A stretch of DNA of 64,000 nt from Pseudomonas sp. J452 (GTDB taxonomy: Bacteria > Pseudomonadota > Gammaproteobacteria > Pseudomonadales > Pseudomonadaceae). Shown one piece after another: positions 1 through 64,000 of the stretch. Both the position numbers and the translations under genes were made by a program. Location: contig NZ_CP088294.1 in the NCBI RefSeq assembly GCF_024666525.1, positions 2,852,001-2,916,000 of the forward strand. Reading direction: 5' to 3'. Numbering within the stretch: position 1 is the first letter of the stretch; every line of letters begins with the position of its first letter. The notes under the pieces were generated by a model. It was not told the DNA's origin, made no database searches, and saw only the letters and a program-made list of their open reading frames with translations.

Positions 1-440
1 TGCTAATCCTCACGGCGCGTGACGCCACCGAGGACCGCATCGCCGGGTTGGATGCTGGCGCCGACGACTACCTGATCAAACCCTTCGACCTCGATGAGCT
101 CAAGGCCCGCTTGCGCGCCTTGCTGCGACGTAGTGCCGGGCGCGCGGAAGTGCGCATCGAGCATGCCGGGGTCTGTCTCGATCCGTCTTCGCAGCAGGTC
201 ACCTACCTGGGCAAGGCCGTGCCGATGACGCCCAAGGAATACCTGCTGCTGCATGAGCTGCTGTCGCAGCCGGGCAAGGTGCTGACCCGCGAACGCCTGG
301 CCCAGTCGCTCTACGGATGGGACGAGGAAGCCGAGAGCAATACCCTGGAAGTGCATATCCATCACCTGCGCAAGAAGCTGTTCAACAATCTGATCCGCAC
401 TGTGCGCGGGGTCGGCTACCTGGTGGAAGAGCAGCCATGA
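1..440 (+). CDS. OmpR/PhoB-family response regulator (5' partial)
   Basis: This is the C-terminal two thirds of a two-component response regulator; the start lies left of the window. The reading frame opens with LILTARD, followed by GADDYLIKPF, the end of a receiver domain with its conserved Thr/Ser and Lys-Pro positions. A winged-helix DNA-binding domain follows, with the family signatures LTPKEYLLL-like (MTPKEYLLLHELL), a recognition helix around NTLEVHIHHLRKKL and a C-terminal VRGVGYLV. The layout matches the QseB/PmrA subgroup. Its stop codon overlaps the start of the downstream sensor kinase (ATGA), so the two are a translationally coupled pair. The phospho-acceptor Asp is outside the window. 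The specific stimulus cannot be told from sequence. Confidence 0.93.
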   Translation, partial: LILTARDATEDRIAGLDAGADDYLIKPFDLDELKARLRALLRRSAGRAEVRIEHAGVCLDPSSQQVTYLGKAVPMTPKEYLLLHELLSQPGKVLTRERLAQSLYGWDEEAESNTLEVHIHHLRKKLFNNLIRTVRGVGYLVEEQP

Positions 441-1810
441 CCTCGATTCGCCGGCGCATCCTCGCCCTGGTGCTCAGCCTGCTGCTGCTGGGCACGGCGC
501 TGATCTCGCTGTTCAACTACCTCGACAGTTCCCACGAGGTGGAGGAGGTTTACGACGCCCAGCTGGCCAATACCGCGCGCCTGTTACAAGGGGTGATGCA
601 CATGCCCTTGCCCAGTGCCGAGCGCAGTGAGCTGTATGCCGCCTTCAACTCGGCGCTCGGTCAGGCCGGGCAGCACAAGGCGGGGCATCCCTACGAGAGC
701 AAGCTGGCCTTCCAGGTCTGGGGGGCGGCGGGTGAGGTGCTGGTGCGTACTGCCAGCGCCCCGCAGTTGAGCGAGCCGCCGCGCCAGGCCGGGTTTGCCG
801 ATATCGACCTGGGGCCGCACCAGTGGCGTGGCTTCCTGCTGATCGACGAGCAGCAGGGCGTGCGCATCTGGATCGGCGAGCGCGACGATGTGCGTCAGGA
901 ACTGGTGGCCAGCATCGTGCGCCACACCCTGCTACCCAATCTGATCGGCAGCCTGGTGCTGGCGGCGCTGATCTGGTGGGCGATTGGCTGGGGGCTACAG
1001 CCCCTGCGCAATATGGCCGCGGTGATTCGCGCGCGGCATGCCGACTCGCTGGAGCCGCTGCAGCTGCAACCCTTGTCCAGCGAGCTGGAGCCGATGCAGG
1101 CGGCGCTCAATCGCCTGCTGGCGCAGATCGACCAGGTGCTGGAGCGCGAGCGGCGCTTTATCGCCGATGCCGCTCACGAGATGCGCACGCCATTGGCCGT
1201 GCTGCGCGTGCATGTGCAGAACGCCATCCAGGCCAGCGATGAGGCGCAGCGCAACGAGTCGCTGGGCTTCCTGATCGGCGGTATCGACCGTGCCACCCGG
1301 GTGGTCAACCAGTTGCTGACCATGGCTCGGGTCGAACCGACGCTAGCCAAGGGCAACTGGCCGATCATCGACTTGCAGGCGCTGACCCGCGAAACCCTGG
1401 CCGAGTTGACGCCCTGGGTGCTCAAGCAGGGGCTGGAGCTGTCACTGGAAGTGGCCGAGGGCGACTATCACCTCGCGGCGGACGCAGGCTCCATCGGCAT
1501 TGCCCTGCAGAACCTGCTGACCAACGCGGCGAATTTCTCGCCAGCCCATGGCCAGTTGAAAGTGCTGCTCAGCGCTGATGCCCAGACGCTGCGCTTGAGC
1601 GTCGAAGACCAGGGCCCGGGTATTGCTGCGCAAGAGCTGGAGCGGGTCTTCGAGCGCTTCTACAGCCGTGACAACAGCCAGGGCGCCGGCCTCGGTCTGG
1701 CCATCGTCGAGATGATCGCCTCGCGGCTGGGCGGGCGTATCCACCTGAGCAATCTGCCCCAGGGTGGTCTGCAAGCCAGTCTGGAACTGCCCCGTCACCC
1801 GCCGGCCTAG
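437..1810 (+). CDS. Sensor histidine kinase, QseC/PmrB-like
   Basis: Membrane histidine kinase of 457 residues, partner of the upstream response regulator. The first transmembrane helix is at about residues 8-29, a periplasmic domain follows to about 165, and the second helix is at about 167-187. The H-box (FIADAAHEMRTPL) places the phospho-acceptor at His247. The N-box is near residues 358-368 (NLLTNAANFSP), the G1 box near 391-396 (DQGPGI) and the G2 box near 417-423 (GAGLGLAI). The start at the ATGA overlap is preferred over upstream in-frame starts because it gives a clean signal-anchor N-terminus. Size and arrangement fit QseC/PmrB-type kinases. The ligand is unknown; metal ions or cationic peptides are possibilities by family only. 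Confidence 0.92.
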   Translation: MTSIRRRILALVLSLLLLGTALISLFNYLDSSHEVEEVYDAQLANTARLLQGVMHMPLPSAERSELYAAFNSALGQAGQHKAGHPYESKLAFQVWGAAGEVLVRTASAPQLSEPPRQAGFADIDLGPHQWRGFLLIDEQQGVRIWIGERDDVRQELVASIVRHTLLPNLIGSLVLAALIWWAIGWGLQPLRNMAAVIRARHADSLEPLQLQPLSSELEPMQAALNRLLAQIDQVLERERRFIADAAHEMRTPLAVLRVHVQNAIQASDEAQRNESLGFLIGGIDRATRVVNQLLTMARVEPTLAKGNWPIIDLQALTRETLAELTPWVLKQGLELSLEVAEGDYHLAADAGSIGIALQNLLTNAANFSPAHGQLKVLLSADAQTLRLSVEDQGPGIAAQELERVFERFYSRDNSQGAGLGLAIVEMIASRLGGRIHLSNLPQGGLQASLELPRHPPA

Positions 1811-1865
1811 GCCAGGGTAGCGTTGCATGGCTTATCATGGCGCTTTCTCTTTCGGTGATTGCCCC

Positions 1866-2186
1866 ATGACCACGCCCAACCTGCTGACCCAACTGCAACA
1901 CGCCGACATGCTGCTGATTGATGGCCTGCATGCCTGGCAGTTCGAACTTGTCGACGAGGCCAGCGGCGAGCAAGTGCAGCTGCGTGTGGAGTGCATGGAT
2001 GGCCGCGAGCGCCGCGTGTGGAGCTTCAGCGCCGCTGCCATCGCTGCTGCCAGCCAGGGCGCGGCAGGTGACAGCTGGCAGCTCGCGGCTGGCGAGGCGA
2101 GCCACGAGCTGATTATTCTTAGTGGCGTCACTGCCAGCAATGACGATGACGACGAGGCGGCCAACGACGACGCAGTCGTCGACTGA
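1866..2186 (+). CDS. Small acidic hypothetical protein (possibly DUF5629)
   Basis: A 106-residue protein with no signal peptide or membrane segment. It begins MTTPNLLTQLQHADML and ends in a strongly acidic tail (SNDDDDEAANDDAVVD). An alternative start 13 codons upstream is possible, but the internal ATG gives an N-terminus like small conserved Pseudomonas proteins that I associate, without certainty, with DUF5629. It follows the sensor kinase on the same strand with a 55-base gap and converges on the next gene. Function is unknown. The repetitive GAT/GAC codons in the tail are a low-complexity feature. Confidence 0.7.
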   Translation: MTTPNLLTQLQHADMLLIDGLHAWQFELVDEASGEQVQLRVECMDGRERRVWSFSAAAIAAASQGAAGDSWQLAAGEASHELIILSGVTASNDDDDEAANDDAVVD

Positions 2187-2309
2187 CTCCGCAATGATCC
2201 AGTGCAAGCCTGTGTATGCGCCGGATGATCTATGGGGGCAGCCCGAGTTCCTCAAGAAAGAACTGGAGTGCCGCGGGCCGCCCAGTTCGCCGGTGTGTTT
2301 CGCCAGCCT

Positions 2310-2657
2310 TCAGTACGCGCCTGAATCGTTGCACAGCAGCTCGTCGTCTGCGGCCACGGCGTAGCAGAGCATGCGCTCGTCCTTGAATGGCAGCTGCAGC
2401 ACATAGCCCGGCTTGCCGTTGACCAGCGTGCCCTGCTTGTCTTCCGTCAGGGTGATTGCCACCTGGTTGCCGTTGTCCCAGTCCCAGGTGCTGAAGAAGT
2501 ACTGGTCGGTGGCCGCACAGGTGGTCACGGCGCACTTGTCCTGGCCTTTCAGCTCGCCGGCCTTGTAGTAGTAACAGGTGCCACTGCCTTCGCCACAGCC
2601 GGCTGTTGCATTGCCGGCCAGACCGAGGCTGAGCAGCAAGAGGAGATGTTTGCGCAT
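2310..2657 (-). CDS. Small secreted hypothetical protein
   Basis: A 115-residue protein with a clear Sec signal peptide (MRKHLLLLLSLGLAGNATA, cleavage after about residue 19). The mature part has six cysteines (GCGEG, TCYYY, KCAVTTC, MLCYAV, LLCNDS), which suggests disulfide bonds in the periplasm or outside the cell. I do not recognise the family. It is convergent with the upstream gene and separated from sstT by a terminator, so it is probably monocistronic. No catalytic motif is visible. Confidence 0.75.
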   Translation of the reverse strand: MRKHLLLLLSLGLAGNATAGCGEGSGTCYYYKAGELKGQDKCAVTTCAATDQYFFSTWDWDNGNQVAITLTEDKQGTLVNGKPGYVLQLPFKDERMLCYAVAADDELLCNDSGAY

Positions 2658-2748
2658 GGGGCGATATCCTTATCGATGAGGGGCGTGATTATCCGGTTTC
2701 CGCAGCAACAGGCCGGATGCAGGCCAGTGCTGCGCAGACTGTAAAAGA

Positions 2749-2770
2749 AAACCGCCCCGAAGGGCGGTTT
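2749..2770 (-). terminator. Rho-independent terminator of sstT
   Basis: A 9-bp perfect stem AAACCGCCC/GGGCGGTTT with a 4-base loop lies 26 bases past the sstT stop codon. On the minus strand it is followed by a T-rich run (TTTTCTTTTAC). Confidence 0.85.
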
Positions 2771-2795
2771 CTCTTGTTGCACTCGACGTTGGCTA

Positions 2796-4016
2796 TCAGC
2801 TCGCCGGGCGCTCTTCCTTGGCCAGGCAGGCCGCGGCGGTGAACAGCACGTCGGTGGAGGAGTTCAGTGCGGTTTCCGCGCTGTCCTGCAGGATACCGAT
2901 GATGAAACCGATGGCCACCACCTGCATGGCGGTCTCGCTGGGGATGCCGAACAGGCTGCAGGCCAGCGGAATCAGCAGCAGCGAACCACCGGCCACGCCC
3001 GAGGCGCCGCAGGCACAGACGGCAGCCACCACGCAGAGCAGGATGGCGGTCGGCATGTCGACGACGATGCCGAGCGTGTGCGCGGCGGCCAGGGTCAGCA
3101 CGCTGATGGTGATGGCGGCACCGGCCATATTGATGGTGGCGCCCAGCGGGATGGACACCGCATAGGTGTCTTCATGCAGGCCCAGGCGTGCGGCCAGCTG
3201 CAGGTTGACCGGCACGTTGGCCGCCGAGCTGCGGGTAAAGAAGGCGGTGATGCCGCTTTCACGCAGGCAGGTGAAGACCAGCGGATAGGGGTTGCGGCGG
3301 ATCTGGCTGAAGACGATCAGCGGGTTGACCACCAGCGCCACGAACAGCATGCAGCCGACCAGCACCGCCAGCAGGTGGACATAGCCGAGCAGGGCATTCA
3401 GGCCGGCATCGGCGAAGGTGGTGGCGACCAGGCCGAACACCCCGAGCGGGGCGAAGCGGATCACCACTTTGACGATCAGCGAAACGCCTTCGGCCAGGTC
3501 ACCGAATACGGCGCGGGTGGTTTCGCTGCCGTGGCGAATGGCAATGCCCAGGCCGATGGCCCAGGCCAGGATGCCGATGAAGTTGCCTTTGAGCAGGGCA
3601 TTGACCGGGTTGTCCACCGCGCTCATGGCCAGGGTCTTGAGCACTTCGGCGATGCCGCCGGGAGGTGTGCTGCCGCTGGCCACATCGCTGAGTATCAGAG
3701 TCGATGGCCACAGGCTGCTGGCGATCACCGCGACGATGGCGGCGGCCAGGGTGCCGATCAGGTACAGCAGCAGGATCGGGCGGATATGGGTCGGTTGGCC
3801 GGGCTTGTGGTTGGCAATCGCCGAGGCCACCAGGATGGACACCAGGATCGGCGCCACGGCTTTCAGGGCGGAGATGAACAGGCTGCCGAGGAAGCCGACT
3901 TCATCGGTGGCTTGCGGCCACAGCAGGGCCAGCAGGATGCCGGCAACCAGGCCGATGATGATCTGGCTGACCAGACTGGTGCGGGTCAGCAGTTGCAGGA
4001 TGGGACGATGGATCAT
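2796..4016 (-). CDS. sstT: Serine/threonine:sodium symporter SstT
   Basis: A 406-residue inner-membrane transporter of the dicarboxylate/amino acid:cation symporter (SLC1) family, predicted to import serine and threonine with sodium. Hydrophobic helices run through the protein. Family hallmarks are the serine-rich hairpin ([14 protein letters not shown], about residues 265-280), the sodium- and substrate-site stretch [11 protein letters not shown] and the late motif [12 protein letters not shown]. Length matches SstT (about 405-415). The gene stands alone, with its own terminator downstream and the liv operon terminator upstream. A weak stem-loop lies in its upstream region. Confidence 0.93.
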
Positions 4017-4238
4017 GGTCGATGTTCCTGAGGTTCGGCATGCCGCGTCGGTGGACGCCGTGCATGCGGGGCGACAGTCCAGCCAGGCAGGGGTGGTGAC
4101 CCATGCTGGCTGGACGGTCGGATTCCGGGTGTCTGCCGGGTGGCGGCAGATGCAGAAAACAAGGCGGCGATTCTAAAGGCCTGCACGGTTTTGTGCGGGC
4201 CTTCCGTCAGGCCGCTGCGAGTGTGGCGGACAAATGAA

Positions 4239-4258
4239 AACGGCCCGTGAGGGCCGTT
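4239..4258 (-). terminator. Terminator of the braC-livHMGF operon
   Basis: An 8-bp perfect stem AACGGCCC/GGGCCGTT with a GTGA loop, 19 bases after the livF stop. On the minus strand it runs into TTTTCATTTG. Confidence 0.85.
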
Positions 4259-4277
4259 GCCATTCACCCTGCGAGCA

Positions 4278-4979
4278 TCAACCGCCGAGGTAGGCGTCGC
4301 GCACTTTCGGGTCGACCAGCAGGTCGGCGCCGCTGCCCTGCATGACGATGCGACCGTTCTCCAGTACATAAGCACGGTCGGCCAGCCTGAGCGCCTGGTT
4401 GGCGTTCTGCTCGACCAGGAACACGGTCACGCCATCCCGGCGCAGCTGTTCGACGATGTCGAAGATCTGCTGAATGATGATCGGCGCCAGGCCCAGCGAC
4501 GGCTCGTCGAGCAGCAGCAGCTTGGGCTTGCTCATCAGTGCACGGCCGATGGCAAGCATCTGCTGTTCGCCACCGGACATGGTGCCGGCGCGCTGGGCGA
4601 AGCGCTCCTGCAGGCGCGGGAATAGCTGCAGGACCTTGTCCATCTGCTCCTGGTTGTCGCCCTTGCTGCCGAAGAAACCGCCCATGGCCAGGTTTTCTTC
4701 CACGGTCAGGCGGGCGAACACGCGGCGGCCTTCCGGGACCACGGCGATGCTCTTGCGCATGATGTCGCAGGAGTCCTGGCCGACCAGTTCCTCGCCCATG
4801 AAGCGGATGCTGCCACTGGCCGCGCGCGGCGAACCGCACAGGGTCATCAGCAGGGTCGACTTGCCGGCACCGTTGGCGCCGATAAGAGTGACGATCTCGC
4901 CTTGCTGCACTTCGATGCTGACGTCGTGCAGGGCCTGGATCTTGCCGTAGAAGGTGGAGACGTTATGGAAACTGAGCAT
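4278..4979 (-). CDS. livF: Branched-chain amino acid ABC transporter ATPase LivF (BraG)
   Basis: A 233-residue ABC ATPase, the second nucleotide-binding subunit of the leucine/isoleucine/valine importer. Walker A is GANGAGKST (residues 34-42), the signature is MSGGEQQ (134-140) and Walker B is LLLLDEPS (154-161). The EGRRVFARLTVEENL stretch after the Q-loop is typical of LivF/BraG. It is the last gene of the operon, two bases after livG, and is followed by a terminator. It works in the cytoplasm on the inner face of the LivH/LivM channel. Confidence 0.95.
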   Translation of the reverse strand: MLSFHNVSTFYGKIQALHDVSIEVQQGEIVTLIGANGAGKSTLLMTLCGSPRAASGSIRFMGEELVGQDSCDIMRKSIAVVPEGRRVFARLTVEENLAMGGFFGSKGDNQEQMDKVLQLFPRLQERFAQRAGTMSGGEQQMLAIGRALMSKPKLLLLDEPSLGLAPIIIQQIFDIVEQLRRDGVTVFLVEQNANQALRLADRAYVLENGRIVMQGSGADLLVDPKVRDAYLGG

Positions 4980-4981
4980 GC

Positions 4982-5749
4982 TTACGCTTCCCCCAGATAG
5001 GCTTTGATCACGTCCGGGTTGTTGCGGATTTGCTCCGGCGTGCCGTTGGCCAGGGGGGTGCCCTGGTTGATCACGTAGATGTGGTCGGAAATGCTCATGA
5101 CCAGCTTCATGTCGTGCTCGATCAGCAGCACGGTGACATCGTGGTCATTGCGCAACATGCCGATCAACGCCTTGAGGTCTTCGGTCTCGCGCGGGTTGAG
5201 ACCGGCCGCCGGCTCGTCGAGCATGAGGATGCGCGGGCGCGTCATCATGCAGCGGGCGATTTCCAGGCGACGCTGCTGGCCGTAGGCCAGGGTGCCGGCC
5301 GGACGGTTGGCGACGTCGGTCAGGTTGACCTGTTCCAGCCAGTGCGCGGCGTACTCCATCGCGGCTTTTTCGCTGCGGCGGAAGGCCGGGGTCTTGAGCA
5401 GGCCGGCGAGGAAGTTGGTGTTGAGGTGGCGGTGCTGGGCGACCAGCAGGTTCTCCACCGCGGTCATTTCCTTGAACAGGCGAACGTTCTGGAAAGTCCG
5501 CACCACGCCTTTGCGGGCGATCTTGTGGCCGGGCAGGTGCTGCACCGGCTCGTCGTCGAGCAGGATCACCCCGCCGGTGGGCTGATAGAAACCGGTCAGG
5601 CAGTTGAACACGGTGGTCTTGCCGGCACCATTGGGGCCGATCATCGACACCACTTGCTTGGGCTGAACGGAGAGGGCGACATTGTTGACGGCCAGCAGGC
5701 CGCCGAAGCGCATGGTCAGTCCGCTGACTTCAAGTATTGGCCGGCTCAT
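4982..5749 (-). CDS. livG: Branched-chain amino acid ABC transporter ATPase LivG (BraF)
   Basis: A 255-residue ABC ATPase pairing with LivF. Walker A is GPNGAGKTT (38-46); the signature region reads TLAYGQQRRLEIARC and Walker B ILMLDEPAAGLNP, both in the LivG/BraF style. It ends NPDVIKAYLGEA. The start codon overlaps the stop of a 38-codon reading frame that copies its own first about 31 codons (see the separate entry), so translation of livG is coupled to that mini-ORF rather than directly to livM. Confidence 0.95.
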   Translation of the reverse strand: MSRPILEVSGLTMRFGGLLAVNNVALSVQPKQVVSMIGPNGAGKTTVFNCLTGFYQPTGGVILLDDEPVQHLPGHKIARKGVVRTFQNVRLFKEMTAVENLLVAQHRHLNTNFLAGLLKTPAFRRSEKAAMEYAAHWLEQVNLTDVANRPAGTLAYGQQRRLEIARCMMTRPRILMLDEPAAGLNPRETEDLKALIGMLRNDHDVTVLLIEHDMKLVMSISDHIYVINQGTPLANGTPEQIRNNPDVIKAYLGEA

Positions 5750-5862
5750 GCTTTCAACTCCACGGGTTGGGGCTGCACGCTGAGGGCCACGCCGTTGACG
5801 GGCTGCAAGAGGCCGCCGAAGCGCATGGTCAGCCCGCTGACTTCAAGAATCGGGCGGCTCAT
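5746..5862 (-). CDS. 38-codon duplicate of the livG start, inserted between livM and livG
   Basis: A reading frame starting at the livM stop (ATGA overlap) and ending at the livG start (another ATGA overlap). Its first 19 residues are identical to LivG ([19 protein letters not shown]). It then reads [12 protein letters not shown] where LivG has AVNNVALSVQP, and ends PVELKA, mimicking the LivM C-terminus LELKP. The layout is therefore a tandem duplication of the livM-livG junction. The first 19 codons carry six third- or first-position differences from livG, all synonymous. It could be a translated leader peptide, a coupling device or an inert duplication; no Walker A is present, so it is not an ATPase. 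Confidence 0.5.
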
Positions 5863-7114
5863 GGTTTCAACTCCAGGTGCGGGCGTTGCATGGGCAGCAG
5901 GCCCTGCGGACGCCAGATCATCATCAGGACCATCAGGGCACCGAACATCAGCATGCGGTACTCGCTGAACTCGCGCATCAGCTCGGGCAGCAGGATCATC
6001 ACCACCGCAGCGAGGATGATGCCGAGCTGCGAACCCATGCCGCCGAGCACGACGATGGCGAGGATGATCGCCGACTCGATGAAGGTGAACGACTCCGGCG
6101 TGACCAAACCCTGGCGCGCGGCGAAGAAGCTGCCGGCGAAACCGGCGAAGGCGGCACCGAGGGTGAAGGCCGAAAGTTTGATGATGGTCGGGTTCATGCC
6201 CAGGGCGCGGCAGGCGATCTCATCTTCGCGCAGGGCTTCCCAGGCGCGGCCGATCGGCATGCGCAGCAGGCGGTTGATCACGAACAGGGTCAGCAGCACC
6301 AGTAGCAGGGCGATCAGGTAGAGGAAGATCACCTTGTTGATGCCGTTGTAGGCGATGCCGAAATACTCGTGGAAGGTCTGCATGCCTTCGGCCGCGCGGC
6401 GCTCGAACGACAGGCCGAACAGGGTCGGCTTGTCGATGTTGCTGATGCCGTTGGGGCCGCCGGTCAGCTCGGTCATGTTGCGCAGCAGGATGCGGATGAT
6501 CTCGCCGAAACCGAGGGTGACGATGGCCAGGTAGTCGCCGCGCAAACGCAGCACCGGGAAGCCGAGGATGAAGCCGAAGAACGCCGCCATCAGGCCGGCG
6601 ATCGGCAGGCAGATCCAGAAGCCAAAACCGTAGTAATGCGATAGCAGCGCGTAGCTGTAGGCGCCGACGGCGTAGAAACCGACGTAACCCAGGTCGAGCA
6701 GGCCGGCCAGGCCGACCACGATGTTCAGGCCGAGGCCGAGCATCACGTAGATCAGGATCAGCGTGGCGATGTCCACCGCGCCGCGGCTGCCGAAGAACGG
6801 CCAGGCCAGGCCGACGACGATCAGGCCGAGGATGATCCAGCGCTGGGTCGAGGGCAGGGTCAGGAAGTTGCTCGCACTGGCCGGTACGCTCGGCAGGCTG
6901 GGCACCTGGGCCCAGGCGCTGGACAGGCGATCACGGAACAGCTGCCAGGCAAACATGGCGATGGCGCAACCGGCGATGGTCCAGAGGATGGCCGGGCTGG
7001 CGCCATGCACTTCCAGCTGGATGCCGACCGTGGTCAGCTTCAGACCGAGCACCGGGTAGGCCACGGCCAGCACCAGCAGGGCGCTGAAGAAGGCGGTCTT
7101 GAGGTTCTTGGTCA

Positions 7115-7118
<4 letters not shown>
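5859..7118 (-). CDS. livM: Branched-chain amino acid ABC transporter permease LivM (BraE)
   Basis: A 419-residue inner-membrane permease, longer than LivH because of an extra N-terminal membrane region (about residues 1-95) typical of proteobacterial LivM. The conserved block [23 protein letters not shown] lies near residues 130-155, and the cytoplasmic coupling motif [19 protein letters not shown] near 290-310. The first of two adjacent ATG codons is taken as the start; it overlaps the livH stop. Its stop overlaps the start of the duplicate livG mini-ORF. Confidence 0.94.
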
Positions 7119-8038
<920 letters not shown>

Positions 8039-8112
8039 TGCCTAGCTCCTGGGTCGCTACGCAAGGCGGCGCTTGTGGCGCAGCGTAAGACCGGGATTCT
8101 TCGAATAAACAA

Positions 8113-8136
8113 AGCCCACTGCGTTTGCAGTGGGCT
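8113..8136 (-). terminator. Attenuating terminator between braC and livH
   Basis: A 10-bp perfect stem AGCCCACTGC/GCAGTGGGCT with a 4-base loop, about 26 bases after the braC stop. It is followed on the minus strand by TTGTTTATTCG. The short, imperfect T tract suggests partial readthrough, which would give more binding protein than permease. Confidence 0.75.
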
Positions 8137-8162
8137 CTGGGTTCAGGCGGGAAGCCTTCTCT

Positions 8163-9290
8163 TTATTTAAGAGGGGCTTCGGTTTTGGTGCCGTCCTGGT
8201 GCCACTCGTAAACCACGAAGCTGAAGTCCTTCAGATCGCCTTTCTCGTCAAAGCCGAGGGTTCCGGTGGGGGTTTCGAAGCTGTTGGCGCGCAGTGCGGC
8301 AGCAACCTTGGCGGTGTCGGTGTCGCCAGCCTTCTTGATGCCTTCGGCAATTACTTGCACGGCGGCGTAGGCCGGGAAGACGAACGGGCCGCTCGGGTCC
8401 TGGTTCTTGGCCTTGAAGCCTTCTACCAACGCCTGGTTCTTCGGATCCTGGTCGAACGACTTCGGCAGGGTCACCAGCATGCCTTCGGAAGCCGGGCCAG
8501 CGATGGCGGAGATTTCCTTGTTACCCACGCCTTCCGGACCCATGAACTTGACGTTCAGGCCTTTCTCTTTGGTCTGACGCAGCAGCAGACCCAGTTCCGG
8601 GTGGTAGCCGCCGTAGTAGACGAAGTCGACACCGGCTTGCTTGAGCTTGGCGATCAGCGCGGAGAAGTCCTTGTCGCCGGCGTTGATGCCTTCGAACAGG
8701 GCGACTTTGGTGCCTTTGCCTTCCAGGGTCTGCTTGACCGCGGTGGCGATGCCTTCACCGTACTGCTGCTTGTCGTGGATTACGGCAACGGTTTTCGGCT
8801 TGACGTGGTCGGCAATGAAGTTGCCGGCAGTCGGGCCTTGCAGGCTGTCCAGGCCGATGGTGCGGAACACCAACTGGTAGCCGCGAGCGGTGATGTCCGG
8901 GCTGGTGGAGGCCGCGGTAATCATCAGAATGCCTTCGTCTTCGTAAATGTCGGACGCCGGCTGAGTGGAGCTGGAGCAGAGGTGGCCAACCACGAATTTG
9001 ACTTCGTCGTTGACGATCTTGTTGGCTACGGCAACGGCTTGTTTCGGGTCGCAGGCATCGTCGTACTTGACGCCTTCGAGCATCGCGCCGTTCACCCCGC
9101 CGGCCTTGTTGATCTGCTCGATGGCCATTTCGGCACCGATGAACTGCATCTCGCCGTACTGGGCAACAGCACCGGTAACCGGGCCTGCCAGAGCGATTTT
9201 GATGGTGTCAGCGGCCATCGAATAGCTGGTCATGCCAGCCAGAGCCATGGCGGCGAACAGCTTGGATACTTGCTTGCTAGCCTTATTCAT
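8163..9290 (-). CDS. braC: Branched-chain amino acid binding protein BraC
   Basis: A 375-residue periplasmic solute-binding protein. The signal peptide covers about residues 1-26 (ending SYSMAA). The mature start DTIKIALAGPVTGAVAQYG and the later GHLCSSSTQPASDIYEDEGILMITAAS are hallmark LivJ/LivK/BraC sequences; the single nearby cysteine pair (DACDP, GHLCSS) matches the conserved disulfide. It captures Leu, Ile, Val and possibly Ala/Thr and delivers them to LivHM. A strong ribosome-binding site (GTGGAG) precedes the ATG. It is the first gene of the operon. Confidence 0.95.
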   Translation of the reverse strand: MNKASKQVSKLFAAMALAGMTSYSMAADTIKIALAGPVTGAVAQYGEMQFIGAEMAIEQINKAGGVNGAMLEGVKYDDACDPKQAVAVANKIVNDEVKFVVGHLCSSSTQPASDIYEDEGILMITAASTSPDITARGYQLVFRTIGLDSLQGPTAGNFIADHVKPKTVAVIHDKQQYGEGIATAVKQTLEGKGTKVALFEGINAGDKDFSALIAKLKQAGVDFVYYGGYHPELGLLLRQTKEKGLNVKFMGPEGVGNKEISAIAGPASEGMLVTLPKSFDQDPKNQALVEGFKAKNQDPSGPFVFPAYAAVQVIAEGIKKAGDTDTAKVAAALRANSFETPTGTLGFDEKGDLKDFSFVVYEWHQDGTKTEAPLK

Positions 9291-9613
9291 AGTGCTCCAC
9301 TCTTTATTGGTGTTTTTCGTTGTTGTAATCCATGCGGCCAGAGCTGCAGGACCGGTTCAGTTTCCCCGGCCACACCCCCGGCAACTGTACCGGGACAGTG
9401 TAGAACTCCGTTTCCTGCCTTGAAAAGCGGGCAGTCCGGAGCGAAGAGGGGGTGTGTCGCTAAATTGAAACAAACGTACAGAATAACGGCGCAACTTTTG
9501 CTGACTGGCCAGTCGTTGGCGAAGGGCGGATCGCGCAACTGACTTGCCTGTCGGGCGTCCGACGCTATCATGCGCGCCGCACCCTCAACCAGCTGCTTGT
9601 AAACAGGCCAGTC
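9291..9613 (-). promoter_or_regulatory. Divergent intergenic region upstream of braC and the DUF2288 gene
   Basis: A 323-base gap with no convincing coding sequence. It must hold the promoter of the bra operon on the minus strand and that of the DUF2288 gene on the plus strand. The only clear structure is a 12-bp perfect palindrome GACTGGCCAGTC at 9503-9514 and a further GGCCAGTC copy just before the DUF2288 start. I could not assign -35/-10 boxes with confidence. Confidence 0.5.
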
Positions 9614-9931
9614 ATGACAGAACAACCTAGCACCCTCTATGCCAAGCTGCTTGGCGAAACCGCCCCGATCACCTGGCAGGAGCTGCAACCTTTCTTTGCC
9701 CGCGGTGCCTTGCTCTGGGTCGCTGGCGCGCTGGATCTGGTGGAGGTGGCGCTGGCCGTTGCCGAAGACGATCAGGCCAAGGTAGCGGGCTGGTTGCAGG
9801 CAGGGCTGGTGGCCAAGGTCGAGGAGGCGCGTGCCGAAGACCTGTTGGCCCGTGATCCCCAGCTCTGGGCCGTGGTGGTGGCGCCCTGGGTGCTGATTCA
9901 GGAACGTGCAGAAGCGCCCACGGTGCACTGA
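9614..9931 (+). CDS. DUF2288 family protein
   Basis: A 105-residue cytosolic protein beginning MTEQPSTLYAKLLGETAPI, with the family-typical WQELQPFFARGALLWV and a C-terminal WAVVVAPWVLIQE. No enzymatic motif is visible and the function is unknown. The same gene neighbours braC divergently in P. aeruginosa as I recall it, so this location is conserved. Length agrees with the family (about 95-110). Confidence 0.85.
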   Translation: MTEQPSTLYAKLLGETAPITWQELQPFFARGALLWVAGALDLVEVALAVAEDDQAKVAGWLQAGLVAKVEEARAEDLLARDPQLWAVVVAPWVLIQERAEAPTVH

Positions 9932-10079
9932 AACCGGGTGGCCAGAGTTGGGTCAAGGCTCGCGAGCTTTGCGTGGCAGCGGCTTGAGCCGTGAAAGAGC
10001 TTTCGCCACCGACGTTTTAGCGCAGATAAATCCGCCACAGGTCGATGAAAACCGTCGTTTCTAACTATTGGAGCCCTGC

Positions 10080-10970
10080 ATGCCCGTATCCCCGCCCGTT
10101 TTGGCCTTCGCCGGTATTGGCCTGATGGGGCTGCCCATGAGCCGGCGCCTGCTGGCGGCGGGTTATCCGTTGCGGCTGTGGAACCGTTCGGCGGAAAAGC
10201 TGCAGGACTTGTTGGCGCAGGGCGCGCAGGCGGCGGCTGCGCCGGCTCAGCTGTGCGCCGAGGCTGAGATTGTCATGCTCTGCCTGGCCGACACTGCGGC
10301 GGTGCGCGAGGTGGTGTTCGGCCCCGGCGGCATCGTCGAAGGCGCGCGCCCTGGCCAGCTGCTGGTCGACTTCTCTAGCCTTGAGCCTGCCGCCACGCGT
10401 GCAATGGCGACCGAGCTGGAGCAGCGCACTGGCATGCGCTGGGTCGATGCGCCGGTGTCTGGCGGTACGCCTGGCGCAGAAGCCGGCAGCCTGGCGATCA
10501 TGGCGGGTGGGCGGGTCGAGGATATCGAGCGGATCCGTCCGATCCTTGCCCATCTTGGCCAGCGTCTGACGCGCATGGGCGAGGTTGGCGCCGGGCAGGT
10601 GACCAAGGTCTGCAATCAGATGATCGTCGCCTGCAATGCCCTGGTGATCGCCGAGGTGGTGGCTCTGGCCGAGCAGGCCGGAGTCGATGCTCGTCTGCTG
10701 GCTCCGGCACTGGCCGGCGGCTTTGCCGATTCCAGGCCGCTGCAGATCCTGGCGCCACAGATGGCAGACAGCCAGTTCGAGCCGATCAAGTGGCATGTGC
10801 GCACCCTGCTCAAGGATCTCGATACGGCCAGCAAACTGTCCCGCGAGCAGGGCAGTGCTACGCCCATGAGCGGCCTGGCGGCCCAGTTGATGCGCTTGCA
10901 TGGTAGTCAGGGACATCTTGAGCATGATCCCGCCACGCTGGTGCAGCTCTATCGCGAGACGGATGCATGA
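10080..10970 (+). CDS. NAD(P)-dependent oxidoreductase, 3-hydroxyisobutyrate dehydrogenase family
   Basis: A 296-residue beta-hydroxyacid dehydrogenase. The N-terminal Rossmann motif is GIGLMGLPM. The substrate-binding signature DAPVSGGTPGAEAGSLAIM and the catalytic-lysine region GAGQVTKVCNQMIV are both intact. The start is the ATG seven bases after GGAG; an in-frame start four codons upstream is less likely. It overlaps the next gene, a hydroxypyruvate-isomerase-like protein, by four bases. That pairing resembles GarR or the LtnD/OtnI pair of glyoxylate, glycerate or tetronate metabolism, but no kinase or carboligase gene is nearby, so the substrate remains open. Confidence 0.85.
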   Translation: MPVSPPVLAFAGIGLMGLPMSRRLLAAGYPLRLWNRSAEKLQDLLAQGAQAAAAPAQLCAEAEIVMLCLADTAAVREVVFGPGGIVEGARPGQLLVDFSSLEPAATRAMATELEQRTGMRWVDAPVSGGTPGAEAGSLAIMAGGRVEDIERIRPILAHLGQRLTRMGEVGAGQVTKVCNQMIVACNALVIAEVVALAEQAGVDARLLAPALAGGFADSRPLQILAPQMADSQFEPIKWHVRTLLKDLDTASKLSREQGSATPMSGLAAQLMRLHGSQGHLEHDPATLVQLYRETDA

Positions 10971-11773
10971 AGATCGCGGCCAATCTGTCCATGCTGTTCG
11001 CTGAACTGCCGCTGCTCGAACGTGTTCAGGCAGCCGCAGCGGTTGGGTTCGATGGCGTGGAAATCCAGTTTCCTTATGAAGTGCCGGCCATTCGTCTCAA
11101 GGAAGCGCTGGAGCGTGCCGGTCTGCCGCTGGTGCTGATCAACCTGCCAGCCGCTGACCTGATGACTGGCGGCCCGGGGCTGGCGGCAGTGCCTGCACGC
11201 CAGGCCGAATTTGCTGCGGCGCTGCAGGAAGCATTGACCTATGCCGCCATGGTCCAGCCGAGTTGTGTCAACGTACTGCCCGGGCGACTGGCCGAGGGTG
11301 TGATGCGCGAAGAAGCCCTGGCAGTCCTGGTGGCCAATCTGCGCAAGGCTGCCGAGGCTTTTCAGTGCCTGGGCATTCGCGTGCTGTGCGAAGCGATCAA
11401 TCCACTCGATATGCCGGGCTTTCTGATCAACACCCCCGAACATCTGGATGAATTGCTGCGAGCAGTCGATCACCCCAACTGCCTGGCTCAGTTCGACCTC
11501 TACCACATGGCTCGGCAGGGGCTGGATATCGAAGCAGGCATGGGTTTGCTGGCGGGGCGCATCGGTCATGTGCAGTTCGCCGACTGTCCAGGCAGAGGAG
11601 AACCGGGGAGTGGCGAGCTGGATTTCCTACCCTTGATCGGGGTATTGCAGGCCCAGGGATATGGCGACTGGTTGGGCGCCGAGTACAAGGGAGGTAGACT
11701 GCGGGTCGGGTCGTTCGCCTGGCTCAGATTATGGCAGGACATCCTTAGGTATGATTGCGCAGATGGTGTATGA
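10967..11773 (+). CDS. Hydroxypyruvate isomerase-family TIM-barrel protein
   Basis: A 268-residue sugar-phosphate-isomerase-like TIM barrel (AP_endonuc_2 fold). Family features include KIAANLSMLFAELPLLER at the start, FDGVEIQFPYE, the glutamate in VLCEAINPLDMPGF, QFDLYHMARQG and the late HVQFADCPGRGEPGSGELD. These correspond to the Hyi/OtnI group, where the two glutamates act in aldose-ketose isomerisation with a divalent metal. It is translationally coupled to the preceding dehydrogenase. Whether the substrate is hydroxypyruvate or 2-oxo-tetronate phosphate cannot be decided. Confidence 0.85.
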   Translation: MKIAANLSMLFAELPLLERVQAAAAVGFDGVEIQFPYEVPAIRLKEALERAGLPLVLINLPAADLMTGGPGLAAVPARQAEFAAALQEALTYAAMVQPSCVNVLPGRLAEGVMREEALAVLVANLRKAAEAFQCLGIRVLCEAINPLDMPGFLINTPEHLDELLRAVDHPNCLAQFDLYHMARQGLDIEAGMGLLAGRIGHVQFADCPGRGEPGSGELDFLPLIGVLQAQGYGDWLGAEYKGGRLRVGSFAWLRLWQDILRYDCADGV

Positions 11774-11852
11774 GTCAGCTGCCGGCTGACGCATGAAGTA
11801 CTGTGGGTAAGTTAGGGTGTTGGGATTTTTGTCTATCAGGATGGAATAGCGT

Positions 11853-13866
11853 GTGATCAAGCCTACTGTATTGCGTGAACGCTTGTTGGGGCTGCGTCGC
11901 CGTCATAAACGTTTGTTGCAGGTTGCTGCCGATGTGGTGCTCGTCTGGTTGGCACTCTGGTTGGCATTTGTTGTTCGGCTTGGCTTCGATAACTCCATCA
12001 ATGTTTTCAGCAAATATGGTTGGCTGTTTATTGTTGCGCCCTTGATCGCTATCCCCTTGTTTATCCGCTTGGGTATGTACCGTGCGGTACTGCGCTATTT
12101 GGGTAATGATGCGCTGTTGACCATTGCCAAGGCGGTTTCGGTTTCTGCGTTGCTTCTGGCCTTGGTTGTTTACTGGTACCGGGATGCGCCTGCCGTTGTT
12201 CCGCGTTCTCTGGTATTCAATTACTGGTGGCTGAGCCTGACCCTGATTGGCGGGTTACGTTTGGTCATGCGCCATTACTTTATGGGTGACTGGTACGGTA
12301 TCGGTCGCAGTGCCACGCCTTCACAGAGTGACGGCAGAGCCCCGAAAGTAGCCATTTATGGCGCTGGCACTGCAGGAAATCAGCTGGTTGCTGCGCTGCG
12401 CATGGGGCGATCGATGAACCCCGTAGCTTTCATCGACGATGACAAGGGTATCGTCAGCCAAGTCATCGCCGGGCTCAAAGTATATAAGCCTGCCAGCATT
12501 ACCCAACTGATTGAAGATACCGGCGTGCAGGAGATTTTGTTGGCCATGCCGTCGGTGTCGCGCATGCGTCGCCGGGAAATTCTCGAGTACCTGGAGCAGT
12601 TCCCTCTGCATGTGCGCAGTGTGCCTGACTTCACGGATCTGGCCAGCGGCCGAGTGCAGGTTGATGCGCTCCAGGAAGTCGATATTGCCGATGTGCTGGG
12701 GCGTGATGCCGTGCCCCCCCATGACGGGCCTGTTCGAGCGCTGCATCCGTGGGCAGGTTGTTCTGGTGACGGGCGCCGGCGGTTCTATTGGGGCCGAGCT
12801 ATGCCGGCAGATCATCAGCGTGGAGCCAGCGGCCCTGATCCTGTTCGATCACGCCGAGTACAATCTGTATGCCATTCACGGCGAGCTGGAAGCGCGCATT
12901 GCGAGAGAGGCGCTGTCGATTCAACTGATCCCGATTCTGGGCTCAATCGGCAGTGCTTCCCGCTTGCTGGATGTCATGCGCTGCTGGAAGGTCAATACGC
13001 TCTACCATGCCGCGGCCTATAAGCATGTTCCGATTGTTGAGCACAACATCGCCGAGGGTGTGTTCAACAATGTGCTGGGCACCGTCAATGCTGCGCAAGC
13101 CGCGGTCAGGGCTGGAGTGGAACACTTCGTGCTGATCTCCACCGATAAGGCGGTTCGTCCGACCAATGTCATGGGCAGCACCAAACGCCTGGCCGAAATG
13201 GTGCTGCAGGCGCTCAGCCGCGAGACCGCTCCGGTGCTCCTGGACGACAAGGATGGCGTGCGGCAGATCAACAAGACGCGCTTTACCATGGTCCGTTTCG
13301 GTAACGTGCTGGGCTCTTCGGGCTCGGTTATTCCGCGCTTTCGCGAGCAGATTCGTTGCGGTGGCCCGGTGACGGTGACGCATCCGAATATCACCCGTTA
13401 CTTTATGACCATCCCCGAAGCTGCCCAGCTGGTTATCCAGGCCGGCGCCATGGGGCAGGGCGGTGATGTGTTCGTGCTGAACATGGGGCAGCCGGTGAGG
13501 ATCGTCGATCTGGCCGTCAAGATGATTCATCTGTCCGGCCTGACCGTACGCAATGAAAAAAATACCCACGGCGATATTGTCATCGAGTACAGCGGCCTGC
13601 GCCCGGGCGAAAAGCTCTATGAAGAGTTGTTGATCGGTGACAATGTGCGGCCCACAGAGCACCCGATGATTCTCTCTGCCAGCGAAGAGCATCTGGACTG
13701 GGACAGCCTCAAGCAGCGCCTGAGCGAGTTGCTGGCCGCTGTAGATGCGGGGGATTACGCCAAGGTGCGCCAACTGCTGCGGCAAACGGTCAATGGCTAT
13801 ACGCCGAGTGATGACATCGTCGATCTGATGTATCTGCAGCAGCAGGGGCCTGGCCACGCTAATTGA
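11853..13866 (+). CDS. wbpM: WbpM-like UDP-sugar 4,6-dehydratase, interrupted by a one-base frameshift
   Basis: A membrane-anchored nucleotide-sugar dehydratase of O-antigen or capsule synthesis, C6-dehydratase/C5-epimerase type, about 670 residues if intact (P. aeruginosa WbpM is close to this). The GTG start follows AGGATGG. The N-terminal half has several membrane helices (about residues 15-130) and a first Rossmann fold (AIYGAGTAGNQL). The catalytic half has VLVTGAGGSIGAELCRQI, the SYK-type dehydratase region HAAAYKHVPIVEHN and the ISTDKAVRPTNVMG block. The frame breaks after GRDAVPP at a run of seven C; six C would join it to MTGLFERCIRGQVV. As written the catalytic half is not translated in frame. 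The first 450 bases look poorer in GC than their neighbours. Confidence 0.85.
12714..12720 (+). other. C7 homopolymer at the wbpM frameshift
   Basis: Seven consecutive C between GATGCCGTG and ATGACGGG. Removing one C fuses the two wbpM halves into one frame with the expected conserved sequence on both sides. Possible explanations are an assembly error, slippage-based phase variation or a fixed mutation. Confidence 0.8.
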
Positions 13867-13883
13867 CGCCAATCGACACGCAT

Positions 13884-13919
13884 AACGAAAAGGGTCTGCA
13901 ATTGCAGGCCCTTTTCGTT
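13884..13919. terminator. Bidirectional terminator between wbpM and the tubulin-like gene
   Basis: A 17-bp near-perfect inverted repeat starting AACGAAAAGGGTCTGCA and ending CCCTTTTCGTT, with one G-T mismatch. A-rich and T-rich flanks on both arms let it serve the two convergent genes. Confidence 0.85.
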
Positions 13920-13939
13920 GGTGCGGGGTCGTTAGCTGT

Positions 13940-16132
13940 TCAGTCCTCGCCGCTGTAGTCATTGAGCGAGATGACTCGCGTCTTGCCGACACGGTGGCGG
14001 TAGATCTCGCGCAGGTACTTGATGGCTTTCTTCACGCTCTCGCGCGACAGGCGGATGTCGTTGATCGAGACGAACTTGTCCTTGTCGTTGATCAGCTCGC
14101 GGTACTTCTTCTCGTACATCGGCTTGATCGCGTACCAGTTGGTATCGAGGATCTTCGCTGGGTTCTCGTACTCGTTAAGCATGGCCTCGATGCGCTCTTC
14201 GTCGAACTCCTCGGAGACGATAAAGTCGAGCATGGAGTTGTCCAGGCTGTCGTCGTAGCGGTACTGGTCGCGGGCGAAGCAGCGTTTGATGAAGGCTACG
14301 ATCAGAGTCAGGAAGTCGTCTGACAGGCACGGGCTCTTGACGATCAGGGTGGTCAGCGACAGGTTGGCCGAGGCGCCGATCACCAGGGCGTAGCGCTTCA
14401 AGGTGGTGTTGGGGAACAGGCTGTTGAGGTGGCTCTTCAGGCGGTTGAGGTCCATGTAGGACAGCTTGTAGTCCTTCGGCAGGGAGACGATGGATACCAC
14501 CGAGGAGCAGTTCTTGAAGAAGTGCAGGTCGCTCAGGGCGCTGGCGTCGAAATTGGACTTCTTGTATTGCTCCAGCGCCGCACGGTAGCGCTTGGATTCG
14601 ATCGGCAGCAGGCTGATGCCTTCGATGGCCTGGGTCGCCTTGTTGAAGTGCGGCAGGTCGATGGAGCGGAAGAACAGGTCGTCGATATTGAGCTTGGGCT
14701 GTTCCTTCTCGAATACCTTGAATTTGTCGGTGGTGGTCGGCGCTGCCTGTTCGGCCACTACCGATTCGGCATAGGCCACGGCCACCGGGCCGGCCAAGCT
14801 CATGAACAGGTCGTTGGCATCCAGACGGATGGTTTCGCCGATGTCGATGCCGGCACGGCGGAAGTAGTTCTGGTCGTAGTCGGTGGTCACCGCCTGGGCG
14901 GTGAGGATGTTGAAGATCTGCTGCGAGATGTACTGGTTGGCGTGGCGCTCCATGGCGTTCACGTCGATGTTCTGGATATTGCCGCCGTCGCTTTCCTCGG
15001 CGTAACGCATGATGTCGTTGGAGATCAGCATCATCGCGTTCCACGGGCGGATGCGGCGCATCACGCTTTCTTCGCCGGTTTCCTCGTTGTCGAAGTTGTA
15101 GGAGAAGTCCCACTCCTCGGCGAGGTACTTGCACAGCAGGCGGCCGGCGTTGATGTGCAGGGCTTCGGACATCTCGATGCGCTGGTCGGAGATGTTCGGC
15201 AGGATGCAGATACCGCTGGTGAAGATCGGTTCGAAAACGAAGGAGTGGTCGCGGTTTTCGTCGCTACCTTCTTCGGCCTTGGTCTCGAAGGTCTTGCTCA
15301 TGTAGGCAAATTGCTGGGCCAAACCGAACTCCGAGGCCATGCCCGAGCCGGTGCCGCCGCCAGCACTGAAGATGTAGAAGTACAGGCGCGACTGGTTGGC
15401 TTTGATCCCGCAGGAGTCGATCAGGTAGCTGTGGATGAATTTCCAGTCGGCATTGCTGAAGCGCTGGGTGTCCTTGTTGAGGATGATCTTGGCCAGGTAC
15501 TGGCCGAGGATCGGTGCGTTACCGGCGCCACCGGCATGCACCTCGGACAGGTCCATGATCTTCATCTTGCTGTAGTCGCTGAGGAAGCCGCTTTTCTCGG
15601 TCTTGCGCGAGAAGCGGATGCGCCCTTCGATGTCCTTGTCCAGATCGCCGAGCATCACCAGTGGCTCGATGAGGAACACCGGCTTGGCTGCACGACTGGG
15701 CGCCAGGCGCAGGTTGCTGCGGATCCAGCTGGTCGGGCGCTGTTCGTTGGCCGGTTTTTCCTGGCTGCTGAATTCGTTGAGGTAGAACTTGCGCGCGTTG
15801 TACACCAGGGAGGCGACGTCCAACGCAATGTTGGAGCCGCAGCGGCCAAGACCAATCAGGCATACGGAAGGGAAATGCTGGCTGGAGCGCACGTCACTGC
15901 CATCGTCGCCCAGTACCTTGGGGAATACCCGCTCACGCAGGCCGTCGAGATTTTCCAGAATGCGGTCGATGTCGCGCTCGGTGAAGTACATGTACTGCTC
16001 ACCATTGCCGGCCGGGCTGATTCGCACGCGGGGCGCTAATAGGCTTTCAGTAACTTCAGCAATCTCGGCGACCACTGGGCGCGCTTCGGAAACGGTGGAA
16101 TCTGCGTCTTTTGTTGTTTTCATCATCGACAT
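13940..16132 (-). CDS. Large tubulin/FtsZ-superfamily GTPase-like protein
   Basis: A 730-residue protein with no signal peptide or membrane helix. After a variable N-terminus of about 85 residues comes a tubulin-type nucleotide-binding fold. The T1 loop is GLGRCGSN (94-101). The tubulin signature loop T4 is AGGGTGSG (257-264). A T6-like guanine-contact loop is MLISNDIM (368-375). A T7-like stretch is NIDVNAME (388-395); the Asp expected three positions after the first one is Ala, with Glu two positions later. A further 300 residues follow. It is much longer than FtsZ, TubZ or PhuZ. It lies 139 bases after a sensor diguanylate cyclase on the same strand and converges on wbpM. Not cell-division ftsZ, which sits in the dcw cluster. 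Function unknown. Confidence 0.8.
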   Translation of the reverse strand: MSMMKTTKDADSTVSEARPVVAEIAEVTESLLAPRVRISPAGNGEQYMYFTERDIDRILENLDGLRERVFPKVLGDDGSDVRSSQHFPSVCLIGLGRCGSNIALDVASLVYNARKFYLNEFSSQEKPANEQRPTSWIRSNLRLAPSRAAKPVFLIEPLVMLGDLDKDIEGRIRFSRKTEKSGFLSDYSKMKIMDLSEVHAGGAGNAPILGQYLAKIILNKDTQRFSNADWKFIHSYLIDSCGIKANQSRLYFYIFSAGGGTGSGMASEFGLAQQFAYMSKTFETKAEEGSDENRDHSFVFEPIFTSGICILPNISDQRIEMSEALHINAGRLLCKYLAEEWDFSYNFDNEETGEESVMRRIRPWNAMMLISNDIMRYAEESDGGNIQNIDVNAMERHANQYISQQIFNILTAQAVTTDYDQNYFRRAGIDIGETIRLDANDLFMSLAGPVAVAYAESVVAEQAAPTTTDKFKVFEKEQPKLNIDDLFFRSIDLPHFNKATQAIEGISLLPIESKRYRAALEQYKKSNFDASALSDLHFFKNCSSVVSIVSLPKDYKLSYMDLNRLKSHLNSLFPNTTLKRYALVIGASANLSLTTLIVKSPCLSDDFLTLIVAFIKRCFARDQYRYDDSLDNSMLDFIVSEEFDEERIEAMLNEYENPAKILDTNWYAIKPMYEKKYRELINDKDKFVSINDIRLSRESVKKAIKYLREIYRHRVGKTRVISLNDYSGED

Positions 16133-16271
16133 TCCGTGGATGTGTGCGGCGTATCAGGGATTCGAATTTAGCTTGATACATTCTTGTTGCATGGATAAGC
16201 ACTATATACAGCGAATTTGCATTGTTCGAGGTAGATGCCGGATTGCTGGCGGCTTTTTATTGACCTTCTGT

Positions 16272-17939
16272 TTATGCCTCCACCCGATTACGGCCCAGTT
16301 GTTTGGCTCTGTAGAGTGCGGCATCGGCATTGCGTACCAAGTCGCGCAGTAACTCTCCGGACGCCAGTTGGGCAATGCCGAAACTGGCGCTGATGGGCTG
16401 CTGTTCCAGCAATGTTGCTCGGGCTACCAGTTCGCGCAGCTTCTCCGCCAATTGCTCGGCTTGCTGCTTGTCTGTATGGGGCATGAGGATGAGGAATTCC
16501 TCACCACCCCAGCGGCACAGGCTGTCAGATTCACGCAGGTGCCCGCTGACCAGTTGGGCCAGGCGGCACAGCACCTGATCGCCCACCTCGTGGCCATGCT
16601 GGTCGTTGATGTCCTTGAAATGGTCGAGGTCGAAGAATACCAGCGACAGGGGGTAGCCATAACGCTCGGCGCGGCTCACCTCCTGGTGGGCCACTTCCTC
16701 GAACTTCAGGCGATTCCACAGGCCGGTCAGGCGATCGGTATTGGCCAGGCGTTCCAGCGTGCAGTTGCTGGTGAGCAATTGCTCTTCGGTATTCTGCCGG
16801 CGGTTCACTTCGCGTTGCAGGGCGCGTGACAGCGCGGCGAAGCGCAAGGCAATGGCGCCGACCAGCACGATGACCAGCAGGGCGAGCATGCCGCCCAGGT
16901 AGACCATGCGGTAATCCTGCTCGACCTGTTCGCTGTAGAGAAACCCCTGCAGGTCGACCGGCCCTGGCGCCATGCCCAGTTGTACATAGCTGTTGGCGAT
17001 GTACTCCCAGCGCCCGGGGTTCATGTGCCCGAGCTGCACCAGTTCCGGCATGATCAGTTTGTGCAGGGCCTCGGCCTCGAAGCGCAGGTGCTCCAGGGTT
17101 TTGTCGGGCGCATAGCGTTGCTGGATCAGGCGAATGGTTTCTTCCCGGTGTTCCAGGGCGTACTGCCAGCCTTTGAGGCTGGCCTCGACGAAGGCGGCGA
17201 CCTGGGCGGGTTTGTCTTCCAGCAATTGCTCGCGGGTATACAGCACATCGTTGTAGAAGTTGACGCCATACTCGCGCGGGTTGATCAGGCGGTAGTCGGC
17301 GCCATGCTGGCTGAGCCAGTAGGGTTCGTTGGAGATATAGCCATCGTAGGCGTCGGTTTTACCGTCGATCAGGTCCTGCGGGTTGAAGCTGGTGGGCTGG
17401 ATGGTCAACTGGTCGATGTTGATGCCTTCACGGCGCAGGGTGATCAGCAGCTCGGCGCTTTCTGGCGCAGGCATCAGCATCAGGCGCTTGCCGGCCAGGT
17501 CCATCGGCGTGCGGATGCCGGAGTCGGCGCGCACGATCCATACGATTGGCGAGGTCTGCATGATCGCCGCCAGCGCCACCACTGGCCTGCCGGCCATGCG
17601 TTCGATGACCATGCCACTGTTGCTGATGGCGAAGTCGCTGTCGCCTGCCAGCAAGGCATCCACCGGTTTGAGCGCGCTGGGGCCGCCCTCGAGGATTTCC
17701 ACGTCCAGCCCGGCGTCGCGGTAATAACCCTTTTCCAGGGCCATGTAGTAACCGGCGAACTGGAACTGGTGCAGCCAGCGCAGTTGCAGGCGCAATTTGT
17801 CGGCGGCCAGGGCCGTGCCCGCAGGCAGTGAACAGAGGGCGAGCAAAGCCAGCAGGCATAGGCATATAGCCCTCTGGCTGGCATGGCGGCGCGAGATGAG
17901 TGGCTGGCTGGACGGCACGGGATACTCAGGGTGTGGCAC
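16272..17939 (-). CDS. THI5/NMT1-like sensor diguanylate cyclase
   Basis: A 555-residue inner-membrane protein. A hydrophobic signal/anchor (about 24-46) leads to a periplasmic solute-binding domain of the NMT1/THI5 type (about 48-320; LRWLHQFQFAGYYMALEKGYY is the hallmark). A transmembrane helix (346-370) is followed by a GGDEF domain with an intact GGEEF active site (478-482). An RxxD inhibitory site (RESD, 469-472) lies the usual five residues before it, so it should make c-di-GMP with product inhibition. The ligand may be a pyrimidine or thiamin precursor by analogy. The start is GTG; no upstream ATG in frame is obvious. It precedes the tubulin-like gene. Confidence 0.9.
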   Translation of the reverse strand: MPHPEYPVPSSQPLISRRHASQRAICLCLLALLALCSLPAGTALAADKLRLQLRWLHQFQFAGYYMALEKGYYRDAGLDVEILEGGPSALKPVDALLAGDSDFAISNSGMVIERMAGRPVVALAAIMQTSPIVWIVRADSGIRTPMDLAGKRLMLMPAPESAELLITLRREGINIDQLTIQPTSFNPQDLIDGKTDAYDGYISNEPYWLSQHGADYRLINPREYGVNFYNDVLYTREQLLEDKPAQVAAFVEASLKGWQYALEHREETIRLIQQRYAPDKTLEHLRFEAEALHKLIMPELVQLGHMNPGRWEYIANSYVQLGMAPGPVDLQGFLYSEQVEQDYRMVYLGGMLALLVIVLVGAIALRFAALSRALQREVNRRQNTEEQLLTSNCTLERLANTDRLTGLWNRLKFEEVAHQEVSRAERYGYPLSLVFFDLDHFKDINDQHGHEVGDQVLCRLAQLVSGHLRESDSLCRWGGEEFLILMPHTDKQQAEQLAEKLRELVARATLLEQQPISASFGIAQLASGELLRDLVRNADAALYRAKQLGRNRVEA

Positions 17940-18136
17940 TTTGCTTTCACTGTAGCGGTTTCTGGCGCTTTCTGGATATCCGCAGATTGCCTGATCAGAG
18001 CCTTGGGTGAATGTGCTGAGGTGATTTCTACTTGTCTGTCCGGTCAGTATTTTCCTGTGCAGGCTTGCCCGGCGCGCAGCCTGCGGGGTAGGGTGGCGGG
18101 CCCGGTCCAGGTGGCCGTTCTGCGTGTGGATGTGTT

Positions 18137-19291
18137 GTGAAATCTGCTTCTCGGGCCTTGCTGATGCTGGCTCTGTTGCTGGCGGCGATCAATTTGCGCC
18201 CCGGCATCACTTCCCTTGCTCCCTTGATCGAGCGAATTGCCAGTGAGCTCGCGCTGAGCCGTGGCCTGATCAGTCTGACTACGGCCTTGCCCGTGTTGTG
18301 CATGGGCCTGCTGGCTCTGCTGGCGCCCCGCTGTGCGGTACGTTTTGGCCTGGAGCGCACGATTACCGGCTGCCTGTTGCTGATCGGCCTGGCCCTGCTG
18401 CTGCGCCTGGGCAGTCATGCTAGTGCTTTGCTGATCGGCAGTGCCGTGCTGCTGGGCTGTGCCATCGCCGTGGCCGGGCCGCTGCTGTCGGCCTTTATCA
18501 AACGTCATTTCGTCGGCCATATCGGCCGGGTGGTCGGCTGGTATTCGTTTGGCATGGCGATTGGCGGGGCGGCCGGGGCGGTGCTGACCATTCCGCTGAC
18601 CCGCGCGCTGGGGGATAACTGGAGCTTCGGCTTGGCTGGCTGGGCGTTGCCCGCATTGATCGCTGCGGCGCTGTGGGCGTGCTTGCCGAACAGCAAGGAA
18701 ATTCCCAGTGAGAACGATGGCCAGGGTTTGCCCTGGCGTGAGCCGCGGGCCTGGCTGGTGACCGGTTTCTTCGCCATTCAGGCGGGCATGTTCTACACGC
18801 TGGCCACCTGGCTGGTAGCGCGTTACCACGAAGCCGGCTTCAGCCTGCTGTACAGCAACGGTTTGTTTGGCAGCTTCATGCTGGTCGGCTTGCCCAGCGC
18901 CTGGCTGCTGCCCTGGCTGGCCCAGCGCTTCGATATCCGCCAGCCGCTGCTGGTGTTCTGTGGTCTGACGATGACCCTGTGCCTGGGCATGATCAGCGTT
19001 GTCCCGCAATGGCTGCCGGAAGTCTGGGCGCTGCTCATGGGCCTGGCTCTGAGTGGCTCTTTCGCCCTGTCGCTGGTGCTGCCGTTGTACGAGGTGCATA
19101 CGCCGCTGGCGGTTAGCCGCTGGACGGCGATGATGCTCTGCGCCGGTTATTGCATGGCCTGCCTGGCGCCCATCCTGGCCGGCCTGGCACGCGACCTGGC
19201 GGGTAACTATCAGGTACCGTTCATGGTGCTGGCTGGCCTGGGTGTGCTGATGACGCTGATTGCCTGGTGCCTGCGCACGCCCAATCGGTAG
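18137..19291 (+). CDS. MFS transporter, CynX/NimT family
   Basis: A 384-residue major-facilitator protein with 12 predicted helices. The start MKSASRALLMLALLLAAINLRP (GTG codon) and the GPLLSAFIKRHFVGHIGRVVGWYSFGMAIGGA region are typical of CynX/YeaN (NimT)-type exporters and cyanate-transporter homologues. It is divergent from the diguanylate cyclase, with about 200 bases between them. Substrate unknown; nitroimidazole or cyanate transport would be guesses from the family name. Confidence 0.87.
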   Translation: MKSASRALLMLALLLAAINLRPGITSLAPLIERIASELALSRGLISLTTALPVLCMGLLALLAPRCAVRFGLERTITGCLLLIGLALLLRLGSHASALLIGSAVLLGCAIAVAGPLLSAFIKRHFVGHIGRVVGWYSFGMAIGGAAGAVLTIPLTRALGDNWSFGLAGWALPALIAAALWACLPNSKEIPSENDGQGLPWREPRAWLVTGFFAIQAGMFYTLATWLVARYHEAGFSLLYSNGLFGSFMLVGLPSAWLLPWLAQRFDIRQPLLVFCGLTMTLCLGMISVVPQWLPEVWALLMGLALSGSFALSLVLPLYEVHTPLAVSRWTAMMLCAGYCMACLAPILAGLARDLAGNYQVPFMVLAGLGVLMTLIAWCLRTPNR

Positions 19292-19564
19292 AGTTAGAGC
19301 CTGCTTTGGGTCTTTTGAGCTAGAGCCAGGCAAGGCGCAACGACCACCGGGAGTAACAGCCGTAGGCTGGCCCGAAGGGTGAGCGCCAGCGAATCAATTG
19401 GCCGAGGAAGCGCAGTTTACAAGCTGTAAATGAGCATTCCGAGGCTGTTTTTAACGCGGTATGGTCGACAGTCAGGAGATCGAAAACAGGTTCTTAGGCA
19501 GTGGTTCCTTTGCAGAGGCAAAGCCCTGTGATAGAAGGCAGCCTGCATTTTCTGGAGTACCCGC
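19292..19564. repeat. Intergenic region resembling a dispersed Pseudomonas repeat
   Basis: A 273-base gap without a supported gene. The stretch from about 19310 to 19460 (GCCAGGCAAGGCGCAACGAC through CGAGGCTGTTTTTAACGCGG) looks to me like an intergenic element found in multiple copies in some Pseudomonas genomes. This is recalled, not checked, and there is only one copy here. It contains short inverted pairs such as CAGTTTACAAGCTGTAAATG. Confidence 0.4.
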
Positions 19565-19993
19565 GTGGAGCCTGAATCCATCGTCTACGGCTGCATCCGC
19601 GACTGGCCATCGGGCGAGCGTGAACAGCGTGTGTTGCGCCGCAGCACCAATCACCGCGTGCTCGATCAATTGCCGCAGGGCGAAGGCTGGTCGTTTCTCG
19701 GTCGCGAGATGTTTTCCTTCTGTGCCCGTGAAGATGAGGGGCTGTACCAGACCCAGGTGATCCACTTCGGTGCCAGTTACCGCGCGGTGGAGTACGAATG
19801 GACGCTCTGGGTGCAGGAGTTTGAGGCTCTGCTCAAACGCCTGTACTGGGCCAGTGCGGTGGTGCACCTGGAGACCGAACTGAACGGCGTACATACCTTT
19901 CGCTGGGAATCCGAGAGCGGTTTCCATAGCCCGCAGGAAGGCGATCTGCGCATGCGCTGCGTGTGGGAACGCGAAGGCAGCCTGCGTGGTTGA
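19565..19993 (+). CDS. Conserved-looking hypothetical protein
   Basis: A 142-residue soluble protein, GTG start (VEPESIVYGCIRDWPSGERE). It has many aromatic and charged residues (FHFGASYRAVEYEWTLWVQ-like centre, MRCVWEREGSLRG at the end) and no membrane segment. The proportions and codon use match neighbouring genes, so it is probably real. I do not recognise the family. It lies 52 bases before ynfA on the same strand. Confidence 0.65.
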   Translation: MEPESIVYGCIRDWPSGEREQRVLRRSTNHRVLDQLPQGEGWSFLGREMFSFCAREDEGLYQTQVIHFGASYRAVEYEWTLWVQEFEALLKRLYWASAVVHLETELNGVHTFRWESESGFHSPQEGDLRMRCVWEREGSLRG

Positions 19994-20045
19994 GTGCTTG
20001 CAGGCCGGCGCTATCTACCGGCACAACCGCTGAAGGGATGTTCGG

Positions 20046-20378
20046 ATGCTCAACTACCTGTGGTTCTTTCTCGCTGCACTCTTCGAGATCGCTGGTTGCT
20101 ATGCCTTCTGGATGTGGCTGCGGCTGGGCAAGAGTGCCTGGTGGGTGATTCCCGGCCTGCTCAGCCTGAGCCTGTTCGCCCTGCTGTTGACCCGTGTCGA
20201 GGCGGCCTACGCGGGGCGCGCCTATGCCGCCTATGGTGGGGTCTATATCGTCGCTTCGCTGCTCTGGCTGGCGGCCGTCGAACGTACTCGGCCGATGCTC
20301 AGCGACTGGCTGGGGGCGGCTATCTGCCTGCTCGGTGCCACGATCATTCTGCTCGGGCCGCGGCTGGGCTGGCGTTAA
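20046..20378 (+). CDS. YnfA/UPF0060 small membrane protein
   Basis: A 110-residue inner-membrane protein with four hydrophobic helices. The sequence [20 protein letters not shown] at the start, then [25 protein letters not shown] and a late [14 protein letters not shown] are diagnostic of the UPF0060/YnfA family, related to small multidrug resistance proteins. Length matches the family (about 108-112). Export of cations or drugs is suspected for the family; no direct evidence here. Confidence 0.93.
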
Positions 20379-20406
20379 GCGCCGCCCTGGCGCTCAGAGC
20401 CTGGTC

Positions 20407-20643
20407 TCAGTCCTGATCCTGCAGCCACTCGCGCGGCACTTCCTCTTTCAACAACAACTGGCATTGCTGGCTTTCCGGATCGAAAACGATCAGCGCCTGG
20501 CCCTTGAGCAGTGCCTTGCGTGCCCGCTCGACGCGGGTGGCCAGCGGGGTTTCGTCACCGTTGTCGGTACCGTCGCGGCTGACGAAATCCTCCAGCAGGC
20601 GGGTGAGGGTATCGGCTTCGAGCATCTGGTAGGGGATCAGCAT
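20407..20643 (-). CDS. YheU/UPF0270 family protein
   Basis: A 78-residue soluble protein beginning MLIPYQMLEADTLTRLLEDF, with the family's FVSRDGTDNGDETPL and VIVFDPESQQC-like sequences. Function unknown. It lies downstream of the hybrid kinase on the same strand, the same neighbourhood as I recall for P. aeruginosa (PA3462/PA3463), though the 82-base gap makes co-transcription uncertain. Confidence 0.92.
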   Translation of the reverse strand: MLIPYQMLEADTLTRLLEDFVSRDGTDNGDETPLATRVERARKALLKGQALIVFDPESQQCQLLLKEEVPREWLQDQD

Positions 20644-20725
20644 GGCGGGTCCTTTTGGCGGGCGGCCATCTTAGAGCATGTGGCGCCGTTGCAGGGCTAG
20701 CGCTGCGTGCCAGATCCGCACCGAT

Positions 20726-23480
20726 CTAGTCGTTACTCACTGACTGAGCGAGCAGGTAGCGATCCAGGGTGGCATAGAGCAGCTGGCAATCCAGCGGTTT
20801 GCCGAGGAAGTCATTCATGCCGGCTTGGGCGCCATGTTCGCGGTGTTCGTCGAGGATATGTGCAGTCAGGGCGATGATTGGCACTGCTGGCAGGCGCTTG
20901 TTGTGCTCCAGCTTGCGGATCTGCCGGGTGGCTTCGAAACCGTCCATTTCCGGCATCTCGCAGTCCATCAGGATCAGCTGGATCGAGGCCGGATCGCGGT
21001 TGTACTCGGCAACGGCGGCCAGGCCGGTGGTGACCAGGCGCACGCAGTAGCCGCGCTTCTTCAGAAAACCCTGCACTACCAATTGGTTCACCGCATTGTC
21101 TTCGGCGACCAGGATGCACGGGGTGGCGCTGCCATCGCTGCGCAGTTCGCTCACCGCGGCGCGTGGCTCGACCCGGCGCTCGCTGTAGAGCTCCTGCAGG
21201 GCTTCGCGCAGGCTGGTGATGGCCACCGGCAATGCCAGGTTGAGCAGGCGCAAGCCGCGGGTATCGGGGATTGGCTGGCTGTGCTGGGGCGGATGCAGCA
21301 ACAGCACCCGCTGGCCGCGTTCCAGCAGTGGGCTGAGACTGTCCAGCCAATGGCCGATGCTGCCCGGCCAGGGCGCCATCAACACCAGCAGCGGCGGGTT
21401 GCTGAAGTCTTCCAGGCAGTCGCGCAGGCGCTCCGGGTCCTGGCAGCGCTCGGTACGCATGCCCCAGCGGCCGAGCAGGTGGCTGAGGGCGTCCAGGCCC
21501 AGGCTATCCAGCGAGCAGAGCAGGGCGGTACGGCTGTTGAGCAGCTGGGCCAGTTCATCCGCCTCGGCGCGAGCGGCTTGCAGCGGGATGTCGAAGGCAA
21601 AGCGCGAACCCTGGCCCTGACTGCTCTGTACTTCGATATGGCCGCCCATCATCTCCACCAGCTCCTTGCTGATGGCCAGGCCCAGACCGCTGCCGCCGTA
21701 ACGGCGGGTGGTGCTGGAGTCGCCCTGGGAGAAGGATTTGAACAGCTGACTGAGCGTTTCGCTGTGCATGCCAATACCGCTGTCGCGGATGGCGAAGAGC
21801 AGATGTTCGCGGCCCTGGCTGTCACTGCGTTTGCCCACCTGCAGGGTGACATGGCCTTCCTGGGTGAATTTCAGGGCATTGCTCAGCAGGTTCATCAGCA
21901 CCTGCTTGAGGCGGGTCGGGTCGCCCTTGATCTGCCGCGGCACACCGCCTTCCAGGCTGACGTACAGGCGCAGGCGTTTTTCCAGGGCCTGGCCGGTGAA
22001 CAGGCTGAGGGTGTCGGACACCAGCTGCTCCAGGTCGAATTCGATTTCTTCCAGGCTGAGCTTGCCGGACTCGATGCGTGCATAGTCTAGGATGTCGTTG
22101 ATCACCGCCATCAGCGAGCTGCCGGAACTGCTGATGGTGTCCACATAGAAGCGCTGGTTGCGATCCAGCGGGGTGTCACGCAGCAGCTGCAGCATGCCCA
22201 ATACGCCATTCAGCGGGGTGCGGATCTCGTGGCTCATCTTGGCCAGGAAACGGCTCTTGGCCTGGTTCTCGAAGGCCGCCTGCTCGGCGGCCTGGCGCGA
22301 GCGGAAGCCTTCCTCCTTGAGCAGGTTGATGCGATCGGCCAGGCCGATGGACAGGGTCAGCAGCTCGACCGTGACCCCCATCTTGACCACCGCCGAGCCG
22401 TAGATGCCGAAAATCTCGACACCCAGCGAGCCGCTGGTGACCAGCATGAAGGCCACCAGCAGCACGCTCCAGGCCAGCACATAGTAGGAGCCGTGGCGGA
22501 TGCCCTGGCGCCAGACGTAGATGCCGGTCAGCAACAGCAGCAGCGAGACCACCAGTACCGTCAGGCTGGCCAGGATGTTCCAGGCCTGCAGGCCGATCAG
22601 CGGCACCGACAGCAGGCAGCCGAAGATCGCCAGCATCAGCAGGCGCAGGCTGCGGTCCAGGCGCGGGAAGTGCTGGCGAGTGTGCAGAAAGTGGCGACTG
22701 AACTGGGTGGCCGTCAGGCAGTGGAGGAACATCAGGATATAGATGCTCACTGACTGCAGGGCCACGTGCTCGGGCAGCAGCTTGAACAGCATGCCGTCGA
22801 AGCAGGCGGCGAACAGGCCGACGTTGATGTTGTAGAGCAGGTACCAGAAGTAGGCGCGTTCGCGCAGCGAGATGAACAGGAACAGGTTGTAGATGAACAT
22901 GGCGAACAGCACGCCATAGAAGGCGCCGTTGATGCCCATCAGGTTTTCCTGGGCCGCCGCGCTGGCACCGTAGGTGCTGAAGAACAGCGGCACGAACACC
23001 GTACTGGTGGTTTCCACGCGCAGCAGCAGCTCGTTGCTGCCGTGCGGCAGTTGCAGCGGAAACCAGAAATGGCGGACTTGCACCGGGCGCTGCACGAAGG
23101 CGAAGCGGTCGCCGCCCCGCTGGGCCTGCAATTGGCCACCGGCGCCGGCCAGGTAAACGTCGATCTGGTCGAGCAGGGCGTAGTTGACTTCCAGGTAGCC
23201 GTTCAGCGGCTGCGGGCGGCTGTTGACCAGGCGCACCTTGAACCACCACACCGAATCATTCTTGCCCAGGTTGGCGTGATCGCCGCTGACGCCGGTAAAG
23301 GCGCTGTCTGGCAGTTGCTGGACCTGTTCGGCGCTGAGGTTGCCAGCCCGGTCCTCGTAGTAGCCCATGTAGGGCGCTAGCGACAGGCGCAGTTCGTCTT
23401 GATCCAGGGGGGGCGGGGGAAAGCGCCCAGAGTGGAAAGCTGAGGCACAGCAGGAGGAAACCAAGACAGCAGCGAGGCAT
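20726..23480 (-). CDS. 7TMR-DISM hybrid sensor kinase/response regulator, frameshifted in its signal peptide
   Basis: Membrane hybrid kinase of about 917 residues if one base is removed. The signal peptide [19 protein letters not shown] begins at an ATG preceded by GAGG, but is out of frame with the rest. Deleting one G from the G7 tract at 23407-23413 (plus strand) joins it to [20 protein letters not shown] periplasmic 7TMR-DISMED2 domain, seven hydrophobic helices and a histidine kinase follow, with H-box [15 protein letters not shown] and G-boxes DSGIGM and [10 protein letters not shown] receiver domain ([28 protein letters not shown]) closes the protein. There is no Hpt domain. Without correction only a weak TTG start is available. 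Ligand class: possibly carbohydrate-like, by family. Confidence 0.88.
23407..23413 (-). other. G7/C7 homopolymer at the hybrid kinase frameshift
   Basis: Seven G on the plus strand (seven C in the coding strand) between GATCCA and CGGGGGAAAG. Six would place the signal peptide in frame with the kinase. It is the same tract length and the same +1 offset as in wbpM. Confidence 0.75.
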
Positions 23481-23590
23481 CCGCAAACCTCATTATTTTT
23501 ATACGCCTGTCACCGCACTTTGCCCGGATGTGGGCGGGGCTTCAAGCGCAGCTCTCACTCCTCTGCTGCACGCCTGTACCGTGGGCTGGC

Positions 23591-24283
23591 TCAGGCCTGG
23601 CCACAGGCGCGGTTTGCGGGCACGGCGATGTCCATCAGTTTTGGGTTGGGCAGTTTCAGGCTAGCCATCAGTTGCGCATAGGCGTCGGCATCGGCGACTT
23701 GCAGGCGCGGGTTGTGCGCGGCTTCCTCGGCAATGCTGGAACGGGTCCAGCCGCGATAGTCGTGGCCCGGCCAGACCACGGTGTCGCCGGGCAGGGCCAG
23801 CAGGCGCTGCAGGCTGGCCCATTGGCTGCGCGCGTCGCCGTTCTGGAAGTCGGTACGGCCACTGCCACGGATCAGCAGGGTATCGCCGCTGAACAGTTGG
23901 GCCGCTTCGTTTTCGGCTGCGGGCAGCAGGAAACAGTAGGAATCATCGGTATGCCCAGGCGTATGCCAGGCGATCAACTGGCGCTGGCCGAAGGTCAGGG
24001 CCTGGCCGTCGGTGAAGGTGAAGCTGGCGCACTGGCTGCCGCTCTGCGTGCCGAAGCCGCTACGGCAGCCGGTGGCGCTGCGCAGCTCGCCAAGGGCGGT
24101 TATATGGTCTGCGTGGGTGTGGGTGTCGAGCGCCAGCACCAGCTTGAGGTCCAGCTCGCGCAGCAGGCGCAGGTAGTCGTCCAGTTTGTCCTTCACCGGG
24201 TCGATCAAGACGGCTTCGCCCTGGTCGGCCAGCAGATAGCTGTAGGTCGAGCTGGCGCTGTCGAACAATTGGCGTAGCAACAT
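23591..24283 (-). CDS. Persulfide dioxygenase-like metallo-beta-lactamase-fold hydrolase
   Basis: A 230-residue non-heme iron enzyme of the ETHE1/Blh type, expected to oxidise glutathione persulfide to sulfite. Metal-binding motif THTHADHITAL, second His in WHTPGHTDD, Asp in FSGDTLLI and the family signature RGSGRTDFQNGD are all present. The start follows GGAGGAG and lies one base after the TauE stop. It is the last gene of a four-gene run: regulator, rhodanese, exporter, dioxygenase. That context strongly supports sulfane-sulfur detoxification over a generic glyoxalase role. Confidence 0.9.
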   Translation of the reverse strand: MLLRQLFDSASSTYSYLLADQGEAVLIDPVKDKLDDYLRLLRELDLKLVLALDTHTHADHITALGELRSATGCRSGFGTQSGSQCASFTFTDGQALTFGQRQLIAWHTPGHTDDSYCFLLPAAENEAAQLFSGDTLLIRGSGRTDFQNGDARSQWASLQRLLALPGDTVVWPGHDYRGWTRSSIAEEAAHNPRLQVADADAYAQLMASLKLPNPKLMDIAVPANRACGQA

Positions 24284-24284
24284 G

Positions 24285-25040
24285 TCAGGCTCCTCCAAAG
24301 AGTTTCTGCGCGGCCAGCGACAGGCTGACCACGACGAGCATCAGGGCGAACAGGCGCTGCAGCAGTTGCCCGCCGAGGCGCAGGGCCCAGTAGTTGCCGG
24401 CCAGCACGCCGAGCGCTCCGCCGCCGGCCAGGCCGAGTAACAGGAGTGGCGAGGGATTGGCCTCGCTCAGGTAGAGCAGGAAGCCACCGCCGGAAACGAT
24501 GGCGATCAAGGCCATCGAGGTGGCGGTGGCCGCCAGCATCGACAACGGGGTGAACCAGAGCAACGCCGGCACCACCAGGAAACCGCCGCCGACCCCCATC
24601 AGCCCCGACAGCAGGCCGACGCCCAGGCCGATGCCCAGCAGTGGCAGGTTGCGGGTGCGCTCCTGGTTGCTGCGCGGCAGCTTGGCACCGCGCCACATGC
24701 GCCAGGCCGACCACAACACCAGCAGGCAGAAGGCGATGATCAGCAGGCTTTCCGCGATGAACTGCCCCAGCCATTGGCCCAGGGCATTGCCCGGTAAACC
24801 GCAGAGGCTCAGCAGAAGCACCGGGCGCCAGGCCACCAGGCCCTGGAAGGCGCGGGGGATGGCGCCGACCAGGGCGGTCAGCGCCACGGCGCCGAGGCTC
24901 ACGCCGATCGCGTCGCGCAGCGGCAGATGCAGGCTGAGCAGCAGGGGCAGGGCCACCAGCGAGCCGCCGGCACCGGTCAGGCCCAGCAGCAGGCCGAGGA
25001 TCGCACCGACCCCGAGCGCTTCGAGGAGCAGCAGATCCAT
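24285..25040 (-). CDS. TSUP/TauE-SafE family membrane exporter
   Basis: A 251-residue inner-membrane protein with about eight helices and the paired family motifs GLTGAGGSLVALPLLL and GLMGVGGGFLVVPALL. The start (MDLLLLEALGVGAI) is chosen because it begins the first helix and overlaps the rhodanese stop by one base (TGATG); a 45-codon upstream extension in frame is shadow sequence of the rhodanese gene. Within this operon it probably exports sulfite or thiosulfate produced by the dioxygenase and rhodanese. Confidence 0.9.
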   Translation of the reverse strand: MDLLLLEALGVGAILGLLLGLTGAGGSLVALPLLLSLHLPLRDAIGVSLGAVALTALVGAIPRAFQGLVAWRPVLLLSLCGLPGNALGQWLGQFIAESLLIIAFCLLVLWSAWRMWRGAKLPRSNQERTRNLPLLGIGLGVGLLSGLMGVGGGFLVVPALLWFTPLSMLAATATSMALIAIVSGGGFLLYLSEANPSPLLLLGLAGGGALGVLAGNYWALRLGGQLLQRLFALMLVVVSLSLAAQKLFGGA

Positions 25041-25582
25041 CAGCGATTCCAGGGCATGCGGGCCAGCAGCAGAGCCATGGCGCAGGTGTTGCTGAGGCCG
25101 GCAAAGGTCAGCCCGGCGCCGACGAATGCCGCCAGGCCGTACCAGCCCGGATGTAGCCAGGTGCCGAGCGCGCAACCGAGCAGCACCAGGCTGCCGGCGC
25201 TGATCTGCACCTGCTGCTGCAGGCTGATCACGCCACTGGCACCCTGATTGGTAGCCATGCCACAGGCCACGCAGGCCTCGGTGCCGCCGTCGATCACCTG
25301 CACGCCGGGGAGCAGATGTTGCAGCTGCTCGGCGGCGCGTTGTGCCCGTTGTCCGCGCTGGCAGAGCAGGAACAGTTCATCGCCGGCGCGCAGACCTTCG
25401 CGCTTGAGCTGAGCAACCAGTTGCTCGGGTTGCAACTGGTCCAGCGGTACGTTGCGGGCGCCGGCAACATGCTGAGCGCGGAATTCGGCCGGGCTGCGCA
25501 CGTCGATGAGGAAACGCACCTGGCCCTGGTGCTGGGCAGCCGCGAAGCGTGGGGCGTCGATCAGGCAGATTGGCTGGTTCAT
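25040..25582 (-). CDS. Rhodanese-domain protein with C-terminal DUF2892 membrane segment
   Basis: A 180-residue protein. An N-terminal rhodanese domain (about residues 1-105; FLIDVRSPAEFRAQHVAGARNVPL) has the active-site loop CQRGQRAQRAA with its cysteine. The C-terminal part has two hydrophobic helices of DUF2892 type (SAGSLVLLGCALGTW and GLTFAGLSNTCAMALL), tethering it to the inner membrane. The start is the ATG after GGGAG; its upstream region carries a palindromic operator that overlaps the regulator's stop. It probably transfers sulfane sulfur between thiols and feeds the persulfide dioxygenase. Confidence 0.9.
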   Translation of the reverse strand: MNQPICLIDAPRFAAAQHQGQVRFLIDVRSPAEFRAQHVAGARNVPLDQLQPEQLVAQLKREGLRAGDELFLLCQRGQRAQRAAEQLQHLLPGVQVIDGGTEACVACGMATNQGASGVISLQQQVQISAGSLVLLGCALGTWLHPGWYGLAAFVGAGLTFAGLSNTCAMALLLARMPWNR

Positions 25583-25584
25583 TG

Positions 25585-25603
25585 GGTACTCCCGGGGGGT
25601 ATC
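25585..25603. promoter_or_regulatory. Putative CstR operator in front of the rhodanese gene
   Basis: Imperfect inverted repeat GGTACTCCC/GGGGTATC around a G/C tract, resembling the better site upstream of the regulator gene. It lies 3-20 bases before the rhodanese start and covers the regulator's stop codon, so it could give the structural genes separate control. Confidence 0.5.
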
Positions 25604-25868
25604 AGGTGTATTTGGTGAAAATGGCACGGACCCGGGTCAGGGTCTCGGCATCATCGCGCTCGGGGTCGAGCATGGTTTCTTCCAGCAGGCAGGCGAGCAT
25701 TTCCTGGTAGGCCTTATCCAGGGCCTTGCGCGCGGCGGCGAACTGCTGGGCGATGGCCTCGCATTCCTCACCGCGGCGGATCATCGCCTGAATGCCACGA
25801 ATCTGCCCTTCGACACGGGCCAGGCGTTTGAGCATGGCGTCTTGTTGCTGCAGGTTGGCGGCGGTCAT
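25602..25868 (-). CDS. cstR: CsoR/FrmR-family repressor, probably persulfide-sensing CstR
   Basis: An 88-residue all-helical DUF156 repressor (LKRLARVEGQIRGIQAMI is the family hallmark). The two conserved cysteines are Cys36 (GEECEAI) and Cys60 (MLACLLEE). The histidine that, with two cysteines, binds Cu(I) in CsoR is absent, and the spacing fits CstR-type proteins that form disulfide or polysulfide bridges. The start MTAANLQQQ gives the usual family length; an upstream extension would run through the operator. Adjacent rhodanese, TauE and dioxygenase genes support regulation of sulfane-sulfur detoxification, with autoregulation through the upstream palindrome. Confidence 0.87.
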   Translation of the reverse strand: MTAANLQQQDAMLKRLARVEGQIRGIQAMIRRGEECEAIAQQFAAARKALDKAYQEMLACLLEETMLDPERDDAETLTRVRAIFTKYT

Positions 25869-25882
25869 CTGTGCTCTCCTGG

Positions 25883-25918
25883 TATACCCATGGGGGTATA
25901 AAGTTACTGGGGGGAGTA
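25883..25918. promoter_or_regulatory. Putative CstR operators upstream of cstR
   Basis: TATACCC-ATGG-GGGTATA at 25883-25900 is a perfect 7-bp inverted repeat with G/C tracts flanked by TATA, the form expected for CsoR/CstR-family sites. A second, weaker site TACT-GGGGGG-AGTA follows at 25905-25918. Both lie 15-50 bases upstream of the regulator's ATG, where a promoter is expected. Confidence 0.65.
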
Positions 25919-25965
25919 TGTGTTGGGGCTGGCCGGCAGGCAAGTCCGCCTGTCGGCGCAGAGAG

Positions 25966-27927
25966 TCAGGCGTTGCGGATCAGCTTGCGCAAAACGAAGC
26001 GATTGGGGTGACAGGCTTCGGCCACGCTGCGTGGTACGGGCAGCGGCTCGTCATTCAGCCAGGCGGCCAGTAGTTCGCCGGACAGCGGGGCAGTGATCAG
26101 CCCGCGTGAACCGTGGCCGCTGTTGACGTACAGGCCATCGAGCCAGGGGCAGGGGCTGTCCGGCACCTGACGCGCATCCTTGCCGAGCACGGCATAGGCC
26201 GCAGCGAAGGCTGCGCTGTCGGCCAGCGGACCAACGATCGGCAGGTAGTCGGGGCTGGTGCAGCGGAAGGCGGCGCGGCCTTCGAGCTGCGCCGGGTCGA
26301 GCTGGTCGGCCTGTAGGCGTTCGGCTAGGTCGCGGGAAATGTCCTGCAGCAGCTGCAGGTTGCCGGCATGTTCGGCGGCAGTCGGCGTGAGGTCGTCGCT
26401 GTGGAAGTCGAAGCTGGCGCCCAGGGTGTGTTCGCCGTGGCGCGCCGGGGCGACATAGCCTTCGGCGCAGACCACGCAGGTCAGTGCGGTGCTGGCAGTC
26501 GTTTGCGGCAGGCGGCTGATCTGTCCGCGAATGCGCTTGAGCGGCAGTTCGACGGCAGCGGCGAAGCGTTTGACCTCGGCCGCGCCGGCCAGCACGGCGA
26601 CCGCCGCACTGGCCAGCAGGCGCTCGCCATCCAGGGCCTGCCACTGGCCATCGACCCGGCGCAGCTGCAGGGCTTCGCTATGTGGCAACAGGCGGATCTG
26701 CGGGTGCTCGGCCAGCAGTCGGCAGAGTGCCGGCGGATGCACCCAGCCGGCCTCGGGATAGAACAGGCCGCCGGCCGGCAGGCGAATACCGGCGTGGTCT
26801 TCGGCCTGGGCCTGGTCGAGGCTATGCAGCAGCTGACTGGGGAAGGCGGCAGCCAGGCGCGCCTGGCGTTCTGCTTCCTTGCTATCGAAGGCCAGTTGCA
26901 GCACGCCGCAGGGAGCCCAGTCGCTGCCGGCCTGCAAACGCTGGAGCAGGCGGCGGGTATGGCCGAAGCCGCTGACGATCAGCTGCGACAACGCCGTGCC
27001 GTGGGCAGAGAGCTTGAGGTAGAGCACGCCCTGGGGGTTGCCCGAGGCTTCCTGGGCCACGTCGGCGTGGCGCTCCAGCAGGCTCACCTGCCAGCCCCGT
27101 GCGGCCAGGCTGGCGGCCGTGGAGCAGCCGGCCAGGCCGGCACCGATCACCAGGGCGGTGCGTTGCGGTGGACGGTATTGCGGGCGGGCAAACCAGGGTT
27201 TTTCCGCTGTTGCGGCGGGCCCGGCGTAATGGCCGTTGAGGTTCTCCCATTTAGTGCCATAGCCCGGCACGCGGCGCATGGCGAAGCCGGCTTCGATCAG
27301 CGCACGCCTGACGAAACCACTGCTGGCGAAGGTGGCCAGGCTGGCGCCGGGAGCAGACAGCCGGGCCAGTTGCTGGAACAGCGGCAAGCCCCACATGTCC
27401 GGATTCTTCGCCGGGGCGAAGCCGTCGAGGAACCACACGTCGATCCGCCCATCGAGCTGTGGCAACAGCTCCAGGGCATCGCCGATCAGCAGGGTCAGCA
27501 CCACCCGGCCGCCGGCCAGCAGCAAGCGCTGGAAGCCGGGGTGGATGGCTACGTATTGCTCCAGCAACTGAGTGGACCAGGGCGCCAGTTCCGGCCACAG
27601 GGCCAGGGCGCGTTGCAGGTCGGTGGGGCTCAGCGGGTATTTTTCCACGCTGACGAAATGCAGCTGGGCGTCGCTCGGCGCGCTCTGCTCGAACAGCTGC
27701 CAGGCACAGAGGAAGTTGGTGCCGGTGCCAAAGCCGGTCTCACCGATGCACAGGCGCCCGCCGGCGGGCAGTGCGGCACAGCGTTCGGCCAGCTGGTTGC
27801 CGGCGAGAAACACATGGCGGGTTTCGCCCAGGCCATCTTCGCGGGCGAAGTACACGTCGTCGAACTGGCGTGACAGCGGTTGGCCTTGGGCATCCCAGTC
27901 GAGCTGGGCGTAGGGAGAGTCGGACAT
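25966..27927 (-). CDS. mnmC: Bifunctional tRNA mnm5s2U biosynthesis protein MnmC
   Basis: A 653-residue two-domain enzyme completing the 5-methylaminomethyl-2-thiouridine modification at the tRNA wobble position. The N-terminal methyltransferase domain (about 1-245) has the SAM-binding GETGFGTGTNFL and the block DGFAPAKNPDMW. The C-terminal FAD oxidoreductase (about 255-653) has the dinucleotide-binding VIGAGLAGCSTAASLAARGW and the late GLYVNSGHGSRGLITAPL. Length matches MnmC. It stands alone on this strand, with pap divergent from it. Confidence 0.96.
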   Translation of the reverse strand: MSDSPYAQLDWDAQGQPLSRQFDDVYFAREDGLGETRHVFLAGNQLAERCAALPAGGRLCIGETGFGTGTNFLCAWQLFEQSAPSDAQLHFVSVEKYPLSPTDLQRALALWPELAPWSTQLLEQYVAIHPGFQRLLLAGGRVVLTLLIGDALELLPQLDGRIDVWFLDGFAPAKNPDMWGLPLFQQLARLSAPGASLATFASSGFVRRALIEAGFAMRRVPGYGTKWENLNGHYAGPAATAEKPWFARPQYRPPQRTALVIGAGLAGCSTAASLAARGWQVSLLERHADVAQEASGNPQGVLYLKLSAHGTALSQLIVSGFGHTRRLLQRLQAGSDWAPCGVLQLAFDSKEAERQARLAAAFPSQLLHSLDQAQAEDHAGIRLPAGGLFYPEAGWVHPPALCRLLAEHPQIRLLPHSEALQLRRVDGQWQALDGERLLASAAVAVLAGAAEVKRFAAAVELPLKRIRGQISRLPQTTASTALTCVVCAEGYVAPARHGEHTLGASFDFHSDDLTPTAAEHAGNLQLLQDISRDLAERLQADQLDPAQLEGRAAFRCTSPDYLPIVGPLADSAAFAAAYAVLGKDARQVPDSPCPWLDGLYVNSGHGSRGLITAPLSGELLAAWLNDEPLPVPRSVAEACHPNRFVLRKLIRNA

Positions 27928-28012
27928 GCGGACACCTGTGCAGAGGCGCGCATTGTAATGCCAGCAGCGCGCCGACGGGCTAGGCTGTGCACATCACATC
28001 AGGGAGCTGCAC

Positions 28013-29500
28013 ATGTTCGAATCCGCCGAGTTGGGTCACGCCATCGATGAGGAAACCTTCGACAAGGAAGTGCCGGCGCTGCGCGAAGCGCTGCTGGAGG
28101 CCCAGTACGAGCTCAAGCAGCAGGGGCGTTTCCCGGTGATCATCCTGATCAACGGAGTCGAGGGCGCCGGCAAGGGCGAGACGGTCAAGCTACTCAACGA
28201 GTGGATGGACCCACGGCTGATCCAGGTCAGCACCTTCGACCAGCAGACCGATGAGGAGCGCGCGCGGCCGCCGGCCTGGCGCTTCTGGCGGCAGCTGCCA
28301 CCCAAGGGGCGGATCGGCATCTTCTTCGGCAACTGGTACAGCCAGATGCTGCAGGGGCGGGTGCATGGCCACTTCAAGAACGCGGTGCTGGATCAGGCCA
28401 TCGATGGCGCGCTCAACCTGGAACAGATGCTCTGCGACGAGGGCGCGCTGATCTTCAAATTCTGGTTCCACCTGTCCAAGAAGCAGATGAAGGCGCGCCT
28501 CAAGTCACTGCGTGACGATCCGCTGCACAGCTGGCGCATCAGCCCGCTGGACTGGCAGCAATCGGAGACCTACGACCGCTTCGTGCGCTACGGCGAGCGG
28601 GTGCTGCGGCGTACCAGTCGCGATTTCGCGCCCTGGTACGTGGTCGAGGGTGCCGATGAGTATTACCGCAGCCTGATGGTCGGACGCATCCTGCTCGACG
28701 GCCTGCAGGCAGCGCTGAAGGCCAAGGCACGGCGGCCGGTGCAGCCGCATGTGGCGCCGCTGACCGCCAGCCTGGATATCCGCGGCCTGCTCGACAGCCT
28801 GGACATGAGCCAGGCGCTGGAGAAGGAGGACTACCAGGAACAACTGACCACCGAACAGGCCCGCCTGGCCGGGCTGATGCGTGATAAACGCATGCGCCGA
28901 CATGCCCTGGTGGCGGTGTTCGAGGGCAACGACGCCGCAGGCAAGGGCGGCGCCATTCGCCGGGTGGCGGCAGCACTGGATCCACGCCAGTACCGTATCG
29001 TACCGATTGCCGCACCCACCGAGGAGGAGCGTGCCCAGCCGTATCTGTGGCGCTTCTGGCGGCATGTGCCGGCGCGCGGCAACTTCACCGTGTTCGATCG
29101 CTCCTGGTATGGCCGGGTGCTGGTCGAGCGCGTCGAGGGCTTCTGTGAACCGGCCGACTGGCTGCGCGCCTACAGCGAGATCAACGATTTCGAGGAGCAG
29201 CTCAGCGAGGCCGGGGTGGTGGTGGTGAAGTTCTGGCTGGCCATCGACGAAGACACCCAGTATCAGCGCTTCAAAGAGCGTGAGCAGATCGCCTTCAAGC
29301 GCTTCAAGATCACCGAGGAAGACTGGCGCAACCGTGACAAGTGGCGGGATTACTGCGATGCGGTAGGCGACATGGTTGACCGCACCAGTACGGCGATTGC
29401 GCCCTGGACCCTGGTCGAGGCCAATGACAAGCGCTTTGCCCGGGTCAAGGTGCTGCGCACCATCAACGAGGCGCTGGAGAAGGCCTTTGCCAGGGATTGA
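28013..29500 (+). CDS. pap: Polyphosphate:AMP phosphotransferase (two-domain PPK2)
   Basis: A 495-residue cytosolic enzyme that phosphorylates AMP to ADP using polyphosphate. It has two PPK2 domains in tandem: domain 1 with Walker A NGVEGAGKGETV (about residues 46-57) and domain 2 with EGNDAAGKGGAIRR (about 304-317). Each carries the RPPAWRFWRQLP or QPYLWRFWRHVP lid sequence and a following GNWYSQ or RSWYGR block. The tandem arrangement is that of Pseudomonas/Acinetobacter PAP. It is divergent from mnmC. Confidence 0.95.
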   Translation: MFESAELGHAIDEETFDKEVPALREALLEAQYELKQQGRFPVIILINGVEGAGKGETVKLLNEWMDPRLIQVSTFDQQTDEERARPPAWRFWRQLPPKGRIGIFFGNWYSQMLQGRVHGHFKNAVLDQAIDGALNLEQMLCDEGALIFKFWFHLSKKQMKARLKSLRDDPLHSWRISPLDWQQSETYDRFVRYGERVLRRTSRDFAPWYVVEGADEYYRSLMVGRILLDGLQAALKAKARRPVQPHVAPLTASLDIRGLLDSLDMSQALEKEDYQEQLTTEQARLAGLMRDKRMRRHALVAVFEGNDAAGKGGAIRRVAAALDPRQYRIVPIAAPTEEERAQPYLWRFWRHVPARGNFTVFDRSWYGRVLVERVEGFCEPADWLRAYSEINDFEEQLSEAGVVVVKFWLAIDEDTQYQRFKEREQIAFKRFKITEEDWRNRDKWRDYCDAVGDMVDRTSTAIAPWTLVEANDKRFARVKVLRTINEALEKAFARD

Positions 29501-29536
29501 GCGGTACTGGCGTGAGCCCGGCAGGCGCCCTGATGC

Positions 29537-29746
29537 CTAGTGCACCCTGCTAGCGGCGAGTTGGTTGGCCTGCATCATGCGGCGAATATAGGAGCCGATC
29601 TCACGTTCGGCATCGACGCGGGTGAAGTAAGGGCCTTCCAGGGTGCCTTCGCGGGTGGAAAAGAAATACTGGCCGTTGACCGCACTGACCCGCTCGCTGC
29701 GGTAATGGGTGCCGGCGGTCGGGTCGACGCGACGCTGACCAAACAT
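29537..29746 (-). CDS. Small DUF6316-like protein
   Basis: A 69-residue protein, MFGQRRVDPTAGTHYRSERV then GQYFFSTREG and GPYFTRVDAEREIGSYIRR. The internal ATG is preferred over an upstream alternative because it follows AGGAG and leaves the conserved core intact. I associate it with DUF6316, a small Pseudomonas family, from memory. Function unknown. It is convergent with pap. Confidence 0.75.
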   Translation of the reverse strand: MFGQRRVDPTAGTHYRSERVSAVNGQYFFSTREGTLEGPYFTRVDAEREIGSYIRRMMQANQLAASRVH

Positions 29747-29954
29747 AGTGGAATCTCCTGCTCGAAGCTGCACTGTTTTTAGTCTAGCGGCTGCATTGCG
29801 CCGAGCAGGCGTGGGCGACAAGTGGTCAAATTTTGTTCAGCTGCAGGCGGCGGATCTGATCACCGTCACCTGCGGTCGTCTGCTCGGCGCGGGCTGTTGG
29901 GGCCGACCTGGTGGATGGGGAGCAAGGCGCCTCAGGTCGTCGATCAATAGAGAT

Positions 29955-30575
29955 TCAGGCGCGGACTCCCAGACGTTCCGCGCGGCGCAGCCAGCCCTGG
30001 CGTTGCTCTTCGGTGGACGGGCGCACGGGGGCGAACTCGGCCAGGCGGCGGGTCTTGATGCCGCTGAAGCCGAGGATGGTGCGGGTCATCTGGCGGTGCG
30101 CCGGCGCGCCGTAGATCCAGCGGAAGTACCAGGGTGGCGTGTCCAGGGTCACCAGCAGGTCGGCAGTGCGGCCGCTGAGCAATTTGTCCCACAGCTGCGA
30201 GCGGTTTCGGTACTTGAAGGCAAAACCGGGCAGGAAGGTGCGGTCGAAGAAGCCCTTGAGCAGAGCCGGCACGCCACCCCACCAGACCGGGTAGACGAAC
30301 ACCAGGTGTTCGGCCCAGTGGATCTGCCGCTGCGCTTCCAGCAGGTCCGGCTCCAGGGCCTGGCCCTGACTGTAGCCATCGCGCAGGATCGGATCGAAGT
30401 GGATCTCCCCCAATTTGAGCTGGCGCACCACGTGGCCTTCGCCGCGCGCGCCATTGCTGTAGGCCTCGGCGAGGGCATGGCAGAAACTGTCGGACTTGGG
30501 CGTGCCAAGGATCATCAGGATACGTTTGCCGTCGCCTTCCAGTGGCGTGGCGCCGCTTTTCACTTCATCAACCAT
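29955..30575 (-). CDS. NAD(P)H-dependent quinone oxidoreductase, flavodoxin-like fold
   Basis: A 206-residue flavoprotein of the MdaB/KefF/NQO group. The FMN/FAD-binding start [23 protein letters not shown], the [23 protein letters not shown] block and [19 protein letters not shown] are characteristic. The product should reduce quinones by two electrons in the cytosol. It overlaps the end of fumC by eight bases, so the two are likely co-transcribed. Confidence 0.9.
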
Positions 30576-31962
30576 GTTGACCGGACTCCAGCATGTCTTG
30601 CGGACGCACCCAGGCGTCGAACTGTTCGTTGTTCAGGTAACCCAGCTGCAAGGCCGCCTCGCGCAGGCTGAGGTCTTCGGCGTAGGCCTTCTTGGCGATC
30701 TCGGCGGCCTTGTCGTAGCCGATATGGCGGTTCAGCGCGGTGACCAGCATCAGCCCGCGCTCCAGGTGCGCGGCCATCTGCCGGGCGTCCGGCTCGAGGC
30801 CGGCAATGCAGTGCTGGTTGAAGTTGCGGCAGCCATCGGCGAGCAAGCGGATCGATTGCAGCAGGTTGTGGATGATTACCGGCTTGAACACGTTGAGCTG
30901 CAGGTGCCCCTGGCTGGCGGCGAAGGCGATGGTGGTGTCGTTGCCCAGCACCTGGCAGGCGAGCATGGAGAGGGCCTCGCACTGGGTCGGATTGACCTTG
31001 CCGGGCATGATCGAGCTGCCCGGCTCGTTGGCCGGCAGGCGCACTTCGGCGAAGCCGGCGCGCGGTCCGGAGCCGAGCAAACGCAGATCGTTGGCGATCT
31101 TCATCAGCGCCACGGCCAGGGTCTTCAGCGCACCGGACAGGCTGGTCAGCGGCTCGTGACCGGAGAGGGCGGCGAACTTGTTCGGCGCCGGGACGAAGGG
31201 CAGGCCGGCCAGTGCTGCCAGCTCGGCCGCCATGGCCTCGGCAAAGCCGTGCGGGGCATTCAGCCCGGTGCCCACGGCAGTGCCGCCTTGGGCCAACTCG
31301 CAGACGGCGGGCAGGGTGGCGCGAATCGCCCGCTCGGCGTAGTCGAGTTGCGCGACGAAGGCCGACAGCTCCTGGCCGAAGGTGATGGGCGTGGCGTCCA
31401 TCAGGTGGGTACGCCCGGTCTTGACCAGGTCCATGTGCCGCGCCGCCTGTTCGGCCAGGCCACCGGACAGCTCGGCGATGGCCGGTAGCAGGTCGTGCTG
31501 CACGGCCTGCATGGCGGCGATGTGCATGGCGGTGGGGAAGCTGTCGTTGGAACTCTGGGCGCGGTTGACGTGGTCGTTGGGATGCACCGGGCTCTTGCCG
31601 CCGCGTGGGTTGCCGGCCAGTTCATTGGCGCGCCCGGCGATCACCTCGTTGACGTTCATGTTGCTCTGCGTGCCGCTGCCGGTCTGCCACACCACCAGCG
31701 GGAACTGCGCGTCATGCTGGCCGGCCAGCACCTCGTCGGCGGCCTGTTCGATCAGCCGGGCGATATCCGGCGGCAGCTCGCCGATGCGGTCATTGACCCG
31801 CGCCGCGGCTTTCTTGATCAGTGCCAGGGCATGCACCACCGCCAGCGGCATACGCTGCTCACCGATGGCGAAGTTGAGCAGCGAGCGTTGCGTCTGTGCG
31901 CCCCAGTAAGCCTCGCTGGGCACTTCGATGGCGCCGATACTGTCGGTTTCGATGCGGCTCAT
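30568..31962 (-). CDS. fumC: Class II fumarate hydratase FumC
   Basis: A 464-residue iron-independent fumarase that interconverts fumarate and malate. The superfamily signature [15 protein letters not shown] is intact (about residues 315-330), as are [36 protein letters not shown] and [13 protein letters not shown], which form the active site. Length matches FumC. It begins a two-gene unit with the quinone oxidoreductase. Confidence 0.95.
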
Positions 31963-32040
31963 GGGCTTTCTCCTGATGGGCTTCCGGCAGTTTAGGCCGC
32001 GCCAGGCTGGAGCGGTTCCCGGCTATCTCTATCGCAGTGA

Positions 32041-33054
32041 TTACCAGCGTGCGTGGGTCGCCCCGACCCAGCCATAGGCATTCGCCACCGGCACCTTCTC
32101 GCCGTGCGGGCCGCGCAGTACACCATCGAAACAACCGAACCACTGGCGGGTGTCGGCGTAGAGCGGGCCGATCTTCGGGTAGGCCTGATGCTGCTGGCGT
32201 GGCGTGAAGGTTAGGTCGACCTGGCCACTGGCGCTGCTCAGGCGCCAGGGCGCCAGCGGGCCCTGCGGGTTCTGTTCGATCTGCACCGGTTCATCCAGGT
32301 GCAGCAGCTCGCCACCGAACCACAGGGCGTTTTCCGACAGCCCGCTGTAGTCGCTCCAGCCGGCGCCGAAGTTGCCGGCGATGCCGCCGGCGCTGGCGAA
32401 GGCGGCGCGCGTCCAGTGACTGCGCAGGGGCCAGATACCGCGGGCGAAATCCAGCGAGGCAAAGCTCTGCCCCGGCACGCAGTGGTACTGGCGCCCGCCC
32501 AGCTGCACGCTACCGCTGACCGGCAGGCCCAGTTGGCGGCAGGTGGCGTGGAACGCGCGGCCGCCCATGGGGCAGATCAGGTTGACCGAGTCCAGGTGCG
32601 CGGGCCGCAGGATATCCAGGGCCGCCTGCAGGGGCTGACCACCGATATCCGCCGCCATGGCCGTCAGGCGTACCGCCGAGCCACGGTCATCGGCGCGCAG
32701 GTGCAGGCGGTTGTCACAGAATTCATGGCTCTCCAGCGGTGTGTCGGGGAGCGTGCAGCCACGCCCGAACAGGCGCAGCTGGGTGTGGCTGACCAGCTTG
32801 CCGCTGTCGAGGTCGAGGAAGTAGGCCGCGCCATAGCCCAGGTAGTCGAGGTCGGCGAAGGTCATCGCCAGCATCCAGTGCGGAGTGGTGATGCACCAAT
32901 GGTTCCAGCGCTTGCGCCGGCCGACGTTGCCGGGCAGGGCACAATGCACCAGCGGGCGTGACGACCAGCCCACGGCTTGTGGGTTGAGCCGCCCCTGGCT
33001 GTCGCACAGCGGCTGTAGTGGTGGGGAGGTGATGCTATTGATGAAGCTGTTCAT
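32041..33054 (-). CDS. DUF2804 family protein
   Basis: A 337-residue protein without a clear signal peptide. It begins MNSFINSITSPPLQPLCD and has family-typical KRWNHWCITTPHWMLAMTFADLDYLGYGAAYFLD and WPLRSHWTRAAFASAGG-type stretches, ending GYGWVGATHARW-like (NAYGWVGATHARW). The closest fold is probably a lipocalin-like or acetoacetate-decarboxylase-like beta barrel, but I would not assign activity. The internal ATG is chosen because the 27 upstream codons look like non-coding sequence. Roughly 80 bases downstream of it in transcription order is fumC. Confidence 0.82.
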   Translation of the reverse strand: MNSFINSITSPPLQPLCDSQGRLNPQAVGWSSRPLVHCALPGNVGRRKRWNHWCITTPHWMLAMTFADLDYLGYGAAYFLDLDSGKLVSHTQLRLFGRGCTLPDTPLESHEFCDNRLHLRADDRGSAVRLTAMAADIGGQPLQAALDILRPAHLDSVNLICPMGGRAFHATCRQLGLPVSGSVQLGGRQYHCVPGQSFASLDFARGIWPLRSHWTRAAFASAGGIAGNFGAGWSDYSGLSENALWFGGELLHLDEPVQIEQNPQGPLAPWRLSSASGQVDLTFTPRQQHQAYPKIGPLYADTRQWFGCFDGVLRGPHGEKVPVANAYGWVGATHARW

Positions 33055-33262
33055 CAGACACGTCCATGTGCAAGGCGTAGCCGGGCGCTGCCGGCGACGT
33101 ATATAGAGTGGGGCAGCTGCGCAGCATGCCTCCATGGCTCAAGGATGGGCAAGTGCTGGCCTTTTGACAACCGCTGCACGGTGCTGCTGGCTTGAGCGGA
33201 GCAGGCGGTGGGCGCAGAATGTGCGCCCGCACTTTTTTGCCTTTGTTAATCCAGGAAATGCC

Positions 33263-33760
33263 ATGAGCCGTCTGCGCCTTGTTTGTTCTGCTTTGCTGCT
33301 GGCCGTCAGTGGTCCGCTATTCGCCGATGCCGCCAGCCATGCTGCCCAGGCCGAGCGCTTCCTCGAACTGACCCGTGCCGACAAACTGGCCGTGCCGGTG
33401 TATGCCCAGGTGCAGCAGATGTTCGCCCAGCGCTTCGCCCAGGCCCAGGCGCCGGCCGACAAGCAGGCCCTGTTGGAGAGCTATCAGGCCAAGGCCGATG
33501 CGGCGCTGAACCGTGCCATCGGCTGGGACAAGCTGGAACCGGACATGATCAAGCTCTACACCAGCACCTTCAGCGAGGCCGAGCTGCAGGAGCTGATGGC
33601 CTTCTACCAGAGCCCGATCGGGCGCAAGGTGCTGGAGAAGATGCCGGTGCTGGCGGCTCAGTCGGTACAGATTTCCCAGTCGCGCCTGCAGGCCGCAGTA
33701 CCGGAAGTGAACAAGCTGCTGGAAGCAATGAGCGCCGATCTGGACAAGCAGAAGCCCTGA
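33263..33760 (+). CDS. DUF2059 periplasmic protein
   Basis: A 165-residue protein with a Sec signal peptide (MSRLRLVCSALLLAVSGPLFA, cleavage near residue 21). The mature part is helical, with the DUF2059 core KLEPDMIKLYTSTFSEAELQ followed by FYQSPIGRKVLEKMP. The family is widespread and uncharacterised. It lies 10 bases upstream of bolA on the same strand. The start after CAGGAAATGCC is preferred over an upstream alternative because it starts the signal peptide. Confidence 0.9.
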   Translation: MSRLRLVCSALLLAVSGPLFADAASHAAQAERFLELTRADKLAVPVYAQVQQMFAQRFAQAQAPADKQALLESYQAKADAALNRAIGWDKLEPDMIKLYTSTFSEAELQELMAFYQSPIGRKVLEKMPVLAAQSVQISQSRLQAAVPEVNKLLEAMSADLDKQKP

Positions 33761-33770
33761 GGACTGACCG

Positions 33771-34067
33771 ATGAACATGCGCGAGCAGATTCTGCAGGCC
33801 CTGGATGCCCTGCAACCCGAACACCTAGAGGTGCTGGACGAGAGTCACATGCACAGCCGTGGCCAGCAGACCCACTACAAGGCAATCATCGTCAGCCCGC
33901 TGTTTGCTGGCCTCAACGCGGTCAAACGGCACCAGAAGGTCTACGCCAGCCTGGGCGAGCTGATGGGCCAGTTCCATGCGCTGGCCTTGCACACCTATAC
34001 CCCCGAGGAGTGGGCGGCGCAGGGCGTGGCCCCGGCATCGCCAACCTGTAAGGGCGGTAGCCATTGA
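33771..34067 (+). CDS. bolA: BolA family protein
   Basis: A 98-residue protein of the class II KH-like BolA fold: LDESHMHSRGQQTHYKAIIVSP then FAGLNAVKRHQKVYASLGELM and the C-terminal IHALALHTYTPEEW-like helix (FHALALHTYTPEEW). The conserved histidines used with monothiol glutaredoxin for Fe-S binding are present (His in SHMH and in LHTYTP). Known roles are stress morphology and Fe-S trafficking. The last residues (PTCKGGSH) are variable. Confidence 0.92.
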   Translation: MNMREQILQALDALQPEHLEVLDESHMHSRGQQTHYKAIIVSPLFAGLNAVKRHQKVYASLGELMGQFHALALHTYTPEEWAAQGVAPASPTCKGGSH

Positions 34068-34132
34068 GAACCGGTTTACGAGCTTTTGTGCATCGATTTA
34101 GCGGCGTGTAGAGGTGGCTGCGGATCGCTTTG

Positions 34133-34222
34133 CCCCCTCTCCCGTTCACGGGAGAGGGCTGGGGAGAGGGTGTTTTAAAAAGTACCCTCTCCCCCAGCCC
34201 CTCTCCCACAAGTGGGAGAGGG
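34133..34222. repeat. Compound palindromic repeat of the CCCTCTCCC family
   Basis: Two short hairpins (CCCTCTCCCG-TTCA-CGGGAGAGGG and CCCTCTCCCACAAGTGGGAGAGGG) flank an inner inverted repeat CTGGGGAGAGGGT/ACCCTCTCCCCCAG separated by TTTTAAAAA. The whole can fold as a cloverleaf. It lies between bolA and trhO; related single copies occur at 37797 and 55476. Confidence 0.85.
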
Positions 34223-34393
34223 GAGTTTCCGAGGTCCTAGACAGCCTGGTTAGATCATCGCCTCCGTTGATCCAGCCAGGCTGCAGCGCCGCTTCACCCT
34301 GCGTTAGAATCGCCTCCGCGCCGGCCCTTGCCGGCGCAGTCGTTTAAACCCCGGTCCGTCCTTTGCGAGGACGACCACTGGAGAGAAGTCCCG

Positions 34394-35329
34394 ATGACTG
34401 CAAAGATCGTCGTCGCGGCGCTGTACAAGTTCGTCTCCCTGCCGGACTACGAAGCGCTGCGCGAACCCCTGCTGCAAACCCTGCTCGATAACGGCATCAA
34501 AGGCACCCTGCTTCTGGCCCAAGAGGGCATCAATGGCACCGTTTCCGGCACCCGCGAGGGCGTCGATGGCCTGCTCGCCTGGTTCGCCCTGGATGCGCGC
34601 CTGGCCGATATCGACCATAAAGAATCCTACTGCGACGATCAGCCGTTCTACCGCACCAAGGTCAAGCTGAAGAAGGAAATCGTCACCCTCGGCGTGCCGG
34701 GCGTGGATCCGAACAGCAAGGTCGGCACCTATGTCGAGCCGCAGGACTGGAATGCCCTGATCAGCGACCCCGAAGTGCTGCTGATTGACACCCGCAACGA
34801 TTACGAAGTGGCCATCGGTACCTTCGAAGGCGCCATCGACCCCAAGACCAAGTCGTTCCGCGAGTTCCCCGAGTACATCAAGGCGCACTTCGACCCGAGC
34901 AAGCACAAGAAAGTGGCGATGTTCTGCACCGGTGGCATCCGCTGCGAGAAGGCCTCCAGCTACATGCTGGGCGAAGGCTTCGAGGAGGTTTACCACCTCA
35001 AGGGCGGCATCCTCAAATACCTCGAAGAAGTGCCGCAGGACGCGACCAAATGGCGCGGTGACTGTTTCGTGTTCGACAACCGGGTCACCGTGCGCCACGA
35101 TCTCACCGAAGGCGATTACGACCAGTGCCACGCTTGCCGTACGCCGATTTCCGTGGAAGATCGCCAGTCCGAGCACTATGCCCCCGGCATCAGCTGCCCG
35201 CACTGCTGGGATACGTTGTCGGAGAAGACCCGCACCAGTGCCCGCGAACGGCAGAAGCAGATCGAGATCGCCAAGGCGCGCAATCTGCCACACCCCATAG
35301 GTTTCAATTACAAGGCCCTCGACCAGTAA
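34394..35329 (+). CDS. trhO: tRNA uridine(34) hydroxylase TrhO (rhodanese-like)
   Basis: A 311-residue protein of the YceA/TrhO family, which hydroxylates U34 of tRNAs in an oxygen-dependent way toward cmo5U. The N-terminal ferredoxin-like domain ([20 protein letters not shown]) precedes a rhodanese domain with the active loop [11 protein letters not shown] cysteine-rich C-terminus ([19 protein letters not shown]) may bind metal. The start follows GAGAGAAGTCCCG. A GC hairpin (GCGCCGGC-CCTT-GCCGGCGC) lies in the leader about 60 bases upstream. Confidence 0.93.
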
Positions 35330-35339
35330 GGATCCGCCT

Positions 35340-35975
35340 GTGCGCCCACCCCGCCTGCTCTATGTGATGGACCCCCTGTGCTCCTGGTGCTGGGGCTTCG
35401 CTCCGGTGGTTGCGGCGTTGGCGCAGCAGGCGGCGGCCGGCGGGGTGCCGCTGCATATCGTGGTGGGCGGTTTGCGCCAGGAGCGCGCCGCGCTCGACCC
35501 AGTGAGCAAGGTGCGCATCCTCGCGCACTGGCAGGCGGTCAACGCGCGTACCGGCCAGCTGTTCAACTTCCATGACGCCTTGCCCGATGGCCTGGTCTAC
35601 AACACCGAGCCGGCCTGTCGTGCCCTGGTGGCGGCGCGCAGCCTGGACGAGCAGAGCGTGTGGCCGCTGCTGCAGCTGATCCAGGAGGCCTTCTACGCCG
35701 AGGGTCGCGATGTGACTCGCCCGCAGCTGCTGGTGGAACTGGCCGAGCAGGCCGGTATCCCGCGCATCGAATTCGCCGAGCTGTTCGACAGCGAGCAGAT
35801 GCACGCGGCGACTGCTGCCGATTTTTCCTGGGTGCAGGATCTTGGCATCGCCGGCTTCCCCACCTTGCTGGCCGAGCGCGATGGCCAGCTGGCGCTGCTG
35901 ACCAATGGCTACCAGCCGCTGGAGGAACTGGCGCCCATGCTCGATCGCTGGCTGCAGCGAGGTGCGCGTGGCTGA
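35340..35975 (+). CDS. DsbA-family (FrnE-like) thiol oxidoreductase
   Basis: A 211-residue thioredoxin-fold protein without a signal peptide, so cytosolic. The active site is CSWCWGF near the N-terminus (residues 15-18 for CSWC), with a cis-Pro region GIAGFPTLL late in the protein. The CxxC is of the kind seen in FrnE/2-hydroxychromene isomerase-like proteins. GTG start 10 bases after trhO. Its end overlaps the start of the ABC exporter, so the three form an operon. Confidence 0.87.
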   Translation: MRPPRLLYVMDPLCSWCWGFAPVVAALAQQAAAGGVPLHIVVGGLRQERAALDPVSKVRILAHWQAVNARTGQLFNFHDALPDGLVYNTEPACRALVAARSLDEQSVWPLLQLIQEAFYAEGRDVTRPQLLVELAEQAGIPRIEFAELFDSEQMHAATAADFSWVQDLGIAGFPTLLAERDGQLALLTNGYQPLEELAPMLDRWLQRGARG

Positions 35976-37746
35976 TCGGCTGACCTGGGCGGAGATCCGC
36001 CAGCTGGCCTTGCGCCATCGCAAGGGCTTGCTGTTGGCCAACCTGATTGCCGTCTTCGCCACCCTGTGCAGCGTACCGATTCCCCTGTTGCTGCCGCTGC
36101 TGGTCGATGAAGTCCTGCTCGGCGACGGCAATGCCGCGCTCAAGGTGATGGACCGGTTCCTCCCGGCCGCCTGGGAAAACGCCGCCGGCTATATCGGCCT
36201 GATGCTCGGCCTGACCCTGTTGCTGCGCCTCGGCGCCCTGGCCAGCAACGTGCTGCAGGCGCGCCTGTTTGCGCGGCTGTCCAAGGATGTGATCTATCGC
36301 CTGCGCATTCGCCTGATCGAGCGGCTCAAGCGCATCGCCCTCGGCGAGTACGAGAACCTCGGTGGCGGCACGGTCAGCGCGCACCTGGTGACCGATCTGG
36401 ACACCCTCGACAAGTTCATCGGCGAAACCCTCAGTCGCGTGCTGGTCGCCCTGCTGACCCTGACCGGCACGGCCGCGATTCTGCTGTGGATGCACTGGCA
36501 ACTGGCGCTGCTGATCCTGCTGTTCAACCCGCTGGTGATCTTCGCCACGGTGCAGCTGGGCAAACAGGTCAAGCACCTGAAGAAGCTGGAGAACGACAGC
36601 ACCTCGCGCTTTACCCAGGCCCTCACCGAAACCCTCGAAGCCATTCAGGAAGTACGCGCCGGCAATCGCCAGGGCTTCTTCCTCGGTCGCCTCGGCCTGC
36701 GCGCCAAAGAGGTGCGCGACTACGCCGTGGCCTCGCAGTGGAAGAGCGATGCGGCCAGCCGCAGCAGCGGTCTGCTGTTCCAGTTCGGCATCGACCTGTT
36801 CCGAGCCGTGGCCATGCTCACCGTGCTGTTGTCCGACCTGTCGATCGGGCAGATGCTCGCCGTGTTCAGCTACCTGTGGTTCATGATCGGCCCGGTGGAG
36901 CAACTGCTCAGCCTGCAATACGCCTACTACGCGGCCGGTGGTGCGCTGCAACGGATCAACGAGCTGTTGGCGCGTGCCGACGAGCCGCAGTATCCCGGCC
37001 GTTTCGACCCGTTCAAGGGCCGCGATACGGTGGGTATCGAGGTGCGCGGGCTGAGTTTTGCCTACCGCGAGGAACCGGTGCTGGATGACCTCAACCTGAG
37101 CATCGCGGCGGGTGAAAAGGTCGCGATCGTCGGCGCCAGCGGGGGTGGTAAGAGCACCCTGGTGCAATTGCTTCTCGGCCTGTACTCGGCCCAGGCCGGC
37201 AGCATCCGTTTCGGCGCGGCCAGCCTGGAGGACATCGGCCTGGAAACCGTACGCGAGAACGTGGCCGTGGTGTTGCAGCATCCGGCGCTGTTCAACGACA
37301 CGGTGCGCGCCAACCTGTGCATGGGCCGCGAGCGTGACGACGCGGCCTGCTGGCGAGCCCTGGAAATTGCTCAGCTGGCGGCGACCATCCGCGCGCTGCC
37401 GCAGGGGCTGGACAGCATGGTCGGTCGCTCCGGCGTGCGCCTGTCCGGTGGCCAGCGTCAGCGCCTGGCCGTGGCGCGCATGGTGCTGGCCGAGCCCAAG
37501 GTGGTGATCCTCGATGAAGCCACCTCGGCCCTGGATGCGGCCACCGAATATGCCCTGCACCAGGCCCTGACCAGCTTCCTCTGCGGCCGCACCACGCTGA
37601 TCATCGCCCACCGCCTGAGTGCGGTGAAACAGGCCGATCGGGTGCTGGTGTTCGACGGCGGGCGCATCGCCGAGGACGGCGATCACCAGCAGCTGATCGC
37701 CGAGGGCGGGCTGTATGCCAAGCTCTATGGGCATCTGCAGCACTGA
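35968..37746 (+). CDS. ABC exporter, fused permease-ATPase
   Basis: A 592-residue half-transporter: six membrane helices (about residues 15-300) followed by an ATPase domain. Walker A is GASGGGKST, the signature VRLSGGQRQRLAVARM and Walker B VVILDEATSALD, with the H-loop IIAHRLSAVKQ. This is the MsbA/LmrA-like arrangement, working as a homodimer. The GTG at 35968 is chosen as start (an in-frame GTG two codons upstream is possible); it overlaps the DsbA-like stop. Substrate unknown; co-location with trhO and DsbA-like genes does not point to one. Confidence 0.9.
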   Translation: MADRLTWAEIRQLALRHRKGLLLANLIAVFATLCSVPIPLLLPLLVDEVLLGDGNAALKVMDRFLPAAWENAAGYIGLMLGLTLLLRLGALASNVLQARLFARLSKDVIYRLRIRLIERLKRIALGEYENLGGGTVSAHLVTDLDTLDKFIGETLSRVLVALLTLTGTAAILLWMHWQLALLILLFNPLVIFATVQLGKQVKHLKKLENDSTSRFTQALTETLEAIQEVRAGNRQGFFLGRLGLRAKEVRDYAVASQWKSDAASRSSGLLFQFGIDLFRAVAMLTVLLSDLSIGQMLAVFSYLWFMIGPVEQLLSLQYAYYAAGGALQRINELLARADEPQYPGRFDPFKGRDTVGIEVRGLSFAYREEPVLDDLNLSIAAGEKVAIVGASGGGKSTLVQLLLGLYSAQAGSIRFGAASLEDIGLETVRENVAVVLQHPALFNDTVRANLCMGRERDDAACWRALEIAQLAATIRALPQGLDSMVGRSGVRLSGGQRQRLAVARMVLAEPKVVILDEATSALDAATEYALHQALTSFLCGRTTLIIAHRLSAVKQADRVLVFDGGRIAEDGDHQQLIAEGGLYAKLYGHLQH

Positions 37747-37796
37747 ACTAGTTATGCGCTATACGCTGTTTTGAGTAGCGGCTAGCCGCCTTTGCT

Positions 37797-37836
37797 CCCT
37801 CTCCCGTGTCCGGGAGAGGGTTGGGGAAAGGGCGTG
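37797..37836. repeat. CCCTCTCCC-family palindrome
   Basis: CCCTCTCCCG-TGTC-CGGGAGAGGG followed by TTGGGGAAAGGG, the same element as the left arm at 34133. It sits between the convergent ABC exporter and the next minus-strand gene, where it may also act as a terminator. Confidence 0.8.
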
Positions 37837-37845
37837 AAAGGTATG

Positions 37846-38460
37846 TTACTCAGCCGGCTTGCCGTTGGCCCACTGCTGCAGTGCCTTGGCCCGCGCCTGG
37901 CTTTCTGCCAGTGGCTTGTTCAGGTCGGATTCATAGTCTTCCAGCCAGCTGCGCGAGCCGGCGATCATCCCGGCCAGGTCGCGCATGCCGCTTTTCAGGG
38001 CGGTGATGGTCTTCTGGTAACTCTGCTCCTGGCCGATCAGGGTTCTGGCCACCATCAGCTTGGTCTCACTGGCAGACTTGTCGGGCTCCGTGCTGGCGGT
38101 CACAGCCGCATCCTTAGCCGGCGCTGGCGTGGCAGCGGGTGCCGGTAGCCCGTCCTTGAGCAGGTTGAACAGTGCTTGCTGGTTCTGCACCTGCTGCTTG
38201 AGCGGTTCGACCTGCTGTTCCAGGCTGGCCAGCCGCTCTTCCAGCGCCTTGACGCTGGCCAGAGTCGGGCCTTTTTCCGCTTCGTCTTCTTCACCGCCGC
38301 CGAGCAGGCCGACCAGCAGGATGGCCAGCAGCGCCAGTAGCAGTCCGCCGCCCAGGCCGTAAATCAGCAGGCGGTTGAGTTTGCCGGTTTTCTCCAGCAG
38401 CTCGATACGCTGCTGGTCGCTGAGCATTTCGTTGGTGCTGGTATCGCTGTCAGTGCTCAT
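37846..38460 (-). CDS. Hypothetical single-pass membrane protein with coiled coil
   Basis: A 204-residue protein. An N-terminal cytosolic segment (residues 1-30) leads to one transmembrane helix (LLIYGLGGGLLLALLAILLV, about 31-54), followed by an acidic GGGEEDEAEKG stretch, a coiled coil (VKALEERLASLEQQVEPL, about 70-100), an Ala/Pro-rich linker and a helical tail with KPLAESQARAKALQQW. I do not recognise the family. Topology suggests a periplasmic coiled coil. It is convergent with the ABC exporter. Confidence 0.75.
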   Translation of the reverse strand: MSTDSDTSTNEMLSDQQRIELLEKTGKLNRLLIYGLGGGLLLALLAILLVGLLGGGEEDEAEKGPTLASVKALEERLASLEQQVEPLKQQVQNQQALFNLLKDGLPAPAATPAPAKDAAVTASTEPDKSASETKLMVARTLIGQEQSYQKTITALKSGMRDLAGMIAGSRSWLEDYESDLNKPLAESQARAKALQQWANGKPAE

Positions 38461-38581
38461 GGCGCTTCACTCTATTGTGGTTCTTGTCGTGGTGTCGGCT
38501 GGATAAGTATCAGTGTGTCACTATTTCGACGTCGGCTTTACCAGGTATCGGCACAGTTGCCGCGCTGATCAGTGCGCACGC

Positions 38582-39991
38582 TCAAAATGAGGCCAGAATC
38601 CGCCCGAGGAGTTCCATCGCCTGCTCGCTCTGCGCATCCCAGGGATGGCCATGGTTGAGCCGTGCGCAGTTGCGAAAACGTCGGGTAGCAGAAAAGATCG
38701 GCCCCGGCGCCAGGCTGATGCCCTGGGCCAGGGCCAGCTGGAACAGCTGCAGCGAATCGACCGGTTCGGGGAACTCGAACCAGAGGAAGTAGCCGCCGCT
38801 GGGCCGCGTCACCCGCGTGCCGGCCGGGAAGTGCCGGGCGGCGGAGGCGAGCATCGCGCCCTGCTGGGTTTCCAGGGCATGGCGCAGCTTTCGCAGGTGG
38901 CGGTCGTAACCGCCGTGCTGCAGGTAGTCGGCGATCGCCGCCTGGGCCGGCACCGAGGGCGAGATGGTGGTCATCAGCTTGAGCCGGCTGATTTGCTCAG
39001 CGTAACGGCCGCCGGCTACCCAGCCGACCCGGTAGCCCGGCGCCAGGCTCTTGGAGAATGAGCCGCAGTGCATCACTAAGCCGTCGCGGTCGAAGCTCTT
39101 CACCGGTTTGGGCGGCTGCGCTCCGTAGTACAGCTCGGCGTAGACATCGTCCTCGATCAGCGGCACCTGACGCTGGTGCAGCAGTTCATAGAGCGCCTGC
39201 TTCTTGCTGTCGCTCATGCTCGCGCCCAGCGGGTTCTGCAGGCTGCTCATAAACCAGCAAGCCTTGATCGGCAGATCGGCCAGGCGCTCGGCCAGCACCT
39301 CCAGGTCGATTCCTTCACGCGGGTTGACCGGGATTTCCACCGCCTTGAGCTTGAGCCGTTCCAGCACCTGCAGGGTGGCGTAGAAGGCCGGCGCCTCGAT
39401 GGCCACCAGGTCGCCGGGGCTGGTTACCGTCTGCAGGCACAGGTTCAGCGCTTCCAGGGCGCCGTTGGTGATGACCAGCTCGTCGAGTGGCAGGCGCACG
39501 CCGGCGACCATGTAGCGCAGGGCAATCTGCCGGCGCAGGTCGGGGTTGCCGCTGGTCATGTCGGCGATCACCGCATGCGCCGGCATGTCGCGCAGGGCGT
39601 GGGCCATGGAGCGCGCCAGGCGTTGCAGGGGGAACAGCTGCGGGCTGGGGAAGGCCGAGCCGAAGGGCACGGTGTGCGGGTCTTTCAGCGAGCCGAGCAC
39701 GGAGAACACCAGTTCGCTGACGTCGACCTCGGTGGTCTGCGCCGCCTGCGCGCTGGTCTCCGGCTCGGCCAGGGAATGCCGCGCCAATTCGCGGACGAAA
39801 TAGCCGGAGCGCGCCCGCGCCTGGATCAGCCCGCGGTCCTCCAGCAGGTAATAGGCTTGGAATACGGTGGACGGGCTGACCCCATAGGTGCGGCTGGCGT
39901 GGCGCACCGAAGGCACTTTCTCGCCGGGCGTGAGCATCCCCGAACGGATCAGTTCGGCTATCTGGTCGGCGAATTTCTCGTAGCGTTTCAT
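38582..39991 (-). CDS. MocR-type transcription regulator with aminotransferase domain
   Basis: A 469-residue fusion of an N-terminal GntR winged helix (about 1-75; FADQIAELIRSGMLTPGEKVPSVR) and a PLP-dependent class I aminotransferase-like domain (about 100-469). The PLP lysine is in GSFSKSLAPGYRVGW and the substrate region reads SLQNPLGASMSDSKK. The start MKRYEKFADQ is chosen to keep the usual HTH length. Targets unknown; ccoG lies upstream on the same strand with 64 bases between them, but no link is implied. Confidence 0.9.
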   Translation of the reverse strand: MKRYEKFADQIAELIRSGMLTPGEKVPSVRHASRTYGVSPSTVFQAYYLLEDRGLIQARARSGYFVRELARHSLAEPETSAQAAQTTEVDVSELVFSVLGSLKDPHTVPFGSAFPSPQLFPLQRLARSMAHALRDMPAHAVIADMTSGNPDLRRQIALRYMVAGVRLPLDELVITNGALEALNLCLQTVTSPGDLVAIEAPAFYATLQVLERLKLKAVEIPVNPREGIDLEVLAERLADLPIKACWFMSSLQNPLGASMSDSKKQALYELLHQRQVPLIEDDVYAELYYGAQPPKPVKSFDRDGLVMHCGSFSKSLAPGYRVGWVAGGRYAEQISRLKLMTTISPSVPAQAAIADYLQHGGYDRHLRKLRHALETQQGAMLASAARHFPAGTRVTRPSGGYFLWFEFPEPVDSLQLFQLALAQGISLAPGPIFSATRRFRNCARLNHGHPWDAQSEQAMELLGRILASF

Positions 39992-40055
39992 CGTATCCGT
40001 AGGGGCGGCCAGCAGATGGCCGCACTGTACGGGGAGTTTCGCGCCCACGCGACTG

Positions 40056-41471
40056 TCAGCGCCTGGCCGGGGCGATAAACATGCTCTGGGTCTGCGCGCT
40101 TTCACCGGTGTCGGCCAGGTTGCTGACCTCGAAATGGATCGGCATAGCGGTGGCGCTGGCCTGCTCGGCGAGCTGCACCAGGGTCACCGGCACGTCGAGA
40201 ATTTCCCCCGGGGCCAGCAGCAATTGCTGGGGCGCGTCCAGGCGCAGGCCGGGGTTGTCGACCAGGGTCAGGCGGTAGCGCTGCGCCTGCTGGGTCTTGT
40301 TGATCACCTTGAGGCGGTAGGTGTTCTCGATCTGCCCGGCGGCGTTTTCGCGGTACAGGCTGCGGTCCTTGGCGGCGTCGATGGACACCAGCGAGCGCGC
40401 TTCCAGGGCCCAGACGAAGGCGCCGATCATCAGCGTTAGGGCCACGCCGTAGCCAAGCAGACGCGGGCGCAGCCAGTGGGTCTTGCCGCCCTGTAGTTCG
40501 CGCTCGGAACGGTAGCCGACCAGGCCCTTGGCATAGCCCATCTTGTCCATGATCGAGTCGCAGGCGTCGATGCAGGCAGCGCAGCCAATACAGTCGATCT
40601 GCAGACCGTCGCGGATGTCGATGCCGGTCGGGCAGACCTGCACGCACAGCTGGCAGTCGATGCAGTCACCGAGGCCCTCGGCTCTGTAGTCGCTGTCTTT
40701 GCGCCGTGGGCCACGGCCTTCGCCGCGCTGGGCGTCGTAGGCCACCAGCAGGGTGTCCTGGTCGAACATGGCGCTCTGGAAGCGCGAGTAGGGGCACATG
40801 TGCACGCAGACCTTCTCGCGCAGCCAGCCGGCGTTGAGGTAGGTGGCGGCGCTGAAGAACAGCACCCAGAACAGCGTGGCACCCTCGATCTGCAGGCTGA
40901 ACAGCTCTGCGCTCAGTTCGCGGATCGGCGTGAAGTAGCCGATAAAGGTCAGCGCGGTGAGCAGGCTGACCGCCAGCCAGATGGCGTGCTTGGCGCTGCG
41001 CCGGGCCAGCTTGTTGAGCGACCATGGCGCCGCGTCCAGCTTGACCCGCTGGTGGCGTTCGCCCTCGGTGATCTGCTCCGCCCACATGAACACCCAGGTC
41101 CACACACTCTGCGGACAGGTGTAGCCGCACCAGATACGCCCGGCCACCACCGTGGCGGTGAACAGGCCGAAGGCGGCGATGATCAGTAGCGCCGAGAGCA
41201 GGATGAAGTCCTGCGGCCAGAAGGTCGCACCGAAGATGTAGTAGCGGTGCTCGGCCAGGTTCCACAGCACCGCCTGGCGCCCGTCCCAGTCGAGCCAGGC
41301 GGTACCGAAGAAGATCAGGAACAACAGACCGGCGCCATACAGGCGCAGGTTGCGGAAACGCCCGCTGAAACTGCGGGTATGAATCGGCCCGCCGGCCAGG
41401 GATGGCGTCAGCCGCACAGGCTGGGTGACGTCGATGGATTCCACGATCCGCGCGGGGATGCGTTCGCTCAT
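40056..41471 (-). CDS. ccoG: CcoG/RdxA/FixG-like cytochrome oxidase accessory protein
   Basis: A 471-residue inner-membrane protein with about five helices and two 4Fe-4S clusters (CIDCQLCVQVCP and CIGCAACIDACD). Further cysteines sit in GRIWCGYTCPQSVW and VCVHMCPYSRF, and a periplasmic Ig-like domain closes the protein (from about 345). CcoG reduces copper for delivery to cbb3 oxidase. The start follows GAGGCACCTGTC; a TTG 12 codons upstream is possible. Unusually, no cco or cop genes are nearby; the divergent neighbour is a multiheme cytochrome. Confidence 0.9.
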   Translation of the reverse strand: MSERIPARIVESIDVTQPVRLTPSLAGGPIHTRSFSGRFRNLRLYGAGLLFLIFFGTAWLDWDGRQAVLWNLAEHRYYIFGATFWPQDFILLSALLIIAAFGLFTATVVAGRIWCGYTCPQSVWTWVFMWAEQITEGERHQRVKLDAAPWSLNKLARRSAKHAIWLAVSLLTALTFIGYFTPIRELSAELFSLQIEGATLFWVLFFSAATYLNAGWLREKVCVHMCPYSRFQSAMFDQDTLLVAYDAQRGEGRGPRRKDSDYRAEGLGDCIDCQLCVQVCPTGIDIRDGLQIDCIGCAACIDACDSIMDKMGYAKGLVGYRSERELQGGKTHWLRPRLLGYGVALTLMIGAFVWALEARSLVSIDAAKDRSLYRENAAGQIENTYRLKVINKTQQAQRYRLTLVDNPGLRLDAPQQLLLAPGEILDVPVTLVQLAEQASATAMPIHFEVSNLADTGESAQTQSMFIAPARR

Positions 41472-41477
41472 GACAGG

Positions 41478-41506
41478 TGCCTCATCAAGCTTTCCAAGAT
41501 GAGGCA
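41478..41506 (-). promoter_or_regulatory. Hairpin in the ccoG leader that would cover its ribosome-binding site
   Basis: TGCCTCATC/GATGAGGCA, a 9-bp perfect stem with an 11-base loop, sits directly in front of the ccoG start. On the minus strand the GAGG that serves as Shine-Dalgarno sequence lies in the stem. This could limit translation unless melted; no function is established. Confidence 0.35.
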
Positions 41507-41680
41507 ATGGTCGGCGCGTCAGCGTTTACATAACAGATTCAGGTTGATCGATAAAAAGCGGATCAGATGCAGTGCTTGGACCACTGCGTGGCGGCATATT
41601 GGCAATTCATGCAGGTGAGTGATTCAGGATCACCCCAAGGTTGCCTTACAGTAGGCGCACTTTTTGGACCAGTCCGCCCA

Positions 41681-44014
41681 ATGTCGAAAGCACACAAGAA
41701 GAACCAAAGCCCTGCGGTTGAGCCTGCGTCCTCCAGTCGAGCATCTGGCTGGGGCTGGCCGCTGCTGGCCTGTTGTCTGCTGTTGTTGGCGCTCGGCATC
41801 TGGCTGGTTCAGGTGGCGAAGCCGCAGGCACCGGCTGCCCCACTGGGCACGACAGTCCAGAGGCCCATGCCCGTGAAGCATGACGGCAAACTGGTCGATG
41901 AGCGGCAGTGCCAAGGCTGCCACGCCGAACAGTTTGCTCAGTGGCAAGGCTCGCACCATCAACTCGCCATGCAGGAGGCTAGCGACACATCCGTCCTCGG
42001 TGACTTCAACAATGTCAGCTTCAAGAGTGACAGCGAGACCACGCGCTTCTTTCGAAAAGGCCGTGAGTTCTGGATTCATGCGCCTGGCGCCGATGGCCAG
42101 CCGCAGGATTTCCGCGTGGCTTATGCCTTCGGTATAGAGCCGCTACAGCAGTACCTCATCGATACCGGCAAAGGCCATCTGCAAGCACTCGGCGTGGCCT
42201 GGGATACCCAGAAAAAATCCTGGTTCCATCTCTATCCCGGGCAATGCGTGGATTTCCGGGATCCGCTGCACTGGAGCACGCCCCAGCAGAATGCCAATTT
42301 CATGTGCGTCGAGTGCCATACCACGGGCTACCAGCGCAATTACAACAGCGCGTCCAATACTTACAGCAGTGCCTGGCATGCCTTGGGCGTGGGTTGTCAA
42401 AGCTGTCATGGTCCGGCGTCGAATCATCTGGCATGGACGCGAGAGCCGCAGGGCTGGAGCAACGCCGGGTTCAGCCAGGCAGCTCATGAAAAAGACAATC
42501 TCAACGAAGTGGAAACCTGTGCCCGCTGCCATTCACGGCGTGCCAACCTGGGCGATGGATTCCGTTCCCACCTGCGCCTGATGGACGATTACTTGCCGAG
42601 CGTACTGGCCCCTGTGCTGTATGAGATAGACGGCAAGATCAAGGACGAAGTCTTCGAATACGGCTCCTTCACCCAGAGCAAGATGTTCGCCAAAGGCGTG
42701 CGTTGCAGTAGCTGCCACAACCCCCACAGCGCCAAGCTGCGCCAGGAGGGCAACGAGCTGTGCACCCAGTGCCACAATCCGTCCGGCCAGGCCGCGCAGG
42801 TGGGGATTGCAGGCCAGGGGCTGCTGGCGAAAAACTATGATTCCCCCGAGCATCACCGCCACCCGGCCGGTAGCCCGGCCGCGCAATGCACGAGCTGTCA
42901 CATGCCCGGCAAGCTTTACATGGTCAATGACTACCGGCATGACCACAGTTTCAGCCTGCCCAATCCCGAGCGTGCGCTGAAGCTCGGAACCCCGGATGCC
43001 TGTATCGCTTGTCATACGGCAATGCCCAGCGCCAAGCTCGCCGAGCAATTCCAGCAGTGGTTTGCTCAGCTGCCGACCAAAGAGCCGCGCTACGACGAGG
43101 CCCTGCTGCGTATCCGCCAAGGCAGCCACGGGGCGGCCGCTGCGCTGCTGGAACAGCTGGCACGCCAGGAGTTGCCCGCCATTCGCCGTGCAACCCTGCT
43201 CGCCGAGGTGGCCAATTACCCCGGTCAGCCGCTCTTCCAGGCGGCAATCAATGATCTTCGCCATACCGCTCCCCAGGTCAGGGAGGCCGCGGTATCGGCG
43301 GTTGCAGCACTGCAGCCGCAACGGGTCGACATCCTCGGGCCGCTTCTCGATGACCCTGTGCGGGCGGTCAGAATCAATGCCGGCTTCCAGCTTCTGGGCC
43401 TGTCGCCGCCGCAGCTGGGTCCCTATGCGGAGGCCTGGCGCAAGGCGATTGGCGAGTATGAGCAGGTTCAGGCCAGCCTGGCCGAGCGCGCAGAGAGCCA
43501 TCTCAACCTGGCCATGCTCTATCAGGCCGATGGCCGCTCAGGCTTGGTCGAGCCTGCCCTGCGTACGGCTCTGAAACGCGATCCAGACTTTCTGCCAGCC
43601 CGGATAGCACTCGCCCAGTGGCTGGAAAACAACGCCCAGGTGGAGCAGGGCCGCCAACTGCTGCAAGAGTCTCTGCACCAGCACGCCGATTCGGCGCTGT
43701 TACAACATGCCTGGGGGCTGGCGCTGGTGCGCACCGGTGAGCATGCCCAGGCACTGCACGCGCTGGCCCAGGCGGCACAGCTTGAGCCGGACAATCCCGA
43801 GTATGGCTACGTCTATGCCATTGCCCTGCATGACACCGGCAAGGGGGATCTGGCGCGTGAGCAGCTGCAGGCGCTACTGGCGCGCCAACCGAGCAATCGC
43901 GCCGCGCGATTTGCGCTCATGAACTACTTGAAAGAGGTTGGTCAGGACGCGCAAGCGCGGCAACTGGCCGCAGAGCTGGCCTTGATCAACCCGGCAGACC
44001 CTGCATTGCGTTAG
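41681..44014 (+). CDS. Octaheme c-type cytochrome with C-terminal HEAT/TPR repeats
   Basis: A 777-residue protein. An uncleaved signal anchor is likely (about 25-46), putting the rest in the periplasm. Eight CxxCH heme-binding motifs follow: CQGCH (77-81), CVECH, CQSCH, CARCH, CSSCH, CTQCH, CTSCH and CIACH, spread to about residue 450. The next part has HEAT-like repeats (RRATLLAEVANYP, VREAAVSAVAALQP, VRINAGFQLLGL), and the end has about four TPRs (SHLNLAMLYQADGRSGLVEPALRTAL and similar). The heme layout recalls the cytochrome c554/octaheme reductase group, but none of its catalytic residues can be assigned here. Divergent from ccoG; the sulfite reductase lies downstream. I infer a periplasmic electron-transfer role. 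Confidence 0.85.
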   Translation: MSKAHKKNQSPAVEPASSSRASGWGWPLLACCLLLLALGIWLVQVAKPQAPAAPLGTTVQRPMPVKHDGKLVDERQCQGCHAEQFAQWQGSHHQLAMQEASDTSVLGDFNNVSFKSDSETTRFFRKGREFWIHAPGADGQPQDFRVAYAFGIEPLQQYLIDTGKGHLQALGVAWDTQKKSWFHLYPGQCVDFRDPLHWSTPQQNANFMCVECHTTGYQRNYNSASNTYSSAWHALGVGCQSCHGPASNHLAWTREPQGWSNAGFSQAAHEKDNLNEVETCARCHSRRANLGDGFRSHLRLMDDYLPSVLAPVLYEIDGKIKDEVFEYGSFTQSKMFAKGVRCSSCHNPHSAKLRQEGNELCTQCHNPSGQAAQVGIAGQGLLAKNYDSPEHHRHPAGSPAAQCTSCHMPGKLYMVNDYRHDHSFSLPNPERALKLGTPDACIACHTAMPSAKLAEQFQQWFAQLPTKEPRYDEALLRIRQGSHGAAAALLEQLARQELPAIRRATLLAEVANYPGQPLFQAAINDLRHTAPQVREAAVSAVAALQPQRVDILGPLLDDPVRAVRINAGFQLLGLSPPQLGPYAEAWRKAIGEYEQVQASLAERAESHLNLAMLYQADGRSGLVEPALRTALKRDPDFLPARIALAQWLENNAQVEQGRQLLQESLHQHADSALLQHAWGLALVRTGEHAQALHALAQAAQLEPDNPEYGYVYAIALHDTGKGDLAREQLQALLARQPSNRAARFALMNYLKEVGQDAQARQLAAELALINPADPALR

Positions 44015-44216
44015 CGGCATATAAGAGCAGCGGAAATCGCAGTGAGCGACCAGTCGCTGCTCTGCATCACCGGGTGAGCGTCTGTGGTGTGTGGCAGATA
44101 TTGGCGTATCTGCTCCGTATTTTCTTCCCCAATCTGAGTCTGTTCTGCTCGCACTCCGCAACGCCATAGTCACCCCGACTTGAACCCGCCGTGCGGGTAG
44201 TGGATGAGGGGGCGGG

Positions 44217-45884
44217 ATGTACCAGTACGACGATTACGACCACGCGCTGGTGCGCGAGCGGATGGCGCAGTTTCGCGACCAGGTGCAGCGCCGTCTGAGT
44301 GGCGAGCTGAGCGAGGAGGAGTTCCTGCCGCTGCGCCTGCAGAACGGTCTGTACCTGCAGAAGCACGCCTACATGCTGCGGGTGGCGATTCCCTACGGCA
44401 CCCTGTCGTCGACCCAGTTGCGCGCCCTGGCGCGGATCGCCCGCGAGCATGATCGCGGCTACGGCCACCTGACCACGCGGCAGAATATCCAGTTCAACTG
44501 GATCGAGCTTGAGCAGGTGCCGGATATCCTCGAGCAGCTGGCGGCGGTAGAGATGCACGCCATCCAGACCTCCGGCAACTGCGTGCGCAATGTCACCACC
44601 GAGGCCTTTGCCGGGGTGGCGGCTGACGAGCTTCTCGACCCGCGGCCGCTGGCGGAAATCCTCCGCCAGTGGTCGACGGTCAACCCGGAATTCCTGTTCC
44701 TGCCGCGCAAGTTCAAGATCGCCCTGTGCGCCGCTGCTGAAGACCGCGCCGCGGTGCAGGTCCACGATATCGGCTTGCAGCTCTACCGCGACGCCGGCGG
44801 CGAGCTGCTGTTGCGGGTGCTGGTCGGCGGTGGCCTGGGGCGTACGCCGATCATCGGTGTGCCGATCCGCGACGACCTGGCGTGGCGCCACACCCTGAGC
44901 TACGTCGAGGCCATCCTGCGCGTGTACAACCGCCACGGCCGGCGCGACAACAAGTACAAGGCGCGGATCAAGATCCTGGTCAAAGCCTTGGGTATCGAAG
45001 CCTTTGCCCGCGAAGTGGAGGAGGAGTGGGCGACGATCAAGGATGGCCCGGCCGAGCTGACCGAAGCGGAATACCAGCGGGTGGCCATGCACTTCCAGCC
45101 ACCTGCCTATGCCGCGCTGGCCGATGGTGGCGTGCGATCGGGTGAGCAGCTGCATGACCCGCAGTTCGCCCGCTGGCTGGCGCGCAACGTGCACCCGCAC
45201 AAGGTGCCGGGTTATGCCAGCGTGGTGCTGTCGAGCAAGCCGGGTGCGGCGTTGCCGCCGGGCGATATCACCGCCGCGCAGATGGAGGCGGTGGCCGACT
45301 GGGCCGAGGCCTTCGGCTTCGGCGAAGTCCGTGTCGCCCACGAGCAGAACCTGGTGCTGCCGGATATACGCCAGAGCGATCTGTATCACCTTTGGCAGCT
45401 GGCCACGGTGGCCGGCCTGGCCACGCCGAATATCGGCCTGCTCAGCGACATCATCGCCTGTCCGGGCGGCGACTACTGCGCGCTGGCCAACGCCAAGTCG
45501 ATCCCCATCGCCCAGGCTATTCAGCAGCGTTTCGCGGACCTCGACTACCTGCACGATATCGGTGAGCTGAGCCTGAATATCTCCGGCTGCATGAACGCCT
45601 GCGGCCACCACCATATCGGCAACATCGGCATTCTCGGCGTGGATAAGAACGGCAGCGAGTGGTACCAGATCACCCTCGGCGGGGCCCAGGGCCACGGCGC
45701 CGCGCTGGGCAAGGTGATCGGCCCGGCGTTCGGCGCCGACGAGGTGCCGCAAGTGATCGAGAGCCTGATCCAGGTCTACCTGCAGCAGCGTGCGCTGGGC
45801 GAGCCCTTTGTCGACTGCGTGGCGCGTATCGGCCTGGAACCGTTCAAGCAGCGGGTCTATCGCCAGCAGGAGCAGCCGGCATGA
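44217..45884 (+). CDS. cysI: Sulfite reductase hemoprotein (CysI-type)
   Basis: A 555-residue siroheme and 4Fe-4S enzyme of the nitrite/sulfite reductase family that reduces sulfite to sulfide. The cluster and siroheme cysteines are in IACPGGDYCALANAKS and SGCMNACGHHHIGNIGILG. The N-terminal HLTTRQNIQFNWI and NVTTEAF-type siroheme-binding blocks are present. Size and the following DUF934 gene match the Pseudomonas assimilatory enzyme. Start ATG follows a GGGGGCGGG-rich leader, a poor RBS. Confidence 0.92.
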   Translation: MYQYDDYDHALVRERMAQFRDQVQRRLSGELSEEEFLPLRLQNGLYLQKHAYMLRVAIPYGTLSSTQLRALARIAREHDRGYGHLTTRQNIQFNWIELEQVPDILEQLAAVEMHAIQTSGNCVRNVTTEAFAGVAADELLDPRPLAEILRQWSTVNPEFLFLPRKFKIALCAAAEDRAAVQVHDIGLQLYRDAGGELLLRVLVGGGLGRTPIIGVPIRDDLAWRHTLSYVEAILRVYNRHGRRDNKYKARIKILVKALGIEAFAREVEEEWATIKDGPAELTEAEYQRVAMHFQPPAYAALADGGVRSGEQLHDPQFARWLARNVHPHKVPGYASVVLSSKPGAALPPGDITAAQMEAVADWAEAFGFGEVRVAHEQNLVLPDIRQSDLYHLWQLATVAGLATPNIGLLSDIIACPGGDYCALANAKSIPIAQAIQQRFADLDYLHDIGELSLNISGCMNACGHHHIGNIGILGVDKNGSEWYQITLGGAQGHGAALGKVIGPAFGADEVPQVIESLIQVYLQQRALGEPFVDCVARIGLEPFKQRVYRQQEQPA

Positions 45885-46390
45885 ACAACCTGATCAGGCT
45901 GGCGGATGGCGCGGCGCGGCTGATTGATGACGATCCCTGGCAGCTGCTGCGCGAGGGCGAACACGCGCCCGAGCAGGCGCACCTGATCCTGCCGCTGGCA
46001 CAGTGGCGCGAGCGCCAGGACGATGCGGTACTGACTGGTCGCACGCTTAGCCGTGATGGTCTGTGGCTGGCGCCGGACGACGAGGTGGAAAGCCTGGCTA
46101 TCTGCCTGCCGGCGCTACCGCTGATTGCCGTGGATTTCCCCAGTTTCCGCGACGGCCGCGGCTACAGCCAGGCCTACCTGCTGCGTACCCGCCTGGGCTG
46201 GCGCGGCGAGTTGCGCGCGGTGGGCGATGTGCTGCGCGACCAGCTCAGCCATATGCGCCAGTGCGGCTTCGACAGCTTTGCCGTGCGTGCCGACAAGTCG
46301 GCGTCGGATGCGCTCCAGGGCCTGGCCGGTATGAGCGTGCAGTACGGCCGCTCGGTTATCGAGCCGCGGCCGCTGTTTCGCCGGCGCTGA
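45881..46390 (+). CDS. DUF934 family protein
   Basis: A 169-residue protein whose ATGA start overlaps cysI. Family features include IAVDFPSFRDGRGYSQAYLLR and LRAVGDVLRDQLSHMRQCGFDSF, ending RPLFRRR. The family is found almost always next to cysI and is annotated as an uncharacterised accessory to sulfite reduction, possibly for electron delivery. No cofactor motif is obvious. Confidence 0.92.
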   Translation: MNNLIRLADGAARLIDDDPWQLLREGEHAPEQAHLILPLAQWRERQDDAVLTGRTLSRDGLWLAPDDEVESLAICLPALPLIAVDFPSFRDGRGYSQAYLLRTRLGWRGELRAVGDVLRDQLSHMRQCGFDSFAVRADKSASDALQGLAGMSVQYGRSVIEPRPLFRRR

Positions 46391-46407
46391 GTGGCAGTCG
46401 ATTTGAC

Positions 46408-46480
46408 GTAGGAGCGAGCTCTGCTCGCGAACCTCTGCCGGCCTACTGCAAAGTGCTTCACGAGCAGAGCTCGCTCCTAC
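46408..46480. repeat. REP-type inverted pair, GTAGGAGCGAGC family
   Basis: GTAGGAGCGAGCTCTGCTCG at the left and its inverted copy CGAGCAGAGCTCGCTCCTAC at the right, 24 bp each, separated by a short spacer. It lies between DUF934 and the GGDEF/EAL gene. The rest of the 295-base gap (46391-46685) shows no gene. Confidence 0.9.
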
Positions 46481-46685
46481 AGGTAGCGCGCTTCGCGCTT
46501 ATGCAGCGGAGTTGACCTGTCGCTCAGCAAAAAAGCCATCTATACCTCATCCATATGCCAATGCCTCTTGGGCAGGGCTATGGCTGCCTTGTTGTTCTCG
46601 CCCTGAGCTTCGGCGCAAGGGAATGATGCATCTACCGGCGCCGTGGCCCATGCCCACGCGCGGTACGCTCAGGAGAAAGGGATTG

Positions 46686-49145
46686 ATGAGTGCAGAGATC
46701 AGTGCCAGGCGAGCGCGTACCACTGCCCAGTTGCTGCGGCTGGTCTGGCCGTTTGCCCTGGTGATTCTGCTGCAGTCGCTGCTGGCGGGTGGCAGTCTTT
46801 ATGTGATGTCGGCCGTGCGCGGCTATGTGGGCGGCGAAAGCCTGTGGTCGAAAGGCCTCAAGGATGCCATCCACCATCTCGATCGCTATGCGCAGAGCCA
46901 GGATCCTGTGCACTTTCAGCAATACCGCCAGGCGATTGCCGTGCCCCTGGGCGATCACATTTTTCGGGTCGAACTGAGCCGCGCCGAGCCCGATCTGCTG
47001 GCGGCGCGCGCCGGCATTCTGCAAGGCAAGAATCATCCCGACGATGTCGAGGCGATGATCTGGCTGTTCCGTAATTTTCGCGATTTCAGCTACCTGCAGC
47101 TGGCCATCGAGCAATGGACGCTGGGCGACCGCTATATCTTCGAACTCACTGCATTGGCGGACGAGATGCACGCCAGCATCACCCGCGGCCGGGTCAGCGC
47201 CTGGCAGAGGGCCGACTGGCAGGCACGGATCGAGCAGATCAACAACGGCGCCACGCCGGCCGCCGAGGCGTTTTCCAGCATCCTCGGCGAAGCCTCGCGG
47301 GTGGTTCTGCGTCTGCTGATGCTGCTCAATTTGTTCACCGCCACCCTGTTGATCGGCCTGGCGGTGCTGCGCACGCGCAACCTGCTGATCGAGCGCGAGT
47401 ATGCCGATCACGCCCTGGAACGCGAAAAACAGCGCGCCCAGGTGACCCTGGCGGCGATTGGCGATGCGGTGATCAGCCTCGACCGGCATGGCCATATCGC
47501 CTACATGAACCCCACCGCGGAGCAGCTGATTGGCTGCCGGATCGAGGATGCCCAGGGCCAGGCCTTCGATGCGCTGTTCTCGATTGTCGACGAGCAGCCG
47601 GGCGAGGGTGGCGAGCCGTTCGTGCAGGCGATTCTGGCGGGCAGCAGCCAGAGTGTGTGTGATCACACCAAGCTGATCCTGCGTCCGGACGGCAGTTCGG
47701 TGGCGGTCAACCTGGTCGGTACGCCGATCCTCATGGCCGGCCGGGTCAGCGGTGCGGTGATGGTGCTGCACGACATGACCCGTGAACGCCAGTTCGTCGC
47801 CAGCCTATCCTGGCAGGCCAGCCACGATGCACTGACCGGCCTGGTCAACCGCCGCGAGTTCGAATACCGCCTGGCCCAATTGCTGGAGCGCCTACAGCAC
47901 GAACAGCGCCGGCATGCCCTGATGTTCCTCGATCTCGATCAGTTCAAGCTGGTCAACGACACCAGTGGCCACGCCGCCGGCGACGAGTTGCTGCGCCAGG
48001 TCTGCAGCGAGCTGCAGCAGCACCTGCGCGAGGGCGACACGCTGGCGCGTCTGGGCGGTGACGAGTTCGGCATTCTCCTGGAGAACTGCCCGGCGCAGGC
48101 CAGCGAGCGGATTGCCGAGGCCTTGCGCAAGTCGGTGCAGGATTTGCGCTTTATCTGGAACGGCCGCCCCTTTGCCATCAGCGTCAGCATCGGCCTGGTG
48201 CAGATTGCCGAAGGTCACAGCAGCCTGGAGTCGCTGCTGCGCACCGCCGACATGGCCTGCTATTCGGCCAAGGAGAAGGGCCGCAACCGCGTGCACGCCT
48301 ACCAGCCGGATGACTCCGAGCTGTCTCTGCGGGTCGGCGAGATGAGCTGGGTGCAGCGCATCCACACGGCCCTGCAGGAGGACCGCTTCTGCCTCTACGC
48401 GCAGAAGATCATCGCCCTACGCGACGAGGTCGAGAGCGTGCATGTGGAAATCCTCCTGCGTCTGCAGGACGAGCACGGCCAGATCATCGGCCCCGGCAGT
48501 TTCATCCCGGCGGCCGAGCGTTACGGCCTGATGCACCTGATCGACCGCTGGGTGCTGCGCCACACCCTGCAGGCCCTGGCCGAGCAACTGGCCAGCGGCG
48601 CCCTGCAGGCCAGCGCTACCTGTGCCGTCAACCTGTCGGGGGCGAGCATCGGCGATGGCGCGTTTCTCGATTACATCCGCGAACAGTTCGCCAGCCAGCC
48701 GGTGCCGCCGCAGATGATCTGCTTCGAGATCACCGAAACCACGGCGATCACCAACCTGGCCGAGGCCACCCGTTTCATCGGCGAGCTGCAAGGCCTGGGC
48801 TGTCGCTTCTCGCTGGACGATTTCTGCGCCGGCATGTCGTCCTTCATGTACCTCAAGCACCTGCCGGTGGATTACCTGAAGATCGACGGCAGCTTCGTCC
48901 GCGACATGCTGGAAGACCCGATCGACCGGGCCATGGTCGAGGTGATCAACCATATCGGCCATGTCATGGGCAAGCTGACCATCGCCGAGTTCGTTGAGTC
49001 CGAGGAAATTCTGCAGGTCTTGCGCGAGATCGGCGTCGACTACGCCCAGGGCTACGTGATTGCCCGGCCGCAGCCTTTTGCGCTGCACGGCGAACTCAGC
49101 GCGCCGCTCGACGCGTGTTTGTCGGCGACCGACCCGGCGACCTAG
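46686..49145 (+). CDS. rbdA: RbdA-like GGDEF/EAL c-di-GMP enzyme
   Basis: An 819-residue inner-membrane protein close in length and position to P. aeruginosa RbdA (PA0861). Helices at about 19-42 and 206-228 flank a periplasmic sensor domain. A PAS domain follows (about 248-365). The GGDEF domain has GGDEF (457-461) with an RxxD site (448-451). The EAL domain reads EIL instead of EAL (HVEILLRL), but the other catalytic positions are kept: NLSG, EITET, DDFCAG, DYLKIDG and EFVE. RbdA is mainly a phosphodiesterase that promotes biofilm dispersal. The start follows AGGAGAAAGGGATTG; earlier in-frame ATGs are less well supported. Confidence 0.85.
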   Translation: MSAEISARRARTTAQLLRLVWPFALVILLQSLLAGGSLYVMSAVRGYVGGESLWSKGLKDAIHHLDRYAQSQDPVHFQQYRQAIAVPLGDHIFRVELSRAEPDLLAARAGILQGKNHPDDVEAMIWLFRNFRDFSYLQLAIEQWTLGDRYIFELTALADEMHASITRGRVSAWQRADWQARIEQINNGATPAAEAFSSILGEASRVVLRLLMLLNLFTATLLIGLAVLRTRNLLIEREYADHALEREKQRAQVTLAAIGDAVISLDRHGHIAYMNPTAEQLIGCRIEDAQGQAFDALFSIVDEQPGEGGEPFVQAILAGSSQSVCDHTKLILRPDGSSVAVNLVGTPILMAGRVSGAVMVLHDMTRERQFVASLSWQASHDALTGLVNRREFEYRLAQLLERLQHEQRRHALMFLDLDQFKLVNDTSGHAAGDELLRQVCSELQQHLREGDTLARLGGDEFGILLENCPAQASERIAEALRKSVQDLRFIWNGRPFAISVSIGLVQIAEGHSSLESLLRTADMACYSAKEKGRNRVHAYQPDDSELSLRVGEMSWVQRIHTALQEDRFCLYAQKIIALRDEVESVHVEILLRLQDEHGQIIGPGSFIPAAERYGLMHLIDRWVLRHTLQALAEQLASGALQASATCAVNLSGASIGDGAFLDYIREQFASQPVPPQMICFEITETTAITNLAEATRFIGELQGLGCRFSLDDFCAGMSSFMYLKHLPVDYLKIDGSFVRDMLEDPIDRAMVEVINHIGHVMGKLTIAEFVESEEILQVLREIGVDYAQGYVIARPQPFALHGELSAPLDACLSATDPAT

Positions 49146-49400
49146 GGCGTGCCGCGCCGTCTGCTGGCAGCTTCCTGAGCCGCATTGGCAAGAAATCGTT
49201 ACGCGTGGCAGGCCGTTGCGGTGGCGCTTTACGGTGATTTCGGGGGTGTAAGGAAAACCTGCCGATCAACCGGGCAGGGTGGTGGTCACGCTGTCGCAGG
49301 TCGGCTTGTTCGCCTGCGGTTCGCGGGTTGTTATGGGGCTATCCACAGCGCGCTGCCGCCAGGGCAGGGTGCATGCCTAGAAGAACAACGAGGAGGCCGG

Positions 49401-50474
49401 ATGAACGCCGTGGCCATGATCGAACAGCACAACCCCATTGGTACCGACGGCTTCGAGTTCGTCGAATACACCGCCCCCACCCCGGAAGGTATCGAGCAGC
49501 TGCGTCAGTTGTTCACCGCCATGGGCTTCACCGAAACCGCCAAGCACCGCTCCAAGCAAGTCTGGCTGTTCCAGCAGAACGATATCAACTTCGTCCTCAA
49601 CGGCAGCCCCACCGGGCATGTGCGCGAGTTCGGCCTCAAGCACGGGCCGAGTGCCTGCGCCATGGCCTTCCGGGTGAAGAACGCGGCCCAGGCCGCCGCC
49701 TATGTCGAGGCCCAGGGCGCCACGCTGGTCGGCAGCCACGCCAACTTCGGCGAGCTGAACATCCCCTGCGTCGAAGGCATCGGCGGCTCCCTGCTGTACC
49801 TGGTCGACCGCTACGGCGACAAGACCATCTACGACGTCGACTTCGAGTACATCGAAGGCCGCACGCCGCACGACAACGCGGTGGGGCTGCAGACCCTCGA
49901 CCACCTGACCCACAACGTCAAACGCGGGCAGATGGACGTCTGGTCGGGCTTCTACGAGCGCATCGCCAACTTCCGCGAGATCCGCTACTTCGATATCGAA
50001 GGCAAGCTTACCGGCCTGCTGTCGCGCGCCATGACCGCGCCGTGCGGCAAGATCCGCATCCCGATCAACGAGTCGGCCGACGACAAGTCGCAGATCGAGG
50101 AATTCATCCGCGAGTACCACGGCGAAGGCATCCAGCACATCGCCCTGAGTAGCGAGGATATCTACGCCACCGTGCGCAAGCTGCGCGCCAACGGCGTGGA
50201 ATTCCTCAGCACCCCGGACACCTACTACGCCAAGGTCGACACCCGTGTTGCCGGGCATGGCGAGTCGACCGAGGTGCTGCGCGAGCTGAACATCCTGATC
50301 GACGGTGCGCCCGGCGACGACGGCATCCTGCTGCAGATCTTCACCCACACGGTGATCGGTCCGATCTTCTTCGAGATCATCCAGCGCAAGGGCAACCAGG
50401 GTTTCGGCGAAGGCAATTTCAAGGCGCTGTTCGAGTCCATCGAGGAAGACCAGCTGCGCCGTGGCGTGATCTGA
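49401..50474 (+). CDS. hpd: 4-hydroxyphenylpyruvate dioxygenase
   Basis: A 357-residue non-heme iron enzyme that converts 4-hydroxyphenylpyruvate to homogentisate. Vicinal-oxygen-chelate domains begin NPIGTDGFEFVEYTAP and QTLDHLTHNVKRGQMD (first iron His in DHLTHN). GEGIQHIALSSEDI carries the second His, and IGPIFFEIIQRKGNQGFGEGNF the iron Glu and the C-terminal lid. A strong GAGGAGG RBS precedes the ATG. It heads the homogentisate cluster. The 255 bases upstream show no gene and should hold the promoter. Confidence 0.96.
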   Translation: MNAVAMIEQHNPIGTDGFEFVEYTAPTPEGIEQLRQLFTAMGFTETAKHRSKQVWLFQQNDINFVLNGSPTGHVREFGLKHGPSACAMAFRVKNAAQAAAYVEAQGATLVGSHANFGELNIPCVEGIGGSLLYLVDRYGDKTIYDVDFEYIEGRTPHDNAVGLQTLDHLTHNVKRGQMDVWSGFYERIANFREIRYFDIEGKLTGLLSRAMTAPCGKIRIPINESADDKSQIEEFIREYHGEGIQHIALSSEDIYATVRKLRANGVEFLSTPDTYYAKVDTRVAGHGESTEVLRELNILIDGAPGDDGILLQIFTHTVIGPIFFEIIQRKGNQGFGEGNFKALFESIEEDQLRRGVI

Positions 50475-50501
50475 GGATGAGTGCCTTGTTCAGACCCTTG
50501 T

Positions 50502-50522
50502 GGTGCGCACGGCGCACCCTAC
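50502..50522. repeat. Short palindrome GGTGCGCACGGCGCACCCTAC
   Basis: The element GGTGCGCACGGCGCACC followed by CTAC occurs here between hpd and hmgA and again at 59288. It is a 17-base near-perfect palindrome. Confidence 0.7.
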
Positions 50523-50535
50523 CTGGAGCTTCGCG

Positions 50536-51675
50536 ATGAGCCGCCAATGGATTAGCTTCCCCCTGCGTGAAGGCGAATGTTCGCGTCAGGCGCACTGCGA
50601 CTTCCCGCAGGGCACCTACGAGCGCGAGATGGGCCGCGAGGGCTTCTTTGGCCCGGTGACTCACCTGCACCACAAGCATCCGCCGACCGGTTGGGTTGAT
50701 TGGGAAGGCCCGCTGCGCCCGCACGCCTTCAACTTCAACCAGATCGCCAGCGAGCGCGACTGCCCGCTGCAGGCGCCGCTGACCCTGCACAACGCCGACG
50801 TCAAGCTGCGCGTGTGGAAGACCCACGGCGCCATGCGCCACCTGGTGCGCAACAGCGACGGCGACGAGCTGCTGTTCGTGCATGACGGCGCCGGGCATTT
50901 CTACTGTGATTTTGGCCACCTGGAATACCGCGACGGCGACTACCTGGTGATCCCGCGCGGCACCGCCTGGCGCATCGAGCCGACGGCACCGAGCCACTTC
51001 CTGCTGATCGAGAACACCGACGGCGCCTACCAGCTGCCGGACAAGGGCCTGCTCGGCGCGCAGGCGATCTTCGACCCGGCGGTGCTCGACCATCCGCGCA
51101 TCGACGCCGCCTTCAAGGCCCAGCAGGACGAAAACCCCTGGCAGATCCACATCAAACGCCGTGACCAGATCAGCACGGTGACCTATCCGTACAACCCGCT
51201 GGATGTGGTCGGCTGGCACGGCGACAACACCGTGGTGCGCCTCAACTGGCGCGACATCCGTCCGCTGATGAGCCACCGCTACCACCTGCCGCCGTCGGCG
51301 CACACCACCTTCGTCGCCAATGGCTTCGTCGTCTGCACCTTTACCCCGCGGCCGATCGAGTCCGATCCGGGCGCGCTGAAAGTGCCGTTCTTCCACAACA
51401 ACGACGACTACGACGAGGTGCTGTTCTACCACCGCGGCAACTTCTTCAGCCGCGACAACATCGAGGCCGGGATGGTCACCTTCCACCCCTGCGGCTTCCC
51501 CCACGGCCCGCATCCGAAGGCGCTGAAGAAGGCCCAGGAAGACCCGGCGACCTTCGCCGAGGAAGTGGCGGTGATGATCGACACCCGCCGCGCCCTGGAG
51601 GTGGCCGAGGCCGCCGCCGGCGTGGACGTCCCCGAATACGTGAACTCCTGGCGTGCGCCGGGGAAATCAGTCTGA
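50536..51675 (+). CDS. hmgA: Homogentisate 1,2-dioxygenase, short form
   Basis: A 379-residue cupin-type iron dioxygenase that cleaves homogentisate to maleylacetoacetate. The C-terminal iron site is recognisable: YDEVLFYHRGNFF (Glu and neighbouring His) and FHPCGFPHGPHP, the family's HP-G-PHGPHP signature. It begins MSRQWISFPLREGE and lacks the N-terminal region of the classical Pseudomonas enzyme of about 430 residues (SGFGNEFASEA start). The shorter form is typical of Vibrio/Shewanella-type operons. The start follows CTGGAGCTTCGCG. Confidence 0.9.
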   Translation: MSRQWISFPLREGECSRQAHCDFPQGTYEREMGREGFFGPVTHLHHKHPPTGWVDWEGPLRPHAFNFNQIASERDCPLQAPLTLHNADVKLRVWKTHGAMRHLVRNSDGDELLFVHDGAGHFYCDFGHLEYRDGDYLVIPRGTAWRIEPTAPSHFLLIENTDGAYQLPDKGLLGAQAIFDPAVLDHPRIDAAFKAQQDENPWQIHIKRRDQISTVTYPYNPLDVVGWHGDNTVVRLNWRDIRPLMSHRYHLPPSAHTTFVANGFVVCTFTPRPIESDPGALKVPFFHNNDDYDEVLFYHRGNFFSRDNIEAGMVTFHPCGFPHGPHPKALKKAQEDPATFAEEVAVMIDTRRALEVAEAAAGVDVPEYVNSWRAPGKSV

Positions 51676-51682
51676 ACAAACC

Positions 51683-51745
51683 TGTAGGAGCCAGCTTGCT
51701 GGCGATGCTGTTGACCTGCTGATCGCCAGCAAGCTGGCTCCTACA
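51683..51745. repeat. REP-type inverted pair, GTAGGAGCCAGCTTGCTGGC family
   Basis: TGTAGGAGCCAGCTTGCTGG and its inverted copy CCAGCAAGCTGGCTCCTACA, 24 bp arms with a 15-base spacer, between hmgA and fah. A near-identical element sits between fah and maiA. Confidence 0.92.
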
Positions 51746-51763
51746 TATTGACGGAAACTGCTT

Positions 51764-52747
51764 ATGAAACTCGCATCACTGAATCAAGGCCGCGACGGCT
51801 CGCTAGTCGTCGTATCCCGCGACCTGACCCGCGCGGTCAAGGTGCCGCAGATTGCCGCCACCCTGCAGGCCGCCCTGGACGACTGGGCGATCAAACGCCC
51901 GCACCTGGAGGCGACCTACCAGCGCCTCAACGATGGTCTGGAGCCGGATGCCTTCTACTTCGACCAGGCCGACTGCCACAGCCCGCTGCCGCGTGCCTAT
52001 CACTGGGCCGACGGCAGCGCCTACGTCAACCATGTCGAGTTGGTGCGCAAGGCCCGCGGCGCCGAGATGCCGGAATCCTTCTGGCACGACCCACTGATGT
52101 ACCAGGGCGGCGCCGACAGCTTTATCCCGCCGCACAGCCCGATTCTGATGGCCGACGAAGCCTGGGGCATCGACCTGGAAGCCGAGCTGGCGGTGATCAC
52201 CGACGACGTGCCGATGGGCGCCAGCGCAGCCGAGGCCGCCGGGCATATCCAGCTGCTGATGCTGGTCAACGACGTGTCGCTGCGCAACCTGATCCCTGGC
52301 GAGCTGGCCAAGGGCTTCGGCTTCTATCAGAGCAAGCCGTCGTCGAGCTTCTCTCCAGTGGCGGTGACCCCAGACGAGCTGGGCGACGCCTGGAAAGATG
52401 GCAAGGTGCATCGCCCGCTGGTCTCGCACATCAACGGCGCGCTGTTCGGCCAGCCGGATGCCGGCACCGACATGACCTTCAACTTCCCGACCCTGGTCGC
52501 CCACGCCGCCAAGACCCGCCCGCTGGGCAGCGGCAGCATCATCGGCTCAGGCACCGTGTCGAATTACGACCGCAGCGCCGGATCAAGCTGCCTGGCGGAG
52601 AAACGCATGCTGGAAATCGTCGAGAGCGGCGAGGCGAAGACGCCGTTCCTCAAGTTTGGCGACCGCGTGCGCATCGAGATGTTCGACGCCGCCGGCCACA
52701 GCATCTTCGGCGCCATCGACCAGGCGGTGGAGCGCTATGCGCACTGA
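51764..52747 (+). CDS. fahA: Fumarylacetoacetate hydrolase family protein
   Basis: A 327-residue metal-dependent hydrolase expected to split fumarylacetoacetate into fumarate and acetoacetate. The acidic metal ligands appear in WGIDLEAELAVITDDVPMG and LMLVNDVSLRNL. The start MKLASLNQGRDGSLVVVSRDL is the form seen in Vibrio- and Xanthomonas-type clusters, which is shorter than the classical enzyme of about 430 residues. Its position between hmgA and maiA supports the assignment. Confidence 0.92.
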   Translation: MKLASLNQGRDGSLVVVSRDLTRAVKVPQIAATLQAALDDWAIKRPHLEATYQRLNDGLEPDAFYFDQADCHSPLPRAYHWADGSAYVNHVELVRKARGAEMPESFWHDPLMYQGGADSFIPPHSPILMADEAWGIDLEAELAVITDDVPMGASAAEAAGHIQLLMLVNDVSLRNLIPGELAKGFGFYQSKPSSSFSPVAVTPDELGDAWKDGKVHRPLVSHINGALFGQPDAGTDMTFNFPTLVAHAAKTRPLGSGSIIGSGTVSNYDRSAGSSCLAEKRMLEIVESGEAKTPFLKFGDRVRIEMFDAAGHSIFGAIDQAVERYAH

Positions 52748-52761
52748 TTGCTCCCGCATGC

Positions 52762-52825
52762 GTAGGAGCCAGCTTGCTGGCGATCCGGCGCTAGCAAGCA
52801 TATCGCCAGCAAGCTGGCTGCTACA
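52762..52825. repeat. REP-type inverted pair, GTAGGAGCCAGCTTGCTGGC family
   Basis: Same element as between hmgA and fah. The right arm has one change (GGCTGCTACA instead of GGCTCCTACA). It lies 13 bases before maiA, so it could affect mRNA stability or readthrough. Confidence 0.92.
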
Positions 52826-52837
52826 GGGAGGTTTGGC

Positions 52838-53488
52838 ATGCTGACGCTCTATTCCTACTGGCGCTCCAGCGCCGCCTACCGGGTGCGCATCGCCCTCAAC
52901 CTGAAAGGCCTGGCCTATCAGCAGGTACCGGTGCACCTGGTCAAGGACGGCGGCCAGCAGCACTCTGCCGACTACCTGGCGCTCAACCCGCAGGGCCTGG
53001 TGCCGCTGCTGGTGGACGCCGGTAATAGTGGGGTGCGCATCGGCCAGTCGCTGGCCATCCTCGAATACCTTGACGAGGTGTTCCCGGTGCCGGCGCTGCT
53101 GCCAGCCGACCCGGCCCAGCGCGCCCAGGTGCGCGCCCTGGCCCTGCATATCGCCTGCGACATCCATCCGCTAAACAACCTGCGCGTGCTGCAGTACCTG
53201 TCCACTGAACTGGGCGCCTCGGACGAGGCGAAGAACGCCTGGTATCGCCATTGGGTCGACAAGGGTCTGGCAGCGGTGGAGCAGGGCCTGGCCGTATTCG
53301 ATGGGCGCCTGTCACTGGGCGAACGCCCCGGCTACCTGGAAGCCTGCCTGATTCCGCAGCTGTACAACGCGCGGCGCTTCGCCTGCGACCTCAGCGTTTA
53401 CCCGCGCCTTCTCGCCATGGAGGCGCGCTGCGCAGCCCTGGATGCCTTCAAGAACGCCGCTCCAGAGGTGCAGCCCGACGCGCAGTAG
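52838..53488 (+). CDS. maiA: Maleylacetoacetate isomerase
   Basis: A 216-residue zeta-class glutathione transferase that isomerises maleylacetoacetate to fumarylacetoacetate. The catalytic motif SSAAYRVRIALNLKGL (Ser-Ser near residue 9) and the glutathione site QSLAILEYLDE are intact, with the zeta signature HPLNNLRVLQYL. Length matches the family. It completes the pathway in order with hpd, hmgA and fah. Confidence 0.95.
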   Translation: MLTLYSYWRSSAAYRVRIALNLKGLAYQQVPVHLVKDGGQQHSADYLALNPQGLVPLLVDAGNSGVRIGQSLAILEYLDEVFPVPALLPADPAQRAQVRALALHIACDIHPLNNLRVLQYLSTELGASDEAKNAWYRHWVDKGLAAVEQGLAVFDGRLSLGERPGYLEACLIPQLYNARRFACDLSVYPRLLAMEARCAALDAFKNAAPEVQPDAQ

Positions 53489-53531
53489 GGTTTCTCCTGG
53501 GAGAGGGGGCTGCCCGTGTGGCCAGGCAGCC

Positions 53532-53590
53532 GTAGCCCGGATGCAATCCGGGAAGCAGGCAGCTCCGCTCCCGAATTGCATCCGGGCTAC
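53532..53590. repeat. REP-type inverted pair, GTAGCCCGGATGCAATCCGGG family
   Basis: GTAGCCCGGATGCAATCCGG and the inverted copy CCGGATGCAATTCGGG-like arm (CCCGAATTGCATCCGGGCTAC), between maiA and the permease. Further copies are at 55311 and 62226. Confidence 0.9.
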
Positions 53591-53835
53591 CACGCGACTA
53601 TTCCCTTCCTGTTTACCGAGCCTGCTGTCCTTTGCACACGCGGCGGGGGCAACGCGCCAGTCTGATTCCGCGGTGTATACTGCGACCCGCCCAGCATGGC
53701 TACAGGTCAGGCGGGCCGCGGCTTATCGCTCAGAAAATCTCTGCTGGATCACGAGTCCGGCGGCTTATTTCGACAGTCAGGTGACCCCATGCCTTGCACT
53801 TGCCTTGCCCTCCGTCCGCTGCGGAGCCTTCGCTG

Positions 53836-55242
53836 ATGTCCGAACATCTGCACGCCGGCCCGCTCAAGCGCGGCCTGAAGAATCGCCATATCCAGTTGAT
53901 CGCCCTCGGTGGCGCCATCGGCACCGGCCTGTTCCTCGGCTCGGCCGGAGTGCTGGAGAGTGCCGGGCCGTCGATGATTTTGGGCTATGCCATCGGCGGC
54001 TTTATCGCCTTCCTGATCATGCGCCAGCTCGGCGAGATGATCGTCGAAGAGCCGGTGGCCGGTTCCTTCAGCCACTTCGCCCACAGCTATTGGGGGCCGT
54101 TCGCCGGCTTCCTGTCTGGCTGGAACTACTGGGTGCTCTACGTGCTGGTGGGCATGGCCGAGCTCACTGCGGTGGGCAAGTACGTGCAGTACTGGTACCC
54201 GGGGATTCCTACCTGGGCCACGGCGGCGGCGTTCTTCGTGCTGATCAACGCGATCAACCTGGTCAACGTCAAAGCCTTCGGCGAGACCGAGTTCTGGTTC
54301 GCCATCATCAAGGTGGTGGCGATCATCGGCATGATTCTGCTCGGTTGCTACCTGCTGTTCAGCGGTGCTGGCGGCGAGCAGGCGAGCATCAGCAACCTGT
54401 GGAGCCACGGCGGCTTCTTCCCCAATGGCATCTCGGGCCTGGTGATGATGATGGCGATCATCATGTTCAGCTTCGGCGGCCTGGAGCTGGTCGGCATCAC
54501 CGCCGCCGAAGCGGACCAGCCGAAGACGGTGATCCCCAAGGCGATCAACCAGGTGGTCTACCGCATCCTGATCTTCTACATCGGCGCGCTGACCGTGCTG
54601 CTCTCGCTGTACCCCTGGGACAGCCTGGTGCAGACCCTCACTGCCGGCGGCGACGCCTATGGCAGCAGCCCGTTCGTGCAGATCTTCTCGCTGATCGGCA
54701 GTGATACCGCCGCGCACATCCTCAATTTCGTGGTGCTCACCGCCGCGCTGTCGGTCTACAACAGCGGCGTGTACTGCAACAGCCGCATGCTCTACGGCCT
54801 GGCCGAGCAGGGCGACGCACCCAAGGCGCTGATGAAGGTCAACAGCCGCGGCGTGCCGGTGCTGGCCATCGGTCTGTCGGCGGCGGTGACCCTGCTCTGC
54901 GTGGTGGTCAACTACCTGGCGCCGGAGGGCGCGCTGGAGTTGCTGATGTCGCTGGTGGTGGCCTCGCTGGTGATCAACTGGGCGATGATCAGCCTGACCC
55001 ACATCAAGTTCCGCAAGGCCATGCAGGCCAAGGGTGTGGAGCCAAGCTTCAAGGCCTTCTGGTTCCCGCTGAGCAACTACATCTGCCTGGCCTTCGTGCT
55101 GTTCATCCTCGGCGTGATGCTGCTGATTCCGGGGATTCAGGTGTCGGTGTATGCGATGCCGGTGTGGGTGCTGTTCATCTGGGTCTGCTACCGCATCAAG
55201 CTGGCGGCGGGTAGCCCGAGTGCCGAGGTCAGCAATCGCTGA
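53836..55242 (+). CDS. aroP: Aromatic amino acid permease, AroP/PheP type
   Basis: A 468-residue amino acid permease (APC superfamily) with 12 helices. Family motifs are IQLIALGGAIGTGLFLGSAG near the start, GEMIVEEPVAGSFSHFAH and FSFGGLELVGITAAEADQP, which resemble AroP and PheP. Expected substrates are Tyr and Phe, suiting its place beside the homogentisate genes; P. aeruginosa has an aroP-like gene next to hpd too. The start MSEHLHAGPLKRG is chosen over an upstream ATG because it begins the usual N-terminal segment. A candidate -10 TATACT lies about 155 bases upstream, suggesting a long leader. Confidence 0.9.
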   Translation: MSEHLHAGPLKRGLKNRHIQLIALGGAIGTGLFLGSAGVLESAGPSMILGYAIGGFIAFLIMRQLGEMIVEEPVAGSFSHFAHSYWGPFAGFLSGWNYWVLYVLVGMAELTAVGKYVQYWYPGIPTWATAAAFFVLINAINLVNVKAFGETEFWFAIIKVVAIIGMILLGCYLLFSGAGGEQASISNLWSHGGFFPNGISGLVMMMAIIMFSFGGLELVGITAAEADQPKTVIPKAINQVVYRILIFYIGALTVLLSLYPWDSLVQTLTAGGDAYGSSPFVQIFSLIGSDTAAHILNFVVLTAALSVYNSGVYCNSRMLYGLAEQGDAPKALMKVNSRGVPVLAIGLSAAVTLLCVVVNYLAPEGALELLMSLVVASLVINWAMISLTHIKFRKAMQAKGVEPSFKAFWFPLSNYICLAFVLFILGVMLLIPGIQVSVYAMPVWVLFIWVCYRIKLAAGSPSAEVSNR

Positions 55243-55256
55243 AACCCGCAGCCATG

Positions 55257-55286
55257 AAAAAGCCCGGCTCAGGCCGGGCTTTTTTT
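55257..55286 (+). terminator. Terminator of the aroP-like gene
   Basis: A 12-bp stem AAAAAGCCCGGC/GCCGGGCTTTTT with a TCAG loop and a T7 tract, 15 bases after the stop codon. Confidence 0.93.
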
Positions 55287-55310
55287 ATGTGGGCAAAGGA
55301 GCTAGCAGTT

Positions 55311-55501
55311 GTAGCCCGGATGCAATCCGGGAGCGGGGCTGCCTGTTTCCCGGATTGCATCCGGGCTACGACTGTAGGAGCGTGCTCTGCTCACGAACTG
55401 GAGAGCGGCGCTTTTTCTTGCGGCACATGCAGCGGCTATGCACTGGGATAATGACTTTCTGGCAACACGGGTAGTCCCCTCTCCCACTTGTGGGAGAGGG
55501 G
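55311..55501. repeat. Mosaic of three REP families
   Basis: In order: a GTAGCCCGGATGCAATCCGG inverted pair (55311-55369), a single GTAGGAGCGTGCTCTGCTCA half-element (about 55374-55400) and a CCCCTCTCCCACTTGTGGGA palindrome (55476-55501). Three families that occur singly elsewhere in the window are adjacent here, between aroP and the chemoreceptor. Confidence 0.85.
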
Positions 55502-55543
55502 AGAAAGTCAGGCCGGGCTTCTGTGCGTGCGCAGCACCAGACC

Positions 55544-57151
55544 CTAGGTCTGGAACTGCAGCACCGAGCTCTGCATGCTGCGCGCCACGCGGTCCAGGCT
55601 CTGCGCCGCGTCTGCCAGCTCGTGCACGGTGCGGGTGTTGCTCTGTGACATCTGCGCGATATGTTCGACGCGCTGGGCCACTTCGCTGCTGGCCTTGCTC
55701 TGTTCGCTGATGGTGTGGGAAATCTCTTCCACCATCTCCGCGGCGCGGTGGGCGCCGCCACGGATCTCGTTGATCGACTCGCCGGCCTGGCGGGCCAGGG
55801 CCACGCCATCGTTCACCCGCTCCACGCCGGTCTGCATGCTGCTCACCGCCTGCGCGGTGCTGCTGCGGATACGTTCGATCATGCCGGTGATTTCCTGGGT
55901 CGATTGGGCGGTGCGCGCCGCCAGGTTGCGCACTTCGTCGGCGACCACGGCGAAACCGCGGCCGGCCTCGCCAGCGCGCGCCGCCTCGATGGCGGCGTTG
56001 AGGGCCAGCAGGTTGGTCTGTTCGGCGATGCTCTTGATCACCTGGATGATCGAGTGGATTTCCTCGGACGACTGGCCCAGGGCGGTGATGGTGCTGGACG
56101 ATTCGTTGACTGCCTCGGCGATCCGGCTCATGCCGTCGACCACGCCCATGATCACCTGGCCGCCACTGCTGGCCAGCTGTTCCGATTGCGAGGAAATGGC
56201 CTGGGCACTGCGGGCGTGGCCGGCAATCTGGTCGATGTTGTGGATCATCTCTTCCATGGCCGCCGCCATGCTGGTGGCGCTGTCCGACTCTTCGCTGGTG
56301 CTGCGCACAATGCTCTGCGAGGCCCCGCTGAGGTTCTGCGCGGTGTGCTGCAGTGTCTCGCCCTCGTGGCGGATGCTGTCGATCATCTGCCGCAGGTTGC
56401 CCTGCATGTCGGCCAGGGCCTGCTGCAACTGGCCGGCTTCGTCGTTGCTGTCGATATGGATCACGCTGCGCAGATTGCCCTGGGCGATGGCCCTGGCCAC
56501 CTTGATGGTCTTTTCCAGGGGCCGTAGCACGGCCTTCATCAACTGGGTGGTGAGCAGGCAGAGCAGGCAGCACACCACCAATATGCCGCCGATCAACAGC
56601 CAGGCGGCTTGGCGCACGGCGGCTTCACTGTCGCTGCGGGTCTGCGCGGAGTGGTCTTCGATCAGCCCACTGAGAGCTTCGTTCTTCTCTTCCAACACGC
56701 CAAAGCTCTGGTCGAACGCAGCCATTTCGTTGCGTGCGGCCTGTGGGTCGGCCAGCGCCAGGGCGACGATGCGCTCGGCCTGGGCGATGTAGTCGGTGAG
56801 TGCCGGCTGCGATTCGGCAATCGCCTGGCGGATGTTCTCGCTCAGCGGCAGCTTGGCGTTGTCTGCTAGGGTGCGCTGGAACCACTGGCTGTGTTCGCGC
56901 AGGTCCGTACGCACCTGCTCGGCCGCCGCACTGTCGCCGGGCTCGATATAGAAGGCGGCGAGCACGTCGGCGCGCAGGGCGTCGTGCATCATGTCGCCTT
57001 CCAGGTGGTTGCGCAGGGCGCTGACGCTCAGCTCGTTCTCGGCCAGCGAGGCGGCCAGCTGGGTCTGCCCCCAGAAGCCGATGCCGCCGAGCAGGGCGGC
57101 GGCAATCACGCTGATGGCGCCACAGGCGATCATTTTCTGGCGGATGTTCAT
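55544..57151 (-). CDS. Methyl-accepting chemotaxis protein
   Basis: A 535-residue inner-membrane chemoreceptor. TM1 is at about residues 10-30, a four-helix-bundle-like periplasmic domain (about 31-185, with [27 protein letters not shown]) follows, TM2 is at about 188-210, then a HAMP domain ([18 protein letters not shown]) and the signalling domain. The hairpin tip is intact: [20 protein letters not shown] then [20 protein letters not shown]. There is no C-terminal pentapeptide for CheR tethering. Ligand unknown. Confidence 0.94.
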
Positions 57152-57211
57152 GCTGGCGCTCTCCGGTGTCGGCTTTCCGTCAAGCCTAGTCCAGAACAAG
57201 AGCGCCTGAGC

Positions 57212-58255
57212 TCAGGGTTTTCCTTGCAGGGCGTTGGCCCAGCTCAGTAGTTGTACGGGCTCGCGGTCGTTCCAGATGCGTTGCCAGAGCACCAGCAGGT
57301 GTTCGGGCTGGCCACGCGAAAAGGGCAGGCGCTCGACATTGGCCAGTGGCTGCCAGCGTCCGTCACGGCGCTCGGCGAAGATGAAGCGGAACGGGTGAAA
57401 ACCGGTCATGCCCAGGCGCAGGTCGGTGACGATCAGCTGCTCACCGATCTGGTCGTAGCGCAGCACATCGTGGGTGAACCAGGCCAGGCGTGCGTGCTGG
57501 GGCGAATGCTGCAGCGGCTTGGCCAGGGCCGTGCCACGGGGAATGCGTTCCAGTTGTGGCGGTTTATCGTCGAGCCAGCCGACCAGGGCCTCGTGGTAGT
57601 CCGCACCGTCGATCACGATGACCCGCCAGAGCAGGCTGTTGAACGGTGTCGGCGTGCTGAACACTTGCTCGGCCTGGATGCCGCGCTGGGCCAGGACCTG
57701 TTCGACCTGCTGCTCGGCCATCCACTTGCCGGCCACGGTAAAGGCCAGGTACAGGCTGGACAGACCCAGTGCAGAGATGGCCAGCCATTGCGGCCGCTCG
57801 CGCAGGCCACGCAGCAGGCCGGCGATCACCGCTACCAGCAAGGGTAGGGTGTAGAGCGGATCGATGATGAACACCGAGGACCAGGCCACCGGCGGAAGGG
57901 GCATGGGCCAGAGCAGCTGGGTGCCGTAGCTGGTGAAGGCATCCAGCAAGGGATGGGTGATCAGCGCCAGCCAGACGGTGAAGAATAGTCGTCGTGTCGA
58001 ATAACCGGGGTTGGGCTGCAGGCGCCGGGCGACCAGGGTAATCAGCAGGGCCAGGGCGCTGAGCACCAGCAGCGAATGGCTGAAGCCGCGGTGATAGGTC
58101 ATGTCGGCTACGGCGTCGCCGTAGTCGATCAGCACATCGAGATCCGGCAGCGTGCCGAGTATGGCGCCGTACAACAGCGCGCGGCGGCCTTGCCAGCGGC
58201 CGAGCAACGCGCCCTGGATACTGGCGCCGAGTACCGCCTGGGTGAGCGAATCCAT
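57212..58255 (-). CDS. YdjM-family (DUF457) membrane-bound metal-dependent hydrolase
   Basis: A 347-residue membrane protein. Family features include MDSLTQAVLGASIQGALLG, the metal-binding-like HRGFSHSLLV and LALITHPLLDAFTSYGTQLL, with His and Asp at the membrane face. The C-terminal third (from about residue 185) is soluble and family-specific. Annotated widely as metal-dependent hydrolase; no substrate is known. No clear LexA box was found upstream, although YdjM of E. coli is SOS-regulated. Confidence 0.9.
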   Translation of the reverse strand: MDSLTQAVLGASIQGALLGRWQGRRALLYGAILGTLPDLDVLIDYGDAVADMTYHRGFSHSLLVLSALALLITLVARRLQPNPGYSTRRLFFTVWLALITHPLLDAFTSYGTQLLWPMPLPPVAWSSVFIIDPLYTLPLLVAVIAGLLRGLRERPQWLAISALGLSSLYLAFTVAGKWMAEQQVEQVLAQRGIQAEQVFSTPTPFNSLLWRVIVIDGADYHEALVGWLDDKPPQLERIPRGTALAKPLQHSPQHARLAWFTHDVLRYDQIGEQLIVTDLRLGMTGFHPFRFIFAERRDGRWQPLANVERLPFSRGQPEHLLVLWQRIWNDREPVQLLSWANALQGKP

Positions 58256-58432
58256 GCTGTTACCCCCTGGAAAAATCAGATGCTTAACTTACCGCCGAGT
58301 TGGCTTCCTGGCAGTGCAGAAATTCCGACTAAAAGTTTCAGCGGCCTGTCGATTTTCCCGGCAGCGGTTCGACTACTAGCTAGAACCGCGGCACAACCCG
58401 GTTCCTTTAATGACCAACAAGGAGAATGAACG

Positions 58433-58855
58433 ATGCGATTCATGGTGATAGTCAAGGCAACTGCGGACTCGGAAGCCGGTGTGATGCCCAGCGAGGAGTT
58501 ACTGGCGGCCATGGGCCAATACAACGAGGAGCTGGTGGCGGCTGGTGTGATGAAGGCCGGCGAGGGCCTGCACCCGAGCAGTCGCGGTGTGCGGGTGAAG
58601 TTCTCCGGCAGCCAGCGCAGTGTGGTCGATGGCCCGTTCGCCGAGACCAAGGAGCTGATCGCCGGCTTCTGGCTGTGGGAAGTGGCCTCGTTGGCCGAGT
58701 GCATCGATTGGGCCAAGCGCTGTCCCAACCCGATGCCGGGCGATTCGGAAATCGAGATTCGGCAGATCTTCGAGGCCGAGGACTTCGGCGCCGAGTTCAC
58801 GCCCGAGTTGCGTGAACAGGAAGAGCGTCTTCGGGTGCAGATGGGCAAGGGTTGA
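58433..58855 (+). CDS. YciI/DGPF-domain protein
   Basis: A 140-residue protein with a ferredoxin-like fold of the YCII/DGPF family: MRFMVIVKATADSEAGVMPS, the DGPFAETKELIAGFWLWEV hallmark and the C-terminal IEIRQIFEAEDFG. The family often sits next to ECF sigma factors or VOC proteins; here a VOC protein follows after 10 bases, so they are probably co-transcribed. Function unknown. RBS AAGGAG precedes the start. Confidence 0.93.
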   Translation: MRFMVIVKATADSEAGVMPSEELLAAMGQYNEELVAAGVMKAGEGLHPSSRGVRVKFSGSQRSVVDGPFAETKELIAGFWLWEVASLAECIDWAKRCPNPMPGDSEIEIRQIFEAEDFGAEFTPELREQEERLRVQMGKG

Positions 58856-58865
58856 GGAGCGCGCG

Positions 58866-59282
58866 ATGAACATGCATGCCTACCTGATTTTCGACGGCCA
58901 GTGCGCCGAGGCCTTCCGCTTCTATGCCGAGGTCATCGGCGGCGAGCTGCAGGTGATGCCTTTCGGCGATAGCCCGGAGTGCGGCGAGATCCCACCCGAG
59001 CACCGCGACCGCACCCTGCACGCCTGCCTCAATTGCGACGGCCAGCTGTTGATGGGATCCGACACCATGCCGGGCCAACCCTACGAGGGCATCAAGGGCT
59101 GCCACATGTCCCTGCAGGCGGACGACATGGCACAGGCCGAGCGCCTGTTCCAGGCCTTGTCCGCCGGCGGCCAGGTGCAGATGCCGCTGCAGCGCACCTT
59201 CTGGGCCGAGGGCTTCGCCATGCTCACTGATCGTTTCGGTGTGCCCTGGATGGTCAACTGCTCCGGTGATTGTCAGCTCTGA
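58866..59282 (+). CDS. PhnB-like VOC family protein
   Basis: A 138-residue vicinal-oxygen-chelate (glyoxalase-fold) protein of the YjdN/PhnB group: MNMHAYLIFDGQCAEAFRFYAEVIGG, MGSDTMPGQ and RTFWAEGFAMLTDRFGVPWMVN. No enzymatic activity is established for this family. It is the partner of the upstream YciI-like gene. The ATG follows GAGGAGCGCGCG. Confidence 0.93.
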   Translation: MNMHAYLIFDGQCAEAFRFYAEVIGGELQVMPFGDSPECGEIPPEHRDRTLHACLNCDGQLLMGSDTMPGQPYEGIKGCHMSLQADDMAQAERLFQALSAGGQVQMPLQRTFWAEGFAMLTDRFGVPWMVNCSGDCQL

Positions 59283-59287
59283 GCCCA

Positions 59288-59368
59288 GGTGCGCACGGCG
59301 CACCCTACGCCGAGCCGCCCAAGCCGGGATCAGCCGCGTAGGGTGGATAACGCTCTGCTTATCCACCC
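59288..59368. repeat. Palindromic repeats GGTGCGCACGGCGCACC and GTAGGGTGGATAA
   Basis: The left part repeats the element seen at 50502. The right part (59338-59368) is GTAGGGTGGATAACGCTCTG with TTATCCACCC closing a hairpin. Located between the VOC gene and arfB; 59300-59440 otherwise has no gene. Confidence 0.75.
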
Positions 59369-59446
59369 GCGTGCTGCTGGATCGGCTCAACAGCGTGAGG
59401 GGCGCCGGGTTATCCTGAGCGCCCCTCAGCTTTCCGGCCCCACCCC

Positions 59447-59860
59447 ATGCTGGTGATTTCCAACAGCGTCCACCTGCCCGACGATGAAGTCGAGCTGACC
59501 GCCATCCGTGCCCAGGGCGCCGGCGGGCAGAACGTCAACAAGGTGTCCAGCGCCGTGCATTTGCGCTTCGACAGCCAGGCTTCGTCGTTGCCGCCGTTCT
59601 ACAAGGAGCGTTTGCTGGAGCTGCGCGACAGCCGCATCACCGCCGAAGGCGTGGTGATCATCAAGGCCCAGCAGTACCGCACCCAGGAGCAGAACCGCGC
59701 CGACGCCCTGGAGCGCCTGGCCGAGCTGATCCGCAGCGCCGGCAAGACCGAGAAGGCGCGTCGTCCGACCAAACCCACCCTGGGCTCGAAGAAGCGCCGC
59801 CTGGAGGGCAAGAGCAAGCGCGGAGCGATCAAGGCCGGGCGCGGCAAGGTGGATTTCTAG
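59447..59860 (+). CDS. arfB: Alternative ribosome-rescue factor ArfB (YaeJ)
   Basis: A 137-residue peptidyl-tRNA hydrolase that frees stalled ribosomes without a stop codon. The catalytic GGQ lies in AQGAGGQNVNKVSSAVHL (about residues 25-28 for GGQ). The basic C-terminal tail (KKRRLEGKSKRGAIKAGRG) is the segment that enters the empty mRNA channel. It stands alone, and the position after the hpd/aroP region matches what I recall of P. aeruginosa. Confidence 0.95.
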   Translation: MLVISNSVHLPDDEVELTAIRAQGAGGQNVNKVSSAVHLRFDSQASSLPPFYKERLLELRDSRITAEGVVIIKAQQYRTQEQNRADALERLAELIRSAGKTEKARRPTKPTLGSKKRRLEGKSKRGAIKAGRGKVDF

Positions 59861-59917
59861 ACGGCGTGCAACGGCCCTGGTGTATAAACAGTCCCAGCCA
59901 ACGACAGGGACCGTGAT

Positions 59918-61237
59918 ATGCCTATGCCAGCAGCCGCACAGCAAGCCCGCCAGCACCTAGCCGCCGCCCAGGAGAAGATCGAGCGCCTGCGCAACCTAGA
60001 CCCCTATCTGATCGATCTGTCCCTGCGTGAGAACCCGGTGGGTGCGCGGATTGGCCAGACCCTGGCGGACAAGCTGGCGATCCTGCCCAAGCTGCGCGAG
60101 TTCGGTTTCCGCAACATCCACCTCGGCACCCTCGATTATTCCTACCCGGACGAACTGGAAGTCGACGACGACTTCATGATGTATCTGCGCGACCAGCAGA
60201 TCGACATGACCGGCTGCTTCGCCTTCACCGCCATGGGCCTGGTGGATGCCGGCGGCACCTTCGTGCCCGATCCGTCGCAGCTCAAACTGCGCGACTACCG
60301 GGTGCCCAACACCCTGCACGAAATCTACCTGAGCAAGGAGGGTATGGCCGGCCAGTACGACCTGGCCACCGTGCTGCGCAGCCTGCCGGCCAGCATCCAG
60401 TGGCTGCAGGAGAACATTCGCGGCGATCACGGCGGCGCACCGCGCATCCTGATCAACATCGTCGATGGCTGCGACGCCTTTGCCGAGAACCCGGACGGCG
60501 TGTTCGAGGTGCTGGCCATGCTCGCCGAGCAACCGATCGAGGGCGTCAGCATCGAGGACGACCGTGGCACCTACCTGCCGTTGCAGGTCGGCGCCTTCAT
60601 CGCTGCCGCGCGCAGCTTCCTGCCGCCACCGCTGAAGATCGTGGTGCACATGCACGCCGGCGGCGGCTTCGAGAACGCCTCGCTGATTGAGGCCCTGCTC
60701 AACGGCGCGGACGGTGCCTGGGGCGGCCTGCCCAAGCGCGCGGCGATCATCGGCCACGCTTCGCTGGGTGAGCTGATCGCCAACCTGGTGCGGGTCGGCA
60801 ACCCGCATATGCAGCAGTACCAGCTGGATCGCCTGCTGCCGCTGGCCACCAACCTGCAGGAACTGGACGACGAGGCGCAGGTGCCGGACGACCTGCCGAT
60901 TCTTGGCCACAACGCCTACCGCCTGCCGCTGAGTTTCTTCCGGCAGATTCCCGGGCGCTTTATGGATCTGCCGCCGGAGGCCATTGGTGGCACCTATCGC
61001 TACCGCATCTGCCCACTGGTCAGCGACACCGCGGTGATTGCCGGTCGTCTGCAAGAGGTCTGTGGCCGGCCGGCGGGGGATTTCCCCCAGGCTGTGTTGG
61101 AGCAGATGATCTTCATCATGCGTCGTGACCTGCGCGCCGGCGAACGGATCGCCTACGATCAGCCGGAAAATCTGATGCAGCTGTACGCACGCGCTGTGCG
61201 CGCGTGCGAGACTTTAGCTCCGCAAGCCGAGGCCTGA
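59918..61237 (+). CDS. HMG-CoA lyase-like TIM-barrel protein of unknown function
   Basis: A 439-residue protein of the DRE-TIM metallolyase type. An N-terminal IDLSLRENPVGARIG holds the R-E part of the usual RDG/DRE motif (Arg37, Glu38), but Asn follows instead of Gly. Later, VVHMHAGGGFENASLIEALLNGADGAWGG supplies the H-x-H metal motif and the barrel-closing glycine-rich end. The N-terminal 25 residues are an Ala/Gln-rich helix. The C-terminal 130 residues are not part of the barrel and are not recognised. It lies four bases upstream of a PAS-GGDEF gene. Carboxyl-lyase or aldolase activity is likely; substrate unknown. Confidence 0.8.
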   Translation: MPMPAAAQQARQHLAAAQEKIERLRNLDPYLIDLSLRENPVGARIGQTLADKLAILPKLREFGFRNIHLGTLDYSYPDELEVDDDFMMYLRDQQIDMTGCFAFTAMGLVDAGGTFVPDPSQLKLRDYRVPNTLHEIYLSKEGMAGQYDLATVLRSLPASIQWLQENIRGDHGGAPRILINIVDGCDAFAENPDGVFEVLAMLAEQPIEGVSIEDDRGTYLPLQVGAFIAAARSFLPPPLKIVVHMHAGGGFENASLIEALLNGADGAWGGLPKRAAIIGHASLGELIANLVRVGNPHMQQYQLDRLLPLATNLQELDDEAQVPDDLPILGHNAYRLPLSFFRQIPGRFMDLPPEAIGGTYRYRICPLVSDTAVIAGRLQEVCGRPAGDFPQAVLEQMIFIMRRDLRAGERIAYDQPENLMQLYARAVRACETLAPQAEA

Positions 61238-61241
61238 GACC

Positions 61242-62195
61242 GTGGAAACCGACAGCGCCGTCTACAAGACCCTGCTCGAGTCGACCAAGGCAATTCCCTG
61301 GAAGATCGACTGGAAGAGCATGACCTTCGCCTACATCGGCCCGCAGATCGAACCGCTGCTGGGCTGGACGCAGCAGAGCTGGATCAGCGCGAACGACTGG
61401 GCCGAGCGCATCCACGAGGAAGACCGCGAGCGCGTGGTGAACTTCTGCATCGCCCAGTCCCAGTGCGGCATCGACCATGAGGCCGACTACCGGGCGCTGA
61501 CCAAGGACGGCGACTATGTGTGGATCCGCGATGTGGTGCACGTGATGCGTGACGCCAACGGCGAGACCGAGGCACTGGTCGGCTTCATGTTCGACATCAG
61601 CGAGCGCAAGAAGACCGAGGAACAGCTGCTGGCCCTGCAACGGCAGCTGGAGGAGTACTCCTACAAGGACGGCCTGACCGGTATCAACAACCGACGCATG
61701 TTCGACTCGATCCTCGACATCGAATGGGGCAACGCCCAGCGTACCCGCCGGCCGCTGTCGCTGATCCTGCTGGATATCGACTTCTTCAAGCAGTTCAACG
61801 ACCACTACGGGCATATCCGCGGCGACGACTGCCTCAAGCGCATCGGCCAGGCGCTGCAGGGCGCGGCGGTGCGCCCGCGTGATTGCGTGGCGCGCTACGG
61901 TGGCGAGGAGTTCGTGCTGGTGCTGCCGGAGACCGACGGCGAGTCGGCGCAGAAGATCGCCGAGCGCTGCCGCAAGCTGGTGCGCAAGGAGCAGATCAGC
62001 CACGAACAGTCCAACGTGGCACAGCTGGTGACCGTCAGCCTGGGCGTCGGCACCATCATCCCAGAGGCGCATGACACGCCGCTGGCCTTTATCGAGGCGG
62101 TGGATCGTCTGCTCTACCAGGCCAAGCAGCAGGGCCGCGACCGCCTGCAATATGGCCACTGTGGTGGTGGCGAAGCGGACGCCTGCCAGGCCTGA
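61242..62195 (+). CDS. PAS-GGDEF diguanylate cyclase
   Basis: A 317-residue cytosolic protein. A PAS/PAC domain of PAS_3 type (about 15-125; WKSMTFAYIGPQIEPLLGW, ending FMFDISERKKTEEQ) precedes a GGDEF domain with an intact GGEEF (CVARYGGEEFVLVLP). An RxxD inhibitory site (RPRD) lies five residues before it. It should make c-di-GMP with feedback inhibition. GTG start four bases after the HMGL-like gene, so translationally coupled with it. The signal sensed by the PAS domain is unknown. Confidence 0.92.
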   Translation: METDSAVYKTLLESTKAIPWKIDWKSMTFAYIGPQIEPLLGWTQQSWISANDWAERIHEEDRERVVNFCIAQSQCGIDHEADYRALTKDGDYVWIRDVVHVMRDANGETEALVGFMFDISERKKTEEQLLALQRQLEEYSYKDGLTGINNRRMFDSILDIEWGNAQRTRRPLSLILLDIDFFKQFNDHYGHIRGDDCLKRIGQALQGAAVRPRDCVARYGGEEFVLVLPETDGESAQKIAERCRKLVRKEQISHEQSNVAQLVTVSLGVGTIIPEAHDTPLAFIEAVDRLLYQAKQQGRDRLQYGHCGGGEADACQA

Positions 62196-62225
62196 AAGTC
62201 TCGCGAGCTAGAGCCGGGGCGTCCG

Positions 62226-62247
62226 TAGCCCGGATGCAATCCGGGAG
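62226..62247. repeat. Single GTAGCCCGGATGCAATCCGG element
   Basis: One half of the element that forms inverted pairs at 53532 and 55311; here no inverted partner follows. Confidence 0.85.
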
Positions 62248-62274
62248 ATCAGGCGACACCTCTATGACGAAGCC

Positions 62275-62892
62275 CTAGCGCACCTGCCCGTTCTGCGCCA
62301 CCTGGGCGCGTAGCGCGCGGGCGACTTCGATTTGCAGCTTGTAGGCGGGGGCTTCGATGGCGTCGTGGTCGCGGGTGTAGCGGCGGGCGAATTCGCGCAC
62401 GCCCCACTGCTGGTACTGCTGCACATGCAACAGCTCGTGGGCCCATAGCGCGACATTGTCCTGCGCGTCTGCGGCGTTACGGAAAACGATGATGTCGATC
62501 AGCGTCACCGCCTGCACATCGGGGTTCTGCAGCATGGTATTGGCGGCGCCCAGGGTTTCGCCGTCACCCACCTTGTAGCGCGCCGCGTCGAGTACGCCGA
62601 TGTCGTAGTAGGGCTCCAGTTGGGCGCGGATATGCAGCGGAATCGGTTGGGTGCCGCTGGCGGCCGCCGTCTCGCGTGACTGCAGCAGCCACTGCTCCAG
62701 GCCCGAGGCGGCCATCTGGCTGACGTCTTCGTAGAGCACCTCGATGTCTGCCTGGCTGATCGGTGCACAGAAGCACACCACCGCGCAGACCTGCTGCTGC
62801 CCGCTTGGGCAGGCCAGCACCGAGGCGGCCAGGCCGAGCCCGCCAAGCAGGGCGACCAGGCGAAAAATGCGACGTGAAAATACAGCAGGCAA
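62275..62892 (-). CDS. DUF4157-like secreted protein with HExxH motif
   Basis: A 205-residue protein with an N-terminal signal sequence (RLVALLGGLGLAASVLA, possibly with a lipobox-like LAC at residues 27-29, since VLACPSG follows). Mature cysteines cluster at CPSGQQQVCAVVCFC. A zinc-metallopeptidase-like motif HELLH lies in NVALWAHELLHVQQYQQWG, followed by EFARRYTRDHDAIEAPAY, matching DUF4157 (eCIS core) domains. No toxin or eCIS genes are nearby. Function unknown. Confidence 0.8.
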   Translation of the reverse strand: MPAVFSRRIFRLVALLGGLGLAASVLACPSGQQQVCAVVCFCAPISQADIEVLYEDVSQMAASGLEQWLLQSRETAAASGTQPIPLHIRAQLEPYYDIGVLDAARYKVGDGETLGAANTMLQNPDVQAVTLIDIIVFRNAADAQDNVALWAHELLHVQQYQQWGVREFARRYTRDHDAIEAPAYKLQIEVARALRAQVAQNGQVR

Positions 62893-62980
62893 GGCAGTCT
62901 CCCGTAACCATGATGTGCGGCCCGTGCCGCCTGGACGGTGCCGCGCCGGGTTGGACAGTGGCGACCGGCTTTGGTGCCGA

Positions 62981-63032
62981 GTAGGGCGGGTGAAACCCGC
63001 GTGGCGCGCACCGCGGGTTTCACCCGCCCTAC
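62981..63032. repeat. Inverted repeat GTAGGGCGGGTGAAACCCGC
   Basis: GTAGGGCGGGTGAAACCCGC at 62981-63000 and its inverted copy GCGGGTTTCACCCGCCCTAC at 63013-63032, 20-bp arms with a 12-base spacer. The phnE-like stop codon lies inside the right arm. Confidence 0.9.
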
Positions 63033-63796
63033 GCCCGCACCCAGCGTTGCCGCGTCCAGCCGCTCAGCGCATCGACGCCGAACACCAGCACCAGCATGGC
63101 CAGAATCACCGTACTGGCCTGGGCCTCCTGAAACAGGCTGAGGCTGACGTAGAGCATCTGCCCCAGGCCGCCGGCGCCGACGAAGCCGAGCACGCTGGCC
63201 ATGCGGATATTGTTTTCCCAGCGGTACAGGCAGTAGGCCAACAGCTGCGGCCACAGGTTGGGCAAGGTGCCATAGCAGAAGGCCGCGACCTGGCTGCCGC
63301 CCTGCAGGCGGATGGCCTCGGCCGGCGCCGTCGGGGTGTTTTCCAGGGCCTCGGCAAACAGCCGGCCGAGCACCCCGGCGGTGTGCAGGGCCAGGGCCAG
63401 GGTGCCGGCATTCGGGCCGAGTCCGGCGGCCAGCACCATCAGCGCCGCCCAGACCAATTCGGGAATCGCCCGCAGCGCATTCAGTAGCAGCCGCGCGGCG
63501 CTCTGCAGCGGCCAGCCGAAGCGCCCGGCGGCGGGCAAGGCCAGCAACAGGCCGAATACCGCCGCGAGCAAGGTGCCGATGGCCGACATGGCCAGGGTTT
63601 CCATTGCGCCACGGCCGATGGCGGCGAGGTGCGCGGTGCTCAGGTCCGGGCTGAGAAAGCGCCGCACATAGCCGGCCATCTGGCCCAGGCTGTCGCCATG
63701 GGTCAGCGCGCCCAGGTCGATACCCAGGTAAACGAACGAGGCGATCACCGCCGCGCCGATGCCGAGCAGCAACAGCAGATTGATCAGCCGGTTCAT
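63029..63796 (-). CDS. phnE: Phosphonate-type ABC transporter permease PhnE
   Basis: A 255-residue inner-membrane permease with about six helices. The EAA-like motif is AEAIRLQGGSQVAAFCYGTLPNLWPQ, and FVGAGGLGQMLYVSLSLFQ is the PhnE/PtxC hallmark. It overlaps the next permease gene by four bases. Expected to move phosphonate, phosphite or phosphate with the upstream partner and an ATPase outside the window. Confidence 0.9.
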   Translation of the reverse strand: MNRLINLLLLLGIGAAVIASFVYLGIDLGALTHGDSLGQMAGYVRRFLSPDLSTAHLAAIGRGAMETLAMSAIGTLLAAVFGLLLALPAAGRFGWPLQSAARLLLNALRAIPELVWAALMVLAAGLGPNAGTLALALHTAGVLGRLFAEALENTPTAPAEAIRLQGGSQVAAFCYGTLPNLWPQLLAYCLYRWENNIRMASVLGFVGAGGLGQMLYVSLSLFQEAQASTVILAMLVLVFGVDALSGWTRQRWVRA

Positions 63797-64000
63797 GCCA
63801 GCCTCCCGCGCAGCACGCGGCTGAGCTGATCGGCCAGCAGCACCAGCAGCAGGAAGGTCAGCAGCATGCTGGCCACCTCACCACCGGCGAACATGCGCAT
63901 CGACAGGTCGATCTGCTGGCCCAGGCCGCCGGCGCCGACGAAGCCCATCACCACCGAGGCGCGGATCGCGCATTCCCAGCGGTACACCGTGTAGGAAGTC
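63793..64000 (-). CDS. Second PhnE-type permease (5' partial)
   Basis: The C-terminal 68 codons of a paralogous permease running off the right edge: TSYTVYRWECAIRASVVMGF then FVGAGGLGQQIDLSMRMFAGG and a final helix LLTFLLLVLLADQLSRVL. The same FVGAGGLGQ block as in the downstream gene shows that the two arose by duplication. Two-permease phosphonate transporters are known (PhnE1/PhnE2). The ATPase and binding protein should lie to the right. Confidence 0.88.
   Translation of the reverse strand, partial: TSYTVYRWECAIRASVVMGFVGAGGLGQQIDLSMRMFAGGEVASMLLTFLLLVLLADQLSRVLRGRLA

Follow-up and report, generated by a model that had tools for sequence, protein, structure and literature searches.

A conserved FtsZl2-family protein of Pseudomonas, a putative second tubulin-type filament beside FtsZ

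The window, that is the whole stretch of 64,000 nucleotides of Pseudomonas sp. J452 DNA analysed here, carries a gene for a 730-residue protein which is almost certainly a member of the FtsZl2 family. We consider it fairly probable that this protein is a cytoplasmic GTPase of the tubulin/FtsZ superfamily which exists beside FtsZ and forms a putative GTP-driven filament apart from division. The family has been known since 2010 and represents no new kind of system.

The reading frame (Table 1) has GC contents of 0.53, 0.37 and 0.86 at the three codon positions, a pattern of coding DNA that is typical for a GC-rich genome, and the gene is under purifying selection, with dN/dS values of 0.049-0.239 in 9 of 9 comparisons with relatives. 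Close relatives of the 730-residue protein are present in many genomes. One listed relative, P0001, is 97% identical and has 724 residues, and the true start possibly lies at M3 or M4, a few codons after the first ATG. Among the 197 ORFs of at least 100 aa in the window this is the sole carrier of the GGGTG[ST]G signature. A preliminary description of the DNA had reported a frame of this length with T1, T4 and T6 motifs of tubulin type, and we confirm both the frame and the motifs. It had also called the gene chromosomal and not part of a dcw cluster, and the gene indeed sits on a single 4.86-Mb contig at C1:2,865,943, 2.5 Mb from the FtsZ gene at C1:339,500, and has no relative in the plasmid, phage and viral collections searched. 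The hydropathy maximum over 19 residues is 1.56, hence the protein (pI 5.4) is without a clear membrane helix.

Table 1. Position of the FtsZl2 gene, its motifs and the neighbouring GGDEF gene in the window
Feature	Position	Strand	Remarks
FtsZl2-family tubulin/FtsZ-like protein gene	13940..16132	-	730 aa counted from first ATG
T1-like loop GLGRCGSN, residues 94-101	15830..15853	-	G-x-GRCGSN in 22/22 genomes and 119/119 rows
Tubulin signature T4 AGGGTGSG, residues 257-264	15341..15364	-	22/22 genomes and 119/119 rows
T6-like SND, residues 371-373	15014..15022	-	22/22 genomes; SND-x-M in 118/119 rows
NIDVNAME, residues 388-395	14948..14971	-	15-22 residues after T6; likelier insert and start of helix H7
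Probable T7 RLDAND, residues 436-441	14810..14827	-	from order and spacing, not structure
C-terminal region, residues 442-730	13943..14809	-	variable linker at about 461-480
NMT1-GGDEF protein, GGEEF signature, 555 aa	16272..17939	-	139 bp upstream of FtsZl2 gene

FtsZl2 was described by Makarova and Koonin in 2010 from a motif search, as a proteobacterial family with PFL_1302 of Pseudomonas fluorescens Pf-5 as its type member; PFL_1302 matched PF00091 in HHpred with an E value of 0.0033, T1, T4, T6, T7 and helix H7 were all reported, and the C-terminal region of ~300 aa was without relatives (PMC2875224). The available text of that paper adds that FtsZl2 coexists with FtsZ and has neither a coiled coil nor associated genes, and that its authors predicted filament formation (PMC2875224). 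The window protein carries the GGGTG(S/T)G signature together with T1 and T6 and shares with the family its genus, ~300-residue C-terminal region and coexistence with FtsZ, and probably its full motif set; we saw no structural difference, and in what was sampled, with a genome search that covered this phylum, the family keeps to Proteobacteria, as published. Over residues 45-729 the protein is 84% identical to a relative from P. protegens FD6 (L057), the species to which Pf-5 presumably belongs. The earlier guess of a larger FtsZ-like family of unclear function was right, and the name of that family is FtsZl2 (PMC2875224). In the open-access literature, with preprints and most subscription journals outside this scope, we found no experiments on FtsZl2 and no paper naming the family besides the one of 2010, while in the accessible part of another source the string 'FtsZl2' denotes an FtsZ point mutant.

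The sister family FtsZl1 is the same group as PF13809 (Tubulin_2), whose proteins were set aside as too divergent in the accessible part of a 2023 superfamily study (PMC9871819). FtsZl2 resembles FtsZl1 in having insertions between T1 and T4 (PMC2875224) and in a weak PF13809 match over T1-T4 (P0244, E 0.0011; P0247, E 0.0022). As far as the available text goes, FtsZl1 has a coiled coil, operons with vWA, GTPase and kinase genes, and no recognisable T6-H7 (PMC2875224), whereas FtsZl2 retains T6 together with a T7-like motif and belongs to no fixed operon. With FtsZ it shares T1, GGGTG, N(D/E) and D-x-x-D in this order and a similar identity between species. It differs from FtsZ, which is near-universal and encoded here by ORFs of 380-435 aa, in its inserts, its longer C-terminal part and its absence from many species.

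At E<=0.01 only two Pfam families match the window protein, and neither reaches its curated cut-off: PF13809, with E 0.005, and PF00091 (Tubulin), with E 0.0083. When 12 members were scanned singly, 11 matched PF00091 and/or PF13809 at E<=0.01, again all below cut-off; the best PF00091 match was that of P0122 (E 3.1e-5), the best bit scores were 24.8 for PF00091 (cut-off 33) and 18.8 for PF13809 (cut-off 27), and P0244 bears a precomputed PF13809 label yet stayed below the cut-off in its own scan. The remaining member, P0125, matched neither profile at E 0.01 in its single scan. In the window genome the PF00091 cut-off is passed at one place only, the FtsZ gene, and the FtsZl2 protein, scoring below it, falls outside FtsZ proper. 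One genome (G1084) encodes a second, divergent PF00091 protein besides FtsZ and FtsZl2, in a 403-aa frame (L228) that scores 54 bits, above the cut-off.

AlphaFold2 gave no usable model, either with 10 alignment rows (mean pLDDT 35.2) or for residues 44-730 with 119 rows (mean pLDDT 48.7, the GTPase part being worst); the identity of the 119 rows with the window protein ranges from 58 to 98%, which is probably too uniform for a coevolution signal. Foldseek and VIA-align searches with the latter model returned nothing trustworthy, and the absence of tubulin from their results carries no meaning. Likewise, hhalign of profiles from 22 and 119 FtsZl2 rows against 22 FtsZ rows yielded no comparison, the profiles being too narrow. 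A tubulin fold is nevertheless suggested by the motifs, by the Pfam matches below threshold and by the HHpred match published for PFL_1302. The low Pfam scores, and the failure to obtain a predicted structure or a profile comparison with FtsZ, would also suit a nucleotide-binding protein with a retained GTP site that is either unable to polymerise or folded differently; we think this quite improbable, as D-x-x-D stands at the expected T7 place in 119/119 aligned rows.

The placement of T7 differs from that first proposed. The preliminary description had taken NIDVNAME for T7 and, from a shifted acidic position within it, had suggested altered GTP hydrolysis. The spacing from T6 to T7 in FtsZ is ~44 residues, so that NIDVNAME appears too near T6 to be T7; we rejected it, and it is more likely an insert or the start of H7. 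The T7 REASSIGNMENT is probably RLDAND, as judged by invariance, order and spacing. RLDAND is unchanged in 22/22 genomes from 11 families, and the longer string RLDANDLFMS is found in 119/119 rows of alignment A2. The D-x-x-D spacing within it is that of NVDFAD in the FtsZ of this genome and fits NxDxxD, and by eye it stands, as in FtsZ, between a long helix-like stretch before it and a strand-like stretch of small residues after it. Joint MAFFT alignments of 22 FtsZl2 and 22 FtsZ sequences under five settings agreed on T1 and T4 only. One setting aligned T1, T4 and T6 while the four others missed T6; in that one NIDVNAME lands on FtsZ H7, and RLDAND lies 8 columns off FtsZ T7, not in the same column. 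If RLDAND is indeed T7, the acidic residues D438 and D441 are both kept, and its presence in all 119 relatives gives no indication of lost hydrolysis, leaving the proposed change in GTP hydrolysis unsupported.

In FtsZ and tubulin, T7 matters where a subunit completes the site of its neighbour, and the invariance of the T7 residues argues for head-to-tail assembly in FtsZl2 as well. We think it likely that FtsZl2 would bind GTP through T1, T4 and T6 and assemble head to tail, so that each GTPase site would be completed by the T7 aspartates of the adjoining subunit. The simplest reading would then be a second GTP-driven filament of tubulin type.

Beyond D441 the protein continues for 289 residues, which correspond to the ~300-residue C-terminal region of the family. 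They were first described as 300 extra residues; a long C-terminal part does exist, but the count had begun at the wrong T7, and some of the 289 residues may form the second domain that tubulins ordinarily have. The region matched no family of Pfam, NCBIfam, PHROG or PADLOC above cut-off or at E 0.01, and a PDB sequence search with the protein returned nothing credible.

FtsZl2 is conserved about as strongly as FtsZ. Across the 231 pairs of 22 genomes its mean identity is 66.9% (53.2-91.6) and that of FtsZ 63.8% (47.7-94.2), with FtsZl2 identity equal to or higher than FtsZ identity in 151 pairs and lower in 80. Invariant positions number 269 of 730 across the 22 genomes, and the first 40 residues and residues 461-480 vary freely. 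The gene is widespread in the genus, where 162 of the 249 Pseudomonas genomes sampled have a match and 87 have none, and is normally single-copy; two Pseudomonas genomes have two matches each, both in fragmented assemblies. Outside Pseudomonas it is patchy in Gammaproteobacteria. Matches were found in 13/244, 2/369 (the window genome included) and 9/398 genomes sampled from the order, class and phylum, respectively, and the listed relatives include Arsukibacterium, Rheinheimera, Cellvibrio, Alishewanella, Psychromonas and Colwellia. The family of genome G385 has a match in 11 of 12 genomes, one of them decayed, and its order in 27 of 247; those 11 are among the 27, as is a fragment in G1316. 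The decayed copies are those of G385 and G1316. At the G385 locus (L122, 8410-11108) the decayed gene holds an ORF like an SGNH hydrolase and a 77-aa ORF which by eye looks like the last part of an EAL domain, a likeness that the domain scan did not confirm.

FtsZ above the cut-off is also present in 23/23 FtsZl2-positive genomes tested. Since FtsZ occurs in every positive genome checked and FtsZl2 is missing from many species, the putative filament should have a task other than division. Coexistence in all 23 genomes, membership of the same superfamily and an FtsZ-like identity between species could be cited for a modulator of division or shape that co-assembles with FtsZ or antagonises it. 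We regard such a role as rather unlikely: 87 of the 249 Pseudomonas genomes show no match to the gene, it has decayed in two others, it lies 2.5 Mb from ftsZ, and by eye no division gene is found among its recurrent neighbours.

The trees of the two genes also conflict. In the FtsZl2 tree of the 22 genomes, family f6, from the order of the window, falls inside f35, which belongs to another order (98/100 and 100/98), whereas the FtsZ tree of the same genomes puts f6 among its own order (100/100). Further, f31 joins f22 with 100/100 and G670 (f120) joins Pseudomonas with 97/96 in the FtsZl2 tree, support being weaker within either group; both trees are midpoint-rooted and have open forks, and G999 forms a long branch. 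The conflict suggests transfer of the gene on its own between orders. As FtsZl2 seems to have been transferred and lost alone, with no fixed operon, it should use parts that its hosts share, and apparently it needs no fixed partner gene.

TubZ and PhuZ are tubulin-superfamily GTPases of plasmids and phages. In contrast, no relative of FtsZl2 was found in 72,556 plasmids or 50,697 phages, in viral contigs by peptide-pattern searches or in an E. coli collection by nucleotide search. A phage GTPase of the superfamily has been described in the available part of one report (PMC3678025). The patchy, single-gene distribution and the well-supported tree conflict are what a mobile or defence gene might show, be it for segregation of a plasmid or phage or as a one-gene anti-phage system, and 2 of 10 scanned neighbours match PADLOC families (L155, mad3, 2.2e-24; L163, DpdF, 1.6e-19), matches that by eye reflect general similarity of ABC ATPases and topoisomerases. 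We consider this origin very unlikely indeed and rejected it: FtsZl2 itself matches nothing in the plasmid and phage collections or, by peptide pattern, in the viral contigs, nor any PADLOC family, the loci around it are by eye housekeeping ones, sucCD-pfkA and rho-ppx among them, and it appears to evolve slowly for a defence gene.

The neighbourhood is lineage-specific. By eye, many Pseudomonas have genes like RapA, MFS, 3-hydroxyisobutyrate dehydrogenase and BraC around FtsZl2, f6 genomes have it near ppx-rho, and f35 near sucCD-pfkA. An adjacent sensor GGDEF gene had been noted earlier, and it encodes an NMT1-GGDEF protein upstream on the same strand; we treat this neighbour as associated and any partnership as putative. 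The 2010 paper, in its available text, reports no associated genes, whereas with more genomes we find an excess of GGDEF (diguanylate cyclase) genes in direct neighbourhood to FtsZl2, not as obligate partners. In a survey of 116 loci with flanks, made with a crude ORF caller and with gene families treated as independent, GGDEF occurs in 4/72 directly adjacent gene families against 4/473 lying three or more genes off (Fisher p 0.013), or 4/457 after removal of families also seen adjacent (p 0.014). Chemoreceptors alone account for 2/72 adjacent against 1/457 distant families (p 0.05) and all signalling classes for 6/72 against 5/457 (p 0.0014), a class that was widened after looking.

The four adjacent GGDEF families have unrelated sensors and are all on the FtsZl2 strand: NMT1 in the window, MHYT-GGDEF-EAL (L025), ammonium transporter-PAS-GGDEF-EAL (L120) and TPR-GGDEF (L190). 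Depending on the lineage, the first three lie upstream or downstream. Counted per locus, GGDEF is directly adjacent in 36/116 and a chemoreceptor or a piece of one in 3 more. Chemoreceptor genes flank FtsZl2 on both sides in L194 and lie upstream in L200, and L199 has a 143-aa piece of one. The remaining 77/116 have no directly adjacent GGDEF, EAL or chemoreceptor gene. The MHYT gene is next but one to FtsZl2 in 22/118 loci (a count with smaller ORFs), G670 has a PAS-GAF-GGDEF-EAL gene at +2, and L191 and L192 have a PilZ gene at -2 (confirmed for L191). Of the 249 Pseudomonas genomes, 122 have both FtsZl2 and the MHYT-GGDEF-EAL gene, 40 have only FtsZl2, 39 only the MHYT gene and 48 neither (scored at an E=0 cut; Fisher p 3e-6, confounded by descent). 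Obligate pairing was rejected on the 39 and 40 genomes that have one gene alone.

A link to c-di-GMP, as first suggested, thus gains weak support from the over-representation next door, while the commonest GGDEF gene and FtsZl2 each occur alone. FtsZl2 filaments might organise membrane sensors such as diguanylate cyclases and chemoreceptors, and so confine c-di-GMP or chemotaxis signalling; the enrichment, the unrelated sensors on a common strand, the chemoreceptor and PilZ neighbours and a c-di-GMP phosphodiesterase beside FtsZl1 in Pirellula, mentioned in the review exchange of the 2010 paper (PMC2875224), all point this way. We hold this role to be unlikely, since the co-occurrence with the MHYT gene is loose, most loci have no such adjacent gene, GGDEF is common (66 domain matches in the window genome), chemoreceptors were added after looking, and families of related genomes are not independent. 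Positioning or scaffolding of envelope-associated sensory and c-di-GMP proteins by FtsZl2 is the task that we tentatively propose. More doubtful still is the fuller picture of a self-sufficient second chromosomal tubulin cytoskeleton in Gammaproteobacteria, moving as a single gene from order to order and organising membrane c-di-GMP and chemoreceptor proteins in space, with recruitment of the sensor cyclase present in each lineage. With modest confidence, the enrichment points to membrane signalling as the first place to look. The suggested link to surface polysaccharide was not borne out, a wbpM-like gene being directly adjacent in 4/118 loci (including the window) and no more than four ORFs away in 7.

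A protein under much the same constraint as FtsZ, present in some two thirds of sampled Pseudomonas species, marks a clear gap, and FtsZl2 is a moderately interesting case for direct tests. Tractable carriers exist, such as P. protegens (L057) and P. putida (L042). The neighbour enrichment and the reassigned T7 offer two starting points, namely the cell structure that FtsZl2 may mark and a possible role of the two aspartates in hydrolysis.

We also made several minor observations on the flanking DNA. The ammonium transporter-PAS-GGDEF-EAL protein (L120, 5568-8630, domains confirmed) adjoins FtsZl2 also in L156, L157, L159 and L160, its gene lying downstream in four of these five loci and upstream in L160. 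Between the convergent genes at 13886-13917 of the window there is by eye an inverted repeat flanked by runs of A and T which looks like a two-way terminator; a pattern scan did not list it. The wbpM-like nucleotide-sugar epimerase gene of the window (11853-13866, + strand) appears as overlapping pieces of 389 and 451 aa in different frames, whereas the near relative L001 has a single ORF of 670 aa; a frameshift or a sequencing error would account for this.
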